Assembly: GCF_017815135.1 (NCBI RefSeq)
Contig: NZ_JAGJCF010000002.1
Location: 124,001 to 188,000, forward strand
Length of the DNA: 64,000 bases
Direction: 5' to 3'
Origin: Jiella mangrovi
GTDB lineage: Bacteria > Pseudomonadota > Alphaproteobacteria > Rhizobiales > Rhizobiaceae
The notes under the pieces: generated by a model
What the model was told of the DNA's origin: nothing
What the model saw: the letters and a program-made list of their open reading frames with translations, nothing else
Databases searched by the model: none
Program-made: the position numbers and the translations under genes
In this document: piece after piece, positions 1 through 64,000 of the stretch
How the letters are laid out: the number at the start of each line of letters is the position of its first letter
Numbering within the stretch: position 1 is the first letter of the stretch

Positions 1-223
1 GTATGAGCGGGGAGCCAATGCCTCGCAACGCCGACGAGAGAAGCCGAGCAAGGGTCGCCGCGATAATCTGATGGCATACGGACGCTGGCGGCATGTAAAT
101 CGGCTCCCCCCCGATGAGTTCCCATCGCTCTTCCTCAGGCCTCGACTCGAGGAATTTCAAGAAGCGCTCTTCGTCGAATGGGTCCGGTCGCTTCAAAGAC
201 GGTAAGATTTCGATCGCGCTCAT
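1..223 (-). CDS. Uma2-family (DUF820) protein, partial, N-terminal part only
   Basis: This minus-strand reading frame starts at ATG 223 and runs open off the left edge of the window, giving 74 visible residues. The start is preceded by a good ribosome site (GGACGGAG) and lies 14 bases after the glcD stop, so it is probably cotranscribed with glcD. The N-terminus, with F(L)xFLExRPEEERWELIGGE followed by MPPAS and a helix containing HQIIAATLARLL, matches the start of Uma2/DUF820 proteins (Tyr/Trp-E-L-I-x-G then a histidine helix). These are predicted PD-(D/E)XK nuclease-fold proteins of unknown biological role. The catalytic region is beyond the edge, so completeness cannot be judged. A second Uma2 gene lies at 7786-8376. 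Confidence 0.75.
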   Translation of the reverse strand, partial: MSAIEILPSLKRPDPFDEERFLKFLESRPEEERWELIGGEPIYMPPASVCHQIIAATLARLLSSALRGIGSPLI

Positions 224-237
224 CGCATTCTCCGTCC

Positions 238-1722
238 TCAAAACCGCGGCAGGTCGGGAAACGCCACCTGCCCCTTGTGAACATGCATGCGCCCCAGCTC
301 GGCGCAGCGGTGCAGCGTCGGGAACACCTTGCCGGGATTGAGCAGGTGCTTGTCGTCGAAGGCGCATTTGACCCGTTGCTGGTGCTTCATGTCGTCCTCG
401 TCGAACATCTCCGGCATGAGGTCGCGCTTTTCGACGCCGACGCCGTGCTCGCCGGTCAGGACACCGCCCACCTTCACGCACAGCCGCAGGATGTCGTTGC
501 CGAATTCCTCGGCGCGGTGGAGCTCGCCCTCCTTGTTGGCATCGTAGAGGATCAGCGGGTGGAGGTTGCCGTCGCCTGCATGGAAGACATTGGCGACGCG
601 AAGGCCGTATTTCTCCGACATCGCCTTCATGCCGGCCAGCACCTTCGGCAGCTCCTTCCGCGGAATCGTGCCGTCCATGCAGTAATAATCCGGCGAGATC
701 CTCCCGACCGCCGGAAAGGCCGCCTTGCGCCCTGCCCAGAAGGCTGCGCGCTCCTCCTCCGACTGGGAGACCCGGCAGGTGACGGCGCCGTTGGCGTTGC
801 CGATCGCTTCCACCTCGGCAAGAAGATGGTCGACTTCGGCGGCCGGCCCGTCGAGCTCGACGATCAACAGCGCCTCGACATCGGTCGGATAGCCGGCATG
901 GACGAAGTCTTCCGCCGCCGTGATGGCGGGCCGGTCCATCATCTCCATGCCGCCCGGAATAATCCCCTTGGCGATGATCGAGGCAACGCATTCGCCCGCC
1001 TGTTCGGAGGTCGGAAAGCCGATGAGGACGGCCCGCGCCGTCTCCGGCTTCTGCAGGATGCGCACGGTGACCTCGGTGACGACGCCGAGGAGCCCTTCCG
1101 ATCCGGTCATCAGACCGAGGAGGTCGTAGCCCTCGGCATCCAGATGCTTGCCGCCGAGCCGCATCACCTCGCCCTCGATGGTAACGAATTGGATGCCGAG
1201 CACGTTGTTCGCCGTCAGCCCGTATTTCAGGCAATGCACCCCGCCGGAATTTTCCGCGACATTGCCGCCGATCGAGCAGGCGATCTGCGAGGACGGGTCC
1301 GGCGCGTAGTAAAAGCCGTTGCCGGCGACGGCATGGGTGATGCCGAGATTGGTGACGCCCGGCTGCACGACGGCGCAGCGATTGTCATAGTCGATCTCGA
1401 GCACCCGGTTGAACTTCGAAAGGACGAGGAGAACGCCGTCCTCGAGCGGCAGTGCGCCGCCGGACAGTGACGTGCCTGAGCCGCGCGGCACGACGGGAAT
1501 GTCCTCGCCGTGGCAGTATTTCAAAACCGCCGCGACCTGTTCCACCGTACTCGGCAAGACCACGACGAGCGGTAGCTGGCGATAGGCCGTGAGCCCGTCG
1601 CTCTCGAACACCGCCATTTCGTTGGCGGCATCCACCACCCCCTCGCCCGGCACGATCTGCCGCAAGGCCTCGACGATGGCACGGCGACGCGACAGGATCG
1701 CTTCCGACGGTTTCGGCATCAT
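238..1722 (-). CDS. glcD: FAD-linked glycolate/D-lactate oxidase subunit GlcD
   Basis: About 494 residues, usual for GlcD. The N-terminal PCMH-type FAD-binding domain carries PRGSGTSLSGG and the stretch YAPDPSSQ...GGNVAENSGG. The C-terminal FAD-oxidase domain has HAGDGNLHP and LTGEHGVGVEKR. The family oxidises glycolate or D-2-hydroxyacids to 2-oxoacids and passes electrons to an Fe-S partner. GlcE and GlcF are not next to it, but the divergent lut operon supplies Fe-S subunits of a related lactate oxidase. The frame is open to a GTG at 1731, but ATG at 1722 (or 1719) is the more likely start; no strong ribosome site distinguishes them. Substrate (glycolate versus D-lactate) cannot be decided from sequence alone. 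Confidence 0.9.
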   Translation of the reverse strand: MMPKPSEAILSRRRAIVEALRQIVPGEGVVDAANEMAVFESDGLTAYRQLPLVVVLPSTVEQVAAVLKYCHGEDIPVVPRGSGTSLSGGALPLEDGVLLVLSKFNRVLEIDYDNRCAVVQPGVTNLGITHAVAGNGFYYAPDPSSQIACSIGGNVAENSGGVHCLKYGLTANNVLGIQFVTIEGEVMRLGGKHLDAEGYDLLGLMTGSEGLLGVVTEVTVRILQKPETARAVLIGFPTSEQAGECVASIIAKGIIPGGMEMMDRPAITAAEDFVHAGYPTDVEALLIVELDGPAAEVDHLLAEVEAIGNANGAVTCRVSQSEEERAAFWAGRKAAFPAVGRISPDYYCMDGTIPRKELPKVLAGMKAMSEKYGLRVANVFHAGDGNLHPLILYDANKEGELHRAEEFGNDILRLCVKVGGVLTGEHGVGVEKRDLMPEMFDEDDMKHQQRVKCAFDDKHLLNPGKVFPTLHRCAELGRMHVHKGQVAFPDLPRF

Positions 1723-1831
1723 CACGGACACTGGCGATCTCCCAATCTTCGTATCAACTTATGCAGGCAGGCCGGGTTCGTCCACCGATGGTCACCCGGC
1801 CACCATCGCCGGGGCCGATCGCCGGCACGGA

Positions 1832-3136
1832 TCAATGCTCGCCATCCTTGGGCGAGCCGACGTGACGGCGGCGGATGCGCTGGACGGTCGTCCAGACGAT
1901 GATCAGCGCCACCGGCACGAAAGCCGCCGTCAGGAGCGTTGCCGAGACAGGGAAGCCCTCATGCTCCAGCCCCTTGGCGACATAGCCGAACAGTCCAACG
2001 ACGTAGTAGCCGATTGCCGCGACGGACAGACCCTCGACCGTCTGCTGCAGCCGCAATTGCAGCTGCGCCCGGCGGTTCATCGACGACAGGAGATCGCGGT
2101 TTTGATGTTCGAGCTCGACATCGATGCGAGTGCGCAGGAGGTTGGCCGATCTGGCGAGCTTTTCGGACAGGTTCGCCTGGCGCTCCTCCACCGCCCGGCA
2201 GGTGCGCATGGCCGGCGCCATGCGGCGCTTCAGAAAGGCGCTCCAGCTCTCCTGGCCCGCGATCGGCTGTTCGCCGACGCCAGCAAGGCGCTCGCGCACG
2301 ATCTCGTCATAGGCGCGGCTGGCACCGAAGCGGTAGAGCACGGAGGCGGACGACGCCTCGACTTCGGCAGCAGCAAGGGTGATTTCCTGCAGAAGTTCGC
2401 GCGAGTGACCCGGCCCGCTCTTCATCTCCTCGGTGATCGTCATCAGCCGCTCTTCGAGCGCCTGGACCTCCGGGCCGACGGACTGTGCCAGCGGCAGACC
2501 AAGGAGCGCCAGCGTCCGGTAGATCTCGATCTCCACGAGCCGCATGGCAAGCGCGCCCGCGCGCGCCGGCGGCAGGCCGTCGTCCAGAACGAGAATGCGC
2601 GTCAGCCCGTCGCCGTCCTGGCGAAAATCGGTCGCCGCATGGGCAAGCCCTGCCTCCATCACCGAAAAGCAGAAGCTGGTCTTGTCGAAAATTTCGAGCG
2701 CCGCCTCGCCGGTCTCGTCATTGGGCCGGATTTCGAGGTGGACGCCGGCAATCAGCGGCCCCGGCGCCTCGAAATCGGCGCCGAAGGGATGGCCGGGCAC
2801 AGGGTCGCCGAAGCGCTCCGGCACCGGCCCTTCCCAGGAATAGGTGCAGAATTCCGTGTGCCGCTCCCAGCGCAGCTTGCCCTTGCCGAAGGTGAAGGCG
2901 TGGGTTCTGGCATCCTTGGCTGGGGGTGGAACACCACGCCGGACGGACATCTCGGACAGGATCTGATGGTCGCGGGCCCCATGATCGGTATTCATGAAAG
3001 CAAGGACGATGAGCGCCCGAGGCATCTCGACCAAGGGAAACGGCCGCGCGTGCAGCTCACCCAGCACCAGCGCCCGACGCTCGTCCTGCTCGAAGCGTGC
3101 GAGCGCCTGTTGCCCGAATGTGATTGCAGCCATCAC
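1832..3136 (-). CDS. DUF3422 family membrane-anchored protein
   Basis: This 434-residue protein has a long soluble, partly helical N-terminal region, including ELHARPFPL near residue 30, and two predicted C-terminal membrane helices around residues 375-425 (AAIGYYVVGLFGYVA and the VPVALIIVWTTV segment). The combination of this N-terminal motif and a C-terminal double helix is typical of the DUF3422 family of predicted membrane-anchored proteins, widespread in Proteobacteria and without an assigned function. It is transcribed away from lutA and lies upstream of glcD on the same strand, about 100 bases apart, so it may share a transcript with glcD. Confidence 0.85.
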   Translation of the reverse strand: MMAAITFGQQALARFEQDERRALVLGELHARPFPLVEMPRALIVLAFMNTDHGARDHQILSEMSVRRGVPPPAKDARTHAFTFGKGKLRWERHTEFCTYSWEGPVPERFGDPVPGHPFGADFEAPGPLIAGVHLEIRPNDETGEAALEIFDKTSFCFSVMEAGLAHAATDFRQDGDGLTRILVLDDGLPPARAGALAMRLVEIEIYRTLALLGLPLAQSVGPEVQALEERLMTITEEMKSGPGHSRELLQEITLAAAEVEASSASVLYRFGASRAYDEIVRERLAGVGEQPIAGQESWSAFLKRRMAPAMRTCRAVEERQANLSEKLARSANLLRTRIDVELEHQNRDLLSSMNRRAQLQLRLQQTVEGLSVAAIGYYVVGLFGYVAKGLEHEGFPVSATLLTAAFVPVALIIVWTTVQRIRRRHVGSPKDGEH

Positions 3137-3193
3137 CCGTCCTCCCCGTAACGGAACCTCTTCTTGCTAGCCGATGACGGACGATTTGGGGAC

Positions 3194-3205
3194 CGCAAAT
3201 TTGCG
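3194..3205. promoter_or_regulatory. Perfect 12-bp palindrome in the DUF3422/lutA divergent promoter region
   Basis: CGCAAATTTGCG is a perfect palindrome in the 160-base gap between the divergent DUF3422 gene and lutA. Short ACGAT/ATCGT arms outside it extend the symmetry imperfectly. Position and symmetry suit an operator for a dimeric regulator of the lactate genes, but no regulator gene is adjacent and the motif does not match a named consensus that I can recall. The call as an operator is inference. Confidence 0.35.
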
Positions 3206-3296
3206 ATCGTTCCAAAACTGAGGAAGATCGCTACATGAGTCGTGACGGCACGCCAGCGGCAAAAACCTTGCGGCGCTGCAGCAAATTCAAGGGAGT

Positions 3297-4112
3297 ATGA
3301 GTGCCGTGAGCATCAATGGCCAGACGAACCAGCCCGCCCCGACGACGACGGGCAAGCCTCAGCCGACGGTCGCTCTCTTCGTCACATGCCTCGTCGATCT
3401 CTTCCGGCCGAGCGTCGGCTTTGCCGCGATCAAGCTCCTCGAAGAGGCCGGCTGCCGCGTCGTCGTTCCCTCGAGCCAGACCTGCTGCGGTCAGCCGGCC
3501 TATAATTCCGGCGATCGGATGGATACCAGGGCGATCGCCAGACAGGTCATCGCCACCTTCGAGGCCTACGACTACGTCGTCGCGCCCTCCGGCTCCTGCG
3601 GTTCGACCCTGAAGAAGCACTATCCGGAGCTGTTCGCCGGCGACAGCGAGTGGGAGACGCGGGCAAAGGGCTTTGCAGCCAAGGTCTTCGAACTCGTCAG
3701 TTTCCTCACCGACGTCATGGGGCTCGAGCGCGTCGACGCCTCGCTGCAGGCGACCGTGACCTATCACGACTCCTGTTCGGGCCTCAGGGAACTCGGGATC
3801 CGCGAACAGCCGCGCAAGCTTTTGAAGAGCGTCGCCGGCCTGACCCTGACGGAGCTGCCCGACGCCGATGTCTGCTGCGGCTTCGGCGGGACCTTTGCGG
3901 TCAAATATCCCGATGTCTCCAACGCCATCGTCGGCAAGAAGGCCAGGCGCGTCGCCGGCACCGGCGCCGACATGCTGCTCGCGGGCGATCTCGGCTGCCT
4001 GATGAACATGGACGGCAAGCTGAAACGCGAAAATCTCGGCGTCGAAGTGCGCCACGTCGCCGAAGTGCTCGCCGGCATGACCGACCAGCCGCCGATCGGG
4101 GGCAAGCTGTGA
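3297..4112 (+). CDS. lutA: L-lactate utilisation Fe-S protein LutA (LldE/YkgE type)
   Basis: About 271 residues with two CCG-type cysteine-rich domains: CCGQPAYNSG around residue 62 and PSGSCGSTLKKHYP following, then YHDSCSGLRELGI and VCCGFGGTF in the second half. These motifs bind Fe-S clusters in LutA/LldE, the subunit that together with LutB and LutC oxidises L-lactate to pyruvate and passes electrons to the respiratory chain. The GGGAG ribosome site lies only one base before ATG 3297, so the in-frame GTG at 3306, ten bases from the site, is a credible alternative start. It leads an operon running to lutC at 7789, but three DUF29 genes separate it from lutB, which is unusual. Confidence 0.92.
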   Translation: MSAVSINGQTNQPAPTTTGKPQPTVALFVTCLVDLFRPSVGFAAIKLLEEAGCRVVVPSSQTCCGQPAYNSGDRMDTRAIARQVIATFEAYDYVVAPSGSCGSTLKKHYPELFAGDSEWETRAKGFAAKVFELVSFLTDVMGLERVDASLQATVTYHDSCSGLRELGIREQPRKLLKSVAGLTLTELPDADVCCGFGGTFAVKYPDVSNAIVGKKARRVAGTGADMLLAGDLGCLMNMDGKLKRENLGVEVRHVAEVLAGMTDQPPIGGKL

Positions 4113-4257
4113 CACCGGCGCTGCGGATCGAAGCCCCGGCGGCCATGGCAGGCAGGATCGCTGCCAGAACTGGCGCATGCGAGCCGAACGTGCTCTGCTT
4201 GCGTTTCCGCGCCGATGCGCAACCCCACGCAGACGCCCTGATACGGGAGGTCAGGTG

Positions 4258-4722
4258 ATGAGCCTTGCCAAAGACAGCCCTGCCACGGCGAAACCCGTGC
4301 GATACGACGAGGATTTCACTGCCTGGGCTTTCGAACAGGCGGAACTCATGCGGCTTGGCCGCCTTGCCGATACCGATCTGCCAAATCTCATCGAGGAGAT
4401 CGAGAGCTTGGGAAACGAGCAGATCCATGCGCTGGAGTCCTTCTACACACTGCTGATCTTTCATCTCCTGAAATGGCAGTTTCAGCCGGAGCGGCGCACA
4501 AGGTCGTGGTCGGGGACGATCCTGAATGCAAGGACGCAACTGCACCGGCGTGAAAAGCGAAACCCAAGCCTCAAGGCACAATCAAGCGAAATTGTCGCGG
4601 ACATCTACCCCGATGCGAGACGGCAAGCCGCCACCGAAACCGGCCTGCCGATCGACACCTTTCCCGAGACCTGCCCCTATGATCTCGACCAGTTGCGCGA
4701 TCCCGAATTCCTGCCGGGGTGA
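4258..4722 (+). CDS. DUF29 domain protein, copy 1
   Basis: A 154-residue protein with the DUF29 signature: an aromatic-acidic N-terminus (YDEDFTAWAFEQAELMR), D-LPNLIEEIESLG, and LLIFHLLKWQFQPERR followed by a basic segment and the C-terminal TFPETCPYDLDQL. DUF29 proteins are small helical proteins of unknown function, often found in multiple copies. ATG 4258 is chosen because GGGAGG lies about 10 bases upstream; the open frame extends further back to 4177 without a ribosome site. It is the most divergent of the three tandem copies. Its stop overlaps the GTG start of copy 2. Confidence 0.85.
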   Translation: MSLAKDSPATAKPVRYDEDFTAWAFEQAELMRLGRLADTDLPNLIEEIESLGNEQIHALESFYTLLIFHLLKWQFQPERRTRSWSGTILNARTQLHRREKRNPSLKAQSSEIVADIYPDARRQAATETGLPIDTFPETCPYDLDQLRDPEFLPG

Positions 4723-5186
4723 GTGAGATGAGCAACGCGCCCAAGATCGACGCCGTGGACGACCTCTACGACAATGACGGCTACGCCTGGTCGAAGCGCG
4801 AGGCGGAGCTCCTGCGCCAGCGGCGCTTTGCCGAAATCGACCTTGCGAACGTCGTCGAGGAGATCGCGAGCGTGGGGAAATCCGAATGGCGCGAATTGAA
4901 GTCCAACTACCAGCTGATCATCCAGCATCTGCTGAAGTGGCAGTATCAGCCTGAGCGGCGATCGCGATCCTGGACCGACACCATCAGGACGCATAGAAAC
5001 AACGTCGAAGCGAACGAAGACGACAGCCCCTCGCTGGCAGCAGAGGCCGGGGAAATCGTCGCGAGAGCCTATGGACTTGCACGCAAGCGAGCCGCGCGCG
5101 AGACCGGCCTCCCGCTCTCGGCCTTCCCCGAGACCTGCCCCTACACGGTCGACCAGCTGCGCGACCACGACTTCCTGCCGGAGTGA
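4719..5186 (+). CDS. DUF29 domain protein, copy 2
   Basis: A 155-residue DUF29 protein starting at GTG 4719 in a GTGA overlap with copy 1; an ATG at 4728 is an equally good start by alignment with copy 3. The core reads NVVEEIASVGKSEWRELK then IIQHLLKWQYQPERRSRSW, with a C-terminal AFPETCPYTVDQL. It is much closer to copy 3 than to copy 1, indicating a recent duplication. Coupling by overlapping stop and start codons suggests the copies are made in fixed ratio. Function unknown. Confidence 0.85.
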   Translation: MSEMSNAPKIDAVDDLYDNDGYAWSKREAELLRQRRFAEIDLANVVEEIASVGKSEWRELKSNYQLIIQHLLKWQYQPERRSRSWTDTIRTHRNNVEANEDDSPSLAAEAGEIVARAYGLARKRAARETGLPLSAFPETCPYTVDQLRDHDFLPE

Positions 5187-5650
5187 GCGAGATGAGCAAC
5201 GCCCCCAGGATTGAAGCGGAGGACGATCTCTATGCTCGCGACGGCTCCGCCTGGTCGAGGCGCGAGGCAGAGCTCCTGCGCCAGGGGCGGTTCGGCGAAA
5301 TCGACATCGCGAACGTCATCGAGGAGATCGAGAGTGTGGGCAGATCCGAGCGACAGCGCCTGAAATCGAACTACCGGCTTGTCATTCAGCATCTCTTGAA
5401 GTGGCAGTATCAGCCGGAGCGGCGATCGCGATCCTGGACCGACACCATCAGGATGCAGAGAACGAATATCGAATCAAACGAGGAAGACAGCCCTTCCCTG
5501 AAGGGGGAAGCCGCCGAAATAGTCGCTGCGGCTTACCGTCTCGCCAAGAAAGACGCCGCCGACGAGACCGATCTTCCGCTCTCGACCTTCCCCGAAACCT
5601 GCCCATACAGCGCCGAACAGCTTCGCGCTCGCGACTTCCTGCCCGAATAG
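5183..5650 (+). CDS. DUF29 domain protein, copy 3
   Basis: A 155-residue DUF29 protein, again joined by a GTGA overlap (alternative ATG at 5192). It shares long identical stretches with copy 2, including HLLKWQYQPERRSRSWTDTI, and the same FPETCPY ending. It ends 10 bases before lutB, so the whole set lutA-DUF29x3-lutB-lutC is likely one transcript. Nothing in the sequence shows an enzyme active site. A role in the lactate operon is implied only by position. Confidence 0.85.
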   Translation: MSEMSNAPRIEAEDDLYARDGSAWSRREAELLRQGRFGEIDIANVIEEIESVGRSERQRLKSNYRLVIQHLLKWQYQPERRSRSWTDTIRMQRTNIESNEEDSPSLKGEAAEIVAAAYRLAKKDAADETDLPLSTFPETCPYSAEQLRARDFLPE

Positions 5651-5660
5651 GCTCCGCCCC

Positions 5661-7106
5661 ATGCAGATCACGTCACACAGCTTCAAGGCCAACACCGTCA
5701 AGGCGATCGACGACGTCCAGCTCCAGCGGGCGCTCGGCAATGTCGAGAAGGGCTTCATCGGCAAACGCCAGAAGGCCGCCGACGCCCTGCCGGAATTCGA
5801 CGCGCTGCGCGACGAGGCGGTGAAGATCAAGAACCACACGCTGAAGCATCTCGACCTCTACATCGAGGCCTATGTGGAAAAGGTCGAGGCGTCGGGTGGC
5901 AAGGTGCATTTCGCCGAGGATGCCGACCACGCGCGGCGGATTTTCCTCGACATCGCAAAACGCCGGAAGGCGAAGACCGTCACCAAGGGCAAGACGATGA
6001 TCTCCGAGGAGATCGGGCTCAACGCCTTCCTCGAGGAGAACGGCATCACCCCTGTCGAGACCGATCTCGGCGAATACATCATCCAGCTGAGGGGCGAGCA
6101 TCCGAGCCACATCATCGCGCCGGCCGTGCATATCAACCGCGATCAGGTCGAGGCGGATTTCCGCAAGTTCCACCTCGATCTCGACCCGGAACGCGATCTG
6201 ACCAAGCCGGAAACGCTCTTGTCCGAAGCCCGGCAGATTCTCCGCCAGAAATACGGCGAGGCCGATATCGGCGTGACCGGCGCGAATTTCCTGATCGCCG
6301 AGACCGGCACGTCGGTCATCGTCACCAATGAGGGCAATGGCGATCTCACCCAGCTCATGGGCAAGTGCCACGTCGTGCTGGCCTCGCTCGAAAAGCTCGT
6401 TCCGACGCTGGAGGATACCGCACAGATCCTGCGGGTTCTCGCCCGCTCGGCGACCGGCCAGGAGATGAGCGTCTACACGACGCTTTCGACCGGCCCGAAG
6501 CGCGCAGAGGACGAGGACGGGCCGGAGGAATATCACGTCATCCTCCTCGACAACGGCCGCTCGAACATGCTCGGCACCGAGTTCGAGGAGATGCTGCGCT
6601 GCATCCGCTGCGGCGCCTGCATGAACCACTGCCCGGTCTATCACGCCGTCGGCGGCCACTCCTATGGCTGGGTCTATCCGGGCCCCATGGGCGCGGTGCT
6701 GACGCCATCGCTGATGGGCGTCGACAAGAGCGGCCATCTTCCCAACGCTTCGACCTTCTGCGGACGCTGCGAAAGCGTCTGCCCGATGCGCATTCCGCTG
6801 CCGAAAATGATGCGGCACTGGCGCGAGAAGGAGTTCGAACAGCACCTTCAACCGACGGCCGCGCGGGCCGGCCTTAGCGTCTGGGCCTATTTCGCCCGGC
6901 GGCCGAAGCTCTACCGAGCGGCCGTCTCCTTCGCCATGCCGGCGCTGAAGCTGCTTGCCGGCCGCAAGCGTCGTTTCAGCGCGCTGCCGCTTGCCAGCGG
7001 CTGGACCAAATGGCGCGATCTCCCCGCCCCCGAAGGGCGCACCTTCATGCAGGCCTATGCCCAGAGCGGCCACGGGCAGAAGGCCGGCAAGGGAGCGGGC
7101 GCATGA
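5661..7106 (+). CDS. lutB: L-lactate utilisation Fe-S protein LutB (LldF type)
   Basis: This 481-residue protein has an N-terminal LUD domain, including KAKTVTKGKTMISEEIGL around residue 110 and ANFLIAETGT around 210. Two 4Fe-4S ferredoxin motifs follow near residues 314-375: CIRCGACMNHCPVYHAVGG and CGRCESVCPMRIPLPKM. This is the standard LutB/LldF layout. It is thought to carry electrons from the lactate-oxidising complex. Its TGA overlaps the ATG of lutC by ATGA. Length and motifs are normal, so the DUF29 insertion upstream has not disrupted it. Confidence 0.95.
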   Translation: MQITSHSFKANTVKAIDDVQLQRALGNVEKGFIGKRQKAADALPEFDALRDEAVKIKNHTLKHLDLYIEAYVEKVEASGGKVHFAEDADHARRIFLDIAKRRKAKTVTKGKTMISEEIGLNAFLEENGITPVETDLGEYIIQLRGEHPSHIIAPAVHINRDQVEADFRKFHLDLDPERDLTKPETLLSEARQILRQKYGEADIGVTGANFLIAETGTSVIVTNEGNGDLTQLMGKCHVVLASLEKLVPTLEDTAQILRVLARSATGQEMSVYTTLSTGPKRAEDEDGPEEYHVILLDNGRSNMLGTEFEEMLRCIRCGACMNHCPVYHAVGGHSYGWVYPGPMGAVLTPSLMGVDKSGHLPNASTFCGRCESVCPMRIPLPKMMRHWREKEFEQHLQPTAARAGLSVWAYFARRPKLYRAAVSFAMPALKLLAGRKRRFSALPLASGWTKWRDLPAPEGRTFMQAYAQSGHGQKAGKGAGA

Positions 7107-7789
7107 GCGGCTCGACACGCGACGCCGTCATGGGCCGAGTTCGCCGCGCCGTCGGCGCGACACCGGCCAATGATGCCGAAAGACGGGCCGCCGTCGCCGC
7201 ACGGCTTTCCGGCGCGCCCAAGGGGATCATACCGGAGCGCGGCCGGCTGCCTCCGGCAGACCGGCTGGCCCTCTTCATCGAAATGGCAACGCGTGCCAAT
7301 GCGACCGTGACGCGGCTCGACGCCACGACCAGGGTGCCGGAGGAAGTCTCGGCCTATCTGCGCGAGCGCAACCTGCCGGCTTCCGTGAAAATCGGCCGCG
7401 ATCCGCGCCTCGCCGGCCTCGACTTCTCGCAGACATCGCTGTCCGTGTCGGTCGGGCCCAGCGAAGGCGACGATCTCGTCAGCCTCTCCCACGCGGCCGG
7501 CGCGATCGCCGAAACCGGCACGCTGATCCTGACCTCCGGGCCGGACAACCCGACCAGCCTCAACTTCCTGCCCGAATATCACATCGTCGTCCTCGACGCG
7601 GCGGATGTCGCGGGCGACATGGAAGCCGTGCTCGCGCGGCTGCGCGACCGCCACGGCAAGGGCGAAATGCCCCGATCGGTGAACTTCATCACCGGCCCGT
7701 CGCGCTCCGCCGACATCGAGCAGACGCTGCTGCTCGGGGCCCATGGGCCTCGAAGCCTGCATATCGTCGTCGTCGGAGAGCCGAGCTAG
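7103..7789 (+). CDS. lutC: L-lactate utilisation protein LutC (LldG type)
   Basis: About 228 residues with a LUD domain that includes VSLSHAAGAIAETGTL and GPSRSADIEQTLLLGAHGP, the conserved C-terminal block of LutC/LldG. It is the third component of the L-lactate oxidation complex. ATG 7103 overlaps the lutB stop. The open frame runs further upstream inside lutB, but that part has no family similarity. Its stop codon shares the CTAG palindrome with the stop of the convergent Uma2 gene, so there is no spacer between the two genes. Confidence 0.93.
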   Translation: MSGSTRDAVMGRVRRAVGATPANDAERRAAVAARLSGAPKGIIPERGRLPPADRLALFIEMATRANATVTRLDATTRVPEEVSAYLRERNLPASVKIGRDPRLAGLDFSQTSLSVSVGPSEGDDLVSLSHAAGAIAETGTLILTSGPDNPTSLNFLPEYHIVVLDAADVAGDMEAVLARLRDRHGKGEMPRSVNFITGPSRSADIEQTLLLGAHGPRSLHIVVVGEPS

Positions 7790-8376
7790 CCGAGCAGCGG
7801 CCCTGGCACGAAGTCGATCCCGTCGAAGATTTCGGCGAGCGGCAGGACGATGCCGAGAGCCGGGATCGCGACCTCCTTGTCCAAACCGACGACCCGCCTT
7901 TCGTCCTGCCAACCGGTTTCGCTTTCGGCCGAGCGCTCGAAGACATAGACCTCCGGCCGGTTCGGCTCGATATAGAGAATCGTACGGATTGAAGGTACGG
8001 CCTTGTATTCGGTGAGCTTCAAGGCTCGATCGAGATCTCGGGTCGACGGCGAGAAGACTTCGACGACGAGGACGGGCTTCGTTGCGACCAATGCGTTCGG
8101 ATCATCCTGCTGGCAATCCACACCCGCGTCTGGCCGGCGTATCCGATCCTCGATTGTCCTGACGCAATAATCTGCCGTGAACGGCTTGCACGGATGACCC
8201 TTAAGGCGTTGGCGCAACTCGCTGAGAACGTTCAGGACCACATTGTCGTGGCGTGCCGTCGCCCCGGTCATCATCTTCACCGGCTGGCCTTGGATGAACT
8301 CGTAACGGCCGGGCCTTCCTTCCTGCCAGGCCAGAAACTCCTCGACACTCCAGGCCTGTTGTTCGGCGTGGCTCAC
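7786..8376 (-). CDS. Uma2-family (DUF820) putative endonuclease-fold protein
   Basis: About 196 residues from GTG 8376, chosen because GGAGG lies 6 bases upstream; the frame is open further to 8445 without a ribosome site. Family features are the N-terminal SVEEFLAWQEGRPGRYEFIQG, the core RRPDAGVDC, then VLVVEVFSPSTRDLDRALKLTEYKAVPSIRTILYI. The D...E-V...K arrangement is the PD-(D/E)XK-like core of Uma2. Biological role unknown. It is convergent with lutC, and a partial relative sits at 1-223 on the other side of the same locus. Confidence 0.88.
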   Translation of the reverse strand: MSHAEQQAWSVEEFLAWQEGRPGRYEFIQGQPVKMMTGATARHDNVVLNVLSELRQRLKGHPCKPFTADYCVRTIEDRIRRPDAGVDCQQDDPNALVATKPVLVVEVFSPSTRDLDRALKLTEYKAVPSIRTILYIEPNRPEVYVFERSAESETGWQDERRVVGLDKEVAIPALGIVLPLAEIFDGIDFVPGPLLG

Positions 8377-8441
8377 TGTTGCCTCCGACGGTCTCCAATC
8401 ACAACGGCATGACCTTAGCATATTGCTGCGAAGATTTCCCC

Positions 8442-9575
8442 TCAAAGCCCCTCGGTAAACTCGTCGATCAACATTCTGATCACCCCGCGCAGCGCTTCCC
8501 GCTCGTCAGCGCCCTCGCCCCGCAGCCGGGAAAACGTCGCGAGCTGCCGGTCGGCGCCGGTGCCGCTCTTGACCACATCGCGCAGACCCTCGACTTCGCC
8601 GAGACATCCGAGGGCCTCGGCATGCGGCCGCACGAAGGCGATGAGCTCGTCGAGGAGGTCGCCATAGGGCACCAGCTCACCCTTGCCGAAATCGATCAGG
8701 CTTTCGCTGACGCCGTAGCGCTGGGCACGCCATCGGTTCTCGGCGATGAGGAACCGGTCATATTGCCGCCACTGCTTGTTCTCGGCGCGCAGAAAGAAGA
8801 GAAAGCGGAACAGCGACTGGGTCAGGGCGGCGACGCCGATCGCCTCTCTCACCGTCGGCAAGACGTCGCAGATGCGCGATTCCACCGTCGGGAACTTTTC
8901 CGATGGCCTCACATCCCACCAGATCTTGGTGCAATCCTCGATCAGCCCGGTGTCGATCAGGATCCCCGCCGCTCGGGAATATTCGGAAAAGCTGGAGAAG
9001 GTCGGCGGGATGCCGGTGCGTGGCATGTTGTCGAACACCGTCAGCCGATAGGATTTCAGCCCGGTATTTCGCCCGCCCCAAAATGGCGAGGACGTCGACA
9101 GCGCCAGAAGATGCGGCAGGAAATAGGAGAACTGGTTCATCAGATCGATGCGCAGATCGTCGTCTTCGATCCCCACATGGACATGCATGCCACAAATCAG
9201 CATGCGCCGCGCGACGGCGGCGAGGTCCTCCTCCAGCTCCCGGTAGCGCTCCTTGTCGGTGAAGCGCTGCTCGTCCCAGTCGGCGGTCGGATGGGTGGAA
9301 ACCGCCAACGGGGCGCAGCCATGCTCCCCGGCGATGCGGGCGACGGTGCGCCTGAGATGGGCGAGATCCTCGCGCGCTTCGGCGATGGTCTTGCAGACGC
9401 CGGTGCCGATCTCGATCTGGCAGCGCAGGAACTCGGGATTGACCTTGTCGCCAAGCTCGGCGACGCAGTCCTCCAGCAGCCCGTCCGGCGCCGAGGCCAG
9501 ATCGAGCGTTTCGCGATCGACGAGAAGATATTCTTCCTCGATCCCAAGTGTGAAGCCGGGTTCTGCGCTGGTCAT
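8442..9575 (-). CDS. Carboxylate-amine ligase, glutamate-cysteine ligase family 2 (YbdK type)
   Basis: About 377 residues, the usual size for YbdK/GCS2 proteins. The N-terminus [19 protein letters not shown] is the family signature, with GIEEEY supplying glutamates for metal and substrate binding. Further blocks include [21 protein letters not shown] and [13 protein letters not shown]. The family forms gamma-glutamyl-type bonds with ATP; E. coli YbdK has weak glutamate-cysteine ligase activity, and the true substrate here is unknown. ATG 9575 gives the standard N-terminus; upstream in-frame starts at 9617 and 9707 would add residues with no family match. Confidence 0.88.
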
Positions 9576-9718
9576 CCCATTGATTTGCAGCGAGAAGTCG
9601 CGAAAGCAAGGCGCCATAGTCAGCGGATCGTCAGCCGGCATGCTCGCGGCGGGCGACGCTTGACAGGGCGGTCGGTGCGCAGGCTTCCTCTGGGGCCGAG
9701 ACACCAAGGAGCCCGCCG

Positions 9719-10360
9719 ATGCCCGTGGAACCCGCGACCTTTCTCGCCTTTACCCTCGCCTCCCTGGTGCTTCTCGCCATTCCGGGCCCGACGGTGGTGA
9801 TGGTCGTCGGCCAGGCACTCGCCCATGGCCGCAAGGTGGCGCTCGCCAGTGTTCTCGGTGTCGGCCTCGGCGATCTCGTCGCCGCGACATTTTCGATCGC
9901 CGGCGTCGGCGCGCTTCTAGCCGCGTCCTCCGAAGCCTTCATGGTGCTGAAATGGGCGGGCGCGGCATATCTGGTGTGGATGGGCGTCAAACTGTGGCGC
10001 AATCCGCCGCAGCCCACTGAGACGGCCGGCAGCGCCGATGTGGCGCGAGGCCGTCCATCGCGGGTGTTCCGCGACGCCTTCCTGGTCACGGTCTTCAACC
10101 CGAAGGGCCTCGTCTTCTTCGCCGCCTTCGTCCCGCAGTTCATCCACGCCGGCCAGCCCTATCTCCCGCAGGCGGCGATCTTCGTCGTCGCCTTCGTCAT
10201 CCTCGGCCTTCTCAACGCCGCGCTCTACGCCCGGCTTGCCTCATCGGCTCGCTCGCTACTGAAGACACCTCGCGCCCTCGTCATGTCCGGCCGCGTCGGC
10301 GGCGTCTGCCTCATCGGCGCGGGCGTTGCCTCGGCACTGGTGCGCCGGCCGGCCGGATGA
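9719..10360 (+). CDS. LysE/RhtB-family amino acid or metabolite exporter
   Basis: A 213-residue inner-membrane protein with about six predicted helices. The N-terminus [30 protein letters not shown] is the LysE/RhtB signature, with the conserved PGP and the following basic loop [16 protein letters not shown]. The middle block [18 protein letters not shown] is also conserved. The family exports amino acids such as threonine, homoserine lactone or lysine; the substrate cannot be told. It stands alone and is divergent from the ligase gene. Confidence 0.9.
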
Positions 10361-10426
10361 CGGCAGATTGGAAAGCCCGGCGCTCGAAATCAGGATGAAC
10401 CGGCGGCGACGGCGCCATCGCGCCGT

Positions 10427-12715
10427 TCAGGGCAGGTTGTCGAGCCACTCCACGGGTGGGTCATCCTTCGGCCGCCCCAGCAGGAAGCCCTGGCCGAAAT
10501 GAATGCCGTTGCCGCGCAACCATTGCAGCTGCATGACGTTTTCGATGCCCTCGGCGACGAGATGGATGTTCAGATCCGCCGTCAGCCGCGTCACCGTGCG
10601 AATAATCGCTTCGACCTTATGGTCCGGAAGCTGCCTGAGAAAACTCGCATCGATCTTCAGCCCGTCGACATCGATCATCTGCAGATAGCTCAAGGATGAA
10701 TAGCCGGTCCCGAAATCGTCGAGAACCAGTCGAACCCCTTGGGCCTTGATTGCCGTCAGCTGCTCGAGCACACTCTCCGAAAAATCGACGAAGATATTTT
10801 CAGTAATCTCAATCCCGACCCGCGACGGTGCGAGGCCGGTCTCCCGCAAGATGTTCGCCAGGACTTTGGGAAATCGACCGCTGATCAATTGCTGGGGCGA
10901 CAGATTCACGTTGATTTGCAAGGACGAGGGCCACTGTGCCGCTCTCGTGAGAGCTGCACGCAAGATCCACTCTCCCAACCGATCGATCAGGCCGCTGTTC
11001 TCCGCTATGGGAATGAACGTCGCCGGAGACACTTGTCCGCGCTGCGGATGATGCCATCGTGCCAGTGCTTCCACGCACAAGACCTGCCCCGTGAACAGAT
11101 CCGCGATGGGCTGATAGACGACTGTTATTTCCCCGTTGTCGATCGCCGCGGCGAGTTCGCTTTCCTGGACGAGGCGTGCATCATACTCCTCCTCCAGTTC
11201 GCGCTTGAAACAGCGAACCGCTCCCTTGCCTTCGACCTTTGCCTTGTAAAGTGCGAGGTCGGCCTTGAACAAAAGTCGGGCGGCGTCATCAGCCTTCTCC
11301 TCGAAGGCGGCAATGCCGATACTGGTGCTTGGGGTCACGCTATGGCCGTAGAGCACCAGACGTTCTGCGATCAGTTCAGACAATCGTGCTGCTTCGTCGA
11401 CCGCCGTTTCGAGATCGACGTCAGCAATGAGAAGCGCAAACTCGTCTCCCCCGAGCCGTCCGCTCTCGTCCGATGGACGAAGGACGGAGTTTATGCGTTC
11501 AGCGACGCTCACCAACAACTCGTCGCCGAGATGGTGACCATAGGTGTCGTTCGTCTGCTTGAAATTGTCGAGATCGATGATGGCGAGGACGAAACGACGC
11601 CCCTCCTGGCAGGCCTTCGCCACCTTCTCGACGAAAGCCTTGCGATTGAGTAGTCCGGTGAGCCCGTCGTGCCTGGCCAGATAGGCGAGCTTCCTGTCCG
11701 CCTCGTAACGCTCGGTTATGTCGCGCCCTATGCCGCGAAAACCGGTCAGATACCCATCTGCGCTGTGTACGGGGTGGCCGGTCAGATTGAACCAGCGTTG
11801 TTGCGTGCCGACCCTTATTGTCGTCGTCAGATCCCGAAAGGCGATATGCTGGTTCAGACAGTTCTGTAAACGGGGGTGGCCTCCGCTCTCTTCCGACGCA
11901 CTGAAGATCAGATCCAGACGCCAGTCCTGATCGTTTGCCGTCTGTGCATTCACGACGGCAGCAAGGCTGGGCGGCACGGATATCAAACGTCCCTTGGCAT
12001 CGGTTTCCCAGAGCCAATCGGACGATCCTTCCTGATACTCACGCAGGAAGATGCTCACGGTCGAAACTTCGCGCCTCAAAGCGGCTTGCGCCTTTGAACG
12101 TCCGTCGAATGCGAGGTTCGTACAGATGATTCCGACGACGGCGAACAGGGTATAGCTGGTGAAGGCCACCATGGTGACGGTATCGGCTATGTGGAGCATG
12201 GCCACAGCGACCATCGACAGAAGCGCGACAGGCAGAAAAAAACTGAACGCCACAGTGGCCGGAACGCAGATGATCGACGTCGATATCACCCCGAGCGCAA
12301 GACCGATGATCATCGCATGCTGATCTGCCTCTCCGTAGTGACCCAAGGCATTGATCAAGGCGCCCCAGGCGATACCCAAAGCCAGATACAGGACGCGGGC
12401 CCATTGCAGATAGCCGAATGCGTTATTGGATCGTTTCCAGATGAAGGACGCAGCCACGATGAGCCCGTAGACTGTCACTATGACTGCGCCGAAAAGGGGC
12501 AGCACCAGTCGGTGAAGCGGATCGAAATTCAGGACGATGAAGACCGCATTAGCGACACCGGTCGCTGCGAACAGCATGCTCAGGCTGAACAGGAGGCTGG
12601 CCTGGTCGCGCAGCGACTCCCTGTTCTGCTCGGAGGTTGGAGGCTTTAAACGAAGCAGAAGGCGCAGCGAGGCTGCGCCTTCCTGTGTTCGAGACACGAT
12701 AGAATTCCAAGACAT
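10427..12715 (-). CDS. Membrane PAS-GGDEF-EAL cyclic-di-GMP enzyme
   Basis: About 762 residues. The N-terminal 200 residues hold several predicted membrane helices, followed by a PAS-like sensor (GYLTGFRGIGRDITERYEAD at its end). The GGDEF domain has HDGLTGLLNRKAF and an intact SGRLGGDEFALL. The EAL domain has VLCVEALARWHHPQRG, NVNLSPQQL, and the catalytic-type DDFGTGYSSLSYL. Both domains look complete, so the protein could make or degrade c-di-GMP. ATG 12715 overlaps the stop of the ICMT-like gene by one base (TAATG), implying translational coupling. It is the last gene of the FeeM-ICMT unit. Confidence 0.93.
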   Translation of the reverse strand: MSWNSIVSRTQEGAASLRLLLRLKPPTSEQNRESLRDQASLLFSLSMLFAATGVANAVFIVLNFDPLHRLVLPLFGAVIVTVYGLIVAASFIWKRSNNAFGYLQWARVLYLALGIAWGALINALGHYGEADQHAMIIGLALGVISTSIICVPATVAFSFFLPVALLSMVAVAMLHIADTVTMVAFTSYTLFAVVGIICTNLAFDGRSKAQAALRREVSTVSIFLREYQEGSSDWLWETDAKGRLISVPPSLAAVVNAQTANDQDWRLDLIFSASEESGGHPRLQNCLNQHIAFRDLTTTIRVGTQQRWFNLTGHPVHSADGYLTGFRGIGRDITERYEADRKLAYLARHDGLTGLLNRKAFVEKVAKACQEGRRFVLAIIDLDNFKQTNDTYGHHLGDELLVSVAERINSVLRPSDESGRLGGDEFALLIADVDLETAVDEAARLSELIAERLVLYGHSVTPSTSIGIAAFEEKADDAARLLFKADLALYKAKVEGKGAVRCFKRELEEEYDARLVQESELAAAIDNGEITVVYQPIADLFTGQVLCVEALARWHHPQRGQVSPATFIPIAENSGLIDRLGEWILRAALTRAAQWPSSLQINVNLSPQQLISGRFPKVLANILRETGLAPSRVGIEITENIFVDFSESVLEQLTAIKAQGVRLVLDDFGTGYSSLSYLQMIDVDGLKIDASFLRQLPDHKVEAIIRTVTRLTADLNIHLVAEGIENVMQLQWLRGNGIHFGQGFLLGRPKDDPPVEWLDNLP

Positions 12716-13269
12716 TACCAACGCAGCATCCCACGCACCCTCGGCACGATCATTCCTGTCCGGCGCCGGTACCGTATATAAGAAGCTGCCATTAACGATT
12801 TAAAAAACCGCTCTTCCTCCGCCCTCGCGATCACGAAATACCAGCCGATCAAGAGCGCCGCTGCCAGCCATTGGGGCCCGCCGGCGGCAACGGCAGTGCC
12901 GAGCCAGAACAGGCAGTAGGCCAGATAAAACGGATGGCGGACAAAGGCATAGGGACCTGTCTCGTAGAGCAAATCCGGATCGGACTGGCTATGCGCGACA
13001 CATGGAGGCAGCCGCTTGGTCGTCCTGACAGCCCACCAGAACAAGGCAGCCGAAGCACAAGCGAGGATAACGAAGACGAGAGCCGTGACACCGTCAACGT
13101 CACCCGTGACGACGAGAACGAGGAAGAGCAGCGCGGAAAGGCTGCTTGCGGCCGTGAGAGCGCGCATCGCGGTTGGCATGCCCTCGCTGGCACGAAAATG
13201 CCCCCGCAGGCCCCAGCTGAAGGAGGCGAGCGGCACGGCGGCGAACACGATGATGAGTGCGGTCAGCAT
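12715..13269 (-). CDS. ICMT/PEMT-like membrane methyltransferase
   Basis: About 184 residues with four or five predicted membrane helices and the C-terminal pattern of isoprenylcysteine carboxyl methyltransferase-like proteins: YETGPYAFVRHPFYLAYCLFW followed by a helix and ARAEEERFFKS. In the family this region binds S-adenosylmethionine at the membrane face. The substrate in bacteria is usually unknown; a lipidic carboxylate is typical of the better-studied members. ATG 13269 overlaps the stop of the upstream FeeM-like gene (TGATG), and its own stop overlaps the GGDEF-EAL start. This strict coupling suggests that it acts on the FeeM-like product, but that is inference. Confidence 0.85.
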   Translation of the reverse strand: MLTALIIVFAAVPLASFSWGLRGHFRASEGMPTAMRALTAASSLSALLFLVLVVTGDVDGVTALVFVILACASAALFWWAVRTTKRLPPCVAHSQSDPDLLYETGPYAFVRHPFYLAYCLFWLGTAVAAGGPQWLAAALLIGWYFVIARAEEERFFKSLMAASYIRYRRRTGMIVPRVRGMLRW

Positions 13270-14168
13270 CACTCACGCTCCCGGACCGAGAGGGTCACGG
13301 GTCCCCCTTCGAAAAATCGGCTGAGGTCCCCGGTCCGGCCAGTCATCGGATTCATGACGGGAACCGCAAGCCGCACTTTGTCGTATCTTTCGCGATCGCT
13401 GGCCATGAGCCGCATCTGACAGCTCAGCCCGGGATAGGCCCGCAGTTCGGACGCGGGCTCATAACCGAGGCGCCTGTAGAAAGGAGTATGATTTTCGCGA
13501 ACGCAGGCCAGATGGACCTGGCTGTGCGCGCAAAGCGCGATGTAGCCAGCCATGCGGTAGAGGAGAAAGACGAGGCCCTGATTGTTCTCCGCTTCCGGGC
13601 TGCGGACGAGACGCGTCACCTCGATACCCCGCCCGGAGAACAGGCTGTGGGTATCGCGGTTCAACAGATCATCGACCTCTTTGCGGAATGCGTCCCTCGC
13701 CGGCGACGTGAGGTCCGTTCCACGAGCCAGCGTGCATGTCCGCACCGATGCCACAGCGGCGCCTTGATCGTAGATGACGACAGTGCTGGCGTTCGGCATA
13801 TCGTCGTAGATATCCTTGAACCGGCCAGAGCTGTTTGGTTCGATATGTCCGCCTGCGACATAACTGCGATAGCGCAGTCGGAAGGCGTCGTCCCTGACGG
13901 ATTCGCTGACCGCGAGCCGCGCCACGTATTCGTTCGACCGGGTCGCGGATCCGGCACGCCTTTCCGGCGGAGCCTTGGGTACGGACCTTTGCAGTGCTTC
14001 GTGCTGAAGCCGCTCACCATTTGTTAATGTCGAGATTGTATTGTCCACGGAACAAGCCCCATCGTTAAAATCGCCCAGACAGATGTGGGCCTCGGCAATG
14101 CCAGGCAGCCGGTCGATCCGGCTGGGCCGCACCATTGTGCAGTGCCCGGCGCCGAGGTGATAGGTCAT
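13269..14168 (-). CDS. FeeM-like N-acyl amino acid synthase (GNAT fold)
   Basis: About 299 residues. After a roughly 80-residue unmatched N-terminus comes the FeeM/autoinducer-synthase-like core: VRDDAFRLRYRSYVAGGHIEPN, DIYDDMPNASTVVIYDQGAAVASVRT, EVTRLVRSPEAENNQGLVFLLYRM and the ending HTPFYRRLGYEP. FeeM enzymes transfer fatty acyl groups from acyl carrier protein to amino acids such as tyrosine, giving long-chain N-acyl amino acids; they share fold with acyl-homoserine-lactone synthases. The start is uncertain: ATG 14168 leaves only 38 bases to the divergent Rmf-like gene, and GTG 14048 is an alternative. It is the first gene of a three-gene coupled unit. Amino acid substrate unknown. Confidence 0.78.
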   Translation of the reverse strand: MTYHLGAGHCTMVRPSRIDRLPGIAEAHICLGDFNDGACSVDNTISTLTNGERLQHEALQRSVPKAPPERRAGSATRSNEYVARLAVSESVRDDAFRLRYRSYVAGGHIEPNSSGRFKDIYDDMPNASTVVIYDQGAAVASVRTCTLARGTDLTSPARDAFRKEVDDLLNRDTHSLFSGRGIEVTRLVRSPEAENNQGLVFLLYRMAGYIALCAHSQVHLACVRENHTPFYRRLGYEPASELRAYPGLSCQMRLMASDRERYDKVRLAVPVMNPMTGRTGDLSRFFEGGPVTLSVRERE

Positions 14169-14206
14169 GATGATGGTCAGAGAGACATATTGGGAGGAGG
14201 CAATTC

Positions 14207-14434
14207 ATGCAGTTCTTCCAACCCGTTGAAAATATCTCTGATTTTAAGAATCTCGATGAAGGCGAAATTCTGTGTGGGTACATGGACGGCATCAGTGGCT
14301 CGCCATGCACGCTGTCGAAAGTCTCGCGCTCCTACTGGCATGGCTGGCGAAACGGACTCGTCGATGGCGGTTTCACCGAGCAGGATGATTCGCAACTGCG
14401 GCTCGAAGCGCAGTTCTCGGCTCTGCCGTCGTGA
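14207..14434 (+). CDS. Small Rmf/CrpP-like protein
   Basis: A 75-residue protein with an excellent ribosome site (GGGAGGAGG, spacing about 7). The middle segment GYMDGISGSPCTLSKVSRSYWHGWRNGLVDGG follows the pattern of ribosome modulation factor-like proteins (GYxAGxxG...R..W..GWR.....). True RMF dimerises ribosomes in stationary phase, whereas CrpP-type relatives have been given other roles, so function is only suggested. It is divergent from the FeeM-like gene with 38 bases between start codons, so their promoters must overlap. Confidence 0.65.
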   Translation: MQFFQPVENISDFKNLDEGEILCGYMDGISGSPCTLSKVSRSYWHGWRNGLVDGGFTEQDDSQLRLEAQFSALPS

Positions 14435-14557
14435 TCCGGCCGGCAAGCCCCGCCGACCTCGGAACGCCGAGCGAACGGCTGGTGCGAAGCGAGATTTGAA
14501 CCCGCAACGCCAGTGCCTGACCAAGCCGATCAAAATTTAGTGAAATTTCAAGATTGA

Positions 14558-14632
14558 TGGTGCCGGCGGAGAGGATCGAACTCCCGACCTTCGGTTTACA
14601 AAACCGCTGCACTACCGCTGTGCTACGCCGGC
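14558..14632 (-). tRNA. tRNA-Thr (anticodon TGT)
   Basis: Read on the minus strand, a 75-nucleotide cloverleaf with a 7-bp acceptor stem GCCGGCG/CGCCGGC, a D-arm GCACAGCGGTAGTGC, anticodon loop TTTGTAA (anticodon TGT), T-loop TTCGATC and an encoded CCA end. This identifies a threonine tRNA reading ACA. It sits between the Rmf-like gene and the HisA-like gene. Confidence 0.95.
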
Positions 14633-14746
14633 GCGGGGGTTCAGATATCACATCGCATGGGACCGAAACACCCCAAAAGACGCGCTGCGTTCAGGCTTGG
14701 ACTGGCGGCGCCGGACGCTGCGGAGAAAGCCGGCCCAGCGCTAGAG

Positions 14747-15493
14747 TCACATGGTCGTTTCAGCGAGATCGGCGGCCGATATCCGCCCGTCATGCAGCGC
14801 CGTCGCGACCAATGCCCCGGCGATCCCCATGTCCTTAAGGGCTGCAAGATCGGCCGGGCCGCGCACGCCGCCGGCGGCGAAGACCTTGCGCCGGCCGGCA
14901 CGCGCCATGACTTCGGCGAGGCGGTCCATATCCGGGCCGGCGCCGCTGCCCACCTTGGCCAGCGTCATCACGATAACCGTCTCGGGCCACAGGCTCTCGT
15001 TGGACCAGAGCTCCGGCGGCCCGACGAAAGCCTCGCCGCGAAAATCGAGCGACAGAGCAAGATCGGTCTCTTCGGCAAGGCGCCGGACCGTCTCGGCCTC
15101 GTCCACCGATTCGCTTCCAACGACGCACAAAACGCCCGAAAGCGCGTCGATCGCCATGGCGCCGTCGAAATTCGCAACGCCGGCGTCGAGCCAGAGCGTG
15201 ACGCCTGGATGGGCGGCAACGAGGCTTTCGATCAGTGCCGCGTCGGGCTCGCCGCGGCGACGGCGCGTCTCGCCTTCCGCGACGACGCCTTCGACCGCCA
15301 GGCCCTCGATCGCATCGAGATCGGCGATGTAGAGCGCATCGAACGGATGCAGAGCGAGGAGCCCGCGCGCGACTGCAAGCGGTTCCGGGCCTTGCGACAG
15401 CGGCGTCTCGATCGGGCGATAGTTCGCCCGCTCGCCCATCACACCGCGCACGACGAGACCCTGCTTGATGTCCAGAACCGGAACGACTTGCAT
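14747..15493 (-). CDS. HisA-like TIM-barrel protein of the H4MPT cofactor gene set
   Basis: About 248 residues from ATG 15493, giving the barrel start MQVVPVLDIKQGLVVRGV; ATG 15529 would add 12 residues. Further barrel motifs are ALYIADLDAIEG, LWLDAGVANFDG, ALSLDFRGEAFVG and KVFAAGGVRGPADLAALKDMG, which ends in a phosphate-binding loop. This matches the HisA-related COG1411 group, which is common beside archaeal-type C1 cofactor genes in methylotrophs. True HisA (ProFAR isomerase) is not expected because there is no his operon here. The reaction is unknown; a role in H4MPT or methanofuran synthesis is inferred from position opposite the MfnF-like gene. Confidence 0.8.
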   Translation of the reverse strand: MQVVPVLDIKQGLVVRGVMGERANYRPIETPLSQGPEPLAVARGLLALHPFDALYIADLDAIEGLAVEGVVAEGETRRRRGEPDAALIESLVAAHPGVTLWLDAGVANFDGAMAIDALSGVLCVVGSESVDEAETVRRLAEETDLALSLDFRGEAFVGPPELWSNESLWPETVIVMTLAKVGSGAGPDMDRLAEVMARAGRRKVFAAGGVRGPADLAALKDMGIAGALVATALHDGRISAADLAETTM

Positions 15494-15656
15494 CTTCGAC
15501 CTTGAGACTGCACCGCTTTCGGTGGTCATATAGGCCTCATCGGGCAGACGGACCAAGGGCGACGGATAAAGTGGCCTTGCCAGGAAGTTTGCCGCGTGCG
15601 GTCTTTCCGTCACTGATGGGGGCGGCCACAACGACGAATGCGAGACGTTAAACGGC

Positions 15657-16691
15657 ATGACGAGAACACTGGGCTGGGATGTCGGCGGGGCCCATCTGAA
15701 AGCGGCCCTTGCGCAGGACGACCGCATTTTGCGCGTCTGGCAGGAGCAGACCCCGATTTGGCAGGGGCTCGATCATCTCGAAGCCGGCCTTGGCAAGATT
15801 CTCGGCGAAATCGACGCAGCCACCATCGATCGGCACGCCGTCACCATGACCGGCGAACTTTCCGACGTGTTTTCCTCTCGCCGCGACGGCGTCGAGAAGC
15901 TCTCCCGGCTCTTTGCCGAGCGGCTGTCGGGCGACGTTTCGCTCTATGGCGGAGCGGCGGGTTTTCTGTCGCCGGGTGACGCGAGATCCAGTGCCAACGA
16001 GATCGCCTCGGCCAACTGGCATGCTAGCGCGGCACTCGCGGCGGCCAACATCGAGGAAGCCGTCTTCATCGACATGGGCTCCACGACCACCGACATCCTG
16101 CCCGTCGCCGGCGGCGCGGTGAAGGCGAGTGGCCACACCGACAATGACCGCCTTGCCTGCGGCGAGCTTGTCTATCAGGGCTATACGCGCACGCCCGTGA
16201 TGGCGGTTTCCAGCCGGGCCGCCTTTGCTGGGCGCAGCATCCCGGTGATGAACGAGCTCTTCGCCACCATGGCCGATGTCCAGCGCGTGATCGGCGTTCT
16301 CGACGAGGCCGACGACCTTTATCCCGCGGCCGACGGCGAAGAGAAGACGATCGAAGCCTCGCGCCGTCGCCTTGCCCGGATGATCGGCCTCGACGCCGAA
16401 GCCGCCACCGACGGCGCCTGGGAATGGCTCGGTCACGGCTTTGCCGAAGAGCAGCTGCGCAAGATCCACGACGCGGTGCTGCTCGTCCTGTCGCGCGAGG
16501 ACATTTCGGAAGACGCCCCGGTCGTCGTCGCCGGCACCGGCCGGCCGGTGCTGAAGCGCCTCGCGGCACGGCTCGATCGCGGCGTCGTCGACTTTCCGGA
16601 CCTCTTCGACTGCCCCGCAGAACTGCGCGACGCCGTCTGCCGGGCGGCTCCTGCGGCTGCATTGGCGGTGCTGGCCGGGCGGTCCGGTTGA
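15657..16691 (+). CDS. mfnF: MfnF-like protein, H4MPT-linked C1 pathway (hydantoinase A fold)
   Basis: 344 residues with an actin-like ATPase / hydantoinase A fold: RTLGWDVGGAHLKAAL at the N-terminus and FIDMGSTTTDILPV around residue 138, both phosphate-binding loops, then VVAGTGRPVLKRLAARL near the C-terminus. This is the COG1548 family, annotated as a probable H4MPT-linked C1 transfer protein in bacteria; the archaeal member MfnF joins the aminomethylfuran phosphate to glutamyl-tyramine in methanofuran synthesis. The bacterial protein is expected to serve methylofuran synthesis, but this is by homology. It is divergent from the HisA-like gene and is followed by an acetyltransferase with a TTGA overlap. 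Confidence 0.85.
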   Translation: MTRTLGWDVGGAHLKAALAQDDRILRVWQEQTPIWQGLDHLEAGLGKILGEIDAATIDRHAVTMTGELSDVFSSRRDGVEKLSRLFAERLSGDVSLYGGAAGFLSPGDARSSANEIASANWHASAALAAANIEEAVFIDMGSTTTDILPVAGGAVKASGHTDNDRLACGELVYQGYTRTPVMAVSSRAAFAGRSIPVMNELFATMADVQRVIGVLDEADDLYPAADGEEKTIEASRRRLARMIGLDAEAATDGAWEWLGHGFAEEQLRKIHDAVLLVLSREDISEDAPVVVAGTGRPVLKRLAARLDRGVVDFPDLFDCPAELRDAVCRAAPAAALAVLAGRSG

Positions 16692-17227
16692 GCCCGCCGC
16701 CCCACCCTGCCGGCGCTGTCACCTTCGTCCCCTACGCGGGAGAATATGCCGGCGCCGTCCGCGACCTGTTCATCAAGATCAACCGACTGATGGCACCCGC
16801 CGACAGGCGCGAGACCTTCGAGCGCTACATCGCCATGTCGCTCGACGAGGAAATCGACCGGATCGAGGCCTATTATGCCGAAGCCGGCGGCTGGTTCCGG
16901 CTGGCTGTGGAAGGCGGCATGCTGCGCGGGATGTACGGCCTCGAGCCGCAGGACGATGCCCGCATCGAGCTGCGGCGCATGTATGTCGCCCCCGACTTCC
17001 AGCGGCGGGGTCTGGCAAGAAAGATGCTGCTCGACGCCGAACGCCATGCCCGCGCCAAGGGCTACCGATGGCTGGTGCTCAGCACCTCGGAGCTGCAGCA
17101 GGCAGCCTTGGCGCTCTATCGCTCCACCGGCTTCGACCTCACTCGCGAAGAAACCGCCGAGACGGCGAGCAACAAGACGATCGGCGGCGGCATCCGCCGT
17201 TTCCACTTCGAAAAGCCGCTTATCTGA
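16688..17227 (+). CDS. GNAT-family N-acetyltransferase
   Basis: About 179 residues from TTG 16688, which overlaps the mfnF stop as TTGA; the open frame extends upstream inside mfnF without similarity. The GNAT core is clear: ELRRMYVAPDFQRRGLARKMLLDAERHARAKGYRWLVL contains the acetyl-CoA loop QRRGLA, and ALYRSTGFDL is the usual C-terminal helix-strand. Substrate unknown. Coupling to mfnF suggests that it is cotranscribed with the cofactor gene, and a strong terminator follows. Confidence 0.88.
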   Translation: MSPPPHPAGAVTFVPYAGEYAGAVRDLFIKINRLMAPADRRETFERYIAMSLDEEIDRIEAYYAEAGGWFRLAVEGGMLRGMYGLEPQDDARIELRRMYVAPDFQRRGLARKMLLDAERHARAKGYRWLVLSTSELQQAALALYRSTGFDLTREETAETASNKTIGGGIRRFHFEKPLI

Positions 17228-17240
17228 GACGACAAAAAAA

Positions 17241-17272
17241 GGGCCGGCGTCAAATGCGCCGGCCCGCTTTTT
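17241..17272. terminator. Bidirectional intrinsic terminator
   Basis: A perfect 9-bp stem, GGGCCGGCG (17241-17249) with CGCCGGCCC (17257-17265), a 7-base loop, a T-run at 17268-17272 on the plus strand and seven As at 17234-17240 that form the T-run for the minus strand. It lies between the convergent acetyltransferase and aldehyde oxidoreductase genes and can end both transcripts. Confidence 0.88.
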
Positions 17273-17293
17273 CAGTCCCTATCGAGGAAGCGC

Positions 17294-19522
17294 TCAGGCC
17301 GCCTCGCCCACCTCGTCGGGCAGATGCGACAGGAGTTTGTCCATGGTGATCGGATAGCTCCGGATGCGGGCGCCCGTGGCGTTGTAGATCGCGTTGTTGA
17401 TCGCCGCGCCGACGCCCGCAATGGCAAGTTCGCCGATGCCCTTGCCGGCGAGCGGGCTCGCATGGGGATCGCGATCCTCGAGCAGCACGACGTCGAGCTT
17501 GGGCACGTCCGCATGGACCGGCACGTGATACTCGGCGAGATCGTGGTTGACGATCAGGCCGCTGCGCGGATCGACGACGAGCTCTTCCTCCAGAGCGTAG
17601 CCGATGCCCCAGATCTGGCCGCCATAGCACTGGGAGGTCGCCGTCTTCATGTTGAGAATGCGGCCCGCAGTTCCGACAGTCAGCAGCCGGCGAACCCGGG
17701 TTTCGCCGGTCGTCGCATTGACGGCGACTTCGGCGAAATGCGCACCATAGCTCGCCTGGTTGGTGTTCGAGGAGGTGTCGCCCGGTTCGATCTTGCCCTG
17801 CACCTTGATCGTGTCACCGTTCAGGATTTCCGCAAAGGGGATCTGGCGATTGCCGGAAATCGCGTGGCCGTCCTTGAGCGTCAGCGTTTCGGCCTCGACG
17901 CCGAGACGCTTGGCGAACTCTTCGATCAAGGCTTCTGCCGCGACATAGACCGAGGAGCCGGCCGAGTTCGCCCCCCAGGACCCGCCGGAGCCGGACGACT
18001 CTGGCAGCGAGGTGTCGCCGAGGAGAACGTCGACATGATCGAGCGGCAGACCGAGCATTTCGGCAGCGATCTGCTGCAGGATCGTGTAGGTGCCGGTGCC
18101 GATGTCGGTCATCGACGTCTTGACGATCGCTCGACCCTCGGGGCTCATCTCGATCTCCGCCGAGGATGCCATCAGCGAGTTGGCGCGACTGGCGGACGAC
18201 ATGCCGTAGCCGATCAGCCACTCGCCCTCGCGGCGCGCTGCAGGCTTCGATGGCCGATCCGCCCAGTTGAAGCGCCTGGCACCCTCGTCGATGCAATCGA
18301 GAAGCCGCCGGGACGAAAACGGCAGGTCCTCCTGCGGATCCTTCTCAGGCTCGTTCATCTTGCGGAACGCCACCGGGTCCATGCCGAAGCGCTCCGCAAG
18401 CTCGTCCAGAGCGCTTTCGGTCGCGAGCATGCCAGTCGCCTCGCCCGGCGCGCGGCAGGCCGAAGCCGTCAGAACGTCGGTGGTGATCACACGATGGGTC
18501 ACCAGCCGGTCCTCTCCCGGATAGAGGAAGACGGTCGAAATGCCGGATGGCTCGAAGAACCCCTCGCCTTCGGCATTGGCGGTCTCGGATTCATGGCCGA
18601 AACAGGTGATCTTGCCGTCCTTGGTCGTGCCGATACGCACACGCTGGATCGTCTCGCCCCGGCGCGACGTCGCCTGAAAGACGTTCTGCCGGGTGAGCGC
18701 CAGCTTGACCGGCCGCCCAACGGCCTTGGCACCGAGAGCCGCGAGAACCGCATCCGGCCCGATGCCGAGTTTCGAGCCGAAACCGCCGCCGATATAGGGG
18801 CTGAGGAGCCGGACCTTGGAGGGGTCGACACCGATGCCATTGGCAATCTGCTGGACGTTGAGATCGAGCAGCTGGCAGGAGGACCAGATCGTCAACTGGT
18901 CGCCGTCCCATTTGGCGACCGACGCATGGGGCTCCATGGCCGCCGCCTGATAGGAAGGCGTGCGATAGGTCTGGTCGAACTGCACCTCGGCCGCAGCGAA
19001 GGCCTTTTCGAAGTCACCGCGTTTGGTGTCGGCCGGCATCGGCCCTTCCTCGGTGGCCCGCCCGGTGCCGCGCCGGCTCTCGATCTCGTAGTGGCCTTCC
19101 TTGGCCTCGTATTCGACCTTGACCAGCTTTGCCGCTTGGCGTGCGATCTCGAAGCTTTCGGCAACGACCAGCGCGACCGGCTGGTTGTAATGCAGGATCT
19201 CGCCCTTCATCGCCGGCACGGCCGGCGACAGCGGCTGCGCCGAGGAATGCAGAACCTCGTCGCCGCTGACGACGGTCAGCACACCGGCCAGCGACTGCGC
19301 CGCCATGGCGTCGATCGACTTCACCTTGGCACGGCCGATTGGCGCGGTCACGACGTAGCCATAGGCGACCTTTTCGCCGATCAGATGCTCATAGGCATAG
19401 GGCGCCTTGCCCGACACCTTGAGCTTGCCCTCGTAACGATCGACGCCCTTGCCGATCACCCCTTGCGTGTTGCGATCGAGGCGGGTCTCGCCGATCGCTT
19501 CGTCCATGACGTGCTTGTTCAT
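17294..19522 (-). CDS. paoC: Molybdopterin-binding large subunit, PaoC-type aldehyde oxidoreductase
   Basis: 742 residues, the size of E. coli PaoC rather than of longer xanthine dehydrogenases. The N-terminal domain is seen as VIGKGVDRYEGKLKVSGKAPYAYE, and molybdenum-domain blocks as YIGGGFGSKLG, ACRAPGEATGMLATESALDELAERFGMDPVAFR and GIGELAIAGVGAAINNAI; the last includes the position of the catalytic glutamate (GKGIGE). It should hold molybdenum-MCD cofactor and oxidise aldehydes to acids, probably in the periplasm or at the membrane as for PaoABC, although no clear Tat signal is seen on the small subunit. It is the third gene of a paoA-paoB-paoC operon. Confidence 0.92.
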   Translation of the reverse strand: MNKHVMDEAIGETRLDRNTQGVIGKGVDRYEGKLKVSGKAPYAYEHLIGEKVAYGYVVTAPIGRAKVKSIDAMAAQSLAGVLTVVSGDEVLHSSAQPLSPAVPAMKGEILHYNQPVALVVAESFEIARQAAKLVKVEYEAKEGHYEIESRRGTGRATEEGPMPADTKRGDFEKAFAAAEVQFDQTYRTPSYQAAAMEPHASVAKWDGDQLTIWSSCQLLDLNVQQIANGIGVDPSKVRLLSPYIGGGFGSKLGIGPDAVLAALGAKAVGRPVKLALTRQNVFQATSRRGETIQRVRIGTTKDGKITCFGHESETANAEGEGFFEPSGISTVFLYPGEDRLVTHRVITTDVLTASACRAPGEATGMLATESALDELAERFGMDPVAFRKMNEPEKDPQEDLPFSSRRLLDCIDEGARRFNWADRPSKPAARREGEWLIGYGMSSASRANSLMASSAEIEMSPEGRAIVKTSMTDIGTGTYTILQQIAAEMLGLPLDHVDVLLGDTSLPESSGSGGSWGANSAGSSVYVAAEALIEEFAKRLGVEAETLTLKDGHAISGNRQIPFAEILNGDTIKVQGKIEPGDTSSNTNQASYGAHFAEVAVNATTGETRVRRLLTVGTAGRILNMKTATSQCYGGQIWGIGYALEEELVVDPRSGLIVNHDLAEYHVPVHADVPKLDVVLLEDRDPHASPLAGKGIGELAIAGVGAAINNAIYNATGARIRSYPITMDKLLSHLPDEVGEAA

Positions 19523-19524
19523 GA

Positions 19525-20496
19525 TCAGGCTCCCTTCGTTGCATCAGCGAGCACGGCTTTGAGCGTGCGCCGCGCGAGCGGGATCTTGAAGTCGTTCTCG
19601 CCCTGGCCCCTGGCCTCGGCGAGGAGAATGTCGGCTGCCTTGTCGAACAGCGCCATAGAGGGCGCTTCGCCGATCAGCGCCTTCTCCACCGCCTCGTCGC
19701 GCCAAGGCATGTGGGCGAGGCCACCGAACGCCAGACGCGCCTCGGCGATCTTGCCGCCATCCGTGCGGACGATCGCCGCCACCGAGACCAGCGCAAAGGC
19801 ATAGGACGCGCGGTCGCGGACCTTGCGGTAGCGATGGACGCCCGCGATCGGCTTCGGCAGCCGCACGGCGGTAATCAGCTCGCCCTCTTGAAGTTCGCTC
19901 TCGATCTGCGGCGTATCGCCGGGCAGGCGATAAAAGTCGTCGACCGCAATTTCCCGCGTTGAACCGTCTGCTTTCTGCGTCTCGACGACTGCGCCGAGCG
20001 CGCGCATCGCAACGGCCATGTCCGAGGGATGGGTCGCGATGCAGTTCTTCGACGCACCGAGAATGGCGTGGATCCGGTTGAAGCCGCCGATCGCGGCACA
20101 GCCGGAGCCGGGCTCACGCTTGTTGCAGGGCTGCGAGGTCTCGTAGAAATAGCCGCAGCGCGTGCGCTGGAGTAGGTTGCCGCCGGTGGTCGCCTTGTTG
20201 CGCAGCTGGCCGGAAGCGCCGGCCAGAAGCGCGCGCGACAGCAGCTCGTAATCCTTGCGGATGCGCGGATCGGCAGCGAGGTCGGAGTTGGTGACGAGGG
20301 CCCCGATCCTCAGACCGCCGTCATCCGTCGTCTCGATGTCGCGAAGCGGCAGACGGGTGATGTCGACGAGCTTGTCCGGCGTTTCCACCTCGAGCTTCAT
20401 CAGATCGAGGAGATTGGTGCCGCCGGCAATGAAGCGGCCTGCGAGTTTGCCGGCTTCGGTGACATCGCTGGCGCGGGCGTATTCGAACGGTCTCAT
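19525..20496 (-). CDS. paoB: FAD-binding medium subunit, PaoB-type
   Basis: 323 residues. The N-terminal FAD domain has [15 protein letters not shown], and a cysteine-containing insertion follows: [25 protein letters not shown] with [17 protein letters not shown]. In E. coli PaoB this insertion binds an extra 4Fe-4S cluster, and the matching cysteines are present here. It relays electrons between the 2Fe-2S subunit and FAD. ATG 20496 overlaps the paoA stop (ATGA) and the stop is two bases before paoC. Confidence 0.92.
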
Positions 20497-21002
20497 GCCG
20501 TCTCCTTCATCTTGGCGCTGGCGCTCTCGATGGCGTCGACGATGTTGGGATAGGCGGAGCAGCGGCAGATGTTACCGCTCATACGCTCGCGTATCTCGTC
20601 GCTCGAGAGGTTGGCATCTCCCGTGACATTGTCGCTCGCATGGCTCGGCCAGTTGTCCTTGACCTCGCCGAGCATTCCCACTGCCGAGACGATCTGTCCG
20701 GGCGTGCAGTAGCCGCACTGAAATCCGTCATGGTGGAGGAAAGCCTCCTGCATCGGATGCAGCTTGTCCGGCTGACCGATGCCCTCGATCGTGGTGATCT
20801 CGTCACCTTCATGCATGACCGCGAGGGTCAGGCAGGAATTGATCCGGCGGCCATTGACCAGCATGGTGCAGGCGCCGCACTGGCCGTGATCGCAACCCTT
20901 CTTCGAACCGGTGAAACCGAGATGGTCCCGGCAGGCGTCGAGAAGCGACGTGCGTGTATCGATGTCGAGCTCGTGCTCGATCCCGTTGATCTTCAACTTC
21001 AT
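20493..21002 (-). CDS. paoA: 2Fe-2S small subunit, PaoA-type
   Basis: 169 residues with the plant-type ferredoxin cluster [12 protein letters not shown] and a later Cys, then the second 2Fe-2S domain with [11 protein letters not shown] and [12 protein letters not shown]. It is shorter than E. coli PaoA because the twin-arginine leader is missing: the protein starts directly at [18 protein letters not shown], so the complex is probably cytoplasmic here. First gene of the operon; about 215 bases separate it from the toxin-antitoxin pair upstream. Confidence 0.93.
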
Positions 21003-21217
21003 CGCGTGGAATAGCCCTTCGCTGGCGTCCGTCAGGCGTGATGCTTTGCCGCGCCCAATCTGGAACGTTTCGAAATTCGATCGTTAACGGGCGGAAGGCG
21101 CGATGGTTTCGTCGACTCCCGCAGGGTGACGAAGTGTTCAACGAGGGCGGGAGGGGCGGCGACGCATTTTCGGAAAAAGCCGGTGCGTTTGAATCGCGTC
21201 AGCGCATGCAATCGCTG

Positions 21218-21655
21218 TCAAGCGCGGGGCGTTTCTGCCGGCAACCAGGGATTGATCACCTGGACCCCCATGTCCACGAACGGACGAATGTCGCGTGTGG
21301 CCACGGAAAACCCGTTCGAAACGGCAATCGCGGCTATTGCAGCGTCGGCGAAGCCCTTGACCTCGCGGCCTCGTCGGGCCGCGCCGGCCGCATGTGCGGC
21401 AAAGGCAACCGTTGCCGGCATATCGAACGAAGCGATGCGACCGAAGAAGAGAGCGATATAGGATTCGACAAGGTTCTCGAGCGCCGCATGCCGTTTGCCT
21501 TCTGGCAATTTCGCGACACCGAACCGCAGCTCGGCCACCGTGATCGTCGTCAACCAGAGCGTGGACGGAGATTGCTGGTTCAGCCATGCGAGGACGTTGG
21601 AATCCGGGTTCGGCTTCATAGCCTCCGACAGGACGTTCGTATCAAGCAAAATCAC
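21218..21655 (-). CDS. fitB: PIN-domain toxin, FitB/VapC family
   Basis: 145 residues with the PIN-domain acidic residues in place: MILLDTNVLSEAMKP (Asp5), the Glu in TVAELRFGVAKLPEGKRH, GFADAAIAAIA (Asp around 103) and the late ATRDIRPF Asp. The sequence is typical of FitB-type PIN ribonucleases, whose targets are usually tRNA or mRNA. Its start overlaps the antitoxin stop by ATGA. It sits between the aldehyde oxidoreductase operon and the cofactor genes, all on the same strand. Confidence 0.92.
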   Translation of the reverse strand: MILLDTNVLSEAMKPNPDSNVLAWLNQQSPSTLWLTTITVAELRFGVAKLPEGKRHAALENLVESYIALFFGRIASFDMPATVAFAAHAAGAARRGREVKGFADAAIAAIAVSNGFSVATRDIRPFVDMGVQVINPWLPAETPRA

Positions 21656-21891
21656 GAGAAGTCGGCACCCTCGATCCCGGTCCGATCCCGGTCAAAATCG
21701 ACGCCCTCCAAGTCGACGCCATCAGCCAGCATCCGCAGACGGTCGCCAAAGCCGGTTTCATTTGGCGGGAAAAGGCCCTCGGCCAGCAGTCGGCGCGCCT
21801 TTTCCTCGGCGCTGATCCCGTCATGAGCGGCCTGGGCCTTGAGAGCTCGGTGTATCTCGTCAGAGAGCTTGCGGATCGTTATTTGCGCCAT
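21652..21891 (-). CDS. fitA: FitA-type ribbon-helix-helix antitoxin
   Basis: About 79 residues from ATG 21891. The start MAQITIRKLSDEIHRALKAQA is the ribbon-helix-helix DNA-binding domain of FitA antitoxins, followed by the EEKARRLLAEGLFP helix and an acidic C-terminal tail that would wrap the toxin. A longer open frame reaches 21999, but the extra residues have no family match. Such pairs repress their own promoter. Confidence 0.9.
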   Translation of the reverse strand: MAQITIRKLSDEIHRALKAQAAHDGISAEEKARRLLAEGLFPPNETGFGDRLRMLADGVDLEGVDFDRDRTGIEGADFS

Positions 21892-22069
21892 CTGTCCGTT
21901 CCTGAATTCTGGCGCCATGATAGCATCTGGCAATTTCGCTATCAAACCTCCTTGCCGGACATCGAGACGCGCTTTTGTCGGGGAAGAAGATGGGTACACT
22001 GGAACTCGCCTTCCACACTCGGCGAGCGCGCCTCTGCCCCTGTGGCGGCATGGCGGCCAGCAGCGGCTT

Positions 22070-22645
22070 TCAGCTTTTCCCCTCCACCTCCGCCAGATGC
22101 TCGATGACCTTTTCGAGCAGCCAGTAGAAGGCTTGCTCCTCGTCCGGGCCGGCGGTCTTGTCGATGGCGATCTTGAGATAGGCGATCTCGGTCTCGATCT
22201 TCTCGGCCGGCAGCATCTTCAGGCGGCTGACGAGGATCGCCGCTTCGAGCACCGCCGCCTTGGCACGGTTCATGCCGGTATAGGCCCGATGCTGGCCGGA
22301 CGCGATCACCTTGCAGAAATAGCGCGGGCGCGTTTCATCCCCGCTGACGCTTTCGACCTGCAACACGTCATGCGACAGCGCCGCTTTGAGCCGTGGCACC
22401 GGGCAGTTTTCGAGAGGGGTCAGGGGCCAGTCCCTGCGGCCGGTAAGACAGCCGGCGAAGATCTTCGCCTCGTCGGTATAGTTGACCACCGCACGGCCCG
22501 TCGCCTCGATGTTGGCCAACGTCGTCGAGGGGCGGAAAGGCGCGATGATCCAGCCGTCCTTTTCCTGAATGATGCCGAGTGGCGCGATGTGGACCTCGCC
22601 TGCCTCGGACATCGTGGTCAGGATCGTTTCACGAATATAAGGCAT
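22070..22645 (-). CDS. DUF447 family protein of the H4MPT cofactor set
   Basis: About 191 residues from ATG 22645 (MPYIRETILTTMSEAGEVHIAPLGI), a typical DUF447 start; it begins just after the stop of the DUF6513 gene at 22650. The N-terminal half resembles a flavin-reductase-like split barrel (TGRAVVNYTDEAKIFAG) and the C-terminal part is helical (AKAAVLEAAILVSRLKMLP). DUF447 (COG2457) is found in archaea and in methylotrophs with H4MPT genes; its reaction is not established. An alternative start at 22675 would overlap the previous gene by 26 bases. Confidence 0.85.
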   Translation of the reverse strand: MPYIRETILTTMSEAGEVHIAPLGIIQEKDGWIIAPFRPSTTLANIEATGRAVVNYTDEAKIFAGCLTGRRDWPLTPLENCPVPRLKAALSHDVLQVESVSGDETRPRYFCKVIASGQHRAYTGMNRAKAAVLEAAILVSRLKMLPAEKIETEIAYLKIAIDKTAGPDEEQAFYWLLEKVIEHLAEVEGKS

Positions 22646-22649
22646 CGCC

Positions 22650-24119
22650 TCAACTCCCCTCGCCCTCGCCGTCATCGTCGGCAGATTTCGCAGCCGATGT
22701 CCGACGCGCGTTCTTCTGTGCTTTCAGGGTATGGCCGGCCTCTTCGAGCCGCGTCCGGTCTTCCTCGTTCCGCGGCGCGCCGACGCCGAAATCCAGCGGC
22801 GCGTCCTGGGCGTAACGCTTGCCGAGCCTGAAGGCGACTTCCGCCTTCTGGAGTTCCGCCCCGAGATAGAAGGCGTGGCCGGTGTCGCCGTCCACTTCGA
22901 TATGCGGAAACAGCTCGAAGGCGTCCGTGGCGACATGATGCATGTCGCGATTGAAGAGGTGAATGCCGTCCTCGGCGGTTTCGATCCGGTAGTTCCGGTC
23001 CTTGATCGTCGCCGCCAGCTCGCCGAGTTCGCCCGGCGTGACCGCAAAGGGTTTCACGTCATGAACCTGAAGGAGCGCGCTCGAATAGCCGCGCGGCAAG
23101 GCGTTGTCCTCTTTCGCCGCAAAGAGCATGCGCCGGGCCGCATCGTGCTCGGCGATCGTCGCGCGGGTGTGCGGGCTGACATTGACGATCAGGAGATTGT
23201 CGATCGACAGCTCCGAGCAGATGCCGAGCAGCGTCGCGGTTATCCCCGAAGTGTCGGCGTCGGTCAGCTCCGTCAGATTGCCCGTCCCCATCAGGATGGA
23301 GATGTCCGGATGGCGGCGGCGCAGCTCGTGATAGCGCAAGAGCGAGGCGGTGAAGCCGAAATGAATGGGATCGAGGATCGCGTCGGCGATGAAATCGATC
23401 CCCATCGCCCGCGCGGTCTCGATCGCCCTGTCGAGGGAGGCGAGATCGTGGGGGATGGCCGGCACGAGGATCGGCACGGCGTCGCCTTCGCGGGCGATGT
23501 GCATCGTCTCTTCGTTGAGGCTGAGGAGATAGTCGGCGCCGGCGCGCGTTGCCCGGGACAACTCGTCCGGATCGGCGGAATCGACGCTGACCGTATGGCC
23601 GGCCGCCTTGAGCCCGGCAATCATCTCTTCCAGATGCGGAAAGGGCGTATCCGGCAGGCAGCCGAGATCAATGACGTCCGCCCCCTCGCCCCGCATCTTC
23701 TCGGCCCTCGCCACGATCGTTTCGACGGGATGGGCCGTCGCGTCGACGATCTCGGCGAAGATGCGCATGGCATGACGGGAGAGATCGGGCGGTCCGCCCT
23801 TGCGGCCGAGAAACTCCGGCAGGTCGACGAGTTCGTCCGGGCCGCGGACGAAGGGCACGCCGAATGACGCTTCCAGCCTTGCAAGGTCCGCACGGCATCG
23901 CCCCGGCAGCACGACGCGATCGGCCTCGACCGGTCGCTGCAGCCGCCGCTCGATGATGTCGCCGGTGGCGAGCGCGGCGACTTTGACGCCGATATCGGCG
24001 ATCGCCCAGTCGAATGCGGTCTCGCCAATGCCGGCGAGGATCCGCTCGAGGCGCGGGCGGGCCAGATGTCCGGTCAGGAAGAGCAGTCGCGGTTTCGCCA
24101 TTGCGGCTATGTCGGGCAT
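22650..24119 (-). CDS. DUF6513 / dihydropteroate synthase-like protein of the H4MPT set
   Basis: 489 residues. An N-terminal domain (LLFLTGHLARPRLERIL) precedes a dihydropteroate-synthase-like TIM barrel with GADVIDLGCLPDTPFPHLEEMI, VSVDSADPDELSRATRAG and ILDPIHFGFTASLLRY, then a C-terminal domain with RNYRIETAEDGIHLFNRD and a charged tail. Length and layout match the DHPS-related proteins found only in organisms with H4MPT. They are presumed to act in pterin cofactor assembly, but the reaction has not been shown to my knowledge. It lies between the kinase and DUF447 genes in one minus-strand run. Confidence 0.87.
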   Translation of the reverse strand: MPDIAAMAKPRLLFLTGHLARPRLERILAGIGETAFDWAIADIGVKVAALATGDIIERRLQRPVEADRVVLPGRCRADLARLEASFGVPFVRGPDELVDLPEFLGRKGGPPDLSRHAMRIFAEIVDATAHPVETIVARAEKMRGEGADVIDLGCLPDTPFPHLEEMIAGLKAAGHTVSVDSADPDELSRATRAGADYLLSLNEETMHIAREGDAVPILVPAIPHDLASLDRAIETARAMGIDFIADAILDPIHFGFTASLLRYHELRRRHPDISILMGTGNLTELTDADTSGITATLLGICSELSIDNLLIVNVSPHTRATIAEHDAARRMLFAAKEDNALPRGYSSALLQVHDVKPFAVTPGELGELAATIKDRNYRIETAEDGIHLFNRDMHHVATDAFELFPHIEVDGDTGHAFYLGAELQKAEVAFRLGKRYAQDAPLDFGVGAPRNEEDRTRLEEAGHTLKAQKNARRTSAAKSADDDGEGEGS

Positions 24120-24168
24120 TCATCGTCCGTTGAAAAGCCCGCCGTCTCCGAAACCCTGACGCAGAGCC

Positions 24169-24816
24169 TCACTCCGCGGCGACGGACAGCCCCACGGCGT
24201 GATCCGACAGCTGATGGCCCGGCACCCTGCCGTCGGTGAGCCTCAGGCCGGCTGTTGCAAGATCGCCGGGGCCGGCGATGGAAACCGCATAGTTTCCGAG
24301 CTGATCGGAAAAGGTCTCGTCGACGATCTGGGCGGCGACCAGCGCCTCGATCTGAGAGCCCTCCGGCACGTCGAGCTGCTTGATCAGGCAGAGATGGCGC
24401 GCCGACATCCGGCGCGCGAGCCAGGCGGCGAGCGAATCGGAGGTCACGCTCCAGTCCTTGGCGATGTCGGGCGCCGTCAGGGCGACGTCGCGCGGAAGCC
24501 AGACGGGAATGCGGCCTGCCTCGATCGCCGTCTCGATATCCTCGCGATCGCGCGCCCGTGTCATCCGCGCGCTGAGACTGATCAGCGCGAGGCCGAACTG
24601 CTCCATACCGAGGATCGCCATCTCATGGGCCGCCCGATCGTCGAAGCCGAGCTTTGGTTGATAGCGGCGCACCGTGTCGGCGAAGGGTCCGCCTCCCGGC
24701 ACGACGACTGTCGGAAAACTGGACTGTTCCAACGCCCTGACCCAACGGTGAAGGTCCGGCGAAGATACCGAACTGCCTCCGAGCTTGACGACGAGTAACT
24801 GCTGACCTCTGCCCAT
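24169..24816 (-). CDS. mfnE: MfnE-like amino acid kinase-fold protein
   Basis: About 215 residues from ATG 24816, with GGGG about 9 bases upstream. The fold is an amino acid kinase: LLVVKLGGSSVSSP at the N-terminus, VVVPGGGPFADTVRRY around residue 46 and SDSLAAWLARRM later. In archaea MfnE phosphorylates 5-(aminomethyl)-3-furanmethanol phosphate in methanofuran synthesis, and the bacterial homologue sits in H4MPT clusters as here. Substrate assignment is by homology and by the presence of MfnB- and MfnF-like genes close by. Confidence 0.84.
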   Translation of the reverse strand: MGRGQQLLVVKLGGSSVSSPDLHRWVRALEQSSFPTVVVPGGGPFADTVRRYQPKLGFDDRAAHEMAILGMEQFGLALISLSARMTRARDREDIETAIEAGRIPVWLPRDVALTAPDIAKDWSVTSDSLAAWLARRMSARHLCLIKQLDVPEGSQIEALVAAQIVDETFSDQLGNYAVSIAGPGDLATAGLRLTDGRVPGHQLSDHAVGLSVAAE

Positions 24817-25122
24817 TGCGCTGACCCCTTTCGATTGCCGGGGCAGCCTGCGCAACCGCGCGACCGCCTCCTCCCGTTCGCTTCAGCCTCTTCGGACCGA
24901 TAGCTTCCTCATGGGGAACTCCTGGTTGAACCCGATCGATCCAAGCTTCCTCGATAAAAACGCGATTTTTACCGAACGTCCTTTGGCATGACAATGAACT
25001 CCCGCGACGGTCTCAGCGCAAGGCCAGATGCGGGTTCAGCGACGCTGCGCCGACGGGCCGGACACTTCTGGCCCTGACCGTTCGGGGTCCGTCGAGCGGC
25101 TCGCGCCTGCGATTTTCCGTGT
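24817..25122. other. Intergenic gap within the cofactor gene run
   Basis: About 300 bases between the MfnE-like and MfnB-FolB genes with no convincing gene. An AT-rich palindrome TAAAAA-CGCGA-TTTTTA lies at 24955-24971 and contrasts with the GC-rich surroundings. It could be part of a promoter or a weak terminator for the minus-strand genes, so the cofactor run may be two transcripts. Nothing else is recognised. Confidence 0.4.
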
Positions 25123-26238
25123 TCAGGCGCCAGGATCGCCGCGCCGGCGGCAGATTTCGATGCCGACGGCGCCGGGGCCGAGTTCGAGCTTCTCGATCTT
25201 CACCGTCACCTCGAACACCCGCTCGTCCCGCAGGAGGGTCCGCGCGAGATCGAGGGCAAGGGTCTCGACGAGATCGGTATGGCCGGCCTCGACGAGAGCC
25301 CGGATCGCGTCGGTGATCAGATCGTAGGAATAGACCTCGGAAATGTCGTCGGCTTGCGCGGTGATCCGGTCGATCCGGGCATCGACGCTGAAGCGCACCT
25401 TCTGGCGCCGGCCGCGCTCGTGGCCGTAGGCACCGATTTCCATGTCGAGCACGAGGTCGCGAACGAAGATGCGATCGAGGCGAGCCTCGTCCATCGGCTC
25501 AAAAGCTCGTTTCGCCGAAGCGCCCGGATCGTCGGCGGCGAGGACCGTCCGGCCGCCAGCGATCAGATCGGACATCCGCCGAACCTTGTTTTCATCGATG
25601 GAGTCGGACCGCGCCCCACAGGTCAGCGCGCCGCGAAACCCGAGATAATCGGGTTCGAGGACGAGAAGACGCGGGACATCCGGCGCTTCCAGCGAACCGG
25701 CAAGGCCGGTCATCAGCCCATGCTCGCGGGCAGAGCGCACGAAGCGCGCGACCATGGCGAAGGTGAGCGCACTCAAGAGCCCGCTCGCCGCCCCCGCGCC
25801 TTGCCGCTTGCCGATCGTGTCGATCATCGCGCCGTGAAATCCGGCCTGCGCGAGATCTGGAAGAAGCGTCAGATCCGGATCGCCATCGGCAAAGAACACC
25901 GCGACGAGCCTGATGTCGCGGGCGATTTCGCCGAGCGCCGATATCACGGCGAGCCGCTCCTCCCGCCGTGCAGGGAAGAAGCCGATCTTGACGAAGTCGG
26001 CTTCTCGCCGCTCGCGCACGGCGCGAACGACGACATCCGGCACCATGGGCAGATCGCCCGCCACGGCCGAGACCGGGCGCCGACCCGCGACCTGCTCGAT
26101 CGTCGCGGCCAGAACGGCCGGTGCGACCGCACCGAGCGCGCCTTGGGCGGGATCCTTCAGGTCGATGATATCGGCGCCGCCGGCGAGCGCCGCTTCGGCT
26201 TCGCCGGGTCCCGTGACGCTTGCCAGCAATTTCGTCAA
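25123..26238 (-). CDS. mfnB: Fusion of MfnB-type furan synthase and FolB-type dihydroneopterin aldolase
   Basis: 371 residues from TTG 26238, which overlaps the upstream stop (TTGA). Residues 1-235 are MfnB-like ((5-formylfuran-3-yl)methyl phosphate synthase, COG1891): VTGPGEAEAALAGGADIIDLKDPAQGALG contains the Schiff-base lysine region, and DFVKIGFFPA and LMTGLAGSLEAPD follow. Residues 255-371 are FolB-like: DRIFVRDLVLDMEIGAYGHERGRRQKV, the EVYSYD tyrosine, and VTVKIEKLEL near the catalytic lysine. One half starts the furan moiety of methanofuran, the other acts on the pterin side chain, so one polypeptide would feed both C1 cofactors. Both active-site regions look intact. Confidence 0.85.
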   Translation of the reverse strand: MTKLLASVTGPGEAEAALAGGADIIDLKDPAQGALGAVAPAVLAATIEQVAGRRPVSAVAGDLPMVPDVVVRAVRERREADFVKIGFFPARREERLAVISALGEIARDIRLVAVFFADGDPDLTLLPDLAQAGFHGAMIDTIGKRQGAGAASGLLSALTFAMVARFVRSAREHGLMTGLAGSLEAPDVPRLLVLEPDYLGFRGALTCGARSDSIDENKVRRMSDLIAGGRTVLAADDPGASAKRAFEPMDEARLDRIFVRDLVLDMEIGAYGHERGRRQKVRFSVDARIDRITAQADDISEVYSYDLITDAIRALVEAGHTDLVETLALDLARTLLRDERVFEVTVKIEKLELGPGAVGIEICRRRGDPGA

Positions 26239-26783
26239 CGCGCCGCCTCGAACTGCTTCTTCAACGTATTCTTGAAGAGATACTGCACGCCCCGCTCCCA
26301 GCTCTCGTCGGTGTTCGAGCGAATGTCGGCGCTGCCTCTGGCGACCGGTTTACCGGTTTTGACGTCGAAGGCGAAGGCATTGATGTTGAGGATGAGGTTG
26401 GAGACCTTCTGGACGGTCCCGACCACGGCGATGTCCGCCCCGACCTCGCCGGCAAATTTCAGCGCGCAGTTGCCGCAATTCTGGAGATTGGCGTCCTCGG
26501 CCTGTCTGGCGACCGGGCCGGTATCGACAAGCTCGTAACCGTCGAGCCCGGCGATGTCCTTGCGCAGCATCGGCGCCATGCGGGCGAGCCGTGCCTCCTG
26601 AGCGGCGTCCTTGCCCATCATCGAGCCTTCCAGGCTGGAATCGACCAGCTGAAAATCGAACACCGCGACCTTCTCTCCTGCCGCCGCCGCCGGTCCAGCC
26701 ATGCATACCGCGAGGACAACAACGGGAAAAAATCTCCCTTGCCTGACAAGGTCTCGTCCGCGACACATCGTAGACGCAAACAT
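26235..26783 (-). CDS. Secreted DUF3280-type protein
   Basis: 182 residues with a strong ribosome site (GGGAGGGG) before ATG 26783. A signal peptide is clear (FFPVVVLAVCMAGPAAAAG), so the mature protein is periplasmic. The mature start KVAVFDFQLVDSSLEG, then CGNCALKFAGEVGADIAVVGTVQKVSNLILNINAF and the ending GVQYLFKNTLKK, match DUF2380/DUF3280 proteins, which resemble the TolB N-terminal or lipoprotein-like alpha/beta fold. The family is common next to PQQ-dehydrogenase genes, but its role is unknown. It opens the minus-strand cofactor run and is divergent from the ABC binding protein gene, 126 bases apart. Confidence 0.82.
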   Translation of the reverse strand: MFASTMCRGRDLVRQGRFFPVVVLAVCMAGPAAAAGEKVAVFDFQLVDSSLEGSMMGKDAAQEARLARMAPMLRKDIAGLDGYELVDTGPVARQAEDANLQNCGNCALKFAGEVGADIAVVGTVQKVSNLILNINAFAFDVKTGKPVARGSADIRSNTDESWERGVQYLFKNTLKKQFEAAR

Positions 26784-26909
26784 TCGGCCCCTCCCTGAAT
26801 GTGGTGTGCGGTGCCCGGGATCAGTGATAGCGCATCGGGCGGGAGGAGCAATGATGGCAGCGGCTCGGCAGTCAGCCGTCCACCGCAGCCGAATGCGGGA
26901 GGAAATCTG

Positions 26910-28190
26910 ATGTTCGACCTTTATCGCCCGGGGCGCAGCCTCGCGCCGCTCGCCCTGGCATGGCTGGCGGCTCTATCCATGAGCCTCCCGGCAGCAGCGC
27001 AGGGCACCGGCGAGACCGCCGCCCCGGCGGCAAAAGCGGCGGCGCCTGCAAACCCGGCACAGAAACAGCTCCAGACGATCCGCATCGGCTACCTGCGCAG
27101 CTATGAGCGGACCCTTGCCCTCTCCGTCCTCGACATTCCGCCCGAAGATATCGGCCTTGCCGGCGCCAAGGTGGCAATCAAGGACAACGACACCACCGGC
27201 TCCTTCATGGGCCAGAAATTCGTCCTCGACGTCGTCACTCTCAAACCCGGCGACGACATCACCGGCCCGATGCAGAAGCTCCTGGCCGATGGCGACCACT
27301 ACATCGTCACCGATCTCTCGGCCGAGGACACGCTGAAGGCGGCCGATCTCGCCAAGGAAAAGGACGCGATCATCCTCAATGCCGGGGCCGAGGCGGACAG
27401 CCTGCGCAATGACGACTGCCGGGCCAACATGTTCCACACCGCCCCGTCCCGCTCGATGCTGACCGACGGCCTGGCGCAGTATCTGATGTGGAAGCAGTGG
27501 CGGAACTGGGCGCTCGTCGAGGGCGAACATCCCAATGATCAGCTTTTCGCCGAAGCCCTGAAGCATTCGGCCAAGAAATTCGGTGGCAAGATCGTCGCCG
27601 AGAAGGTCTTCAAGGATGCGGGCGGCGCGCGCGCCACCGATTCCGGCCAGGCGCTCGTCCAGCGGCAGATCCCGGTCTTTCTGCAGGATCTGCCGGATTA
27701 CGATGTCCTGCTCGTCGCCGACGAGAGCGAGGTGTTTGGAACCTACATCCCCTGGCGGACCTGGATCCCGCGCCCTGTTGCGGGCACCGCCGGCCTCGTT
27801 CCCGGTTCCTGGCATCCGGCCAGCGAGCAGTGGGGCGGCGCGCAGATCCAGAATCGCTTCGAGGACGCGGCCGGCCGGCGCATGGAACCCAAGGACATGC
27901 AGGCCTGGACGGCGGTGCGCGTCATCGGCGAGGCCGCCTCCCGGACGAACTCGACCGACCCGGAAAAGATCGACGCCTTCATCCGCTCGAAGGACTTCAC
28001 CGTCGCCGCCTTCAAGGGCCAGCGCCTGACCTTCCGGGACTGGGACTGGCAGCTGCGCCAGCCTGTCCTTCTCGGCACGGAGAACTCCGTCGTCACGGCA
28101 TCGCCCCAGGAAGGCTTTCTGCATCAGGTCTCCGAACTCGACACACTCGGGACGGATCGGCCGGAAACGACCTGCAAGTTCGACAAGTGA
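26910..28190 (+). CDS. ABC transporter periplasmic binding protein, PQQ-dehydrogenase/lanthanide-associated type
   Basis: About 426 residues from ATG 26910, with GGGAGGAAA upstream. The signal peptide ends in SLPAAAQG. The mature protein is a type I periplasmic binding fold related to branched-chain amino acid receptors (IRIGYLRSYERTLALSVLDIP, and a late block RVIGEAASRTNS). It matches the substrate-binding component of the PQQ-dependent alcohol dehydrogenase system ABC transporter. Similar genes form part of the lanthanide utilisation and transport locus in Methylorubrum. It is separated from the ATPase and permease genes (33342-34987) by regulators and other secreted proteins. The ligand is unproven. 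Confidence 0.82.
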   Translation: MFDLYRPGRSLAPLALAWLAALSMSLPAAAQGTGETAAPAAKAAAPANPAQKQLQTIRIGYLRSYERTLALSVLDIPPEDIGLAGAKVAIKDNDTTGSFMGQKFVLDVVTLKPGDDITGPMQKLLADGDHYIVTDLSAEDTLKAADLAKEKDAIILNAGAEADSLRNDDCRANMFHTAPSRSMLTDGLAQYLMWKQWRNWALVEGEHPNDQLFAEALKHSAKKFGGKIVAEKVFKDAGGARATDSGQALVQRQIPVFLQDLPDYDVLLVADESEVFGTYIPWRTWIPRPVAGTAGLVPGSWHPASEQWGGAQIQNRFEDAAGRRMEPKDMQAWTAVRVIGEAASRTNSTDPEKIDAFIRSKDFTVAAFKGQRLTFRDWDWQLRQPVLLGTENSVVTASPQEGFLHQVSELDTLGTDRPETTCKFDK

Positions 28191-28228
28191 TGGTTTCGTC
28201 GCAGAACAGGCGGTAGCCGCCAATAGCT

Positions 28229-28371
28229 CGTCATCCCGGGCTTGACCCGGGATCCATTCCAAACCGCCGAAACCGCCATGACCGTTTTTCACTAAGACAT
28301 TGATTTCTAAGCATCGAAGAGGGGAAATTCGACGGAAGAGGAATGGATCCCGGGTCAAGCCCGGGATGACG
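28229..28371. repeat. Palindromic intergenic element type A, copy 1
   Basis: A perfect 32-bp inverted repeat, 28229-28260 against 28340-28371, encloses a 79-base spacer. The arms contain CCCGGGCTTGACCCGGG and TCATCCC/GGGATGA ends. The same element, including part of the spacer, recurs at 32950-33092. It lies between the binding protein gene and the histidine kinase gene. The rest of the 28191-28668 gap (28372-28668) shows no gene. Confidence 0.9.
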
Positions 28372-28668
28372 AAGTCTCGAGTTTCGCGCCTTCTCTTCGG
28401 CCCGCTCGTTCCATGACACCGAAGGAGACCCATCCAAGAGGCGCAAAATTATTGCGGCCTCAATCCTGAGGACAGCGAGGCTCCCGCCTTTCCCGCCTTC
28501 CTGAACCGTCGATAGTGCTCGCAAAGCGATTTCCGCGATCGAAACGAACACCGTTCCGCGCTATGGAAAGCGGCTGTCGGAGGAAAGAACGGGCGACTTG
28601 CGGTTCATGGCACGAAGGGGACACAACCGGGTCGAGATGAGCGCTGGCGTGAGCCGGGCATTCGTTCC

Positions 28669-30078
28669 ATGTCGCTGAAGGCGCGCCTTGCTTTGACACT
28701 GACGGTCGCCTTCGTCGCGATCGTCATCATCGGCGCGGTGCTGACCTTCTTTCAGGCGCGCGAGAATATCCACACCGAGCTTCAGGCCGCCCGCAGCGTC
28801 GCGGCCAACCGCGTCGCCCAACTCGTCGCCGAGCTGCCCGCCTCGCGCGACGTGAGAGGCAAGCTCGCCGGCTTCGTTCGCACCTTCAACGGCGACCGGC
28901 GGGTCAAGATCCTGCTGATCGATTCACTCGGTGTCATCCGCGACCAGTCGGTCATGGCGAAGGATTTCGGCGCCTTGCCAGACTGGTTCGTGAAGCTTCT
29001 TTCTCCCGATCCCTCGACGACCGTCATGCCGCTGACGGCGGCCTCCGAGCCGATCACCTCGGCGGCGATCCTCGTCGATCCGCGCAACGAACTCGCCGCT
29101 GCCTGGCTCGATCTGTTGACCTCCCTCAGCCTCCTGGTGCTGTTCCTGGCGATCGCCTTCGGAGCGGTCTGGATCGTCGCCGACCGGGCCCTGAGGCCGC
29201 TCACCGCCATCCAGGACGCCTTCGCGCGCATCGGTGGCGGCGACTATTCGGCCAAGGTCGTGCCGCGCGGGCCACCGGAAATCCGCGAGCTGGCGGGCGG
29301 GCTGAACACCATGACGGATCGTCTCGAGGCGATTTCGAGCCGCAATCGCCGGCTCTCGGACCGGCTCCTGCATCTGGAGGACGAGGAGCGCGCCGGGCTC
29401 GCCCGCGATCTCCACGACGACATCGGTCCGCTGCTCTTTGCCATCGACGTCGACGCCTCCGGCATCAGGCGAATGGCACAGACGTCGCCGCCGGGCGCCA
29501 TCGTGGAGCGCGCCGGGGCGATCGTCGCGGCCGCCCACGCGGCCCGCAAGGAACTGAAGCGCATCCTCGGCAATCTGCGGCCCGGCGCGACGTCGGGGCT
29601 CGGACTGAAGGGGGCCATCGAGGAGATGGTCGCCGACCTTCAGTCGCGCCACGGCGGTGTCGATTTCGATCTCGACCTTTGCGACGGAGACTTTGGCGCG
29701 ACGGTCGAAACCCTGGTCTACCGTGCCGTGCGCGAAGCCGTGACCAACGCCCTGCGTCATGGCGAGCCCGGCGCGATCGCCATTATGGTCGAAGACCGCG
29801 CAGGGCAGCTGGCCTTCGAGGTCACTGACGATGGCGGCGGCCTCGCCGATGCGGAGCCGGGCACAGGTTTCGGCCTCGTCGGCATGCGCGAGCGCGTGGA
29901 GGCCGCTGGCGGGGTCATGCGGATCGAGGAGATCGGCCGGCCGCGCGGCGTCAAGGTGAGCGGATCGGTGCCGCTCGCCGGCCGTATGGTTGCAGAAAAG
30001 ACCAGCCAGGCTGATAGAATCATCCTCGACGAGGCGGCCGCCAAGGGCGCCATGACAGCATTGAAGGACGAACGATGA
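28669..30078 (+). CDS. NarX/LiaS-type membrane sensor histidine kinase (HisKA_3)
   Basis: 469 residues. Membrane helices at about 8-27 and 148-172 bracket a periplasmic sensor of about 120 residues, followed by a HAMP region (LRPLTAIQDAFARIGGGDYS). The dimerisation domain has DEERAGLARDLHDDIGPLL with the phosphorylated His at about residue 249. The ATPase domain has VREAVTNALRHG and DDGGGLADAEPGTGFGLVGMRERVE. The type matches MxaY/FlhS-like kinases that control methanol and formaldehyde oxidation, but the signal is unknown. Its stop overlaps the response regulator start (ATGA). Confidence 0.92.
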   Translation: MSLKARLALTLTVAFVAIVIIGAVLTFFQARENIHTELQAARSVAANRVAQLVAELPASRDVRGKLAGFVRTFNGDRRVKILLIDSLGVIRDQSVMAKDFGALPDWFVKLLSPDPSTTVMPLTAASEPITSAAILVDPRNELAAAWLDLLTSLSLLVLFLAIAFGAVWIVADRALRPLTAIQDAFARIGGGDYSAKVVPRGPPEIRELAGGLNTMTDRLEAISSRNRRLSDRLLHLEDEERAGLARDLHDDIGPLLFAIDVDASGIRRMAQTSPPGAIVERAGAIVAAAHAARKELKRILGNLRPGATSGLGLKGAIEEMVADLQSRHGGVDFDLDLCDGDFGATVETLVYRAVREAVTNALRHGEPGAIAIMVEDRAGQLAFEVTDDGGGLADAEPGTGFGLVGMRERVEAAGGVMRIEEIGRPRGVKVSGSVPLAGRMVAEKTSQADRIILDEAAAKGAMTALKDER

Positions 30079-30710
30079 AGCTCCTGATCGTCGACGACCA
30101 CAAGGTGGTTCGGGACGGGATTCGCCGGCTGATCGAGGGGTTGGCGGTGAGCGCCATCGCCGAAGCCGAAAGCCCGTCCGATGCGCTTCGCGAGTTTCGC
30201 GGCCTGCGCCCGGACGTCACCATTCTCGACATCAACCTGAAGAACGGCAGCGGCCTCGACGTCCTGCGCCGCCTGAGGGCAGATGATCCGAAGGCGAGGA
30301 TCGTCGTCTTCTCGATGTATTCCGACGTCGTCTACGCCGTCTCGGCGCGCCGCGAGGGCGCACTCGGCTATGTCTCGAAAAGCGCTCCCTCCGACGAGCT
30401 GCTCGTCGCTCTGGAGAAAGCGCTTGCGGGCGAAACTTACGTCGACAGCGAGACCTCCGCGCTGATGAAAGACCATACGAGCCGCGAAACCGGCGTCTCC
30501 GATCTCACCCGCCGCGAACTGCAGATCCTCCACATGCTCGGCGACGGCCGGAGCCTGTCGGAGATCGCCGATGGCCTTGGCGTCGCCTACAAGACCGTCG
30601 CCAACACCTCGACCCGGATGAAGGAAAAGCTCGGCGTCGAGCGCACCTCCGACCTCGTCCGCTTCGCGCTGGAAACCAAGGGCGGACGGATGCTCGGCAG
30701 CGGTGAGTGA
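30075..30710 (+). CDS. NarL/LuxR-type response regulator
   Basis: 211 residues. The receiver domain has LLIVDDHKVVRDGI and the phospho-acceptor Asp52 in VTILDINLKNGSG; the conserved Lys follows in GYVSKSAPSDEL. The LuxR-type DNA-binding domain is SDLTRRELQILHMLGDGRSLSEIADGLGVAYKTVANTSTRMKEKL in the C-terminal third. It partners the kinase just upstream. It resembles MxaX/FlhR, so the likely targets are the flanking PQQ/C1 genes. Confidence 0.93.
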   Translation: MKLLIVDDHKVVRDGIRRLIEGLAVSAIAEAESPSDALREFRGLRPDVTILDINLKNGSGLDVLRRLRADDPKARIVVFSMYSDVVYAVSARREGALGYVSKSAPSDELLVALEKALAGETYVDSETSALMKDHTSRETGVSDLTRRELQILHMLGDGRSLSEIADGLGVAYKTVANTSTRMKEKLGVERTSDLVRFALETKGGRMLGSGE

Positions 30711-30724
30711 GCTCTTGGGCCATT

Positions 30725-30741
30725 ACGGGAAGTAGTCCCGT
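30725..30741. promoter_or_regulatory. Inverted repeat ACGGGA-N5-TCCCGT, possible operator
   Basis: A perfect 6-bp inverted repeat with a 5-base centre lies 14 bases after the response regulator stop and about 130 bases before the PepSY gene. It is followed by an AT-rich stretch (GAAATTTATAAGC). It could be a binding site for the adjacent NarL-type regulator, or a small hairpin that ends the regulator transcript; no T-run follows, which favours the first. Inference only. Confidence 0.35.
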
Positions 30742-30867
30742 TGCTGGCACGGAAATTTATAAGCTAGCAATTGAATTGCCGTCGCCCCTCGCGGCTTGTC
30801 TCTCCCAAGGGCAAGGCGTGGGGGACGGCGGGCACCGGCAAACGGGACGGGAGGCTCGAAAATTGCC

Positions 30868-31137
30868 ATGATCAGGCCAATGGCATTCATCGTCGCATTC
30901 GCGCTGACGGCGGGCTCGGCCCTTGCTGAGGAATCCGAGACGATCGAAGACATGGCTTCGGCCGGCGAGGTGGCGAAGGTTCAGGAAACGCTGGCAAAGA
31001 TCGGCTGCAAGGCACCCGCCGTCGAGAAGGAGAGCGACGATCTCTTCGAGATCGATGATGCGACCTGCGACATCGGGCAATACGACTTCAAGCTGAATGG
31101 CGACTACAAGATCATGGTGATGTCGATCGACGAATGA
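30868..31137 (+). CDS. Small secreted PepSY-like protein
   Basis: About 89 residues from ATG 30868 (in-frame ATG also at 30880). The signal peptide is MAFIVAFALTAGSALAEE. The mature domain of about 65 residues, with VAKVQETLAKIGCKAP, DDLFEIDDATCDIGQYDFKLNGDYKI and an acidic end, follows the PepSY pattern and holds two cysteines that could form a disulfide. Small PepSY proteins in methylotrophs include the lanthanide-binding lanpepsy of Methylobacillus, so an acidic metal-binding role is plausible in this cluster but unproven. Confidence 0.75.
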   Translation: MIRPMAFIVAFALTAGSALAEESETIEDMASAGEVAKVQETLAKIGCKAPAVEKESDDLFEIDDATCDIGQYDFKLNGDYKIMVMSIDE

Positions 31138-31200
31138 CCCGTCGCATCGGCTGAGACGCTGCCCGGCCGCATCAGGCGACGGGCTCATGGGAGGAACGAT

Positions 31201-32175
31201 TTGAGACGTCTGTCCGCCGCGGCCCTCGCCGCGCTTCTCGCGATGTCGGCCAGCCCCGCCTTCGCCTACAAGGTCTTCGTGTCGAACGAAAAGGGCAACG
31301 ACATCACGGTGCTCGATTCGGATAAGGATTTCGCGGTCGTCGACACCTTCAAGGTCGGCCAGCGCCCGCGCGGCATCGCGATCAGCCCCGACGGCTCGGC
31401 GCTCTATGTCTGCACCAGCGACGACGACACCATCCAGGAATACGACACCAAGACCCACAAATTCGTCCGCACCCTGCCGTCGGGCCCCGATCCCGAGCTC
31501 CTCGTCGTCTCGCCGAGCGGCGACCAGCTTTATGCCGCCAATGAGGACGACAATCTGGTCACCGTCATCGACCTGAAGACCGGCGGACGCCTCGCCGAGA
31601 TTCCGGTCGGCGTCGAGCCGGAAGGAATGGGCGTCTCGCCCGACGGCAAGACCATCGTCAACACGTCGGAAACGACGAACATGGCCCATTTCATCGATCG
31701 CGACAGCCAGCAGATCACCGCCAACGTCCTGGTCGATTCCCGTCCCCGCTTTGCCCAGTACAAGAAGGACGGCTCGGAGATCTGGGTCTCCGCCGAGATC
31801 GGCGGCACCGTCTCGGTGATCGACGCGGCCACCAAGCAGATCACCCACAAGATCACTTTCGACATCCCAGGCATCCGCTCCGAGGCGATCCAGCCGGTCG
31901 GCATCCGCATCACCGACGACGGCGCCAAGGCCTATATCGCACTCGGGCCGGCCAACCGCGTCGCGGTGGTCGACACCAAGACCTACGAGGTCGAGGAATA
32001 CCTGCTCGTCGGCCAGCGCGTCTGGCAGCTCGCCTTCTCGCCCGACCAGAAATACCTCTTCACCACCAATGGCCTGTCCAACGACGTGACGATCATCGAC
32101 GTCGCCGACGACAAGGCCGTCAAGTCCGTGCAGGTGGGGCAGCAGCCCTGGGGCGTCGCCGTGACACCGAACTGA
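31201..32175 (+). CDS. PQQ-catabolism-associated YVTN beta-propeller protein
   Basis: 324 residues from TTG 31201, with GGGAGGA at good distance. The signal peptide ends at SASPAFA. About seven repeats of the YVTN type follow, seen as VFVSNEKGNDITVLDSD, LYVCTSDDDTIQEYDTKT, LYAANEDDNLVTVIDLKT, IWVSAEIGGTVSVIDAAT and LFTTNGLSNDVTIIDVAD. This matches the propeller protein that always travels with the PQQ-dehydrogenase-associated ABC transporter. It is periplasmic; its ligand is unknown. The TTG start may keep expression low. Confidence 0.9.
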   Translation: MRRLSAAALAALLAMSASPAFAYKVFVSNEKGNDITVLDSDKDFAVVDTFKVGQRPRGIAISPDGSALYVCTSDDDTIQEYDTKTHKFVRTLPSGPDPELLVVSPSGDQLYAANEDDNLVTVIDLKTGGRLAEIPVGVEPEGMGVSPDGKTIVNTSETTNMAHFIDRDSQQITANVLVDSRPRFAQYKKDGSEIWVSAEIGGTVSVIDAATKQITHKITFDIPGIRSEAIQPVGIRITDDGAKAYIALGPANRVAVVDTKTYEVEEYLLVGQRVWQLAFSPDQKYLFTTNGLSNDVTIIDVADDKAVKSVQVGQQPWGVAVTPN

Positions 32176-32201
32176 GATACCTATTTTCGGGAGGGAAAAT
32201 C

Positions 32202-32837
32202 ATGAAATCACCCTGGCTCGCTCTGATGGCGGCGCTCTTCGGCATTGGCGTCGTCGTGGCGCCGACCGGCTCGGCCTTCGCCCAGGCCGGCGATGACGAC
32301 GACGATGCGAAACCCGCCGCCACTCAAACCATGGCGGCCGACGATGACGACGATGACGACGACGCGGGCCGTGGCGCCGACATGGTGCCGGCCGGTGACG
32401 GGCTGACGATCCCGCCGGGCTCGGAGCTGATGCCGGCGGCGGCGCTCAATGGCGACCAGATCGGCCTGCCGAAGAAGAGCCTCTCCTCGCAGATCGTCAC
32501 GCCGCTCATTCTCGGCGAGGGCGGCAAGCCGTTCACGGTGAACCACACGGACTTCTACCTCAGGGCGGGCCAGGCCTATCGCTGGGACATCAAGTCCGAG
32601 GGCGACATCGAGTACAAGTTCAACGCGCCGGACTTCTTCCGCAATGTCTGGATGAACCAGATCGTCATCGACGATCTCGAAGTCCACATGGCGGGCGCGC
32701 CGGCCTGGCTGGAATATGATTCCCACGGCACCATCACCGTGCAGTTCCAGACCGTCCGCCCCGGCCGCTACGAATGGAATGTCGGCGGCCTCGACGCCGA
32801 GCACGAGATGAAGGGCACGATCACCGTCGTGCCGTGA
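32202..32837 (+). CDS. Secreted aspartate-rich cupredoxin-fold-like protein
   Basis: 211 residues. A signal peptide (LFGIGVVVAPTGSAFAQ) is followed by two aspartate runs of 5 and 8 residues around positions 31-55, then a C-terminal domain of about 110 residues with KPFTVNHTDFYLRAGQAYRWDI and VQFQTVRPGRYEWNVGG, resembling a cupredoxin beta-sandwich. The mature protein has no cysteine, so a blue-copper site is absent. The Asp clusters are suited to bind calcium or lanthanide ions. It lies in the ABC cluster next to the propeller gene, and a metal-carrier role is inferred. Confidence 0.72.
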   Translation: MKSPWLALMAALFGIGVVVAPTGSAFAQAGDDDDDAKPAATQTMAADDDDDDDDAGRGADMVPAGDGLTIPPGSELMPAAALNGDQIGLPKKSLSSQIVTPLILGEGGKPFTVNHTDFYLRAGQAYRWDIKSEGDIEYKFNAPDFFRNVWMNQIVIDDLEVHMAGAPAWLEYDSHGTITVQFQTVRPGRYEWNVGGLDAEHEMKGTITVVP

Positions 32838-32949
32838 GGCGCGGCGGGGCAGGAGCGATGGGTGCTTGACCGCACTCGTCGAGCGGGGCGCTAGCCTCGG
32901 GCTCGCCCCGTCCGCCGTGTGTGCAGAACGCGCGAACACAGAGCGGCTT

Positions 32950-33092
32950 CGTCATCCCGGGCCTGCCCCGGGATCCATTCCAAATCGCCGGAACCGCGGT
33001 GACGATCCATTGTCAAGACATTGATCTTGCTGCGCTTAAAAGGAAGAACTCAACGGTTGAGGAATGGATCCCGGATAAAGTCCGGGATGACG
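32950..33092. repeat. Palindromic intergenic element type A, copy 2
   Basis: Second copy of the element at 28229-28371: arms at 32950-32981 and 33061-33092 match copy 1 except for a few substitutions, and the spacer is also related (shared AAGACATTGAT). The arms are less perfectly paired than in copy 1. It separates the Asp-rich protein gene from the ABC ATPase gene. The remaining bases of the 32838-33341 gap show no gene. Confidence 0.88.
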
Positions 33093-33341
33093 AAGTTTCA
33101 GTGGTCGCGAGGATTTCGGCCACCCATGAAGGCCATGGGAAAATGGGAGGCCATGTTTCAAGACGGTTGGCCTGTGCTGACTATGGCTGCGCGCATGGGA
33201 TGACCCTGCCAGTGTGCGCCGCCAAATAGACAGCATCTCCCCGCATCTGCACTATGTCATCCTCCAAGGGAGGCTGGCATCGAGACTTGCATCAGGCCCG
33301 CGGTGGATCTCTCGCCAAGCCGGAAAGAACGAAGACCGACA

Positions 33342-34135
<794 letters not shown>

Positions 34136-34139
<4 letters not shown>

Positions 34140-34987
34140 GCGAGACCCCCGTGGAGCACGCCCACCCTGCCCCGATCCGCCGCGGCTTTCCGCTTTCGGC
34201 CTATCTCATCTGCGCCGGCGGTATCGTGTGGCGTGAAGCGCTGCGCTTCATTCATCAGCGCGAGCGCTTCGTCTCGGCGCTGGTGCGCCCGCTCCTGTGG
34301 CTGTTCATCTTCGCCGCCGGCTTCCGCCAGGTGCTCGGCGTCTCGATCATCGCGCCCTATCAGACCTACATCCTCTACGAGGTCTATATCGCACCCGGCC
34401 TCGTCGGCATGATCCTCCTCTTCAACGGCATGCAGTCCTCGCTCTCGATGGTCTACGACCGCGAGACCGGGACGATGAAGACGCTGCTGGTCTCGCCGCT
34501 GCCGCGCTGGTTTCTCCTGGTCTCGAAGCTTTTCGCCGGCGTCGCGGTCGGCGTCGTCCAGGTCTATGTGTTCTTCGGCATTGCCTGGTTCTGGGAGGTG
34601 CAGCCGGAGCCGCCGGGCTATCTGACCGCCCTGCCGGCGATCATTCTCGCCGGGCTGATGCTGGGGGCGCTCGGTATGCTGCTCTCCTCGCTGGTCCAGC
34701 AGCTGGAGAATTTCGCGGGCGTCATGAACTTCGTGATCTTCCCGATGTATTTCGCCTCTTCGGCGCTTTATCCGCTCTGGCGGGTGCAGGAATCGAGCCC
34801 ACTGCTCTACCGGATCTGCCAGTTCAATCCGTTCACCCACGCCGTCGAGCTCATTCGATTCGCGCTCTATCAGCAGCTGAACGGTCAAGCATTGCTGATC
34901 GTTCTCGGCTGCACGGTGGTCTTTCTCGGCGGGGCGATCATCGCCTATGATCCCGCGAGAGGACTGATCAGCCGCAAGCGCCAATAG
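34136..34987 (+). CDS. ABC-2 type permease, PQQ-dehydrogenase/lanthanide-associated type
   Basis: About 283 residues with six predicted membrane helices. Family blocks are MVYDRETGTMKTLLVSPLPRW and MNFVIFPMYFASSALYPLW, typical of ABC-2 membrane proteins, and the sequence matches the PedC-like permease of the alcohol/PQQ cluster. ABC-2 permeases mostly export, yet this system has a binding protein, so direction of transport is an open question. ATG 34136 is coupled to the ATPase stop. Confidence 0.9.
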
Positions 34988-35033
34988 GCGAGGCGCGTTG
35001 CAAGAGGCCAAACAGATCTCGGGAGGATGCATT

Positions 35034-35864
35034 TTGGCGCAATTATCGATCCGGCCCGGTGCTTGCACGCTGGCATGGACACGGGCCGCAAGCAGCGGCG
35101 TCGCCCTATCGCTCGCCCTACTCGCGCCGCTCTCGGCATCGGCGCAGGACGGGGCGACGCCAAGGGAAATCCCGAAGGGTTTCGTCCTGCCGGGCCCGGC
35201 GCCGACCAACGCACCGGCTGGCACAGGCAGTGCCGCTTCGCCAGGGTCCGACGCCGGCAGCTCGGGCGGCAGCACGGTCGGCGGCAAGGCCCAGAACCCG
35301 GTGGATTTTGCCACGGCCCCGAAGAAAGCCACGACCGACTGGCCCTGCATCCAGCGGCGCGTCGATCAGATCACCGCCGGCCAGATCTGGAGCGGCCCGC
35401 CACTCCCCGATCCCGCTTCCGTCGACGCGAGTGACGAAGTGAGCAGGCTGATTGATCAGGTGGCAGCGCGGCGCACGCCGCTCGCCGATGCCGAAACAGC
35501 CGTGAAGGACTATATCGAGGCGCTGCCGAAGGGCGAGCGCGAGGCGGCGGCCGCCGGCTTCGTCTCCGTCCTTCTCGATCGCCTCAACACCGAGCGCAGC
35601 CAGATCATGCGCGGGATCGAGCGTTACGGCGTCAAACAGAAGACGCTGGCGGCGCGGCTGCGCGAGGAGGCGAAAGCCTTCTCGACCCAGCAGAACAACC
35701 CGACCGCCAATCCGACAGCGCTCGACGACGCCCGTCAGCAGATGCTCTGGAACACCCGTGTCTTCAACGAAAGGCGGCAGTCGCTGAGCTATGTCTGCGA
35801 GGTGCCGACCCTCATCGAACAGCGCGCCTTCGCCCTTGGCAGGGCGGCGGGACAGGCGCTTTGA
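35034..35864 (+). CDS. Secreted protein of unknown function in the ABC cluster
   Basis: About 276 residues from TTG 35034, chosen because GGGAGG lies 7 bases upstream and the resulting N-terminus gives a good signal peptide ending SASAQ. A low-complexity Gly/Ser/Pro linker (about residues 55-85) precedes a helical domain with CIQRRVDQITAGQIWSGPPLP and ERSQIMRGIERYGVKQKTLA. I do not recognise a named domain. Its position after the permease matches the exported protein of unknown function that ends such clusters in other methylotrophs. Confidence 0.7.
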   Translation: MAQLSIRPGACTLAWTRAASSGVALSLALLAPLSASAQDGATPREIPKGFVLPGPAPTNAPAGTGSAASPGSDAGSSGGSTVGGKAQNPVDFATAPKKATTDWPCIQRRVDQITAGQIWSGPPLPDPASVDASDEVSRLIDQVAARRTPLADAETAVKDYIEALPKGEREAAAAGFVSVLLDRLNTERSQIMRGIERYGVKQKTLAARLREEAKAFSTQQNNPTANPTALDDARQQMLWNTRVFNERRQSLSYVCEVPTLIEQRAFALGRAAGQAL

Positions 35865-36304
35865 CGGTGAAAGGCGTTCACGAGGCTGAGGCGTCGCGCG
35901 GCGTCGGACGCAAGGGTGTGAGCATCACGCTGCGGGCCCTCGATAGCGACTACGCCATCAGCCGGCTTGCGCCCGATGATGCCATTCCCGGTTGGGCCGA
36001 CGGGCCGGGCTTCGTGTCGATCACCCGTACGCAGGACGAATTGTCGATCCTGTGTCTGGCCGAACGCGTCCCATCGGGAACGTCCACCGATCAGGGCTGG
36101 CGCTGCTTCCAGTTCGTCGGGCCCTTCGCCTTCGACGAAACCGGCATCGCCGCCGCCGTCCTGCAGCCGCTGGCCGAAGCGGATATCGGGATCTTCCTCG
36201 TCTCCTCCTTCGACACGGACTATCTGTTCGTGAAGATGGAGAATGCCGGCCGCACCGCGCAGGTGCTGACGTCGGCCGGGCACGTGGTCGAACACACCGA
36301 TTGA
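35861..36304 (+). CDS. ACT-domain protein (tandem ACT, CASTOR-like)
   Basis: 147 residues from TTG 35861, overlapping the previous stop (TTGA). The sequence, with LRALDSDYAISRLAPDDAIPGW, RTQDELSILCLAERVP, and DIGIFLVSSFDTDYLFVKMENAGRTAQVL, fits the paired ACT-domain family that binds amino acids or similar ligands. There is no catalytic domain. Why an ACT protein is coupled to a secreted-protein gene is unclear; the link may be transcriptional only. Confidence 0.78.
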   Translation: MTVKGVHEAEASRGVGRKGVSITLRALDSDYAISRLAPDDAIPGWADGPGFVSITRTQDELSILCLAERVPSGTSTDQGWRCFQFVGPFAFDETGIAAAVLQPLAEADIGIFLVSSFDTDYLFVKMENAGRTAQVLTSAGHVVEHTD

Positions 36305-36463
36305 TCGGCGATCGATCAGCGGGGCGCTTCGCTGGAGCGCCGTGCGTCCGAATGGGCCCACAGAGGCCGCTCTATCTTATTGAATCAACGCATCGTGCTT
36401 TTTAGAAAAGCGATTCCGATATTCGGGCCGATGCGGCAGGCCGGCGATGTTTTGAGGAAGGAC

Positions 36464-36539
<76 letters not shown>

Positions 36540-36618
36540 TCAGCCGTGGTGGAGATAAAACGTCGGCGGGCCGGATGCAACAGCAATCTTTGCCCGGCCC
36601 CGCCCGTCTTGTCGCCAA

Positions 36619-37458
36619 TCAGGCCGATGCCGTGATCTGCCCGGGTTTGTCGCCGCTCTCCCGGCCGACGAACCAGCGCACGGCCAGCATGACAGCGATC
36701 ACCGCCAGATAGGCTGCAAGCTCGCTCGCCGAGGGCTGCGAGGCGTAGCCGAACAGGACATGGGCGACGCGGCCCAAGAGGCTCTGCTCGGACAGGACCG
36801 GGCTCGTATCCCACAGTGGCGTCACCCAGCTGTTCAGCCAGCCGCCCTGCGCCAGAAAGCGCATCGCCTGTGCCGCGAGCCCGGCGGCGAGCAGCGTGAT
36901 CAGCCCGGAGAGGACGCCGAAGAGATAGCGCAGCGGGATGGCGATCAGGCCGAGATAGAGCAGCGCGGAGATCACCGCGCCACCTGCAATGCCGAGGAGC
37001 CCGCCCGAAACGATGCCGAGAGCCGTCGTCTGGCCGGCCGCCGCGACGCCGTAGAGAAACAGGACGACCTCCGAGCCCTCGCGCAGGACGGCGACGGCGC
37101 AGACGATGGCGAGCGCCATCAGCGACTTCTCGCCGGCCTTCACCTCCTCGCCGACGGCCTTGAGGCTTCTGGCCAGCTCGCGCCCATGGCTGGCCATCCA
37201 GGCATTGTGCCAGACCAGCATGACGACGGCGATGAGGAGGACCGCGGCATTGAGCGCCTCCTGGCCCGATCCCTCGAAGAGATCGGCGATCCCGCCGGCA
37301 AAGGCCGCGACGAGACAGGCGCCGATGAAGCCCGCGAAGATCCCGCCGGCGACATGCAAGCCGCGGCCGGCAAGGCCCCGAGTGGCGGCGAGGACGACGC
37401 CGACGACGAGACCGGCCTCGATGACCTCGCGAAAGACGATGACGAAGGCTGCCAGCAT
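36619..37458 (-). CDS. ftrC: FTR1-family iron permease (FtrC/EfeU type)
   Basis: 279 residues with seven predicted membrane helices. The two REXXE iron-binding motifs are intact: FREVIEAG near the N-terminus and LREGSEVVLF in the middle. In FtrABCD and EfeUOB systems this permease moves ferric iron, obtained after oxidation of ferrous iron, across the inner membrane. It is the last gene of a three-gene unit with a cupredoxin-like protein and a P19-like protein upstream. Confidence 0.92.
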   Translation of the reverse strand: MLAAFVIVFREVIEAGLVVGVVLAATRGLAGRGLHVAGGIFAGFIGACLVAAFAGGIADLFEGSGQEALNAAVLLIAVVMLVWHNAWMASHGRELARSLKAVGEEVKAGEKSLMALAIVCAVAVLREGSEVVLFLYGVAAAGQTTALGIVSGGLLGIAGGAVISALLYLGLIAIPLRYLFGVLSGLITLLAAGLAAQAMRFLAQGGWLNSWVTPLWDTSPVLSEQSLLGRVAHVLFGYASQPSASELAAYLAVIAVMLAVRWFVGRESGDKPGQITASA

Positions 37459-37462
37459 CGGA

Positions 37463-37807
37463 CTACTTCGCGACCACGATGCCGCGGGCGGTCGCGGCGT
37501 GATATTCCCCCATGAACTGATAGCGGCCCGGCACCAGCGGCTGGATGCGGATGATCCCGGTCTTTCCGCCCCCGACGACCTTCTCGACCCTCAGATCGGT
37601 CGAATCGAACTCGTCCGCCGTCTCGTCCTCATTGGTCAGCTTGATCTGGAAGCGCTGATTGGCCGGCACTTCAATCGTCGCAGGCGAGAATTTGTGATCC
37701 TTCAACGTCAGTTCGACGGTATGGACGTCGGCCGCACTGGCCGGCACATAGGCCAAGGCTGCGGCGCAGAAGGCCGCAATAACGGCGGGGCGAAACATCG
37801 GGGACAT
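37463..37807 (-). CDS. ftrB: Periplasmic cupredoxin-like protein (FtrB/EfeO N-domain type)
   Basis: About 114 residues from ATG 37807; the longer open frame upstream lacks similarity. The signal peptide ends YVPASAA. The mature cupredoxin domain has LTLKDHKFSPATIEVPANQRFQIKLTNED and DEFDSTDLRVEKVV, then PGRYQFMGEYH, which is the EfeO/FtrB pattern with a glutamate-rich site instead of a blue-copper Cys. It is thought to oxidise or hand over iron to the permease. It ends 4 bases before ftrC. Confidence 0.88.
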   Translation of the reverse strand: MSPMFRPAVIAAFCAAALAYVPASAADVHTVELTLKDHKFSPATIEVPANQRFQIKLTNEDETADEFDSTDLRVEKVVGGGKTGIIRIQPLVPGRYQFMGEYHAATARGIVVAK

Positions 37808-37875
37808 CGTCGGGTTTCCTGGTTCAGGGTCTTTGAGCTTGGCGCCCGCGTGCACGGGCGCCAGTTGCGCCGCCG

Positions 37876-38403
37876 TCAGCTGTGCTTGGCGGGATAATCG
37901 AACGTCCATGACACGGTGATCGGCTTCCACCAGTCCGGCACCCCCGTCGCCTTGTCGACGTGATGCAGGAAGCCGTTCACCGAGGGCGGTTCGATGACGT
38001 AGGTGGCCTTATATTTGCCAGGCCCGTTCATGGCAAAATTGTTGGCATAATGCGGTCCGTCGCCGGCCGTCATGGGGGCCAGGGGCTTGGTCTCGGAATA
38101 GGAACCGTCGGTCTTGGCTACGGTGGTCAGGATGCTGAGATAGGGGATCCAGGCATCCGGCGGAAAGCCATGGGCCTCCTTGTCGCCGGCATGGACGTCG
38201 ATCTCGACGTGGATCGCGTCCTTCGCCGTGCTCATGCCCGGCGCCACACCGCTCATCTCGATCCCGGTGAGATAGGCGGGCGAAAGCTGCATTCCCTCCT
38301 TCATCACCGGTTCGCCGATATAGAACTCGCCTGCCAGGGCGGGAGAGATCATGCCGGCGGCGGCAAGCACGCAGCCACCGAAAACCATCGTCTTCGCGAA
38401 CAT
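37876..38403 (-). CDS. ftrA: P19-type periplasmic iron-binding protein (FtrA)
   Basis: About 175 residues from ATG 38403, with AGGAAAGG as ribosome site. The signal peptide ends SPALAG. The mature domain has FYIGEPVMKEGMQLSPAYL, IHVEIDVHAGDKEAHGF and HYANNFAMNGPGKYKA, holding the Met, His and Glu residues that bind copper/iron in the P19/Tpd family. It is the first gene of the ferrous iron uptake unit. The upstream gap holds an AT-rich stretch that could carry an iron-regulator site, but no consensus is clear. Confidence 0.9.
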   Translation of the reverse strand: MFAKTMVFGGCVLAAAGMISPALAGEFYIGEPVMKEGMQLSPAYLTGIEMSGVAPGMSTAKDAIHVEIDVHAGDKEAHGFPPDAWIPYLSILTTVAKTDGSYSETKPLAPMTAGDGPHYANNFAMNGPGKYKATYVIEPPSVNGFLHHVDKATGVPDWWKPITVSWTFDYPAKHS

Positions 38404-38554
38404 ACTGGACCTTTCCTGCAAACACGACCCGACACGACTGGGCCGGGTCGCACGAATACACCCGCCCCGACTAAGCGGACAGTTTTGATCAGATTAAATT
38501 TCGGTCAGGTTGGATGCGTTCGAGACTACGCCGGACCGGCAGGCAGGGCAGAGC

Positions 38555-39304
38555 TCACCGCCCTCGCTTGAAGCTACCCAGAATGCCCCGGACGATAGCC
38601 GTCGTCACCGTCGAGGCGACGGTCCGGCCGACCTGTTTCATGATCGTCTCTGTCACGGTCTGGCGCTGATAGCCGGATGAGCGAGTGGTGCGGCGGGGGG
38701 CTCGGCGTCGCGCTGGCGTGTCGTCCCTGTCATCGTAGTCCGCGGCATCGTCCCGACCATCGCCGCCAAGCCCGAAGTCTGGGATCTGGAAGCCGGTCCG
38801 TGTGCGCCGTGTCTGCGGCACGGAAGCGCCGCCGCCCCAAGGCCCCCGGCCCTCGCCTTCGCGGCCATTGGCCCGTCGCCTCGCGGCCTCGGCTCGCGCT
38901 TCCTGCTGCGAGCCTTCTGCCGCCTCGCGCTGGTGGGCGATCTCGGCCTCCTTCGCGCGCTCCTCTTCCTCGCGTTTCAGATCCTGTTCGGCCCGCTCGA
39001 CGAGCATTTCATAGGCGGATTCGGAATCGATCGCATGGTCGTAAAGCCCGGCCACCGGGCTCTGCCGCTGCGTCTCGGCCCTTTCTTCGTCGCTGACCGG
39101 ACCGAGCCTTGCGGCCGGCGGGCGAATCAGCGTGCGCTGGACGCCGTGAACAAGCTGCGGCGTCGCCATATCGGCGACGCACGCTTCATCCATCGCCGTG
39201 CAATCGCGGCCGTCCTCTTGTGGTAAATTCGGCCGGTCTCGCGTAAGGTCCCTGTCGAGAGGGACAATCCGAAATTCAGCCAGCGTGGTGGGTCGCGCTG
39301 GCAT
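38555..39304 (-). pseudogene. 5'-truncated HerA-like helicase (YjgR/DUF853), C-terminal remnant
   Basis: The frame encodes 249 residues. From about residue 40 it matches only the C-terminal part of YjgR/DUF853 HerA-like ATPases: RTLIRPPAARLGPVSDEERAE, SPVAGLYDHAIDSESAYEMLVERA, a long charged helix, and the terminal RQTVTETIMKQVGRTVASTVTTAIVRGILGSFKR. The ATPase core (Walker A and B, about 300 residues) is missing, and a histidine kinase gene on the other strand begins where it would be. The first 40 residues have no match. It is either a dead remnant or a tail-only gene. Confidence 0.7.
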
Positions 39305-39331
39305 GCTGCAGATGCTTGGGACGAAGCAGCC

Positions 39332-41101
39332 GTGAGCGTTGACACGCGATCAGAGGGACACTCGGCCGCAAATGGCACGAAGCATCGCAGTTTCGTGCCT
39401 GCGGGGCGATGGCGAAGGCTTGCCGCGTGGCGCTTTTGGCGCCGGCCGCGGCTGCTCGTCCATCTCATCGGCTTCGCATTGATCGTCGTCGTCCCGGCGC
39501 TTCTTTTCAGCGCCTTCCTGATCGTCCAGTTCTCACAGCAGCAGCAGGAGATCGCGGCGGCCCAGGTCAACGACACCGCCGAGATCGTCTCGAACGCCAT
39601 CGATCGCGAAATCTACGGGCTGGTGACGTCCGGCCGGGTCCTGGCGGCCTCCCCGACACTGATCGACGGTCCGCTCTCGCAGTTCAGCGAAAGGACGGTC
39701 GCGGCCCTCGCCGGAACATTCACCACGGCCGAACTCGTCGATCGCGACATGTCCGTCCTCGTCGACACCCACGAGACATTTCCCCCGCCGCAAGCCCGTT
39801 TCCCCGATCCGACCCTGGTCAAGAAGGTGTTCGACACCCGCAACTGGGTGATTTCCGGCGTCAGCTTCCGCAAACGACGCGGGCAGTTCGTCTATCAGGT
39901 GGCCCTGCCCGTCATGATTGGCGGCAACGTGAAATATGCCCTCGTCCTGTCGAAGGCGACGACCTCGTTCGAGGCGGTCATCGCCGACCGCAACCTGCCC
40001 AGTCGCTGGTCGGCGATCATCAAGGACGGGGCCGGCAAGCGGGTCTTCGCGGCGGTCACCAGCGACGGCCGCATGCGGGCGCGCCAGTCGGTGTCATACG
40101 ACAACCCCTCGATCATCGAGACGGTCGGCAATGTCGGGATGGGCACCGATCTGATCGAAGCTTCGACGGTATCGAGCCTGTCGAACTGGACGACGACGGT
40201 CGCCGTTCCAAGCGCCGTGATCGGCCGCCCGGTGATGCGGTCCTGGATGCTTCTCGTCGGCGCCGGGGCGGTGCTGCTTGCCTTCTCCGTCGCGCTGGGG
40301 ATCACCTTCGGCCGCCGCCTCGCCGACCCGATCCTCAAGCTTTCCCGGCAGGCCGAGCAGATCGGCCGCGGCGAACCGGCGACGATGATTTCCACCGACA
40401 TCGCCGAAATCGCCCAGGTCTCCAAGGTTCTGGCCCAGGCCTCTCGCGAGCGGCGCGAATCCGAGGAGCAGAACCGGTTCCTCATGCGCGAGATGAGCCA
40501 CCGCGCCAAGAACCAGTACGCGCTCATCGCCGCCATCGCCCGGCGCGCGGCCAATGAGAGCGCCGACACGACGCAGTTCCTCGAGACACTGTCCGAGGCG
40601 CTCGGCTCGCTCGCCCGCTCAGCCGACCTCCTGTCATCGGGCGACTGGCAGAGCGTCTCCATGGTCGATCTGGTGAAGACCCAGCTTCAGGCCTTCGGCT
40701 CCAGCAGCGACCAGATCGTCCAGGACGGGCCGCCTCTCACCATCAACCCGACGGCCGCACAGACCATCGGCCTCGCCCTTCACGAACTTGCCACCAACGC
40801 CGCGAAATACGGCGCCCTCTCGGTGCCCGAAGGCAAGGTCCAGATCACCTGGTCGACGGACGACAAGCTGACCCTCTGCTGGCGCGAAAGCGGCGGCCCG
40901 ACGGTAACCAAGCCCCGACGCTCGGGCTTCGGCACGCTCGTCACCCAGAAAATGACGGCACGCGGGCTGGGCGGAACCGTCGACATGGATTATGCGCCGG
41001 CCGGCGTCGTGTGGACATTGACCGTGCCGATCGATTCCGTTCGCCCGCGCCCCGATCCGGCTCAGGGTAACGAGCGGAACAGCGTGAAAGAGACCGGATG
41101 A
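39332..41101 (+). CDS. HWE-type membrane sensor histidine kinase
   Basis: 589 residues from GTG 39332. Helices at about 41-66 and 304-326 enclose a periplasmic sensor of about 235 residues, probably a double-Cache fold (SFRKRRGQFVYQVALPVM). HAMP follows at 327-375. The kinase has REMSHRAKNQYALIAAIARR with the phospho-His at about 390, and the HWE ATPase features LHELATNAAKYGALS and WRESGGP, ending GFGTLVTQKM. HWE kinases in this order often serve general stress or light responses. No response regulator is adjacent; its stop overlaps corA. Confidence 0.9.
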   Translation: MSVDTRSEGHSAANGTKHRSFVPAGRWRRLAAWRFWRRPRLLVHLIGFALIVVVPALLFSAFLIVQFSQQQQEIAAAQVNDTAEIVSNAIDREIYGLVTSGRVLAASPTLIDGPLSQFSERTVAALAGTFTTAELVDRDMSVLVDTHETFPPPQARFPDPTLVKKVFDTRNWVISGVSFRKRRGQFVYQVALPVMIGGNVKYALVLSKATTSFEAVIADRNLPSRWSAIIKDGAGKRVFAAVTSDGRMRARQSVSYDNPSIIETVGNVGMGTDLIEASTVSSLSNWTTTVAVPSAVIGRPVMRSWMLLVGAGAVLLAFSVALGITFGRRLADPILKLSRQAEQIGRGEPATMISTDIAEIAQVSKVLAQASRERRESEEQNRFLMREMSHRAKNQYALIAAIARRAANESADTTQFLETLSEALGSLARSADLLSSGDWQSVSMVDLVKTQLQAFGSSSDQIVQDGPPLTINPTAAQTIGLALHELATNAAKYGALSVPEGKVQITWSTDDKLTLCWRESGGPTVTKPRRSGFGTLVTQKMTARGLGGTVDMDYAPAGVVWTLTVPIDSVRPRPDPAQGNERNSVKETG

Positions 41102-42138
41102 TCGACACCTATTCGTTCGATGGCGCCAAAGTCGTCCATGCGACGGCCACGGCGCACGAACTGTCCGACGGCGCCATCTGGATCGATCTTCACTCCCCCT
41201 CTCCCGAAGAAGTCGCCGCTGTGGAAGCGCTTTGCGCCATCGCGATCCCGACCCGCGAGGAAATGAGCGAGATCGAGGTCTCGAGCCGGCTCTATTCGGA
41301 GGATGGCGCGGACGTGATGACGGCGAGCGTCGTCCACGGCGTCCAGACCGGCAAGCCGGCCTTCGCGCCGGTCACGTTCCTGCTCGCTCGCGGGCGTCTC
41401 GTGACGGTGCGCTACAGCGAACCGAAGAGCTTTCAGATCTTCGTCTCCAAGCTCTGCCGCGATCCCGCCGTTCTGCCGCCGCATCAGGAAGCGGCAGAGG
41501 CCGGCGAGATCGCCCGCTCCGTCGGAAAGGCGCCGACGGCCGAGCAGCTCCTCGTCGGGCTTCTCGAGACCGTCGTCGATCGGATGGCCGACCTCTTGGA
41601 GCTGATCTCGGCCGATCTCGACAAGATCGGCGACGACATCTTCTCTTCGTCGGCGCAGAAGAAGCCGACGGGAACCGCCGACTTCAAGAAGCTCCTGCAG
41701 CGGATCGGCGCCGCCGGCGATCTGACCTCGCGGGTTCGCGAAAGTCTGGCGACGCTCGACCGGCTCCTGCCCTTCATGCAGCTCGTGCTCGACCGCAAGA
41801 AGGGCAACGGCATGAAGGACGGCAAGGCGCGGGTGAAGGTCATGGCCCGCGACATCCACTCGCTCAACGATTTCGTCTCCTTTCTGTCCAACAAGACCAC
41901 CTTCCTCCTCGACACCACGGTCGGCATGATCTCGATCGAGCAGAACGCGATCATCAAGATCTTCTCGGTCGCCGCCGTCGCCTTCCTGCCGCCGACGCTG
42001 GTCGCCTCGATCTACGGCATGAACTTCCACGACATGCCGGAGCTCGACTGGGCTTACGGATACCCCTATGCGCTGATCTTGATGGCGGTCTCGGCGCTCC
42101 TTCCGATGATCTACTTCCGTTACAAGAACTGGCTTTGA
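41098..42138 (+). CDS. corA: CorA-family magnesium/cobalt transporter
   Basis: 346 residues. The large N-terminal cytoplasmic domain is followed by two C-terminal membrane helices, with the pore motif YGMNF in ASIYGMNFHDMPELDW between them. The stretch ATLDRLLPFMQLVL and the RDIHSLNDFVSFLSNKTTFLLD helix before the membrane are typical. It conducts Mg2+ and related divalent cations. ATG 41098 overlaps the kinase stop (ATGA), an unusual coupling of a kinase to an ion channel. Confidence 0.94.
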   Translation: MIDTYSFDGAKVVHATATAHELSDGAIWIDLHSPSPEEVAAVEALCAIAIPTREEMSEIEVSSRLYSEDGADVMTASVVHGVQTGKPAFAPVTFLLARGRLVTVRYSEPKSFQIFVSKLCRDPAVLPPHQEAAEAGEIARSVGKAPTAEQLLVGLLETVVDRMADLLELISADLDKIGDDIFSSSAQKKPTGTADFKKLLQRIGAAGDLTSRVRESLATLDRLLPFMQLVLDRKKGNGMKDGKARVKVMARDIHSLNDFVSFLSNKTTFLLDTTVGMISIEQNAIIKIFSVAAVAFLPPTLVASIYGMNFHDMPELDWAYGYPYALILMAVSALLPMIYFRYKNWL

Positions 42139-42292
42139 GGCGGCGATTTCGGGCGCGCCTGCGGCGCGCGGCCGAAGGGGCCACGAGAGTGAACGCTGCG
42201 GTCAGGACATGGCCGGGCTCTTTACCCGGCCCGGCGCAGCGACCATTTCATAAGACAGACATATCCTGACCATCCGGACCCGGAGCCAAGCG

Positions 42293-43300
<1,008 letters not shown>

Positions 43301-43311
43301 GGGCCGGGGCG

Positions 43312-43349
43312 GACGGGGAAGCCTCGATGTCCCCTTCGAGGGCCCCGTC
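43312..43349. terminator. Two-tier hairpin after the LLM oxidoreductase gene
   Basis: Outer stem GACGGGG (43312-43318) with CCCCGTC (43343-43349) and inner stem CCTCGA (43322-43327) with TCGAGG (43336-43341). It begins 12 bases after the upstream stop. There is no T-run, so it would be a weak or factor-assisted terminator, or an RNA processing structure. The rest of the gap to 43458 shows nothing else. Confidence 0.45.
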
Positions 43350-43457
43350 ACGGAGGAAGTCGTCTCGCCCGTAGCCGCAGGCGGCTTTTGCTTCCCGTGA
43401 GAGTGCGGTAGAGCCTCGGTTCGAAGGAAACCAACCCTCATCGTTGCGGGAGTTAGC

Positions 43458-44720
43458 ATGATCAAGCGCCGGCTCGTCTGCTGTTTTCCCGGCTTCGAAC
43501 CGATGCGGGCAGACGCCCATCTGAGGCGGTTTCGGCGCGGAGCGGAAGGCGCTGCAGCCCTGTGGGACCTAACCATCGGCGTCGAGGAGCCGGCGAGCGA
43601 CACCGGGCCGGACGGTCTGTTCCCGAGCCTCAACGTGCGGCTCGGCGGTGCGGCCGTCGGTAACGCCCCATGGCGGACCGACACCAGAATCGTCTTCTTC
43701 GACTGGGGAGACCTCATCCTCGCCTATGGCGCGAGGCCGGTCTTAAAACGCTATCTCTCCGGTTATGTCGCGCTCGCCGACTTTTTTCTTTCCGGCACCG
43801 TCTTTCGCTATTTCCGCGTCAGCTGGCGCTATGGTCTTTTCTACCTCTTTCCCGTTCTCCTGCTCGTGATGGCGATGCTCTTGAGCAGTCTCGCCGGATG
43901 GAGTGTGGCGGTGATCGCGGGAATCTTCGTCGCCATTATCGGCGAAACCGCGCCTTCGGTGATCGGAGCTGCAACCGCCGTCGCCCTCGTCATCGGCCTG
44001 CCCTACATCGCCAATCGCCGGCTGCATCTCCTGACAGCGCTCGACGACTGGGCCATGGCCCGCGACATATGCCGCGACAAGAACCCCGCCATCAAAGAGC
44101 GCATCCGCCTGCAGGCGCGGGAGCTGGAGCGGATGCTCTCTGAGGCTGCCGCTACCCCCGGCACCGAACTCGTGGTCGCCGCCCACAGCCTTGGGGCGAT
44201 CCTCGCCGTCACGGCGCTCGACGAGGCGCTGAGCCGGCCGCGGCTCGCCGGTCTGCAGCCGCATGTCCTGACCGTCGGCTCCAGCCTGATGAAGACCGCG
44301 CTGCATCCGGCCTCCCGCAGCCAGCGTGCCGCCGTCGCCCGGCTCGTCACCGAGCGTCTGCTGCCATGGACCGACTGCCAGGCTCTTCTGGATCCGATCA
44401 ACTTCTACAAATCCAATCCCGCAACCTCCCTCGGCATCGAGGCGGGGCGTGCGCCTCGCGTCGCGCGCGTTCATTTCAGGAAGCTCGTGAAGCCCGAGAC
44501 CTACAAGCGCATCAAGCGCGACTTCTTCCGCCTGCACCGCCAGTTCGTGCTGCCCGTCGAACGGCGCGCGCCCTATTCCTTCCACATGCTGCTCACCGGC
44601 CCGCATCCCCTCGGTGACTTCGCCTATGAGGCGAGCATCGACCGCCCGCCGCTGAAGGCGCTGCCCGAACCACCGAGAGACATCTCCGTCCGCGCTTCTG
44701 TCGACGGGGGCGGCGCATGA
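43458..44720 (+). CDS. Membrane-associated putative serine hydrolase, unknown function
   Basis: 420 residues from ATG 43458 with GCGGGAG upstream. An N-terminal part with an early strand (LVCCFPGFEP) resembling an alpha/beta hydrolase start is interrupted by two or three membrane helices at about 115-190 (LFYLFPVLLLVMAMLL and following). The second half has ELVVAAHSLGAILAVTALDEA, where A-H-S-L-G is a lipase-like nucleophile elbow with Ser, though the usual first Gly is Ala. I do not recognise a named family with certainty. The gene is coupled to an ICMT-like methyltransferase by ATGA. Confidence 0.7.
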   Translation: MIKRRLVCCFPGFEPMRADAHLRRFRRGAEGAAALWDLTIGVEEPASDTGPDGLFPSLNVRLGGAAVGNAPWRTDTRIVFFDWGDLILAYGARPVLKRYLSGYVALADFFLSGTVFRYFRVSWRYGLFYLFPVLLLVMAMLLSSLAGWSVAVIAGIFVAIIGETAPSVIGAATAVALVIGLPYIANRRLHLLTALDDWAMARDICRDKNPAIKERIRLQARELERMLSEAAATPGTELVVAAHSLGAILAVTALDEALSRPRLAGLQPHVLTVGSSLMKTALHPASRSQRAAVARLVTERLLPWTDCQALLDPINFYKSNPATSLGIEAGRAPRVARVHFRKLVKPETYKRIKRDFFRLHRQFVLPVERRAPYSFHMLLTGPHPLGDFAYEASIDRPPLKALPEPPRDISVRASVDGGGA

Positions 44721-45304
44721 GTGCGGCGCTGATCGGCAAGATCTGCTGGGTGCTGATGGTCGTCGGCTGGTACGCCATCCGCTATCCGTTCGAGCGGCGG
44801 GCAAAGCGCGGCCGCGTCAAGAAGACCTCGCGCGGAAGAGCCGAGACGATCCGCATGCTGATCTCGCTGTCCGGTCTCGGCATCGTTCCAGGCATTTTCG
44901 TCGCGACCGGCTTTCCGCGCTTTGCCACTTATGACCCATCGCCGATCCTGACCGGCCTCGGCATCGCCGCAATGATCGCAGCGCTCGTCCTGTTTCGCCT
45001 GACCCACAAGGCGCTTGGCAAGATGTGGTCGGTCTCCCTCGACATTCGCGAGAAGCACCGGCTCGTCACCAGCGGTATCTATCGCCGGGTGCGCCATCCC
45101 ATGTACACGGCCTTCTGGACGATGGCGCTGGCCCAGGCGCTGCTTCTGCCGAACCTCGTTGCCGGGCTCGCCGGCCTCGTCGGCTTCGGCACGCTCTACT
45201 TCCTGCGCGTCGGCCCGGAAGAGGCGATGATGGAAGAGACCTTCGGCCAGGACTATCGCGACTATCGCGCCCGCACCGCGCGGCTCATCCCGGGCGTCCA
45301 CTGA
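44717..45304 (+). CDS. ICMT-like membrane methyltransferase, second copy
   Basis: 195 residues with four or five membrane helices. C-terminal ICMT features are strong: KMWSVSLDIREKHRLVTSGIYRRVRHPMYTAFW, then FLRVGPEEAMMEETFGQDYRDYRARTARLIPGV, in which the RHPMY and E-E-x-M-x-x-x-F-G-x-x-Y blocks bind SAM. The substrate is probably a membrane lipid or isoprenoid carboxylate. Its start overlaps the stop of the hydrolase gene. It is a different subgroup from the gene at 12715-13269. Confidence 0.88.
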   Translation: MSAALIGKICWVLMVVGWYAIRYPFERRAKRGRVKKTSRGRAETIRMLISLSGLGIVPGIFVATGFPRFATYDPSPILTGLGIAAMIAALVLFRLTHKALGKMWSVSLDIREKHRLVTSGIYRRVRHPMYTAFWTMALAQALLLPNLVAGLAGLVGFGTLYFLRVGPEEAMMEETFGQDYRDYRARTARLIPGVH

Positions 45305-45526
45305 AGCCAGGGGGCGAATCTTCGCCCCGGCACAGCGCCAGGCTGAAACTGCGACGCAGCCCGGAACCGAGGCGACCGGCCCGTGTTTGTTAGCCACGAC
45401 GGCAACGACCGCCGCTTCTGTCCCTCGCTGCCGCGCCATCTGCCCGGTTCGGCTCCCGTCGTCTCGCTTCCCGCGCTCCGACCGCGCGCCCCGGCGCGGC
45501 AGAGAAAGTCTATCGTGTCGCCTTCG

Positions 45527-46825
45527 ATGCCCCATCGCTCCGACCAGAATGACCTCGGCGCAGCCGACACATCCACCCGTTCGACCTCGGTGAAGGCGCT
45601 TTCGGCGCTGAATTTCTTGCTCGCCGACGTCCGCGACGGTCTCGGCCCCTTTCTCGGCGTCTTCCTGATCGGCAAGGGCTGGGACGCGGCGACCATCGGC
45701 TACGTCACCACCATCGGCGGCATCGCCGGCATGCTGGCGACGACGCCGCTCGGCGCGCTCGCCGACGCGACGAAGGCAAAGCGCGCCATCGTCGCGGTCT
45801 GCGCCATCCTGACGATCATCGCCTCGCTGGCGATCCTGATCTTCCCGACCGTCCCTGTTGTGGCGGCCTCGCAGATCGCGACGGGCGTCGCCGGCGCGGC
45901 CATCGCCCCGGCGATCGCCGCCCTCACCCTCGGCATCGTCGGCCAGAGCGGCCTTGCCCACCAGCTCGGCCGCAACGAGGCCTGGAACCACGCCGGCAAC
46001 GGCATCGCGGCGGTGCTCGCCGGCGTCTTCGGTTATTTCTACGGGCTTCCAGCCGTCTTCGTCCTGATGACCGTCCTTGCCGTCTTCTCGCTGATCGCGC
46101 TGGCCCGCATTTCGCCGAAGGACGTCGACCATGACACCGCCCGCGGCCTCGAGCCTCGCAATGCCGGCGGCGAGCCGGGCGCGCCGGAAGGGTTTCGCAC
46201 GCTCCTCAAGAACCCAAGGCTTCTGGTGCTCGCCGGAACGCTGATGATGTTTCATCTCGGCAATGCGGCGCTGCTGCCGCTGCTCGGGCAGAACGTTGCC
46301 GCCAAGGGCTCCGTCGATCCGGCCGCCTACACTGCCGCGACCATCGTCATCGCGCAGCTGACGATGATCCCGCTTGCCCTCGTCGCCTCGAAGATCGCCG
46401 AATCGCGCGGCTATTACTGGCTCTTCCTCGCCGCCCTGATCGCCCTGCCGATCCGCGGGCTGATAGCCGGGACATGGCATTCGCTCTATGCCGTCCTGCC
46501 GGTGCAGATGCTCGACGGCGTCGGCGCCGGCCTCCTCGGCGTCGCCGTCCCCGGCATGGTGGCGCTGATCATGCGCGGCACCGGCCGCGTCAATGTCGGC
46601 CTTGGCGCGGTGACGACGCTGCAGGGCGTCGGCGCGTCGCTGAGCCCGGCGCTCGGCGGCTGGATCGCGACGGCCTACGGCTTTCCCGTGGCGTTCCTGT
46701 CGCTGGGCGCGATCGCCGTGCCCGCCGTTCTCCTGTGGCTCGCCTTCGGCGCCTTGATGCGTCCGGCGCTCGCAGCGCAGGGAAACAAGGGACATGCGAC
46801 CCGCGAGGCGGCCGAAACCGCATGA
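45527..46825 (+). CDS. MFS transporter
   Basis: About 432 residues from ATG 45527 (GTG 45515, preceded by AGAGAAAG, is an alternative); the open frame further upstream has no membrane character. About 12 membrane helices, with the loop GALADATKAKRAIVAV in the position of the conserved MFS loop between helices 2 and 3. Substrate unknown. Its stop overlaps the start of an ArsB/NhaD-like transporter by ATGA, so the two are probably made together. Confidence 0.88.
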   Translation: MPHRSDQNDLGAADTSTRSTSVKALSALNFLLADVRDGLGPFLGVFLIGKGWDAATIGYVTTIGGIAGMLATTPLGALADATKAKRAIVAVCAILTIIASLAILIFPTVPVVAASQIATGVAGAAIAPAIAALTLGIVGQSGLAHQLGRNEAWNHAGNGIAAVLAGVFGYFYGLPAVFVLMTVLAVFSLIALARISPKDVDHDTARGLEPRNAGGEPGAPEGFRTLLKNPRLLVLAGTLMMFHLGNAALLPLLGQNVAAKGSVDPAAYTAATIVIAQLTMIPLALVASKIAESRGYYWLFLAALIALPIRGLIAGTWHSLYAVLPVQMLDGVGAGLLGVAVPGMVALIMRGTGRVNVGLGAVTTLQGVGASLSPALGGWIATAYGFPVAFLSLGAIAVPAVLLWLAFGALMRPALAAQGNKGHATREAAETA

Positions 46826-48090
46826 CGGGCTTTTCGTCGCCGGAGCTCCAGACCGCCGCGACCGCCGTCATCTCGGCGCTGGCGATCGGCGGCGTCATCG
46901 TCCGTCCGTTCGGCTGGCCTGAGTGGATCTTCGCCACGGCCGGCGCAGCGCTCCTCGTCACCGCGCAGCTGCTGCCCCTTTCGCAGGGGCTTGCCGGCGT
47001 CGCCTCGGGCACCGACGTCTATTTCTTCCTCACCGGAATGATGCTGCTCGCCGAGATCCCCCGGCGCGAAGGCCTGTTCGACTATCTCGCCGCCCGGGCC
47101 GCCCGCGCCGCCGGCGGTTCGCCGCTCGGGCTCTTCACGCTGGTCTACGGCGTCGGGACGCTCGTCACGGTGTTTCTCTCCAACGACGCGACGGCCGTGG
47201 TGCTGACGCCGGCGGTGATCGCCGTCACCCGCGCGGCGAAGGCGGAAGACCCGCTCCCCTATCTCCTCATCTGCGCCTTCGTCGCCAACGCCGCCTCCTT
47301 CATGCTGCCGATCTCCAATCCCGCCAATATCGTCGTCTTCGGATCGCAGATGCCGCCGCTGACGGAATGGCTCGGCCGCTTCGCCCTGCCCTCGGCGGCG
47401 GCAATCATCGCGACCTATCTGATGCTGCTCTTCGTGACGAAGCAGAGGCTTGGAAGCGCGATCGATTCCAGCGCCGAGACCCCGGAGCTTTCACGCGGCG
47501 GCAAGATCGCCGCCTTTGGCCTCGTACTGGCGATCATCGCACTTCTGACCGCCTCCGCCCTCGGGGCCGAACTCGGCCTGCCGACCGCCCTCGCGGGCCT
47601 TGCGACCCTCGTCCTCGTCGCGATCGGCGAAAAGCGCAGCCCGCTTCCGGCGCTTCGAGGCGTCTCCTGGACGACGCTCATCCTCGTCGCCGGGCTCTTC
47701 GTCATCGTCAGGGCGCTCGACGGCATCGGTCTCGAAACGGCTCTCGTCGCGGCGCTCCGACAGATCGTCCAGGATGCAAGCAGCCTTGCCGGGCCGATCG
47801 TCGGCGCCGCCGTCGCCGTTGCGACCAATCTGACCAACAACCTGCCTCTCGGCCTCGTCGCCGGCGGCGTGGTCGAAGCGGCGCACGTGCCGGCAGAGAT
47901 CGCCAGCGCGATCCTCGTCGGCGTCGATCTCGGCCCGAACATCTCGGTCACCGGCTCGCTGGCAACGATCCTCTGGCTCATGGCGCTTCGCCGGGAAGGC
48001 ATCGATTACGGCGCACTGGCCTTTCTCAAGGTCGGCATCGTCGTGACCCTGCCGGCACTGGCCCTGGCTCTCCTGGCACTGATGGCCTGA
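46822..48090 (+). CDS. ArsB/NhaD/SLC13-like (ion transporter superfamily) permease
   Basis: About 422 residues with about 11 membrane helices. Conserved blocks are FFLTGMMLLAEIPRREGLFDYLA, TVFLSNDATAVVLTPAVIAV and ATNLTNNLPLGLVAGG; the two N-D/N-N helix-break motifs are typical of the ArsB/NhaD permeases. These move arsenite, Na+/H+ or organic anions. There is no arsR, arsC or arsH near, so arsenic is not supported beyond family. It ends 3 bases before the stop of the convergent helicase gene. Confidence 0.87.
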   Translation: MTGFSSPELQTAATAVISALAIGGVIVRPFGWPEWIFATAGAALLVTAQLLPLSQGLAGVASGTDVYFFLTGMMLLAEIPRREGLFDYLAARAARAAGGSPLGLFTLVYGVGTLVTVFLSNDATAVVLTPAVIAVTRAAKAEDPLPYLLICAFVANAASFMLPISNPANIVVFGSQMPPLTEWLGRFALPSAAAIIATYLMLLFVTKQRLGSAIDSSAETPELSRGGKIAAFGLVLAIIALLTASALGAELGLPTALAGLATLVLVAIGEKRSPLPALRGVSWTTLILVAGLFVIVRALDGIGLETALVAALRQIVQDASSLAGPIVGAAVAVATNLTNNLPLGLVAGGVVEAAHVPAEIASAILVGVDLGPNISVTGSLATILWLMALRREGIDYGALAFLKVGIVVTLPALALALLALMA

Positions 48091-48093
48091 GCC

Positions 48094-49971
48094 TCAGCCC
48101 TTTGGACGGCGATCCTTGCGCGGTTTGCCCTGCGGTCCGCCGCCGGGTGCGGCTGCCGCCGCCGGGGCGCCGTCGGGCTTGCCACCCTTGCGATGGAACG
48201 GCTTCTTGCCCCGCGGCTGGTCGAAGCCACCTGGCTTACCTCCGCCCGCAAACGGCTTGCCGCCCTTGCCACCCGGCTTGCCCTTGCCGAACTTGCCGCG
48301 CGGCGGCGCCTCGCCGGCCGGACCATCGGCCAGAGTGATGGTGATGTCGTCGCCGTCGCTGACCTCGGCGGCGCTCGCGAACTTCTTCGCGACGCTCTCG
48401 GCGATCTCAAACTTGGTCTCGCGATCGAAGATCTTGATCGCGCCGATCTCCTGGCGGGTGATCTTGCCGCGCCGGCACAGGAGCGGCAGGATCCATTTGG
48501 GGTCGGCGTTGTTGCGCCGGCCGACATCCATGTGGAACCAGACGACCGGCCCGCCTCGCACGTGGTCCTTGCCGCTAGTCCTTTCGCCGCGTTCGCCATC
48601 GCCCTTGCGGCCCTTGCCGGCGAATTCGCGCTCCCTGGCGACCTTCATATCCGGCCCGAAGCCCGGATCGAAGACATCCTCGGACGAAGGCAGCCGGGCG
48701 CGATAAAGCCGCGCCAGCGCCGATGCGAGATCTTCCGGGCTGCGGGTTTCGAGCAGACGCTTGGCCGCCGCGAGGTCTTCTTCGCTCGCAGGTTCCGTCA
48801 GAAGCGGATCGGACAGAAGCCGCTCCTCGTCGAGGCGGCGGATGGTTTCGGCCGAGGGCGCACCGGACCAGACGGCCCGGATAGTCGCCTCGGCCATCAG
48901 CCGCTCGGCCTTGCGGCGGCGCGAGATCGGCACCAGTAGCGCCGAGACGCCCTTGCGGCCCGCCCGGCCGGTGCGGCCGCTTCGATGCTGAAGCGTTTCG
49001 GCGTCGCTCGGCAGTTCGGCATGGATGACGAGATTGAGGCTCGGCAGGTCGAGGCCGCGCGCGGCAACGTCGGTCGCCACGCACACGCGCGCCCGGCCGT
49101 CGCGCATCGCCTGCATCGCCTGGTTCCGCTCGGCCTGGCCGAGCTCGCCCGAAAGCGTCACGACGGAAAAGCCCCGCTCCAGAAGGCCCGACGACAGATG
49201 GCGCACGGATTCGCGCGTGTTGCAGAAGACGATCGCGCTGGGCGATTCGGCCTCGCGCAGGACGTTGACGATGGCGTGCTCGACCTCGTTGGGCGCGATA
49301 CGGATCGCCCGGTATTCGATGTCGACGTGCCCGGATGCGCCCTTCGCAACCTCGATGCGCTGGGCGGACCGCTGATAGCGCTTGGCCATCGCCATGATGG
49401 TCTTCGGCAGCGTAGCCGAAAAGAGCAGCGTGCGGCGCTCGGCGGGCGTTGCCTCGAGCAAAAATTCCAGATCCTCGCGAAAGCCGAGATTGAGCATCTC
49501 GTCGGCCTCATCGAGCACCAGCGCCTTCAACGCACCGATCTTGAGCGCGCCGCGCTCCAGGTGATCGCGCAGCCGCCCGGGCGTGCCGACGACGATGTCG
49601 GCGCCGCGATCGAGCTTACGCCGCTCGGCGCGCGGATCCATGCCACCGACGCAGGTGACGATCTCGGCCCCCGTATGGGCGTAAAGCCATGTGAGTTCCG
49701 TCGTGACCTGGATCGCCAGCTCGCGCGTCGGCGCGACGATGAGGGCCATGGGAGCACCAGCGGGAAGAAAACGCTCGTCATGACCGATCAGATCACCCGC
49801 GATCGCAAGGCCATAGGCGATGGTCTTGCCCGAACCGGTCTGGGCGGAAACGAGGAGATCGCGGCCCGCCGTCCCGTCCTCCAGCACCGCGTCCTGGACG
49901 GGCGTCGGCTCCTCGTAGCCGCGCTCGGAAAGCGCCCGGACAAGCGGGGTGATGGTGGTACGAAACGGCAT
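48094..49971 (-). CDS. DEAD-box RNA helicase with DbpA RNA-binding domain
   Basis: 625 residues. The helicase core has SAQTGSGKTIAYGLA (motif I), APTRELAIQV (Ia), VVGTPGRLRDHL, VLDEADEMLNLGF (II), FSATLPKTI (III) and RSGRTGRAGRKG (VI). A DbpA-type RNA-recognition domain lies at about 480-560 (VWFHMDVGRRNNADPKWILPLLCRRG), then a long Gly/Lys-rich tail with GKGKPGGKGGKPF and similar repeats. Such helicases assist ribosome assembly or mRNA turnover in the cytoplasm. The tail is low complexity and probably RNA-binding. Confidence 0.95.
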   Translation of the reverse strand: MPFRTTITPLVRALSERGYEEPTPVQDAVLEDGTAGRDLLVSAQTGSGKTIAYGLAIAGDLIGHDERFLPAGAPMALIVAPTRELAIQVTTELTWLYAHTGAEIVTCVGGMDPRAERRKLDRGADIVVGTPGRLRDHLERGALKIGALKALVLDEADEMLNLGFREDLEFLLEATPAERRTLLFSATLPKTIMAMAKRYQRSAQRIEVAKGASGHVDIEYRAIRIAPNEVEHAIVNVLREAESPSAIVFCNTRESVRHLSSGLLERGFSVVTLSGELGQAERNQAMQAMRDGRARVCVATDVAARGLDLPSLNLVIHAELPSDAETLQHRSGRTGRAGRKGVSALLVPISRRRKAERLMAEATIRAVWSGAPSAETIRRLDEERLLSDPLLTEPASEEDLAAAKRLLETRSPEDLASALARLYRARLPSSEDVFDPGFGPDMKVAREREFAGKGRKGDGERGERTSGKDHVRGGPVVWFHMDVGRRNNADPKWILPLLCRRGKITRQEIGAIKIFDRETKFEIAESVAKKFASAAEVSDGDDITITLADGPAGEAPPRGKFGKGKPGGKGGKPFAGGGKPGGFDQPRGKKPFHRKGGKPDGAPAAAAAPGGGPQGKPRKDRRPKG

Positions 49972-50321
49972 GAAATTTCCTTGAGGGGGGCGCCCCGCGC
50001 CAGAGGCGGGATAGTTCGCCGCCGTGCCGCTCCTATGGCACAGCGCGGCCCACGGTTCAAATCCGCGCCGGACTCATCGACACGCATGTCTGCGCCGTCG
50101 ATGCTCGAAACGACGTTGCATCGACGAGCATCGCCGAATACCAGCCTGATCGAACACCTCCAAGAATAGAAGAACGGCACCCGCCGGTACACCGGACGAA
50201 GCTGCGCGAAGTCGCATCAAATTCAAGTCCAATTGAACGATTCTCGTATCATGTCTTAAACGCTTGTCCTCGATACTGTCAGCTGATCTGCCGATCCTGC
50301 GAATACTCAAGGCTCAATGGC
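49972..50321. other. Intergenic region between helicase and MHYT genes
   Basis: About 350 bases between two divergent genes. It holds a 9-bp inverted repeat CGATGCTCG/CGAGCATCG (50099-50107 and 50125-50133) and AT-richer sequence around 50215-50260 that would suit the promoter of the MHYT gene. No RNA gene or reading frame is convincing. The helicase leader may be structured, as for other cold-induced helicase genes. Confidence 0.4.
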
Positions 50322-52373
50322 TTGCCGATAATCAGCTGCATCTTCACAGAATACGACCCATGGATGACGGCGCTCGCGGCGGTGATGTGCGCCATCGGTT
50401 CCGCCATCACCGTGAGGCTATGGACCCGAACCCTTCAGGCGACCGGGCGGATGCGAATCGACTGGGCCTTTCTGACGAGTGTCACAGCCGGCGCAGCGAT
50501 CTGGGCCACCCATTTCATAGCGATGCTTGGCTACGACCCCCCGGCTGCAGCCACCTTCGATCCGCAGCTGACGATCATCTCCATCCTGATCGCCATCCTG
50601 GGCACCGGCATCGGATTTTATCTATCCGCGATGCGACGAAAAGGGATGGCGTGGCTACTCGGTGGATCGACAATCGGCCTGTCCATCGCCGCAATGCATT
50701 ATGTCGGCATGTTCGCTTACCGGGTCGATGGCATCGTCACCTGGAACGACGGCTATATCGCCCTCTCCCTCGCCGGTTCGATCGGCCTGTCCCTCGTTGC
50801 AACGAAATTCGTCCTCGCATCGCTTGACGAAGGGCGTGATCGGCGCGCCACGCGTCTTTTGTCCATCGGCTTTCTCATTGCTGCGATCGTGACGCTGCAT
50901 TTCACCGGAATGACCGCCTTCCATGTCTCGCCGATCGCCGGTTTCTCCGCAGGCGCCGACAGCGAGGCCTTCGGAGCGATGGCCTTGGCCATTGCGACTG
51001 CGGCATTGATCATCGTCTTCACCGGGCTCTCCAGCCACCTGATCGACAACGACACCCGCGCGGCACAGCAGAGGGAGCTGGAACACATCGCCAATCACGA
51101 CGAACTCACCGGCCTGTGGAATCGTCGCCGCTTCTCGGCCGGATTGGCCGAGGCGTTTGAAACCCGCGAGGCGGGCATCGATCCGCTCTTTCTCGTCATG
51201 ATCGACCTCGACCGGTTCAAGTCGGTCAACGACACCCTCGGTCATGGCTTTGGCGACCGTGTTCTCGAGATGGTGGCAAACAGGCTCCGCAAGATTGTCG
51301 GCAGGGAACGCCGGATAGCACGGATCGGCGGCGACGAATTCGCCATTCTGGTGACGGACGCAACGGAAGAGGACGTCGCCGATCTCTGCCGTTGCCTCGT
51401 CGAAGTGATGTCGCGGGCAGTCGTCGTCGATGGCCACGTCATCGAAATGGGGACGAGCATCGGCGCGGCCCAAGCCTTTCGCGACGGAGCCTCGCGCGAT
51501 GAACTCGTCCAGAACGCCGATATCGCCCTTTATGCAGCAAAGGCGGAGGGCCGGTGCTGCTTTCGGTTCTACGTGAGCGAAATGTCGCAGAACGTCCAGC
51601 TGCGCCGGACCCTGGAAACCGATCTGAGGCGCGCCCTCGGCCGCGGTGAACTCGCCGTCCAGTACCAGCCGCAGGTCGATGCGAAGACCGGCGCCTATAC
51701 GGGCGCAGAAGCCCTGTTGCGCTGGTACCATCCCGAAAAAGGCTTGATCCCGCCGACCGACTTCATACCGCTGGCGGAGGAAATCGGCCTCATCAACGCG
51801 ATCGGAACCTGGGTTCTGCGGCAGGCTTGCCTGGAGGCGACGAACTGGCCGCGACACATGGGCGTTGCCGTCAACCTCTCTCCCGTGCAGATCATGGACA
51901 GGCGCCTTCTGCGTTCGATCAAGACGATCCTGTCCGAAACCGGCCTCGATCCCAAACGTCTCGAACTGGAGATCACCGAAACCGCGCTGCTCGGCAACGA
52001 TGAACAGGCCCTGGCCACCTTGTCGGCGATCAGTGACTTCGGCGTCGCGATCGCGCTGGACGATTTCGGCACGGGATATTCGTCGCTCAGCTATCTCCAC
52101 CGCTTCCCGATCGACCGCATCAAGATCGACCGGTCGTTCCTGCAGAGCATCCCCGAGGACAGCGACAGCGCCACGATCGTCCAGGCGATCACCCGGCTCG
52201 GTGCCAATCTCGGTATGAAGGTCACCGCGGAGGGTATCGAGACGGAGGTGCAGCAGCGCTTTGCCAGCAACGCGGGTTGCGACACCCTGCAAGGCTATTT
52301 CTTCAGCCGTCCCGTCACGAGCGCGCAGCTGATGTCCGTCCTGGAAACAACGCTTCGGGCGGGGGCTGCATGA
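50322..52373 (+). CDS. MHYT-GGDEF-EAL membrane cyclic-di-GMP enzyme
   Basis: 683 residues from TTG 50322. The N-terminal MHYT domain has seven helices with the repeated motifs WATHFIAML, AAMHYVGMFA and LHFTGMTAF, which are proposed to bind copper and sense oxygen, CO or NO. The GGDEF domain has HDELTGLWNRRRF and RIGGDEFAIL; the EAL domain has GAEALLRWYHPEKG, NLSPVQI and DDFGTGYSSLSYLH. Both catalytic domains look intact. The TTG start is needed to complete the first MHYT helix. The stop overlaps the BLUF gene start (ATGA). Confidence 0.94.
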   Translation: MPIISCIFTEYDPWMTALAAVMCAIGSAITVRLWTRTLQATGRMRIDWAFLTSVTAGAAIWATHFIAMLGYDPPAAATFDPQLTIISILIAILGTGIGFYLSAMRRKGMAWLLGGSTIGLSIAAMHYVGMFAYRVDGIVTWNDGYIALSLAGSIGLSLVATKFVLASLDEGRDRRATRLLSIGFLIAAIVTLHFTGMTAFHVSPIAGFSAGADSEAFGAMALAIATAALIIVFTGLSSHLIDNDTRAAQQRELEHIANHDELTGLWNRRRFSAGLAEAFETREAGIDPLFLVMIDLDRFKSVNDTLGHGFGDRVLEMVANRLRKIVGRERRIARIGGDEFAILVTDATEEDVADLCRCLVEVMSRAVVVDGHVIEMGTSIGAAQAFRDGASRDELVQNADIALYAAKAEGRCCFRFYVSEMSQNVQLRRTLETDLRRALGRGELAVQYQPQVDAKTGAYTGAEALLRWYHPEKGLIPPTDFIPLAEEIGLINAIGTWVLRQACLEATNWPRHMGVAVNLSPVQIMDRRLLRSIKTILSETGLDPKRLELEITETALLGNDEQALATLSAISDFGVAIALDDFGTGYSSLSYLHRFPIDRIKIDRSFLQSIPEDSDSATIVQAITRLGANLGMKVTAEGIETEVQQRFASNAGCDTLQGYFFSRPVTSAQLMSVLETTLRAGAA

Positions 52374-52804
52374 GCGGCAATCAGGCCACGCCGGTCCTTC
52401 GAATCCTCTACAGGAGCAAAGCGCACCCGATCCGGAACACGGCGCTCTCTCATCGGGCGATCGAGGAAATCGTCGCCGCCTCGCGTCGCCGCAATCTGGC
52501 AGACCGGGTGACGGGTGTGCTTCTCAAGGTGGAAGACACCTTCATCCAGGTCATCGAGGGGGAACAGGGCCCGACCGAGGCCGCGTTCGAACGGATCTGC
52601 TGCGACGAGCGGCATTCCGGCCTCGTCCTCGTCGACATGACGACGGCCAACCATCGCCTCTTCCCGGCGTGGTCCATGGCCTATGTCGCCTCGGACGAAC
52701 TCCCGCCGCGCTTGCAGATCAATGTGAAGCTCAAGACCATTGCGATCGCCATCGAGACGAGGCCGGACACGGCGCTCGAACAGATGCAGACATTGCTGGA
52801 GTGA
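52370..52804 (+). CDS. BLUF-domain blue-light photoreceptor
   Basis: About 144 residues from ATG 52370, coupled to the MHYT gene. A complete BLUF domain is seen: VLRILYRSKAHP with the light-active Tyr, AASRRRNLADRVTGVLL with the flavin-contacting Asn, DTFIQVIEG with the key Gln, then CCDERHSGLVLVDM and FPAWSMAYV with the conserved Trp and Met. It binds FAD and signals on blue light. There is no output domain, so it must act by protein contact, most likely with the coupled c-di-GMP enzyme. Confidence 0.92.
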   Translation: MSGNQATPVLRILYRSKAHPIRNTALSHRAIEEIVAASRRRNLADRVTGVLLKVEDTFIQVIEGEQGPTEAAFERICCDERHSGLVLVDMTTANHRLFPAWSMAYVASDELPPRLQINVKLKTIAIAIETRPDTALEQMQTLLE

Positions 52805-52855
52805 TCCGCCGCGCCGCGCGCCTTGGCATAGACGAGGCTCGGGCGCAAATTTCGA

Positions 52856-53710
52856 TTATCCTCGCTTTGACGAATAGTGGCAGAGAGGTGGGCGAGGCAC
52901 TCCGCGGAATCTTGCGCTCATCCCCTCCATCCAGCCCGCTGCCATTGTGATCAGCTTTATTTCCATGAAGGTCCACTGATTTTTCGTTTGGGCTTCGTCG
53001 GTCGGCTCGATTTGCCTCATTAACTTCCAGCTAGGGCTTCCGTCAGCTTCACATTCGGCCGTCAATGCGTCTGTGCGGATGAGCTCGTCGAAATGCGTCA
53101 TGAAAAAATCGTGGTCGCGCCGAATGTCCTCGATTTCGGGGCGCAAGGCACACTCCCCGGTCGTCAGCTGAAAACCCATGGGAGTCCGCAAGGGATCGTC
53201 CGAGTAAAAGGCGATTTCGCCGGCGCGCAGCCCAGCGGCGATGAAATCGACATACGCGTGAAATGCCCTCTCCGGATCCCACAGGCGTGTTCGCTGAAGG
53301 TTTTCGTAAAGTCGGTCGCCGTTGACGAAGCAGGGCATTCCCTTTCCCGCTTCATCGTCGGCGAAAAGCGAATCCGTCACCTCCGGGTCGGATGGTTTGA
53401 CCTCACTCGTAATCTGCGGGACTTCGATCGTGCAGCGGGAAGGCGCGAGAACGAGCCAGGAGCCGGTTTCGACCGCGCCATGATCTGCGCGCGCCATCTG
53501 CGCGAGTTCGTCGATCGCGGCCCCATCGAACCCGGCCGCCATGGCTGCCTGGCGCGTCGATGGACCTATGGCGCAGCCTTGGCCGGCGAAAAACGCGGTC
53601 AGTCGATTCCCGTCTTCAGCTGCATGCGTCGGTGCTGCCAAAACGATATGGATCGACAGTCCCATCATGTAGGGCAGTAAGAAACGCAGATGACCGAACA
53701 AGGCCGACAC
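52856..53710 (-). CDS. Secreted protein of unknown function
   Basis: 284 residues with an N-terminal hydrophobic segment ending IVLAAPTHAAED, consistent with a signal peptide (in-frame ATGs at about residues 15-16 would also do). The mature part has paired cysteines (GQGCAIGPSTRQAAMAAGF, SRCTIEVPQIT, MPCFVNGDRLYE, TGECALRPEI, AECEADGSPSWKL) and no membrane helix, suggesting a disulfide-bonded periplasmic protein. I do not recognise a family. It is convergent with the BLUF gene, 51 bases apart. Confidence 0.72.
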   Translation of the reverse strand: MSALFGHLRFLLPYMMGLSIHIVLAAPTHAAEDGNRLTAFFAGQGCAIGPSTRQAAMAAGFDGAAIDELAQMARADHGAVETGSWLVLAPSRCTIEVPQITSEVKPSDPEVTDSLFADDEAGKGMPCFVNGDRLYENLQRTRLWDPERAFHAYVDFIAAGLRAGEIAFYSDDPLRTPMGFQLTTGECALRPEIEDIRRDHDFFMTHFDELIRTDALTAECEADGSPSWKLMRQIEPTDEAQTKNQWTFMEIKLITMAAGWMEGMSARFRGVPRPPLCHYSSKRG

Positions 53711-53817
53711 CCTCAGTTTGATCCAGAGTTCGGCCGAGAGCTAAGCGCGCCTGACTTTGATTCAAGCCAGCAGGACCGCTGCATCTTGCTCGTCGCTGTC
53801 ATAAGGGATGAGCGCAG

Positions 53818-54795
53818 TCAGCCGGCGATGTCGACGACCCCGGCTTCGCCGTTCTCGGCTCCAAAGGCTAAGAGACCACCCGCCCCGTGCCACGCCATCG
53901 TGCGAACGGGGGAGGCCCCGCCCCTTCTCAGCAGCGCTTCCTTCGAGTCGGCGAAGCGCACCGCGAGGATCATGCCGTCCTGGTAGCCGATGGCGAGCAT
54001 GTCTTCCGCCGGGTGGCAGGCGACGGCGGTGACCATGGAATCGCCGCGCGTACCGAGTTCGAGCGGCGCCTTGCCCATCGGGCCGTCCTTGCCGGAAAAC
54101 GGCCAGAGGATCGCCGCGGGCGCGCCGGAGGTGGCGAGGAACTTGCCCTTGGCCGACCAACTCCAGTCCTTCACCTTGGCCGGATAGCCGGTCATGCGCA
54201 TGTGCTTGCCGTCGTCGACGCGCCAGCCGTGCAGGGCGTTTTCCTGCATGATGGTGACGAGGAAACGGCCGTCGGGCGAGAAGCTGGCGTCGAGATGGGC
54301 GCCCTTCCAGCCGAGCATCGTCGGTACGGCGTCGGTCGCCGGGAAGAACAGCGAGGCGCCGTCGTAATGCGCCGTGGCGACGCGAAGGCCCTTCGGCGAA
54401 AAGGCGAGGCCCTCGACAGTGCGCGGATGCGCCAACTCCTTCAGCGGCGACTTCGCCGCCAGCACATAGGCGCTCCGGCCCGACGCGAAGCCGACGGCGC
54501 CGTTCGGGCCTCCGGCGACGGCGCCGATCCATTTGCGGCCGATGCTCGCCAGCTCTTCGGCGCTTTCGCCGTCGCTCGTGGAGACGACCCGGCCGTCCTC
54601 GCCGCCGGACAGGAGCCGGCGGCCGAAACCGTCATAGACGGCGGCAAGCAGCCCGCCCTCATGCAGTGTCAGGGCCTTTTCGCCGCCGGCCGGCAGCCGC
54701 AGCGTGCCGTCGGCCAGCGCAAAGGCCGGGCGGTCCTTCAGAAAACAGGCGGTCTCGACGAAATCGGCGAATTCATAGGCTGCAATCGACGGCAT
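53818..54795 (-). CDS. WD40-repeat protein paired with CobW GTPase
   Basis: 325 residues of WD40-type beta-propeller repeats, visible as LLAAVYDGFGRRLLSGGEDGRVVSTSDG, GLAFSPKGLRVATAHYDGASLFF, DASFSPDGRFLVTIMQENALHGW and VACHPAEDMLAIGYQDGMIL. No signal peptide, so it is cytoplasmic. Its ATG overlaps the CobW stop by one base (TGATG). WD40 and CobW genes are often paired in alphaproteobacteria, which suggests that the propeller is a scaffold for the GTPase or its metal client. Confidence 0.88.
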   Translation of the reverse strand: MPSIAAYEFADFVETACFLKDRPAFALADGTLRLPAGGEKALTLHEGGLLAAVYDGFGRRLLSGGEDGRVVSTSDGESAEELASIGRKWIGAVAGGPNGAVGFASGRSAYVLAAKSPLKELAHPRTVEGLAFSPKGLRVATAHYDGASLFFPATDAVPTMLGWKGAHLDASFSPDGRFLVTIMQENALHGWRVDDGKHMRMTGYPAKVKDWSWSAKGKFLATSGAPAAILWPFSGKDGPMGKAPLELGTRGDSMVTAVACHPAEDMLAIGYQDGMILAVRFADSKEALLRRGGASPVRTMAWHGAGGLLAFGAENGEAGVVDIAG

Positions 54796-55913
54796 CAGGC
54801 GGGGGCCTTCACCTTCGCCGCACAGGCGGCAAAGCCGGCTTCCAGCTCTTCGGCATCGAGCTGGCGGCCGATGAAGACGAGACGGCTGAGCTTGGCCTCG
54901 TCGTCACGCCACGGCCGCTGGTGGTCGCCCTCGATGATCATGTGAACGCCCTGCACGACATAGCGGTCGGGATCGTCGTCAAAGGCGATGATGCCCTTGA
55001 GGCGCAGGATGTTCGGCCCCTGCTCCTGGGTCAGCGCCTGGATCCAGGGGAAGAACTTCTTCGGATCGAGCGGCCCGCCGCGCAGCGAGATCGAGGTCAC
55101 GGTCACGTCGTGGATCGGCGATACCGCGTCGCCATGGGCGTGGTCGTGACCGTGGTGGGAATGATCGTGACCATGATGAGCGTGGTCATGATGGTGGTGA
55201 TCGTGATCGCAGTCCGGCCCGCAGACGTGGTCGTCATGGGCGTGGGCGGCCTCCTCCAGAAACGCCGGATCGTCGTCGAGCACGCGATTGAGGTCGAAGG
55301 CCCCCTGGCCCAGCACCTTGGCAAGGTCGATACTGGCGCGCTCGGTGCGATGGATCACGGCATGGGGGTTGATCGCCCGCACCGTCGCCTCGACCTTCGC
55401 CAGCTCTTCCGCCGTGACGAGGTCGGTCTTGTTGAGAAGGACGACGTCGGCAAAGGCGATCTGGTCCTCGGCTTCCCTGGAGTCCTTCAGGCGCAGCGGC
55501 AGATGCTTGGCGTCTACCAGCGCGACGACGGCGTCGAGCTGGGTCTTGGCGCGCACGTCCTCGTCCATGAAGAAGGTCTGGGCGACGGGCACCGGATCGG
55601 CAAGGCCCGTCGTCTCGACGAGAATCGCGTCGAAGCGGCCCTTGCGCCGGGTCAGGCCCTCGACGACGCGCACGAGATCGCCGCGCACCGTGCAGCACAC
55701 GCAGCCATTGTTCATCTCGTAGATCTCCTCGTCCGATTCGACGATGAGGTCGTTGTCGATGCCGATCTCGCCGAACTCGTTGACGATGACGGCGTATTTC
55801 CTGCCGTGGTCCTCGGACAGGATGCGGTTCAGCAGCGTCGTCTTGCCGGAGCCGAGATAACCGGTGAGAACCGTGACGGGAATCGGGTTGGCAGCGCTGG
55901 CTGTCTCGGACAT
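54795..55913 (-). CDS. CobW/COG0523-family metal-chaperone GTPase
   Basis: About 372 residues from ATG 55913, with GAGGAGA upstream. GTPase motifs are TGYLGSGKTTLLNRIL (Walker A), the CXCC metal site in NNGCVCCTVRGDLV, ETTGLADP and LLNKTDLV. A histidine-rich stretch (about residues 247-285, many HDH and HHGHDH repeats) is followed by the CobW C-terminal domain (GPNILRLKGIIAFDDDP). The family delivers zinc, cobalt or other metals to client proteins. No Zur site is evident upstream and no cobalamin genes are nearby, so zinc is more likely. Confidence 0.93.
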   Translation of the reverse strand: MSETASAANPIPVTVLTGYLGSGKTTLLNRILSEDHGRKYAVIVNEFGEIGIDNDLIVESDEEIYEMNNGCVCCTVRGDLVRVVEGLTRRKGRFDAILVETTGLADPVPVAQTFFMDEDVRAKTQLDAVVALVDAKHLPLRLKDSREAEDQIAFADVVLLNKTDLVTAEELAKVEATVRAINPHAVIHRTERASIDLAKVLGQGAFDLNRVLDDDPAFLEEAAHAHDDHVCGPDCDHDHHHHDHAHHGHDHSHHGHDHAHGDAVSPIHDVTVTSISLRGGPLDPKKFFPWIQALTQEQGPNILRLKGIIAFDDDPDRYVVQGVHMIIEGDHQRPWRDDEAKLSRLVFIGRQLDAEELEAGFAACAAKVKAPA

Positions 55914-56143
55914 CGGTGTCTCCTCGTTGCGGTCGGAGTCTGGTTGGTATCGCCCGGATATAAGCCCGCAAAACGCAGATTGCACGAGGGCGATCGCTGC
56001 AGAAGTCTGATCGACCCGCATGACTGTCCGTCACGACCGTGGCGTCTGCCGACTTGCCTTTGCCGATCCGACGCCCTCCTATTGGGCCGCGATGGCCGGC
56101 AAAGACGGCCCGATTCTGCCGAGACGACGACAAGGGCCTTGCG

Positions 56144-56542
56144 ATGGACGAAAGCGACGAACTCCCGAAAGGCGAACTCACTGTTCGCATTCCGGCGATG
56201 CCGGCGGACGCCAATGCCAATGGGGACATCTTCGGCGGCTGGGTTGTTTCGCAGATGGATCTTGCGGCCGGCATCAGGGCCGCGGAGCGGGCGCGCGGCC
56301 GCGTCGCGACGGTCGCCATCAACGCGTTGGTTTTCAAGAAACCGGTGAAGATCGGCGACACGCTCTGTGTCTATACCTCGATCGAAAAGGTCGGCCGCTC
56401 GTCGATCACGCTTGCCATCGAGGCCTGGACCCAGCGGCGCACCTCCCGCGTCGAGGGCAAGGTGACGGAGGGCACCTTCGTCATGGTGGCGATCGACGAC
56501 GAGGGCAGGCCGGCTGCAGTCCCGGAAGAAACCCTCGACTGA
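56144..56542 (+). CDS. Hotdog-fold acyl-CoA thioesterase (YciA type)
   Basis: About 132 residues from ATG 56144; upstream open sequence has no match. The hotdog core is seen in MPADANANGDIFGGWVVSQMDLAAGIRAAERARG, with the catalytic Asn-Asp region NxNGDIFGG, and AINALVFKKPVKIGDTLCVYTSIEKVGRSS. YciA-like enzymes hydrolyse a range of acyl-CoAs, probably to rebalance the CoA pool. It is followed after 29 bases by a small YrhK gene. Confidence 0.9.
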   Translation: MDESDELPKGELTVRIPAMPADANANGDIFGGWVVSQMDLAAGIRAAERARGRVATVAINALVFKKPVKIGDTLCVYTSIEKVGRSSITLAIEAWTQRRTSRVEGKVTEGTFVMVAIDDEGRPAAVPEETLD

Positions 56543-56571
56543 TCCCCAGGAAAGAATTAACGGAGCCTCCA

Positions 56572-56802
56572 TTGATCCAGGCCCTCGTTCGCGACTATGC
56601 GTGGATTCACCTCGCCATCGGCCTTTTCGGCAATTTCTGCTTCGTCGTCGGCTCGGTGATGTTTTTCAAGATGTTCGACGCCTATTACACCCTCGGCGTC
56701 TGGCTGTTTCTTGTCGGCTCGCTTGGCATGTTTCTCGGCTCGCTCGGCGAGCTGGCAAAGTCGATCTACGAAAAACGCGAGACGCGCGGCGCCGGCTCGT
56801 GA
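56572..56802 (+). CDS. Small YrhK-like membrane protein
   Basis: About 76 residues from TTG 56572, preceded by CGGAG. Two predicted membrane helices (IGLFGNFCFVVGSVMFF and VWLFLVGSLGMFLGSLGE) match the YrhK family of small membrane proteins of unknown function. It probably shares a transcript with the thioesterase gene. Confidence 0.75.
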   Translation: MIQALVRDYAWIHLAIGLFGNFCFVVGSVMFFKMFDAYYTLGVWLFLVGSLGMFLGSLGELAKSIYEKRETRGAGS

Positions 56803-57050
56803 GGCCGGGAGACGGCAGGCGCCAGGTCCGCTTCCGGTCTGCCGCCCATCCCCACCACGAGGGCGCGATCAGGCAACCGATCGCTCGCCGCGTGATCAAG
56901 GTCGCTTGCGCAAAGTGAGCCACCACCGGCAAGGCGCGAATATCACTTTGGATCGCTCTCACCCCTTGTGGGGAGATGCCCGGCAGGGCAGAGCGGGCAA
57001 GCTGGCCGCCAATGCCGGCCGAAAGACAAAATCTCCACCCAAGAGCTGAC

Positions 57051-57923
57051 ATGGGCACTCTTCTCGGCTTTGCCGCCGTCCTGATGTGGGCGCTTCTGGC
57101 GCTCTTCACCGCACTGAGCGGCGACACGCCGCCGTTTCAGCTCACGGCGATGAGCTTTGCGATCGCCAGCATCATCGGTCTGGTCATGCTGAAGGCACGC
57201 GGAGTGGGAATCGGCGTGTTTCGCCAGAGGCCGGCGGTCTGGCTGGTCGGCGTCGTCGGGCTGTTCGGCTATCACGCCTTGTACTTCGCCGCGCTGAAGA
57301 ACGCGCCGGCGGCCGAGGCGAGCCTGATCGCCTATCTCTGGCCGCTTCTGATCGTGCTCGGCTCGGCTTCGCTGCCGGGCGAAAGGCTGCGCTGGTTTCA
57401 CATCCTGGGAGCGCTGACCGGCCTTTGCGGTGCGGCGCTGATCGTCACGCGCTCGGGCGGCGTCTCGCTCGATCCGCGCTATGCGGCGGGATATGGCCTC
57501 GCCCTCCTCTGCGCCCTGACCTGGTCGAGCTATTCGCTCCTGTCGCGCCGCTTCGGCGAGGTGCCGAGCGATGTCGTCACGGGCTTTTGCATCGCCACCG
57601 CGGTCCTGTCGCTGCTGTGCCACCTCGCCTTCGAGACCACGGTCTGGCCCGTCTCGGCAGGACAGTGGGGCGCGATAATCCTGCTCGGCCTCCTGCCGGT
57701 CGGCGGTGCCTTCTATCTCTGGGACTACGGCGTCAAGCACGGCGACATTCAGGTGATCGGCGCGGCGAGTTATGCCGCGCCGCTCCTGTCGACGCTGGTG
57801 CTGGTGGCGGCGGGCAAGGCCGAAATGCGCTTCGAAATCTGGGCGGCCGCGCTTTTGATCACGCTCGGCGCGGGCCTTGCCGCCCTCCCCCTCTTCCGCC
57901 GCCTGTTGCGGCGGGCGACGTAA
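57051..57923 (+). CDS. DMT-superfamily (EamA) exporter, YddG-like
   Basis: About 290 residues from ATG 57051; ten membrane helices in two EamA repeats, with GYHALYFAALKNAPAAEASLIAYLWPLLIV as the conserved loop and helix and YDYG-like WDYGVKHGDIQVIGAASYAAPLLS in the second repeat. The pattern is that of the aromatic amino acid exporter YddG group. It exports amino acids or related metabolites; the substrate is not certain. A large repeat element follows. Confidence 0.9.
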   Translation: MGTLLGFAAVLMWALLALFTALSGDTPPFQLTAMSFAIASIIGLVMLKARGVGIGVFRQRPAVWLVGVVGLFGYHALYFAALKNAPAAEASLIAYLWPLLIVLGSASLPGERLRWFHILGALTGLCGAALIVTRSGGVSLDPRYAAGYGLALLCALTWSSYSLLSRRFGEVPSDVVTGFCIATAVLSLLCHLAFETTVWPVSAGQWGAIILLGLLPVGGAFYLWDYGVKHGDIQVIGAASYAAPLLSTLVLVAAGKAEMRFEIWAAALLITLGAGLAALPLFRRLLRRAT

Positions 57924-58000
57924 GAAACAGCCGAAGCGTCACGATCCGTCTCGTCGATGCGTAAATTGAAAGGGTTAGAGCGCCCTTCGTGCGTCCGTTC

Positions 58001-58262
58001 AGTGTGCACGACACGATCCTCGAAGGCCGGCCACGACTTGATCGATAAGGCGCAGCATTCGACGCTTCGTCATTCTCGGGCCCCGTCCCGAGAATCCAGA
58101 AACGTTTGACACAACAGAAGCTTAAACGGCGCACTGGATGCTCGGGACGGGGCCCGAGCATGACGAACGCGATAAAAGCGGACGCCTGATCTCGGATGTC
58201 AGGCCCTCGATATGCGCCGTTCAACGAGACTGTCGTGCAAACTGGCGTCCATTCGCACGCAC
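58001..58262. repeat. Palindromic intergenic element type B, copy 1
   Basis: About 260 bases nearly identical to 62290-62553. It has a terminal inverted pair of about 13 bases (AGTGTGCACGACA at 58001 and TGTCGTGCAAACT at 58231-58243) and a long internal pair with arms near 58070-58100 and 58132-58165, carrying TCTCGGGCCCCGTCCCGAGA and its counterpart. It encodes no plausible protein and looks like a non-autonomous, MITE-like or REP-like mobile repeat. Edges are approximate. Confidence 0.88.
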
Positions 58263-58268
58263 GACGTC

Positions 58269-58721
58269 CTAGCCCGCCGAGCTCTTGCGCGGTGTCGGGC
58301 GCCAGTTCTTCGGTGCCATCTCGAAGTTTTCGAAATCGAACCCGGGCGCCACGGTGCAGCCGACGAGGGTGTACTCACCGAGCGACGTCGCCGTCTGCCA
58401 GCAACCGGCCGGGACCACGAATTGTGGCTTTTCTCCCGCCTCGATATTCGGCCCGAGCCTGTGGGCGGACGCATCGTGGCCGTTTTCGGAGATGGTGATC
58501 ACCAGCGGCGCGCCGGCATACCAGTGCCAGGCCTCGGCCGCATCCTTGACCCTGTGCCACTCGGAGGTCTCCCCCGCTTCGAGCAGATAGTAGATCGCCG
58601 TAGAGCGGGCGCGTCCGCTGGAATCCGCCGCCTCGTCGCGGAAGTTTTCCCGATACCAGCCACCCTCCGGATGGGGCCTCAAGTCGAGATTGCGGACGAT
58701 CCTGAGTGCGGCTGAACTCAT
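58269..58721 (-). CDS. Cupin-fold (DUF985) protein
   Basis: About 150 residues from ATG 58721, which overlaps the gloB stop (TGATG). The cupin DUF985 features are NLDLRPHPEGGWYRENF, TAIYYLLEAGETSEWHRVKDAAEAWHWYAG with the metal-binding His region, and FVVPAGCWQTATSLGEYTLVGCTVAPGFDFENFEMA. The function of the family is not settled; some members act on sugars. It ends a few bases from the type B repeat. Confidence 0.9.
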   Translation of the reverse strand: MSSAALRIVRNLDLRPHPEGGWYRENFRDEAADSSGRARSTAIYYLLEAGETSEWHRVKDAAEAWHWYAGAPLVITISENGHDASAHRLGPNIEAGEKPQFVVPAGCWQTATSLGEYTLVGCTVAPGFDFENFEMAPKNWRPTPRKSSAG

Positions 58722-59491
58722 CAGTATTGATCCCTCTTCTTTCTGATCGCTGCGAAAACGTCGACCGGATCGGCGCCGGCCATGTCCATGGCTGCCTGAA
58801 GGTCCGGATCGTCGGCCCTCAGGAACGGATTGGTCTTCTTCTCCCGTTCCAGGAGAACGGGCAAGGTCGATCGACCGCCGCGGCGCAGCTCGTCCACCTC
58901 GCGGGCACGCTCCTGCAGCGTCACATTGCCCGGATCGACCGACAGCGCACATTTGGCATTGGTCGCGGTGTATTCGTGGCCGCAATAAAGCATGGTCCCG
59001 CCCGGCAGCGCACGCAACGCCTGCATCGAGCCCCACATCATCGCCGGATCGCCCTCGAACAGCCGCCCGCAGCCGAGCGAGAACAACGCGTCGCCGGCAA
59101 AGACGGCGCGGGCCTGTGGCAGGAAATAGGAAACCTCGCCCAGCGTGTGCCCGGGCGTGTCGATGACCTCCACCTTGACCCCGCCGACATCGAGCGTATC
59201 GCCGCCGGACACCGCACGATCGAGCCCGGGGATCTTCATCCGCTCCTTCTCGGGACCGATGATCTCGACCTGATAGCGCGCCTTCAGGGTGCTGTTCGCC
59301 TCGACATGGTCACCGTGGTGATGGGTGGTGAGGATATGGGTCAGCGTCCAGCCGGTCTTTTCCAGCTCGGCAAGGATCGGCTCCTCCTCAGGAGCGTCGA
59401 TCGCAATCGTCGTGCCGCTTTCCGCCTCGTGGACGAGAACGCCGAAATTATCGCTGCGGCAGGTGAACTGACGAATGTCGAAGGATGCCAT
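58721..59491 (-). CDS. gloB: Hydroxyacylglutathione hydrolase (glyoxalase II)
   Basis: About 256 residues. The metallo-beta-lactamase site is intact: LTTHHHGDHVEANSTL (THHHxDH), DTPGHTLGEVSYF, FAGDALFSLGCGRLFEG and LYCGHEYTATNAKCAL. It hydrolyses S-D-lactoylglutathione to D-lactate, the last step in methylglyoxal detoxification. Two adjacent ATGs exist; 59491 is better spaced (5 bases) from GGAGG than 59494. It is divergent from the methyltransferase gene. Confidence 0.95.
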   Translation of the reverse strand: MASFDIRQFTCRSDNFGVLVHEAESGTTIAIDAPEEEPILAELEKTGWTLTHILTTHHHGDHVEANSTLKARYQVEIIGPEKERMKIPGLDRAVSGGDTLDVGGVKVEVIDTPGHTLGEVSYFLPQARAVFAGDALFSLGCGRLFEGDPAMMWGSMQALRALPGGTMLYCGHEYTATNAKCALSVDPGNVTLQERAREVDELRRGGRSTLPVLLEREKKTNPFLRADDPDLQAAMDMAGADPVDVFAAIRKKRDQY

Positions 59492-59702
59492 CATGCCCTC
59501 CAGTCAGGCGGTGGAAATTGGACTGCCTCGAGAGATGGGCAGCGTCGGGCCGGCGATCTGATCTTGTCACGTCCTATGCACTCGAAATCCGGCAGGCCGG
59601 CGACGAAAGCGACGCCAAAGCCGGACAGGACGGTTTCGAGCCAGCCGGCCATGGTCTTATATGGGGTGAAAGCCTGATGCTGAAACCTCGGGAGTCTTCG
59701 CT

Positions 59703-60467
59703 CTGTCGACCAATGCCGACATTATCGACCTATGCAATTTTTACGCCTCCCCGCTCGGGCTCGCGGCCGCGCGTTCGATTTCACTGGCGCTCACACCGAT
59801 CTGGCGACCGATCTCGGAGGAGCGGCTCCTCGGGCTCGGCTATGCAACGCCCTACCTCTCGCGCTTCGGCACGGATTGCGAGCGGGCCCTCGCCTTCATG
59901 CCAGCGGGCCAGGGCGCCGAGCGCTGGCCCGCTGGCGCCGCGTTGCGCACCGCCCTCGTCGGCATCGAGGAGCTGCCGCTCGGCGACGCGTCGATCGACC
60001 GGATCCTCATGGTCCATGCCCTGGAATTTGCCGAAAGCCCGGAGGCGCTCCTCGCCGAGGCGTGGCGGGTGCTGGCGCCAGGCGGCAGCCTCGTCGTGGT
60101 CGTGCCGCATCGCCGCGGCGTCTGGGCGCGGTTCGAGCATACGCCCTTCGGCTCCGGACGGCCCTGGTCGCGGGGGCAGCTCACCCGGCTGTTGCGATCG
60201 GTCACCTTCACGCCGCATGCCTGGAGCGAGGCGCTTTATTTTCCACCCTTCGAGCGCCGCTCGCTGGTCGGCTTCGCGCCGGCGATGGAGCGGATCGGCC
60301 GTCAGTGCTGGCCGCTGTTTTCCGGCGTCGTGGTCATCGAGGCCGTGAAGCAGCTCTATCGCGGCATCCCCGTCGCCTCGGCGGCCAAAGAGCGCCGCGT
60401 GGCAAAACCCGTTCTGGTCCCGGCGGGGGCCGGAGCGGGGGCAAGGGCACGATGCCGGCGCTCATAG
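59703..60467 (+). CDS. SAM-dependent class I methyltransferase, apparent CTG start
   Basis: About 254 residues if started at CTG 59703, which is 8 bases after GGGAG; the frame has no ATG, GTG or TTG until ATG 59898. The first residues (S-T-N-A-D-I-I-D-L-C-N-F-Y-A-S-P-L-G) match the N-terminus of the methyltransferases that sit beside gloB in rhizobia, so the N-terminus is real. Later motifs are VLGLGYATPYL-like LLGLGYATPYLSRF, LPLGDASIDRILMVHALEFAE, VLAPGGSLVVVVPHRRG and FTPHAWSEALYFPPF. It resembles a SAM methyltransferase of unknown substrate. Confidence 0.85.
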   Translation: MSTNADIIDLCNFYASPLGLAAARSISLALTPIWRPISEERLLGLGYATPYLSRFGTDCERALAFMPAGQGAERWPAGAALRTALVGIEELPLGDASIDRILMVHALEFAESPEALLAEAWRVLAPGGSLVVVVPHRRGVWARFEHTPFGSGRPWSRGQLTRLLRSVTFTPHAWSEALYFPPFERRSLVGFAPAMERIGRQCWPLFSGVVVIEAVKQLYRGIPVASAAKERRVAKPVLVPAGAGAGARARCRRS

Positions 60468-60604
60468 CCAACAGTGCTCGTCCGTAGGGTCTCGGGTCCA
60501 CGCGTTCGACAGCTGCAACGCCTCACCATCTGGAGTTGCAATCGCGTGTGAAAGTCTGCTTTATTTCGACGGCGTTCTCATTTTCGCAAGCGACGAGTCG
60601 AGCT

Positions 60605-61117
60605 ATGGCAGATGAAACCAGGCCGCCCGCCACACTTGGAATCGCATCTTGGCTGACGATTGGCGGCTTTTGCGTGAGCCTTGCAACGCTCATCTTTGGC
60701 GGCATCAAATTCTTCCAGGAGTTTGAGATGAACGCCAAGCAACCCTTTCTGGAAAAGCAGATGGAGTATTGCTTCGAGGCAAGCGACGTCGTTGCGACCG
60801 TCGCAACGAATCCGAACGGAAGCGACACGCGCACAAAGGCGGAGGGTCGTTTCTGGGAACTTTACTGGGGCCAGCTGGCGATTGTCGAAAACGCGGCGGT
60901 CGAAACAGAGATGGTCTGTTTCGGTCACTGGCTGAACCAGTCCGCGCAAACAGATTGTGGTGACATTGCGCCCCGACAACGCTCACTTCGCTTGGCGAAA
61001 GCATGCCGCAACCTCGTCTCCGAGATGTGGGGTGTCAGCCTCGAGAACCTGGTCGGGAAATCCCAGGATGGTGATGCTGCCGGCAATTCCGCGGATCAAT
61101 TCAAGAAAACCCCCTGA
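60605..61117 (+). CDS. Hypothetical membrane-anchored protein
   Basis: About 170 residues from ATG 60605 (the frame also opens at ATG 60536, which would add a hydrophobic stretch). One membrane helix (ASWLTIGGFCVSLATLIFGGIKFF) near the N-terminus is followed by a soluble part with LEKQMEYCFEASDVVATVA, RFWELYWGQLAIVENAAVE and three further cysteines. The composition is less GC-rich than its neighbours. I do not recognise the family; similar single-helix proteins with this W-E-L-Y-W-G-x-L pattern are scattered in bacteria and may be horizontally acquired. Confidence 0.6.
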   Translation: MADETRPPATLGIASWLTIGGFCVSLATLIFGGIKFFQEFEMNAKQPFLEKQMEYCFEASDVVATVATNPNGSDTRTKAEGRFWELYWGQLAIVENAAVETEMVCFGHWLNQSAQTDCGDIAPRQRSLRLAKACRNLVSEMWGVSLENLVGKSQDGDAAGNSADQFKKTP

Positions 61118-61190
61118 TCGACCAAAACATTGGTAATTCGCAGCGATTCTGCCTATTCCTCGACACCGGATAAGTGGAGAGGATGACAGC

Positions 61191-62183
61191 TTGCGACTGG
61201 CGTTCCGGCGATTGACGCATATCGACCTGCCGCAGAAAGCCGAGGGGTTTCTGCCGGTCGTCGCCACTCAGATCCTGTTCGCCGTGGTCTGCAGCACGGT
61301 TTCGATCGGGCTGCGCTTTTTCGCCGACCTGTTCATGCCGGGCGCCGGTCCCTTCGCGCTGACCATCCCCGCGGTTCTCGTCGCAACGCTCTTCGGTCGC
61401 TGGCTTTGCGGTGCTCTCACAGCCACCATCTCGTCACTTTACGCCTGGTACTTCGTCCTGCCGATCGCGGGGAGCTTCCAGTTCGTCGCACCGTCCGATG
61501 GCCCGCGCGTCGTCGTCAACATGCTCTCGGGCTACTTCGTCGTCGCCCTTGCCGAGCTCTTCCGCCGCGCGGTGCGCAACGCTCTTGCAGATCGCGACGC
61601 CCTTCTCCTCGAGCTTCAGCACCGGGTGAAGAACAACTTCGCCTCGATCGCCTCGGTCCTGCGCCTGCAGATTTCCAGCGCGCCCGGCGAAGATGCAAAG
61701 CAGGAGCTCACGGCGGCGCTCGGCCGGGTCGAGAGCTTCACCCACGCCTACGAGTTTCTCTACCACGACGCCGACTATTCCGGCGCGGTCGAGATGAAGT
61801 TCTACCTCGAAGGCCTCTGCCACGCCCTGGACCAATCCCTCGGCTCGGCGCGCGGGATCGCGGTCCATTGCGACGCAAGACACGTCGACATGCCGCGCGA
61901 CCGGGCGATCCTGATCGGCCTCCTCGTCAACGAGGTCGTCAATAACAGCGTCAAGCATGCGTTCAAAGAAGGAGGCGGAGAGGTCCGCGTCCGGTTCTGG
62001 CAGGACGAGGACGGCGGCTACCGCCTTCTCGTCAGCGACGACGGGACCGGCATCAACGGCGAAGCCCGGCCCGGCTCGCTCGGCATGCGGCTCATTCGCG
62101 GGCTGACGGCGCAGGCGAGCGGCACCGTCGAGACCGAAAGCGGCGAGACCGGCACGCGCCATGCCTTCGCTTTTCTGCCGTAG
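61191..62183 (+). CDS. Membrane histidine kinase, HisKA_2 type with DUF4118-like sensor
   Basis: 330 residues from TTG 61191. Four N-terminal membrane helices (about 25-120, including FALTIPAVLVATLFGRWLCGALTATISSLYAWYFV) resemble the DUF4118 sensor of KdpD-like proteins. The kinase has LLLELQHRVKNNFASIASVLRLQ with the phospho-His (about residue 144), then LIGLLVNEVVNNSVKHAF, VSDDGTGI and PGSLGMRLIRGLTAQ. No response regulator or other partner is adjacent. Signal unknown. Confidence 0.88.
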   Translation: MRLAFRRLTHIDLPQKAEGFLPVVATQILFAVVCSTVSIGLRFFADLFMPGAGPFALTIPAVLVATLFGRWLCGALTATISSLYAWYFVLPIAGSFQFVAPSDGPRVVVNMLSGYFVVALAELFRRAVRNALADRDALLLELQHRVKNNFASIASVLRLQISSAPGEDAKQELTAALGRVESFTHAYEFLYHDADYSGAVEMKFYLEGLCHALDQSLGSARGIAVHCDARHVDMPRDRAILIGLLVNEVVNNSVKHAFKEGGGEVRVRFWQDEDGGYRLLVSDDGTGINGEARPGSLGMRLIRGLTAQASGTVETESGETGTRHAFAFLP

Positions 62184-62205
62184 CGCAGGCGAAGGAGCCG
62201 CGAGA

Positions 62206-62248
62206 GCATGATCCCAAGAAGTGGAAACCGGTTTTCGGAATAGATCAT
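62206..62248. repeat. Rhizobial-type short palindromic repeat (GCATGATC...GATCATT)
   Basis: An imperfect inverted repeat beginning GCATGATCC and ending AGATCATT, with the central AAACCGGTTTTCGG. Repeats of this kind are widespread between genes in Hyphomicrobiales, which supports that order for the host. It precedes type B element copy 2. Confidence 0.7.
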
Positions 62249-62289
62249 TCACCGACAAGAGGATCGAGCGGGAGGGTGAGTAAAGTTCC

Positions 62290-62553
62290 AGTGTCCACGA
62301 CACGATCCTCGAACGCCCGCCACGACTTGATCGATAAGGCGCAGCATTCGACGCTTCGTCATTCTCGGGCCCCGTCCCGGGAATCCAGAAACGTTCGACA
62401 CAACAGAAGCTTAAACGGCCCACTGGATGCTCGGGACGGGGCCCGAGCATGACGAGCGCGATAAAAGCGGACGCCTGATCTCGGAGTGTCAGGCCCTCGA
62501 TATGCGCCGTTCAACGAGACTGTCGTGCACCCTGTCGTCCATTCGGACGCACA
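62290..62553. repeat. Palindromic intergenic element type B, copy 2
   Basis: Direct repeat of 58001-58262 with about 15 differences and one extra base. The internal inverted arms are at about 62359-62390 and 62422-62454, with GGGCCCCGTCCC and GGGACGGGGCCC at their cores, and a terminal pair is again visible at about 62290-62302 and 62521-62533. The two copies, 4.3 kb apart in the same orientation, could recombine and delete gloB to the kinase gene. Confidence 0.88.
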
Positions 62554-62558
62554 GCGCT

Positions 62559-63230
62559 TTAGCGCTTGAGGACGAAAACCGCCTGCTGGCCGAACAGGTT
62601 CCAGAACCACCAGGGCATCTTCATGCCCATCTTCTGACCCGTCGCGTTGATGGCAAATGCCGTCTCGACGCTCGCCCCCAGTTCCTCGGCCAGTGCGACG
62701 AAATCGCGGATCGTGCAGAAATGGATGTTCGGCGTCTCGTACCACGTATGGGAAAGATTGGCGGTCACCGGCATCCGGCCACGCAGGCCGAGGGCGTAGC
62801 GGATCGTCCAGTGGCCGAAATTCGGGAATGAGATCACGGCCCGGCGGCCGATCCTCAGGAGTTCGGACAGAACGACCTTCGGATTGCGCGTCGCCTGGAT
62901 CGTCTGCGACAGGATCACGTAATCGAACGCATCGTCGGGATAATGCACGAGGTCGCGGTCAGCATCGCCCTGAATGACCGACAGGCCGCGCGCGACGCAT
63001 TCGTTGACGCCGGCCTGGCTGAGCTCGATACCGCGCCCGTCAACCCGACCGCGCTGCTCGAGCAGGGCAAGAAGCGCACCGTCGCCGCAGCCGACGTCGA
63101 GCACCCGCGAGCGAGGTTCGACGAGATCGGCGATCACCTCGAGGTCGACGCGGATGCCCGCCGGCGACGACGCGACGCTCTCGCTCGTCGCCACTGGCCC
63201 GCTCGTTTGTGTGTCGGTCGAAAGCGTCAC
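62559..63230 (-). CDS. metW: Methionine biosynthesis protein MetW
   Basis: About 223 residues from GTG 63230, which overlaps the metX stop as GTGA; the open frame upstream has no match. SAM-binding fold: [70 protein letters not shown], and the later [34 protein letters not shown], all typical of MetW. MetW partners MetX in homoserine acetylation; the adjacency and overlap are the standard arrangement. Confidence 0.94.
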
Positions 63231-64000
63231 GCGATGAGCCCCCTTGCCCGAGCGGCCGAGGAGACGAAGCCGTCGATCGCGGCGAAGAACTCCGGCTCGT
63301 CCAGAAGAAAGGCGTCGTGACCGCGATCGGTCTCGATCTCGACGAAAGAGACGGAGGCAGCGGCGGCATTCAGCGCATGGACGACCGCGCGGTTCTCGTC
63401 GGTCGGAAACAGCCAGTCGGACGAGAAGGAGACGAGGCAAAAGCGCGTCTCGGACCCCCGGAAGGCTTTCGCGAGCGAGCCGTCGAAATCCGCCGCGATG
63501 TCGAAATAGTCCATCGCCCGGGTCAGATAGAGATAGGAATTAGCGTCGAACCGATCGACGAAGGTCATGCCCTGATGTCTGAGATAGCTCTCGATCTGGA
63601 AATCGGCATCGAAGCCGAAGCCGAGAACGTCCCGGTCCTGGAGATTGCGACCGAATTTGCGGTGAAGCGCCATTTCCGAGAGATAGGTGACATGGGCCGT
63701 CATGCGGGCGACCGCGAGACCTTTCACGGGCCGCTTGTCATGGGCGAAGTAGCGACCGCCCTCCCAATCGGGGTCGGCGATCACGGCCTGGCGTCCGATC
63801 TCGTGAAAGGCGATGTTCTGGGCCGAATGCCGCGCACCCGTGGCGATCGGCAGGGCGGCGAACACCTTGTCGGGATAGCTCACCGTCCACTGCAGGACCT
63901 GCATGCCACCCATCGAGCCGCCGATGACCGCGAACAGCCTGTCGATACCGAGGCGCTCCACCAGCATCCGCTGCGCCCGCACCATGTCGCGAATGGTGAT
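63227..64000 (-). CDS. metX: Homoserine O-acetyltransferase MetX, partial (C-terminal part)
   Basis: The frame runs open off the right edge, giving 257 visible residues; the full protein is about 370-400, so the N-terminus is outside the window. The nucleophile elbow [14 protein letters not shown], then [41 protein letters not shown] and the catalytic His region [13 protein letters not shown] are all present. It acetylates homoserine with acetyl-CoA for methionine synthesis. Confidence 0.95.

Follow-up and report, generated by a model that had tools for sequence, protein, structure and literature searches.

A conserved trio of FeeM-type synthase, membrane methyltransferase and GGDEF-EAL genes as a candidate lipid-signal circuit read out through c-di-GMP

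RpfF is a crotonase-fold enzyme. In the RpfF/RpfR system (BDSF; Burkholderia and Cronobacter), the gene of this acyl-signal synthase lies beside, and convergent with, that of RpfR, a PAS-GGDEF-EAL receptor through which the signal alters c-di-GMP (available part of PMC6361424). In the PhcB/PhcS system of Ralstonia (3-OH-PAME/MAME), a methyltransferase makes a methyl-ester lipid signal that is read by a sensor histidine kinase (accessible portion of PMC8578825). Clusters for N-acyl tyrosines (stieleriacines, kyonggic and thalassotalic acids) have synthase genes near tailoring genes, and the Stieleria cluster includes a methyltransferase (available part of PMC12479983). Here we analyze a 64,000-nucleotide stretch of Jiella mangrovi DNA (the window) that carries a unit built around a FeeM-type synthase. 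With moderate confidence, we read three of its genes as a lipid-signal circuit, in which an N-acyl amino acid methyl ester would be made and then read out as c-di-GMP.

Gene content of the unit

The original prediction was of three minus-strand genes joined by one-base overlaps, and both the coordinates and the Pfam matches bear this out (Table 1): stop and start codons share a single base in TGATG (13271-13267) and in TAATG (12717-12713). Its list of members was incomplete, as a fourth, divergent gene on the plus strand had been overlooked. Purifying selection acts on all four, with pN/pS values of 0.18-0.39 in 20/20 comparisons with Aureimonas and Fulvimarina orthologues.

Table 1. Features of the unit and its border (positions in the window).
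Feature	Position	Strand	Basis or reading
FeeM-type N-acyl amino acid synthase	13269-14168	-	PF21926 profile, AlphaFold model
ICMT/PEMT-fold integral-membrane SAM methyltransferase, 184 aa	12715-13269	-	PEMT and ICMT profiles
GGDEF-EAL protein, 762 aa, with a PAS and an N-terminal membrane domain of several helices	10427-12715	-	Pfam, hydrophobic segments
Small divergent ORF, 75 aa, GYxDG ... YWHGWRNG	14207-14434	+	Kept orthologue upstream of FeeM
tRNA-Thr and adjoining stretch	14558-14632 (tRNA-Thr); 14435-14632 (with adjoining stretch)	-	Likely insertion point of the unit

The synthase belongs to the FeeM family PF21926 (E 9.2e-34, 116.9 bits, Pfam cut-off 27). Translation more likely begins with a GTG at 14048, a position at which aligned Aureimonas relatives have an ATG (upstream-region alignment), and the protein would then be 259 rather than 299 aa long. 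The AlphaFold model has a mean pLDDT of 81.7, with low confidence before approximately residue 54. Its six best PDB matches are all chains of FeeM 2g0b (TM to target 0.79-0.82), to which the synthase is 17-18% identical in the structural alignment, and they are followed by GNATs including the AHL synthases BjaI, EsaI, MesI and LasI. An identity as AHL synthase (LuxI) was rejected for the window protein, which PF00765 does not match at E 0.1. Among the FeeM relatives scanned, five (L169, L170, L173, L174 and L043) score 24.1-25.2 bits for PF00765, against a cut-off of 24.

The methyltransferase exceeds the Pfam cut-offs of both PEMT (1.3e-7, 32.5 bits, cut-off 25) and ICMT (9.4e-7, 29.6 bits, cut-off 24), and a profile made from 18 relatives matches AtTam46 (8xku, 4e-10) and the ICMT structures 4a2n (1.3e-8) and 5v7p (5.5e-7). 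GP, RHPFY, FW and EE are invariant in 18/18 aligned methyltransferases; RHPFY and EE we take to be the conserved SAM-site motif. A true ICMT (Protein-S-isoprenylcysteine O-methyltransferase) was considered and discarded: the enzyme scores 33.1 bits against an NCBIfam equivalog cut-off of 160, so it shares the ICMT fold without being the equivalog. Its weak relatives methylate carboxyl, sulfur and phosphate groups, and the acceptor is therefore not fixed by the family.

The GGDEF-EAL protein matches EAL (8.6e-66), GGDEF (7.1e-39) and PAS_4 (5.7e-5) in Pfam and carries the motifs of a bifunctional protein, reading RPSD-ESGRL-GGDEF, EAL and DDFGTGYSS; we assume for GGDEF, the I-site RxxD, EAL and DDFGTGYSS the roles that these motifs have in GGDEF-EAL proteins. 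Across the 50 loci with a GGDEF-EAL protein, the GGDEF pattern is found in 49, the I-site in 41 and DDFG(T/S)GYSS in 44, some of the misses being truncated proteins. The N-terminal 345 residues have a match, sometimes partial, in 50 of the 56 named FeeM loci (47 were aligned). This region contains hydrophobic segments and is modeled as a helical bundle plus PAS. Searching the PDB with the model returned mainly PAS/LOV folds; the top row, a WALK-YYCH model (TM 0.23), we regard as uninformative about the membrane domain. The protein does not fit RpfR: its N-terminus is a helical membrane domain where RpfR has a soluble FI domain, and its partner is FeeM-type.

The small ORF has an orthologue upstream of FeeM in 28/28 loci of the main group (L085-L112) and in 0/28 of loci L113-L140 at E below 1e-3; its own pN/pS is 0.21-0.36. 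It is without a Pfam or NCBIfam match. Ribosome modulation factor (PF04957), considered for the ORF because of a likeness in motif, was rejected given that there is no Pfam match at E 1 and that a PF04957 search of the genome misses the ORF. By eye, no clear palindromic operator was seen between the small ORF and FeeM in seven aligned sequences (63% mean conservation). A LysE gene (9719-10360, plus strand) was also rejected as exporter of the product: the ORFs conserved in the flanks of the 56 named loci do not include it.

Conservation and probable acquisition

The full trio is present at 47/56 named FeeM loci of the genome scan, in Aureimonas, Fulvimarina, Tianweitania and many Acetobacteraceae. 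The predicted coupling of synthase, methyltransferase and GGDEF-EAL protein is thus strongly supported and reaches beyond close relatives: it is kept across two orders, reshuffled, fused and, in Rhodobacteraceae, rebuilt. Three gene orders occur (FeeM-MT-GGE, GGE<>FeeM-MT and FeeM><GGE-MT), and in six loci (L095, L101-L103, L111 and L112) methyltransferase and GGDEF-EAL protein form one reading frame. In the fused frame of L095, the one on which Pfam was run, EAL, GGDEF and PAS_4 are over their cut-offs and PEMT reaches 23.3 bits (9e-5; cut-off 25). The three gene trees are congruent despite the varied order (Mantel r 0.825, 0.945 and 0.897; 0/999 permutations each), a congruence that shared species history would also produce.

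A sample of Acetobacteraceae not picked for the trio comprised 249 genomes, 30 of them with FeeM, of which one locus each was read. Within 1.5 kb of FeeM, both partners are found in 16/30, a GGDEF-EAL match in 24/30, a GGDEF-EAL match without such a methyltransferase in 8/30, and neither partner in 5/30. For the window's family and order, the same distance holds a GGDEF-EAL match in 27/29 loci (one trio included) and lacks such a methyltransferase in 28/29. Since many FeeM loci have no such methyltransferase within 1.5 kb, methylation is not universal. The wider Rhizobiaceae pair of FeeM and GGDEF-EAL would be an unmethylated sister of the trio system. The proximity of FeeM and GGDEF-EAL genes exceeds chance. 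The window's genome contains 34 GGDEF matches in 4.9 Mb including the window protein (approximately 1 per 145 kb), and the HisA-like neighbor gene, a small control taken in this genome and nine congeners, has a GGDEF-EAL match within 1.5 kb in 0/10.

In the regions compared in the nine congeners, the HisA-like gene and a tRNA-Thr are present and none of the unit genes is; their genomes have no FeeM match. Being absent from 9/9 congeners and adjoining tRNA-Thr, the unit was therefore probably acquired horizontally. The same two observations would also suit a block of acquired genes that are neighbors by chance. This is highly improbable in our view: fused frames and repeated associations already contradict it, and conservation, reshuffling without loss and congruent trees argue in the same direction.

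The proposed circuit and its alternatives

In the circuit that we propose, the FeeM-type synthase would draw on acyl-ACP to attach a fatty acyl chain to an amino acid at its amino group, and the membrane methyltransferase would add a methyl from SAM to the free carboxylate. The resulting N-acyl amino acid methyl ester would be neutral and would partition into membranes. The membrane PAS-GGDEF-EAL protein, produced together with the enzymes, would then sense the ester via its conserved N-terminal membrane domain, its PAS, or both. Sensing would raise or lower c-di-GMP, such that cell density or confinement would set the attached-or-motile state, and the small protein may have a part in this. 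The circuit would operate much as RpfF/RpfR does, with a methyl-ester signal that recalls PhcB.

A counterpart is found in Rhodobacteraceae, where FeeM and a methyltransferase are accompanied by a membrane histidine kinase on three Sulfitobacter plasmids, on two Loktanella salsilacus plasmids and at 7/9 Rhodobacteraceae loci, one of these seven being nearly identical to the Loktanella salsilacus plasmids. On one Sulfitobacter plasmid the methyltransferase gene is shortened and adjoins an IS256 transposase. The methyltransferase of these histidine-kinase units is ICMT-fold in L169-L171 and Loktanella and an unrelated class I enzyme elsewhere; at L165 the class I enzyme shares a reading frame with FeeM. 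We looked for a sensor domain common to the Sulfitobacter kinase and the GGDEF-EAL N-terminal part and rejected it (probability 0.3%); the two membrane domains are not detectably related and so reveal no shared signal-binding domain. The N-terminal part of the Rhizobiaceae-type GGDEF-EAL partners matched only weakly at the profile level (probability 39%, E 3e-4).

That two methyltransferase folds adjoin FeeM, one of them in-frame with it, points to the FeeM product as their substrate. This weighs against another scenario, which we judge quite unlikely, where the signal made by the synthase would be an N-acyl amino acid or AHL-like, while the methyltransferase would have a different substrate, such as the receptor itself or another lipid. 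Such a scenario draws on the diverse acceptors of ICMT/PEMT relatives, on the closeness of the FeeM fold to AHL synthases and on the five FeeM relatives that lie just over the LuxI-family cut-off.

It is also possible, if unlikely, that the unit is a lipid or surfactant pathway under c-di-GMP, in which the enzymes would produce an aminolipid for the membrane or for secretion. The GGDEF-EAL protein would then be a local controller of this production, or of the enzymes, rather than a receptor for the lipid. Similar N-acyl amino acids have surfactant activity (available part of PMC11580390), at many FeeM loci a GGDEF-EAL gene is present but the methyltransferase is not, and fused reading frames fit direct control of the enzyme as well. 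Yet the replacement of the GGDEF-EAL protein by a histidine kinase in Rhodobacteraceae fits a receptor better than it fits c-di-GMP control of synthesis.

Relation to known products and signaling systems

N-acyl amino acid methyl esters are the predicted product class of the unit. The producer strains are Roseovarius tolerans EL-164 and Loktanella F13, F14 and D3; Loktanella salsilacus, in which we see a pair of FeeM and ICMT-fold genes, is not known as a producer of such esters. Other Loktanella isolates produce N-acyl glycine methyl esters (accessible portion of PMC6296433). According to the available part of a 2024 paper (PMC11580390), candidate synthase genes for NAMEs were not found, the biosynthesis genes of the esters are reported as unknown, and an antibiotic role is favored for such esters in that paper's organism. 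The cluster offers candidates for the genes behind a known family of natural products from marine bacteria.

In open-licence PMC text, we found no prior description of FeeM paired with GGDEF (other gene names and subscription journals escape such a search), none of an N-acyl amino acid synthase with GGDEF-EAL or of an N-acyl amino acid, methyltransferase and c-di-GMP signal, none of c-di-GMP with an acyltransferase of this kind, and none of an AHL synthase with isoprenylcysteine and Loktanella. Judged by title or opening of the abstract, none of the open-licence papers found on FeeM and N-acyl amino acid synthases deals with c-di-GMP.

The window synthase shares its Pfam family and fold with FeeM of environmental DNA, from which it differs in being just 17-18% identical to 2g0b. 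LuxI/LuxR-type AHL systems have a synthase of related fold, but the window synthase is without a PF00765 match and the unit has no LuxR-type gene. In the N-acyl tyrosine clusters, by contrast, C- and O-methylations fall on the tyrosine part and the partners are ThiF and nitroreductase proteins, with no signaling protein named in the available part of PMC12479983. The RpfF/RpfR pair resembles the unit in coupling an acyl-signal synthase to a PAS-GGDEF-EAL protein; however, RpfF releases a free fatty acid where the unit has a FeeM GNAT and a methyltransferase, and RpfR has an FI domain where the proposed receptor has an N-terminal membrane domain. PhcB/PhcS has the logic of the Rhodobacteraceae units of FeeM, methyltransferase and histidine kinase, but involves neither an amino acid nor FeeM, while the proposed output of our unit is c-di-GMP. 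If real, the circuit would amount to a new system of chemical signaling in bacteria: the known autoinducer systems would be joined by one whose signal is a lipid-amino-acid methyl ester and which has a c-di-GMP receptor of its own.

The three genes and their divergent neighbour

The original prediction had described three minus-strand genes joined end to end, and the window bears this out: the stop/start overlaps TGATG and TAATG share one base each. The FeeM reading frame probably starts at GTG 14048, since aligned Aureimonas relatives show ATG there. An AlphaFold model of the synthase (mean pLDDT 81.7; alignment input of 20 sequences) has FeeM 2g0b as all six of its top PDB matches (TM to target 0.79-0.82, identity 17-18%), followed by further GNATs, among them the AHL synthases BjaI, EsaI, MesI and LasI; a sequence-only search reaches 2g0b at just E 0.037. 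The profile of the methyltransferase (18 sequences) matches AtTam46 (8xku, 4e-10) and the ICMT structures 4a2n (1.3e-8) and 5v7p (5.5e-7). In the third protein, the I-site, GGDEF, EAL and DDFGTGYSS motifs are all retained. The window has one further GGDEF match (genome C23:175090-175554), which lies inside a long ORF (50322-52373, plus strand) and is one of 34 GGDEF matches in this genome.

Genes of the unit, the divergent ORF included
Feature	Position	Strand	Observation
FeeM-like synthase	13269-14168	-	Pfam FeeM 9.2e-34
Methyltransferase	12715-13269	-	Pfam PEMT 1.3e-7, ICMT 9.4e-7
Third protein	10427-12715	-	Pfam PAS, GGDEF, EAL
75-aa ORF	14207-14434	+	divergent from FeeM; GGAGG precedes its ATG

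The 75-aa ORF is a fourth gene of the unit and has an orthologue upstream of FeeM in all 28 loci L085-L112 and none (at E below 1e-3) in the 28 loci L113-L140; both sets come from the named scan described below. Pfam and NCBIfam searches gave no match, and the window's genome holds no second copy. Its motifs GYxDG and HGWRNG we take to be reminiscent of ribosome modulation factor. That identity is unsupported: besides the lack of a Pfam match, a genome search with PF04957 misses the ORF.

Distribution of the trio and of the FeeM/GGDEF-EAL pair

Within the window's family and order, 37 of 121 genomes have FeeM matches (39 matches, own genome counted), and none of the nine sampled congeners has one; one genome (G044) carries a FeeM orthologue (63%) followed by a methyltransferase and a GGDEF-EAL gene. 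Outside the window there are 38 matches, 29 of which we read at ±1.5 kb. A GGDEF-EAL match was found in 27 (absent in L005 and L027) and a methyltransferase in a single one, the trio, while control loci of the HisA-like gene gave 0/10 for either partner. FeeM plus GGDEF-EAL is therefore a wide two-gene association in the order, and the methyltransferase is a trait of one branch within it. Wide regions were retrieved for 20 loci; with the trio (L032) set aside, 18 of the remaining 19 have the GGDEF-EAL gene directly upstream of FeeM and in the same orientation, the exception being L034, whose nearest GGDEF-EAL match is 2.3 kb off. The pair without methyltransferase, in which a FeeM-type gene adjoins one for a membrane GGDEF-EAL protein, is common across L004-L031 and L033-L051 (the 27 loci include one trio). 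On Rhizobium tumorigenes pRt1078 (L149, 4932-8325), a FeeM-type gene and a gene for a GGDEF domain-containing phosphodiesterase converge. Open-licence PMC text yielded no paper that mentions FeeM together with GGDEF.

Sampling 385 genomes of the class turned up four FeeM matches (the window, G106, G432 and G453). In Acetobacteraceae, 30 of 249 genomes have FeeM, and the 30 loci inspected at ±1.5 kb, one per genome, hold a GGDEF-EAL match in 24 cases, a methyltransferase in 17 and both in 16; eight have GGDEF-EAL without methyltransferase, one the methyltransferase alone (L069) and five neither (L080-L084). The named scan, a single pattern (profile A3) built mainly from trio loci themselves, returned 56 loci, from Aureimonas, Fulvimarina, Tianweitania, Pseudoroseomonas, Roseomonas, Rhodopila, Gluconobacter, Endobacter, Acidocella, Acidiphilium, other Acetobacteraceae, MAGs and one Verrucomicrobia bin. 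The complete set of three is found in 47 of these; the counts are not independent, as some loci share strain or species. The trio extends past close relatives to Acetobacteraceae, in varying arrangement: the window's order in 20, the GGDEF-EAL gene divergent upstream in 18 or convergent in three, and a single reading frame shared by the methyltransferase and the GGDEF-EAL protein in six. Frames are broken or split in L110. For the GGDEF-EAL protein, the first 345 residues were matched in 50/56 loci, so this is a single family with membrane domain and PAS, not just any GGDEF-EAL protein.

The nine other loci comprise three with methyltransferase and no GGDEF-EAL gene (L117, L119, L138; in the last two the sequence ends close by, on the side expected for a divergent GGDEF-EAL gene), three with the reverse (L130, L133, L135; L133 ends 170 bp on), two with neither partner (L139, L140) and a 3.4-kb contig (L122). 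In convergent Roseomonas-type loci FeeM and the GGDEF-EAL gene are separated by an OmpW-family outer-membrane protein (L096, 4764-5477; L098, 6901-7584).

Joint inheritance and probable insertion site

Trees were compared over 46 rows, the window and 45 of the 47 trio loci (L107 and L110, truncated or split, were omitted). Mantel r was 0.825 for FeeM and methyltransferase, 0.945 for FeeM and GGDEF-EAL, and 0.897 for methyltransferase and GGDEF-EAL (0/999 permutations each). This shows joint inheritance of the three genes, and shared species history would give the same agreement. In a quick FeeM tree, the window with Aureimonas, Fulvimarina and Tianweitania forms a starred group of nine nested in a starred group of 17, the remainder being Pseudoroseomonas and Roseomonas, and this nesting suggests that the whole unit moved between orders.

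In the nine congeners, the retrieved region holds the HisA-like gene and a tRNA-Thr (about 6 kb apart in L197) and none of the unit's genes was found there, in line with insertion of the unit beside the tRNA gene. Window 5661-9707 holds genes that we presume to be LutB/LutC-like, a gene resembling Uma2 and another resembling GCS2 glutamate-cysteine ligase; in the congener L189, matches to LutB and Uma2 fall beyond the empty site. The three genes almost certainly form one functional unit.

Kinase-associated clusters and the predicted circuit

On three Sulfitobacter plasmids, methyltransferase, FeeM and histidine kinase genes are consecutive (Pfam run on one); in one (L142) the methyltransferase gene is shortened and adjoins an IS256 transposase. 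We treat family f71 as Rhodobacteraceae because a Sulfitobacter marker finds matches of 70% and 62% in the two genomes sampled from it (at most 51% among the other near-full-length matches listed, with short fragments elsewhere reaching more), and a Loktanella-like locus there fits. FeeM occurs in nine of 394 f71 genomes, and all nine loci were read. In L165 a single 529-aa reading frame (3853-5442) encodes a class I methyltransferase together with a FeeM domain, and a kinase follows; L166, L167 and L168 have all three genes in variable arrangement; L169, L170 and L171 combine kinase and FeeM with an ICMT-fold enzyme that is a homologue of the window methyltransferase (E 5e-18 to 1e-11); in L172 methyltransferase and FeeM lie where the contig ends, and in L173 the FeeM match is under the cut-off and partner queries gave no match. 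The L170 locus is almost the same as that of Loktanella salsilacus (99.8% for the kinase, 98.4% for the methyltransferase). In this species, plasmids of two strains carry the kinase (annotated ATP-binding protein), the ICMT-fold methyltransferase and FeeM (annotated acyl-homoserine-lactone synthase), with a four-base overlap between the methyltransferase and FeeM genes.

Elsewhere, a Deinococcus actinosclerus plasmid (L144, 4889-8247) has genes for a fatty acid desaturase, a FeeM-type synthase and a pair of class I methyltransferases side by side. On Acidiphilium cryptum pACRY02 (L143, 4779-6807) the FeeM-type gene is divergent from an HTH protein and adjoins an integrase gene; the annotation of this locus has neither methyltransferase nor GGDEF-EAL gene, and that of one Palleronia FeeM locus likewise no such partners.

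In the proposed circuit, the FeeM-type synthase would make an N-acyl amino acid, the methyltransferase would convert it to a neutral ester, and the membrane PAS-GGDEF-EAL protein would sense the ester, with c-di-GMP as output. The product is somewhat more likely than not to be an N-acyl amino acid methyl ester and, given such a product, sensing by the third protein is distinctly favoured; for the whole chain, from ester synthesis to c-di-GMP output, we would put the chances at about even. Against the whole chain count the several acceptors taken by the methyltransferase superfamily, the lack of a methyltransferase at most Rhizobiaceae-side FeeM loci, and a comparison of kinase and GGDEF-EAL types in which no common sensor domain was detectable. 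PMC11580390 describes the genetic basis of such esters (NAMEs) as hard to find, states that no candidate gene for their synthase was known, and favours an antibiotic role in that case; the FeeM plus methyltransferase pair is thus a ready candidate. Among known systems, RpfF/RpfR (PMC6361424) offers a model for the receptor part of the proposed circuit, and PhcB/PhcS one for its methyl-ester signal.
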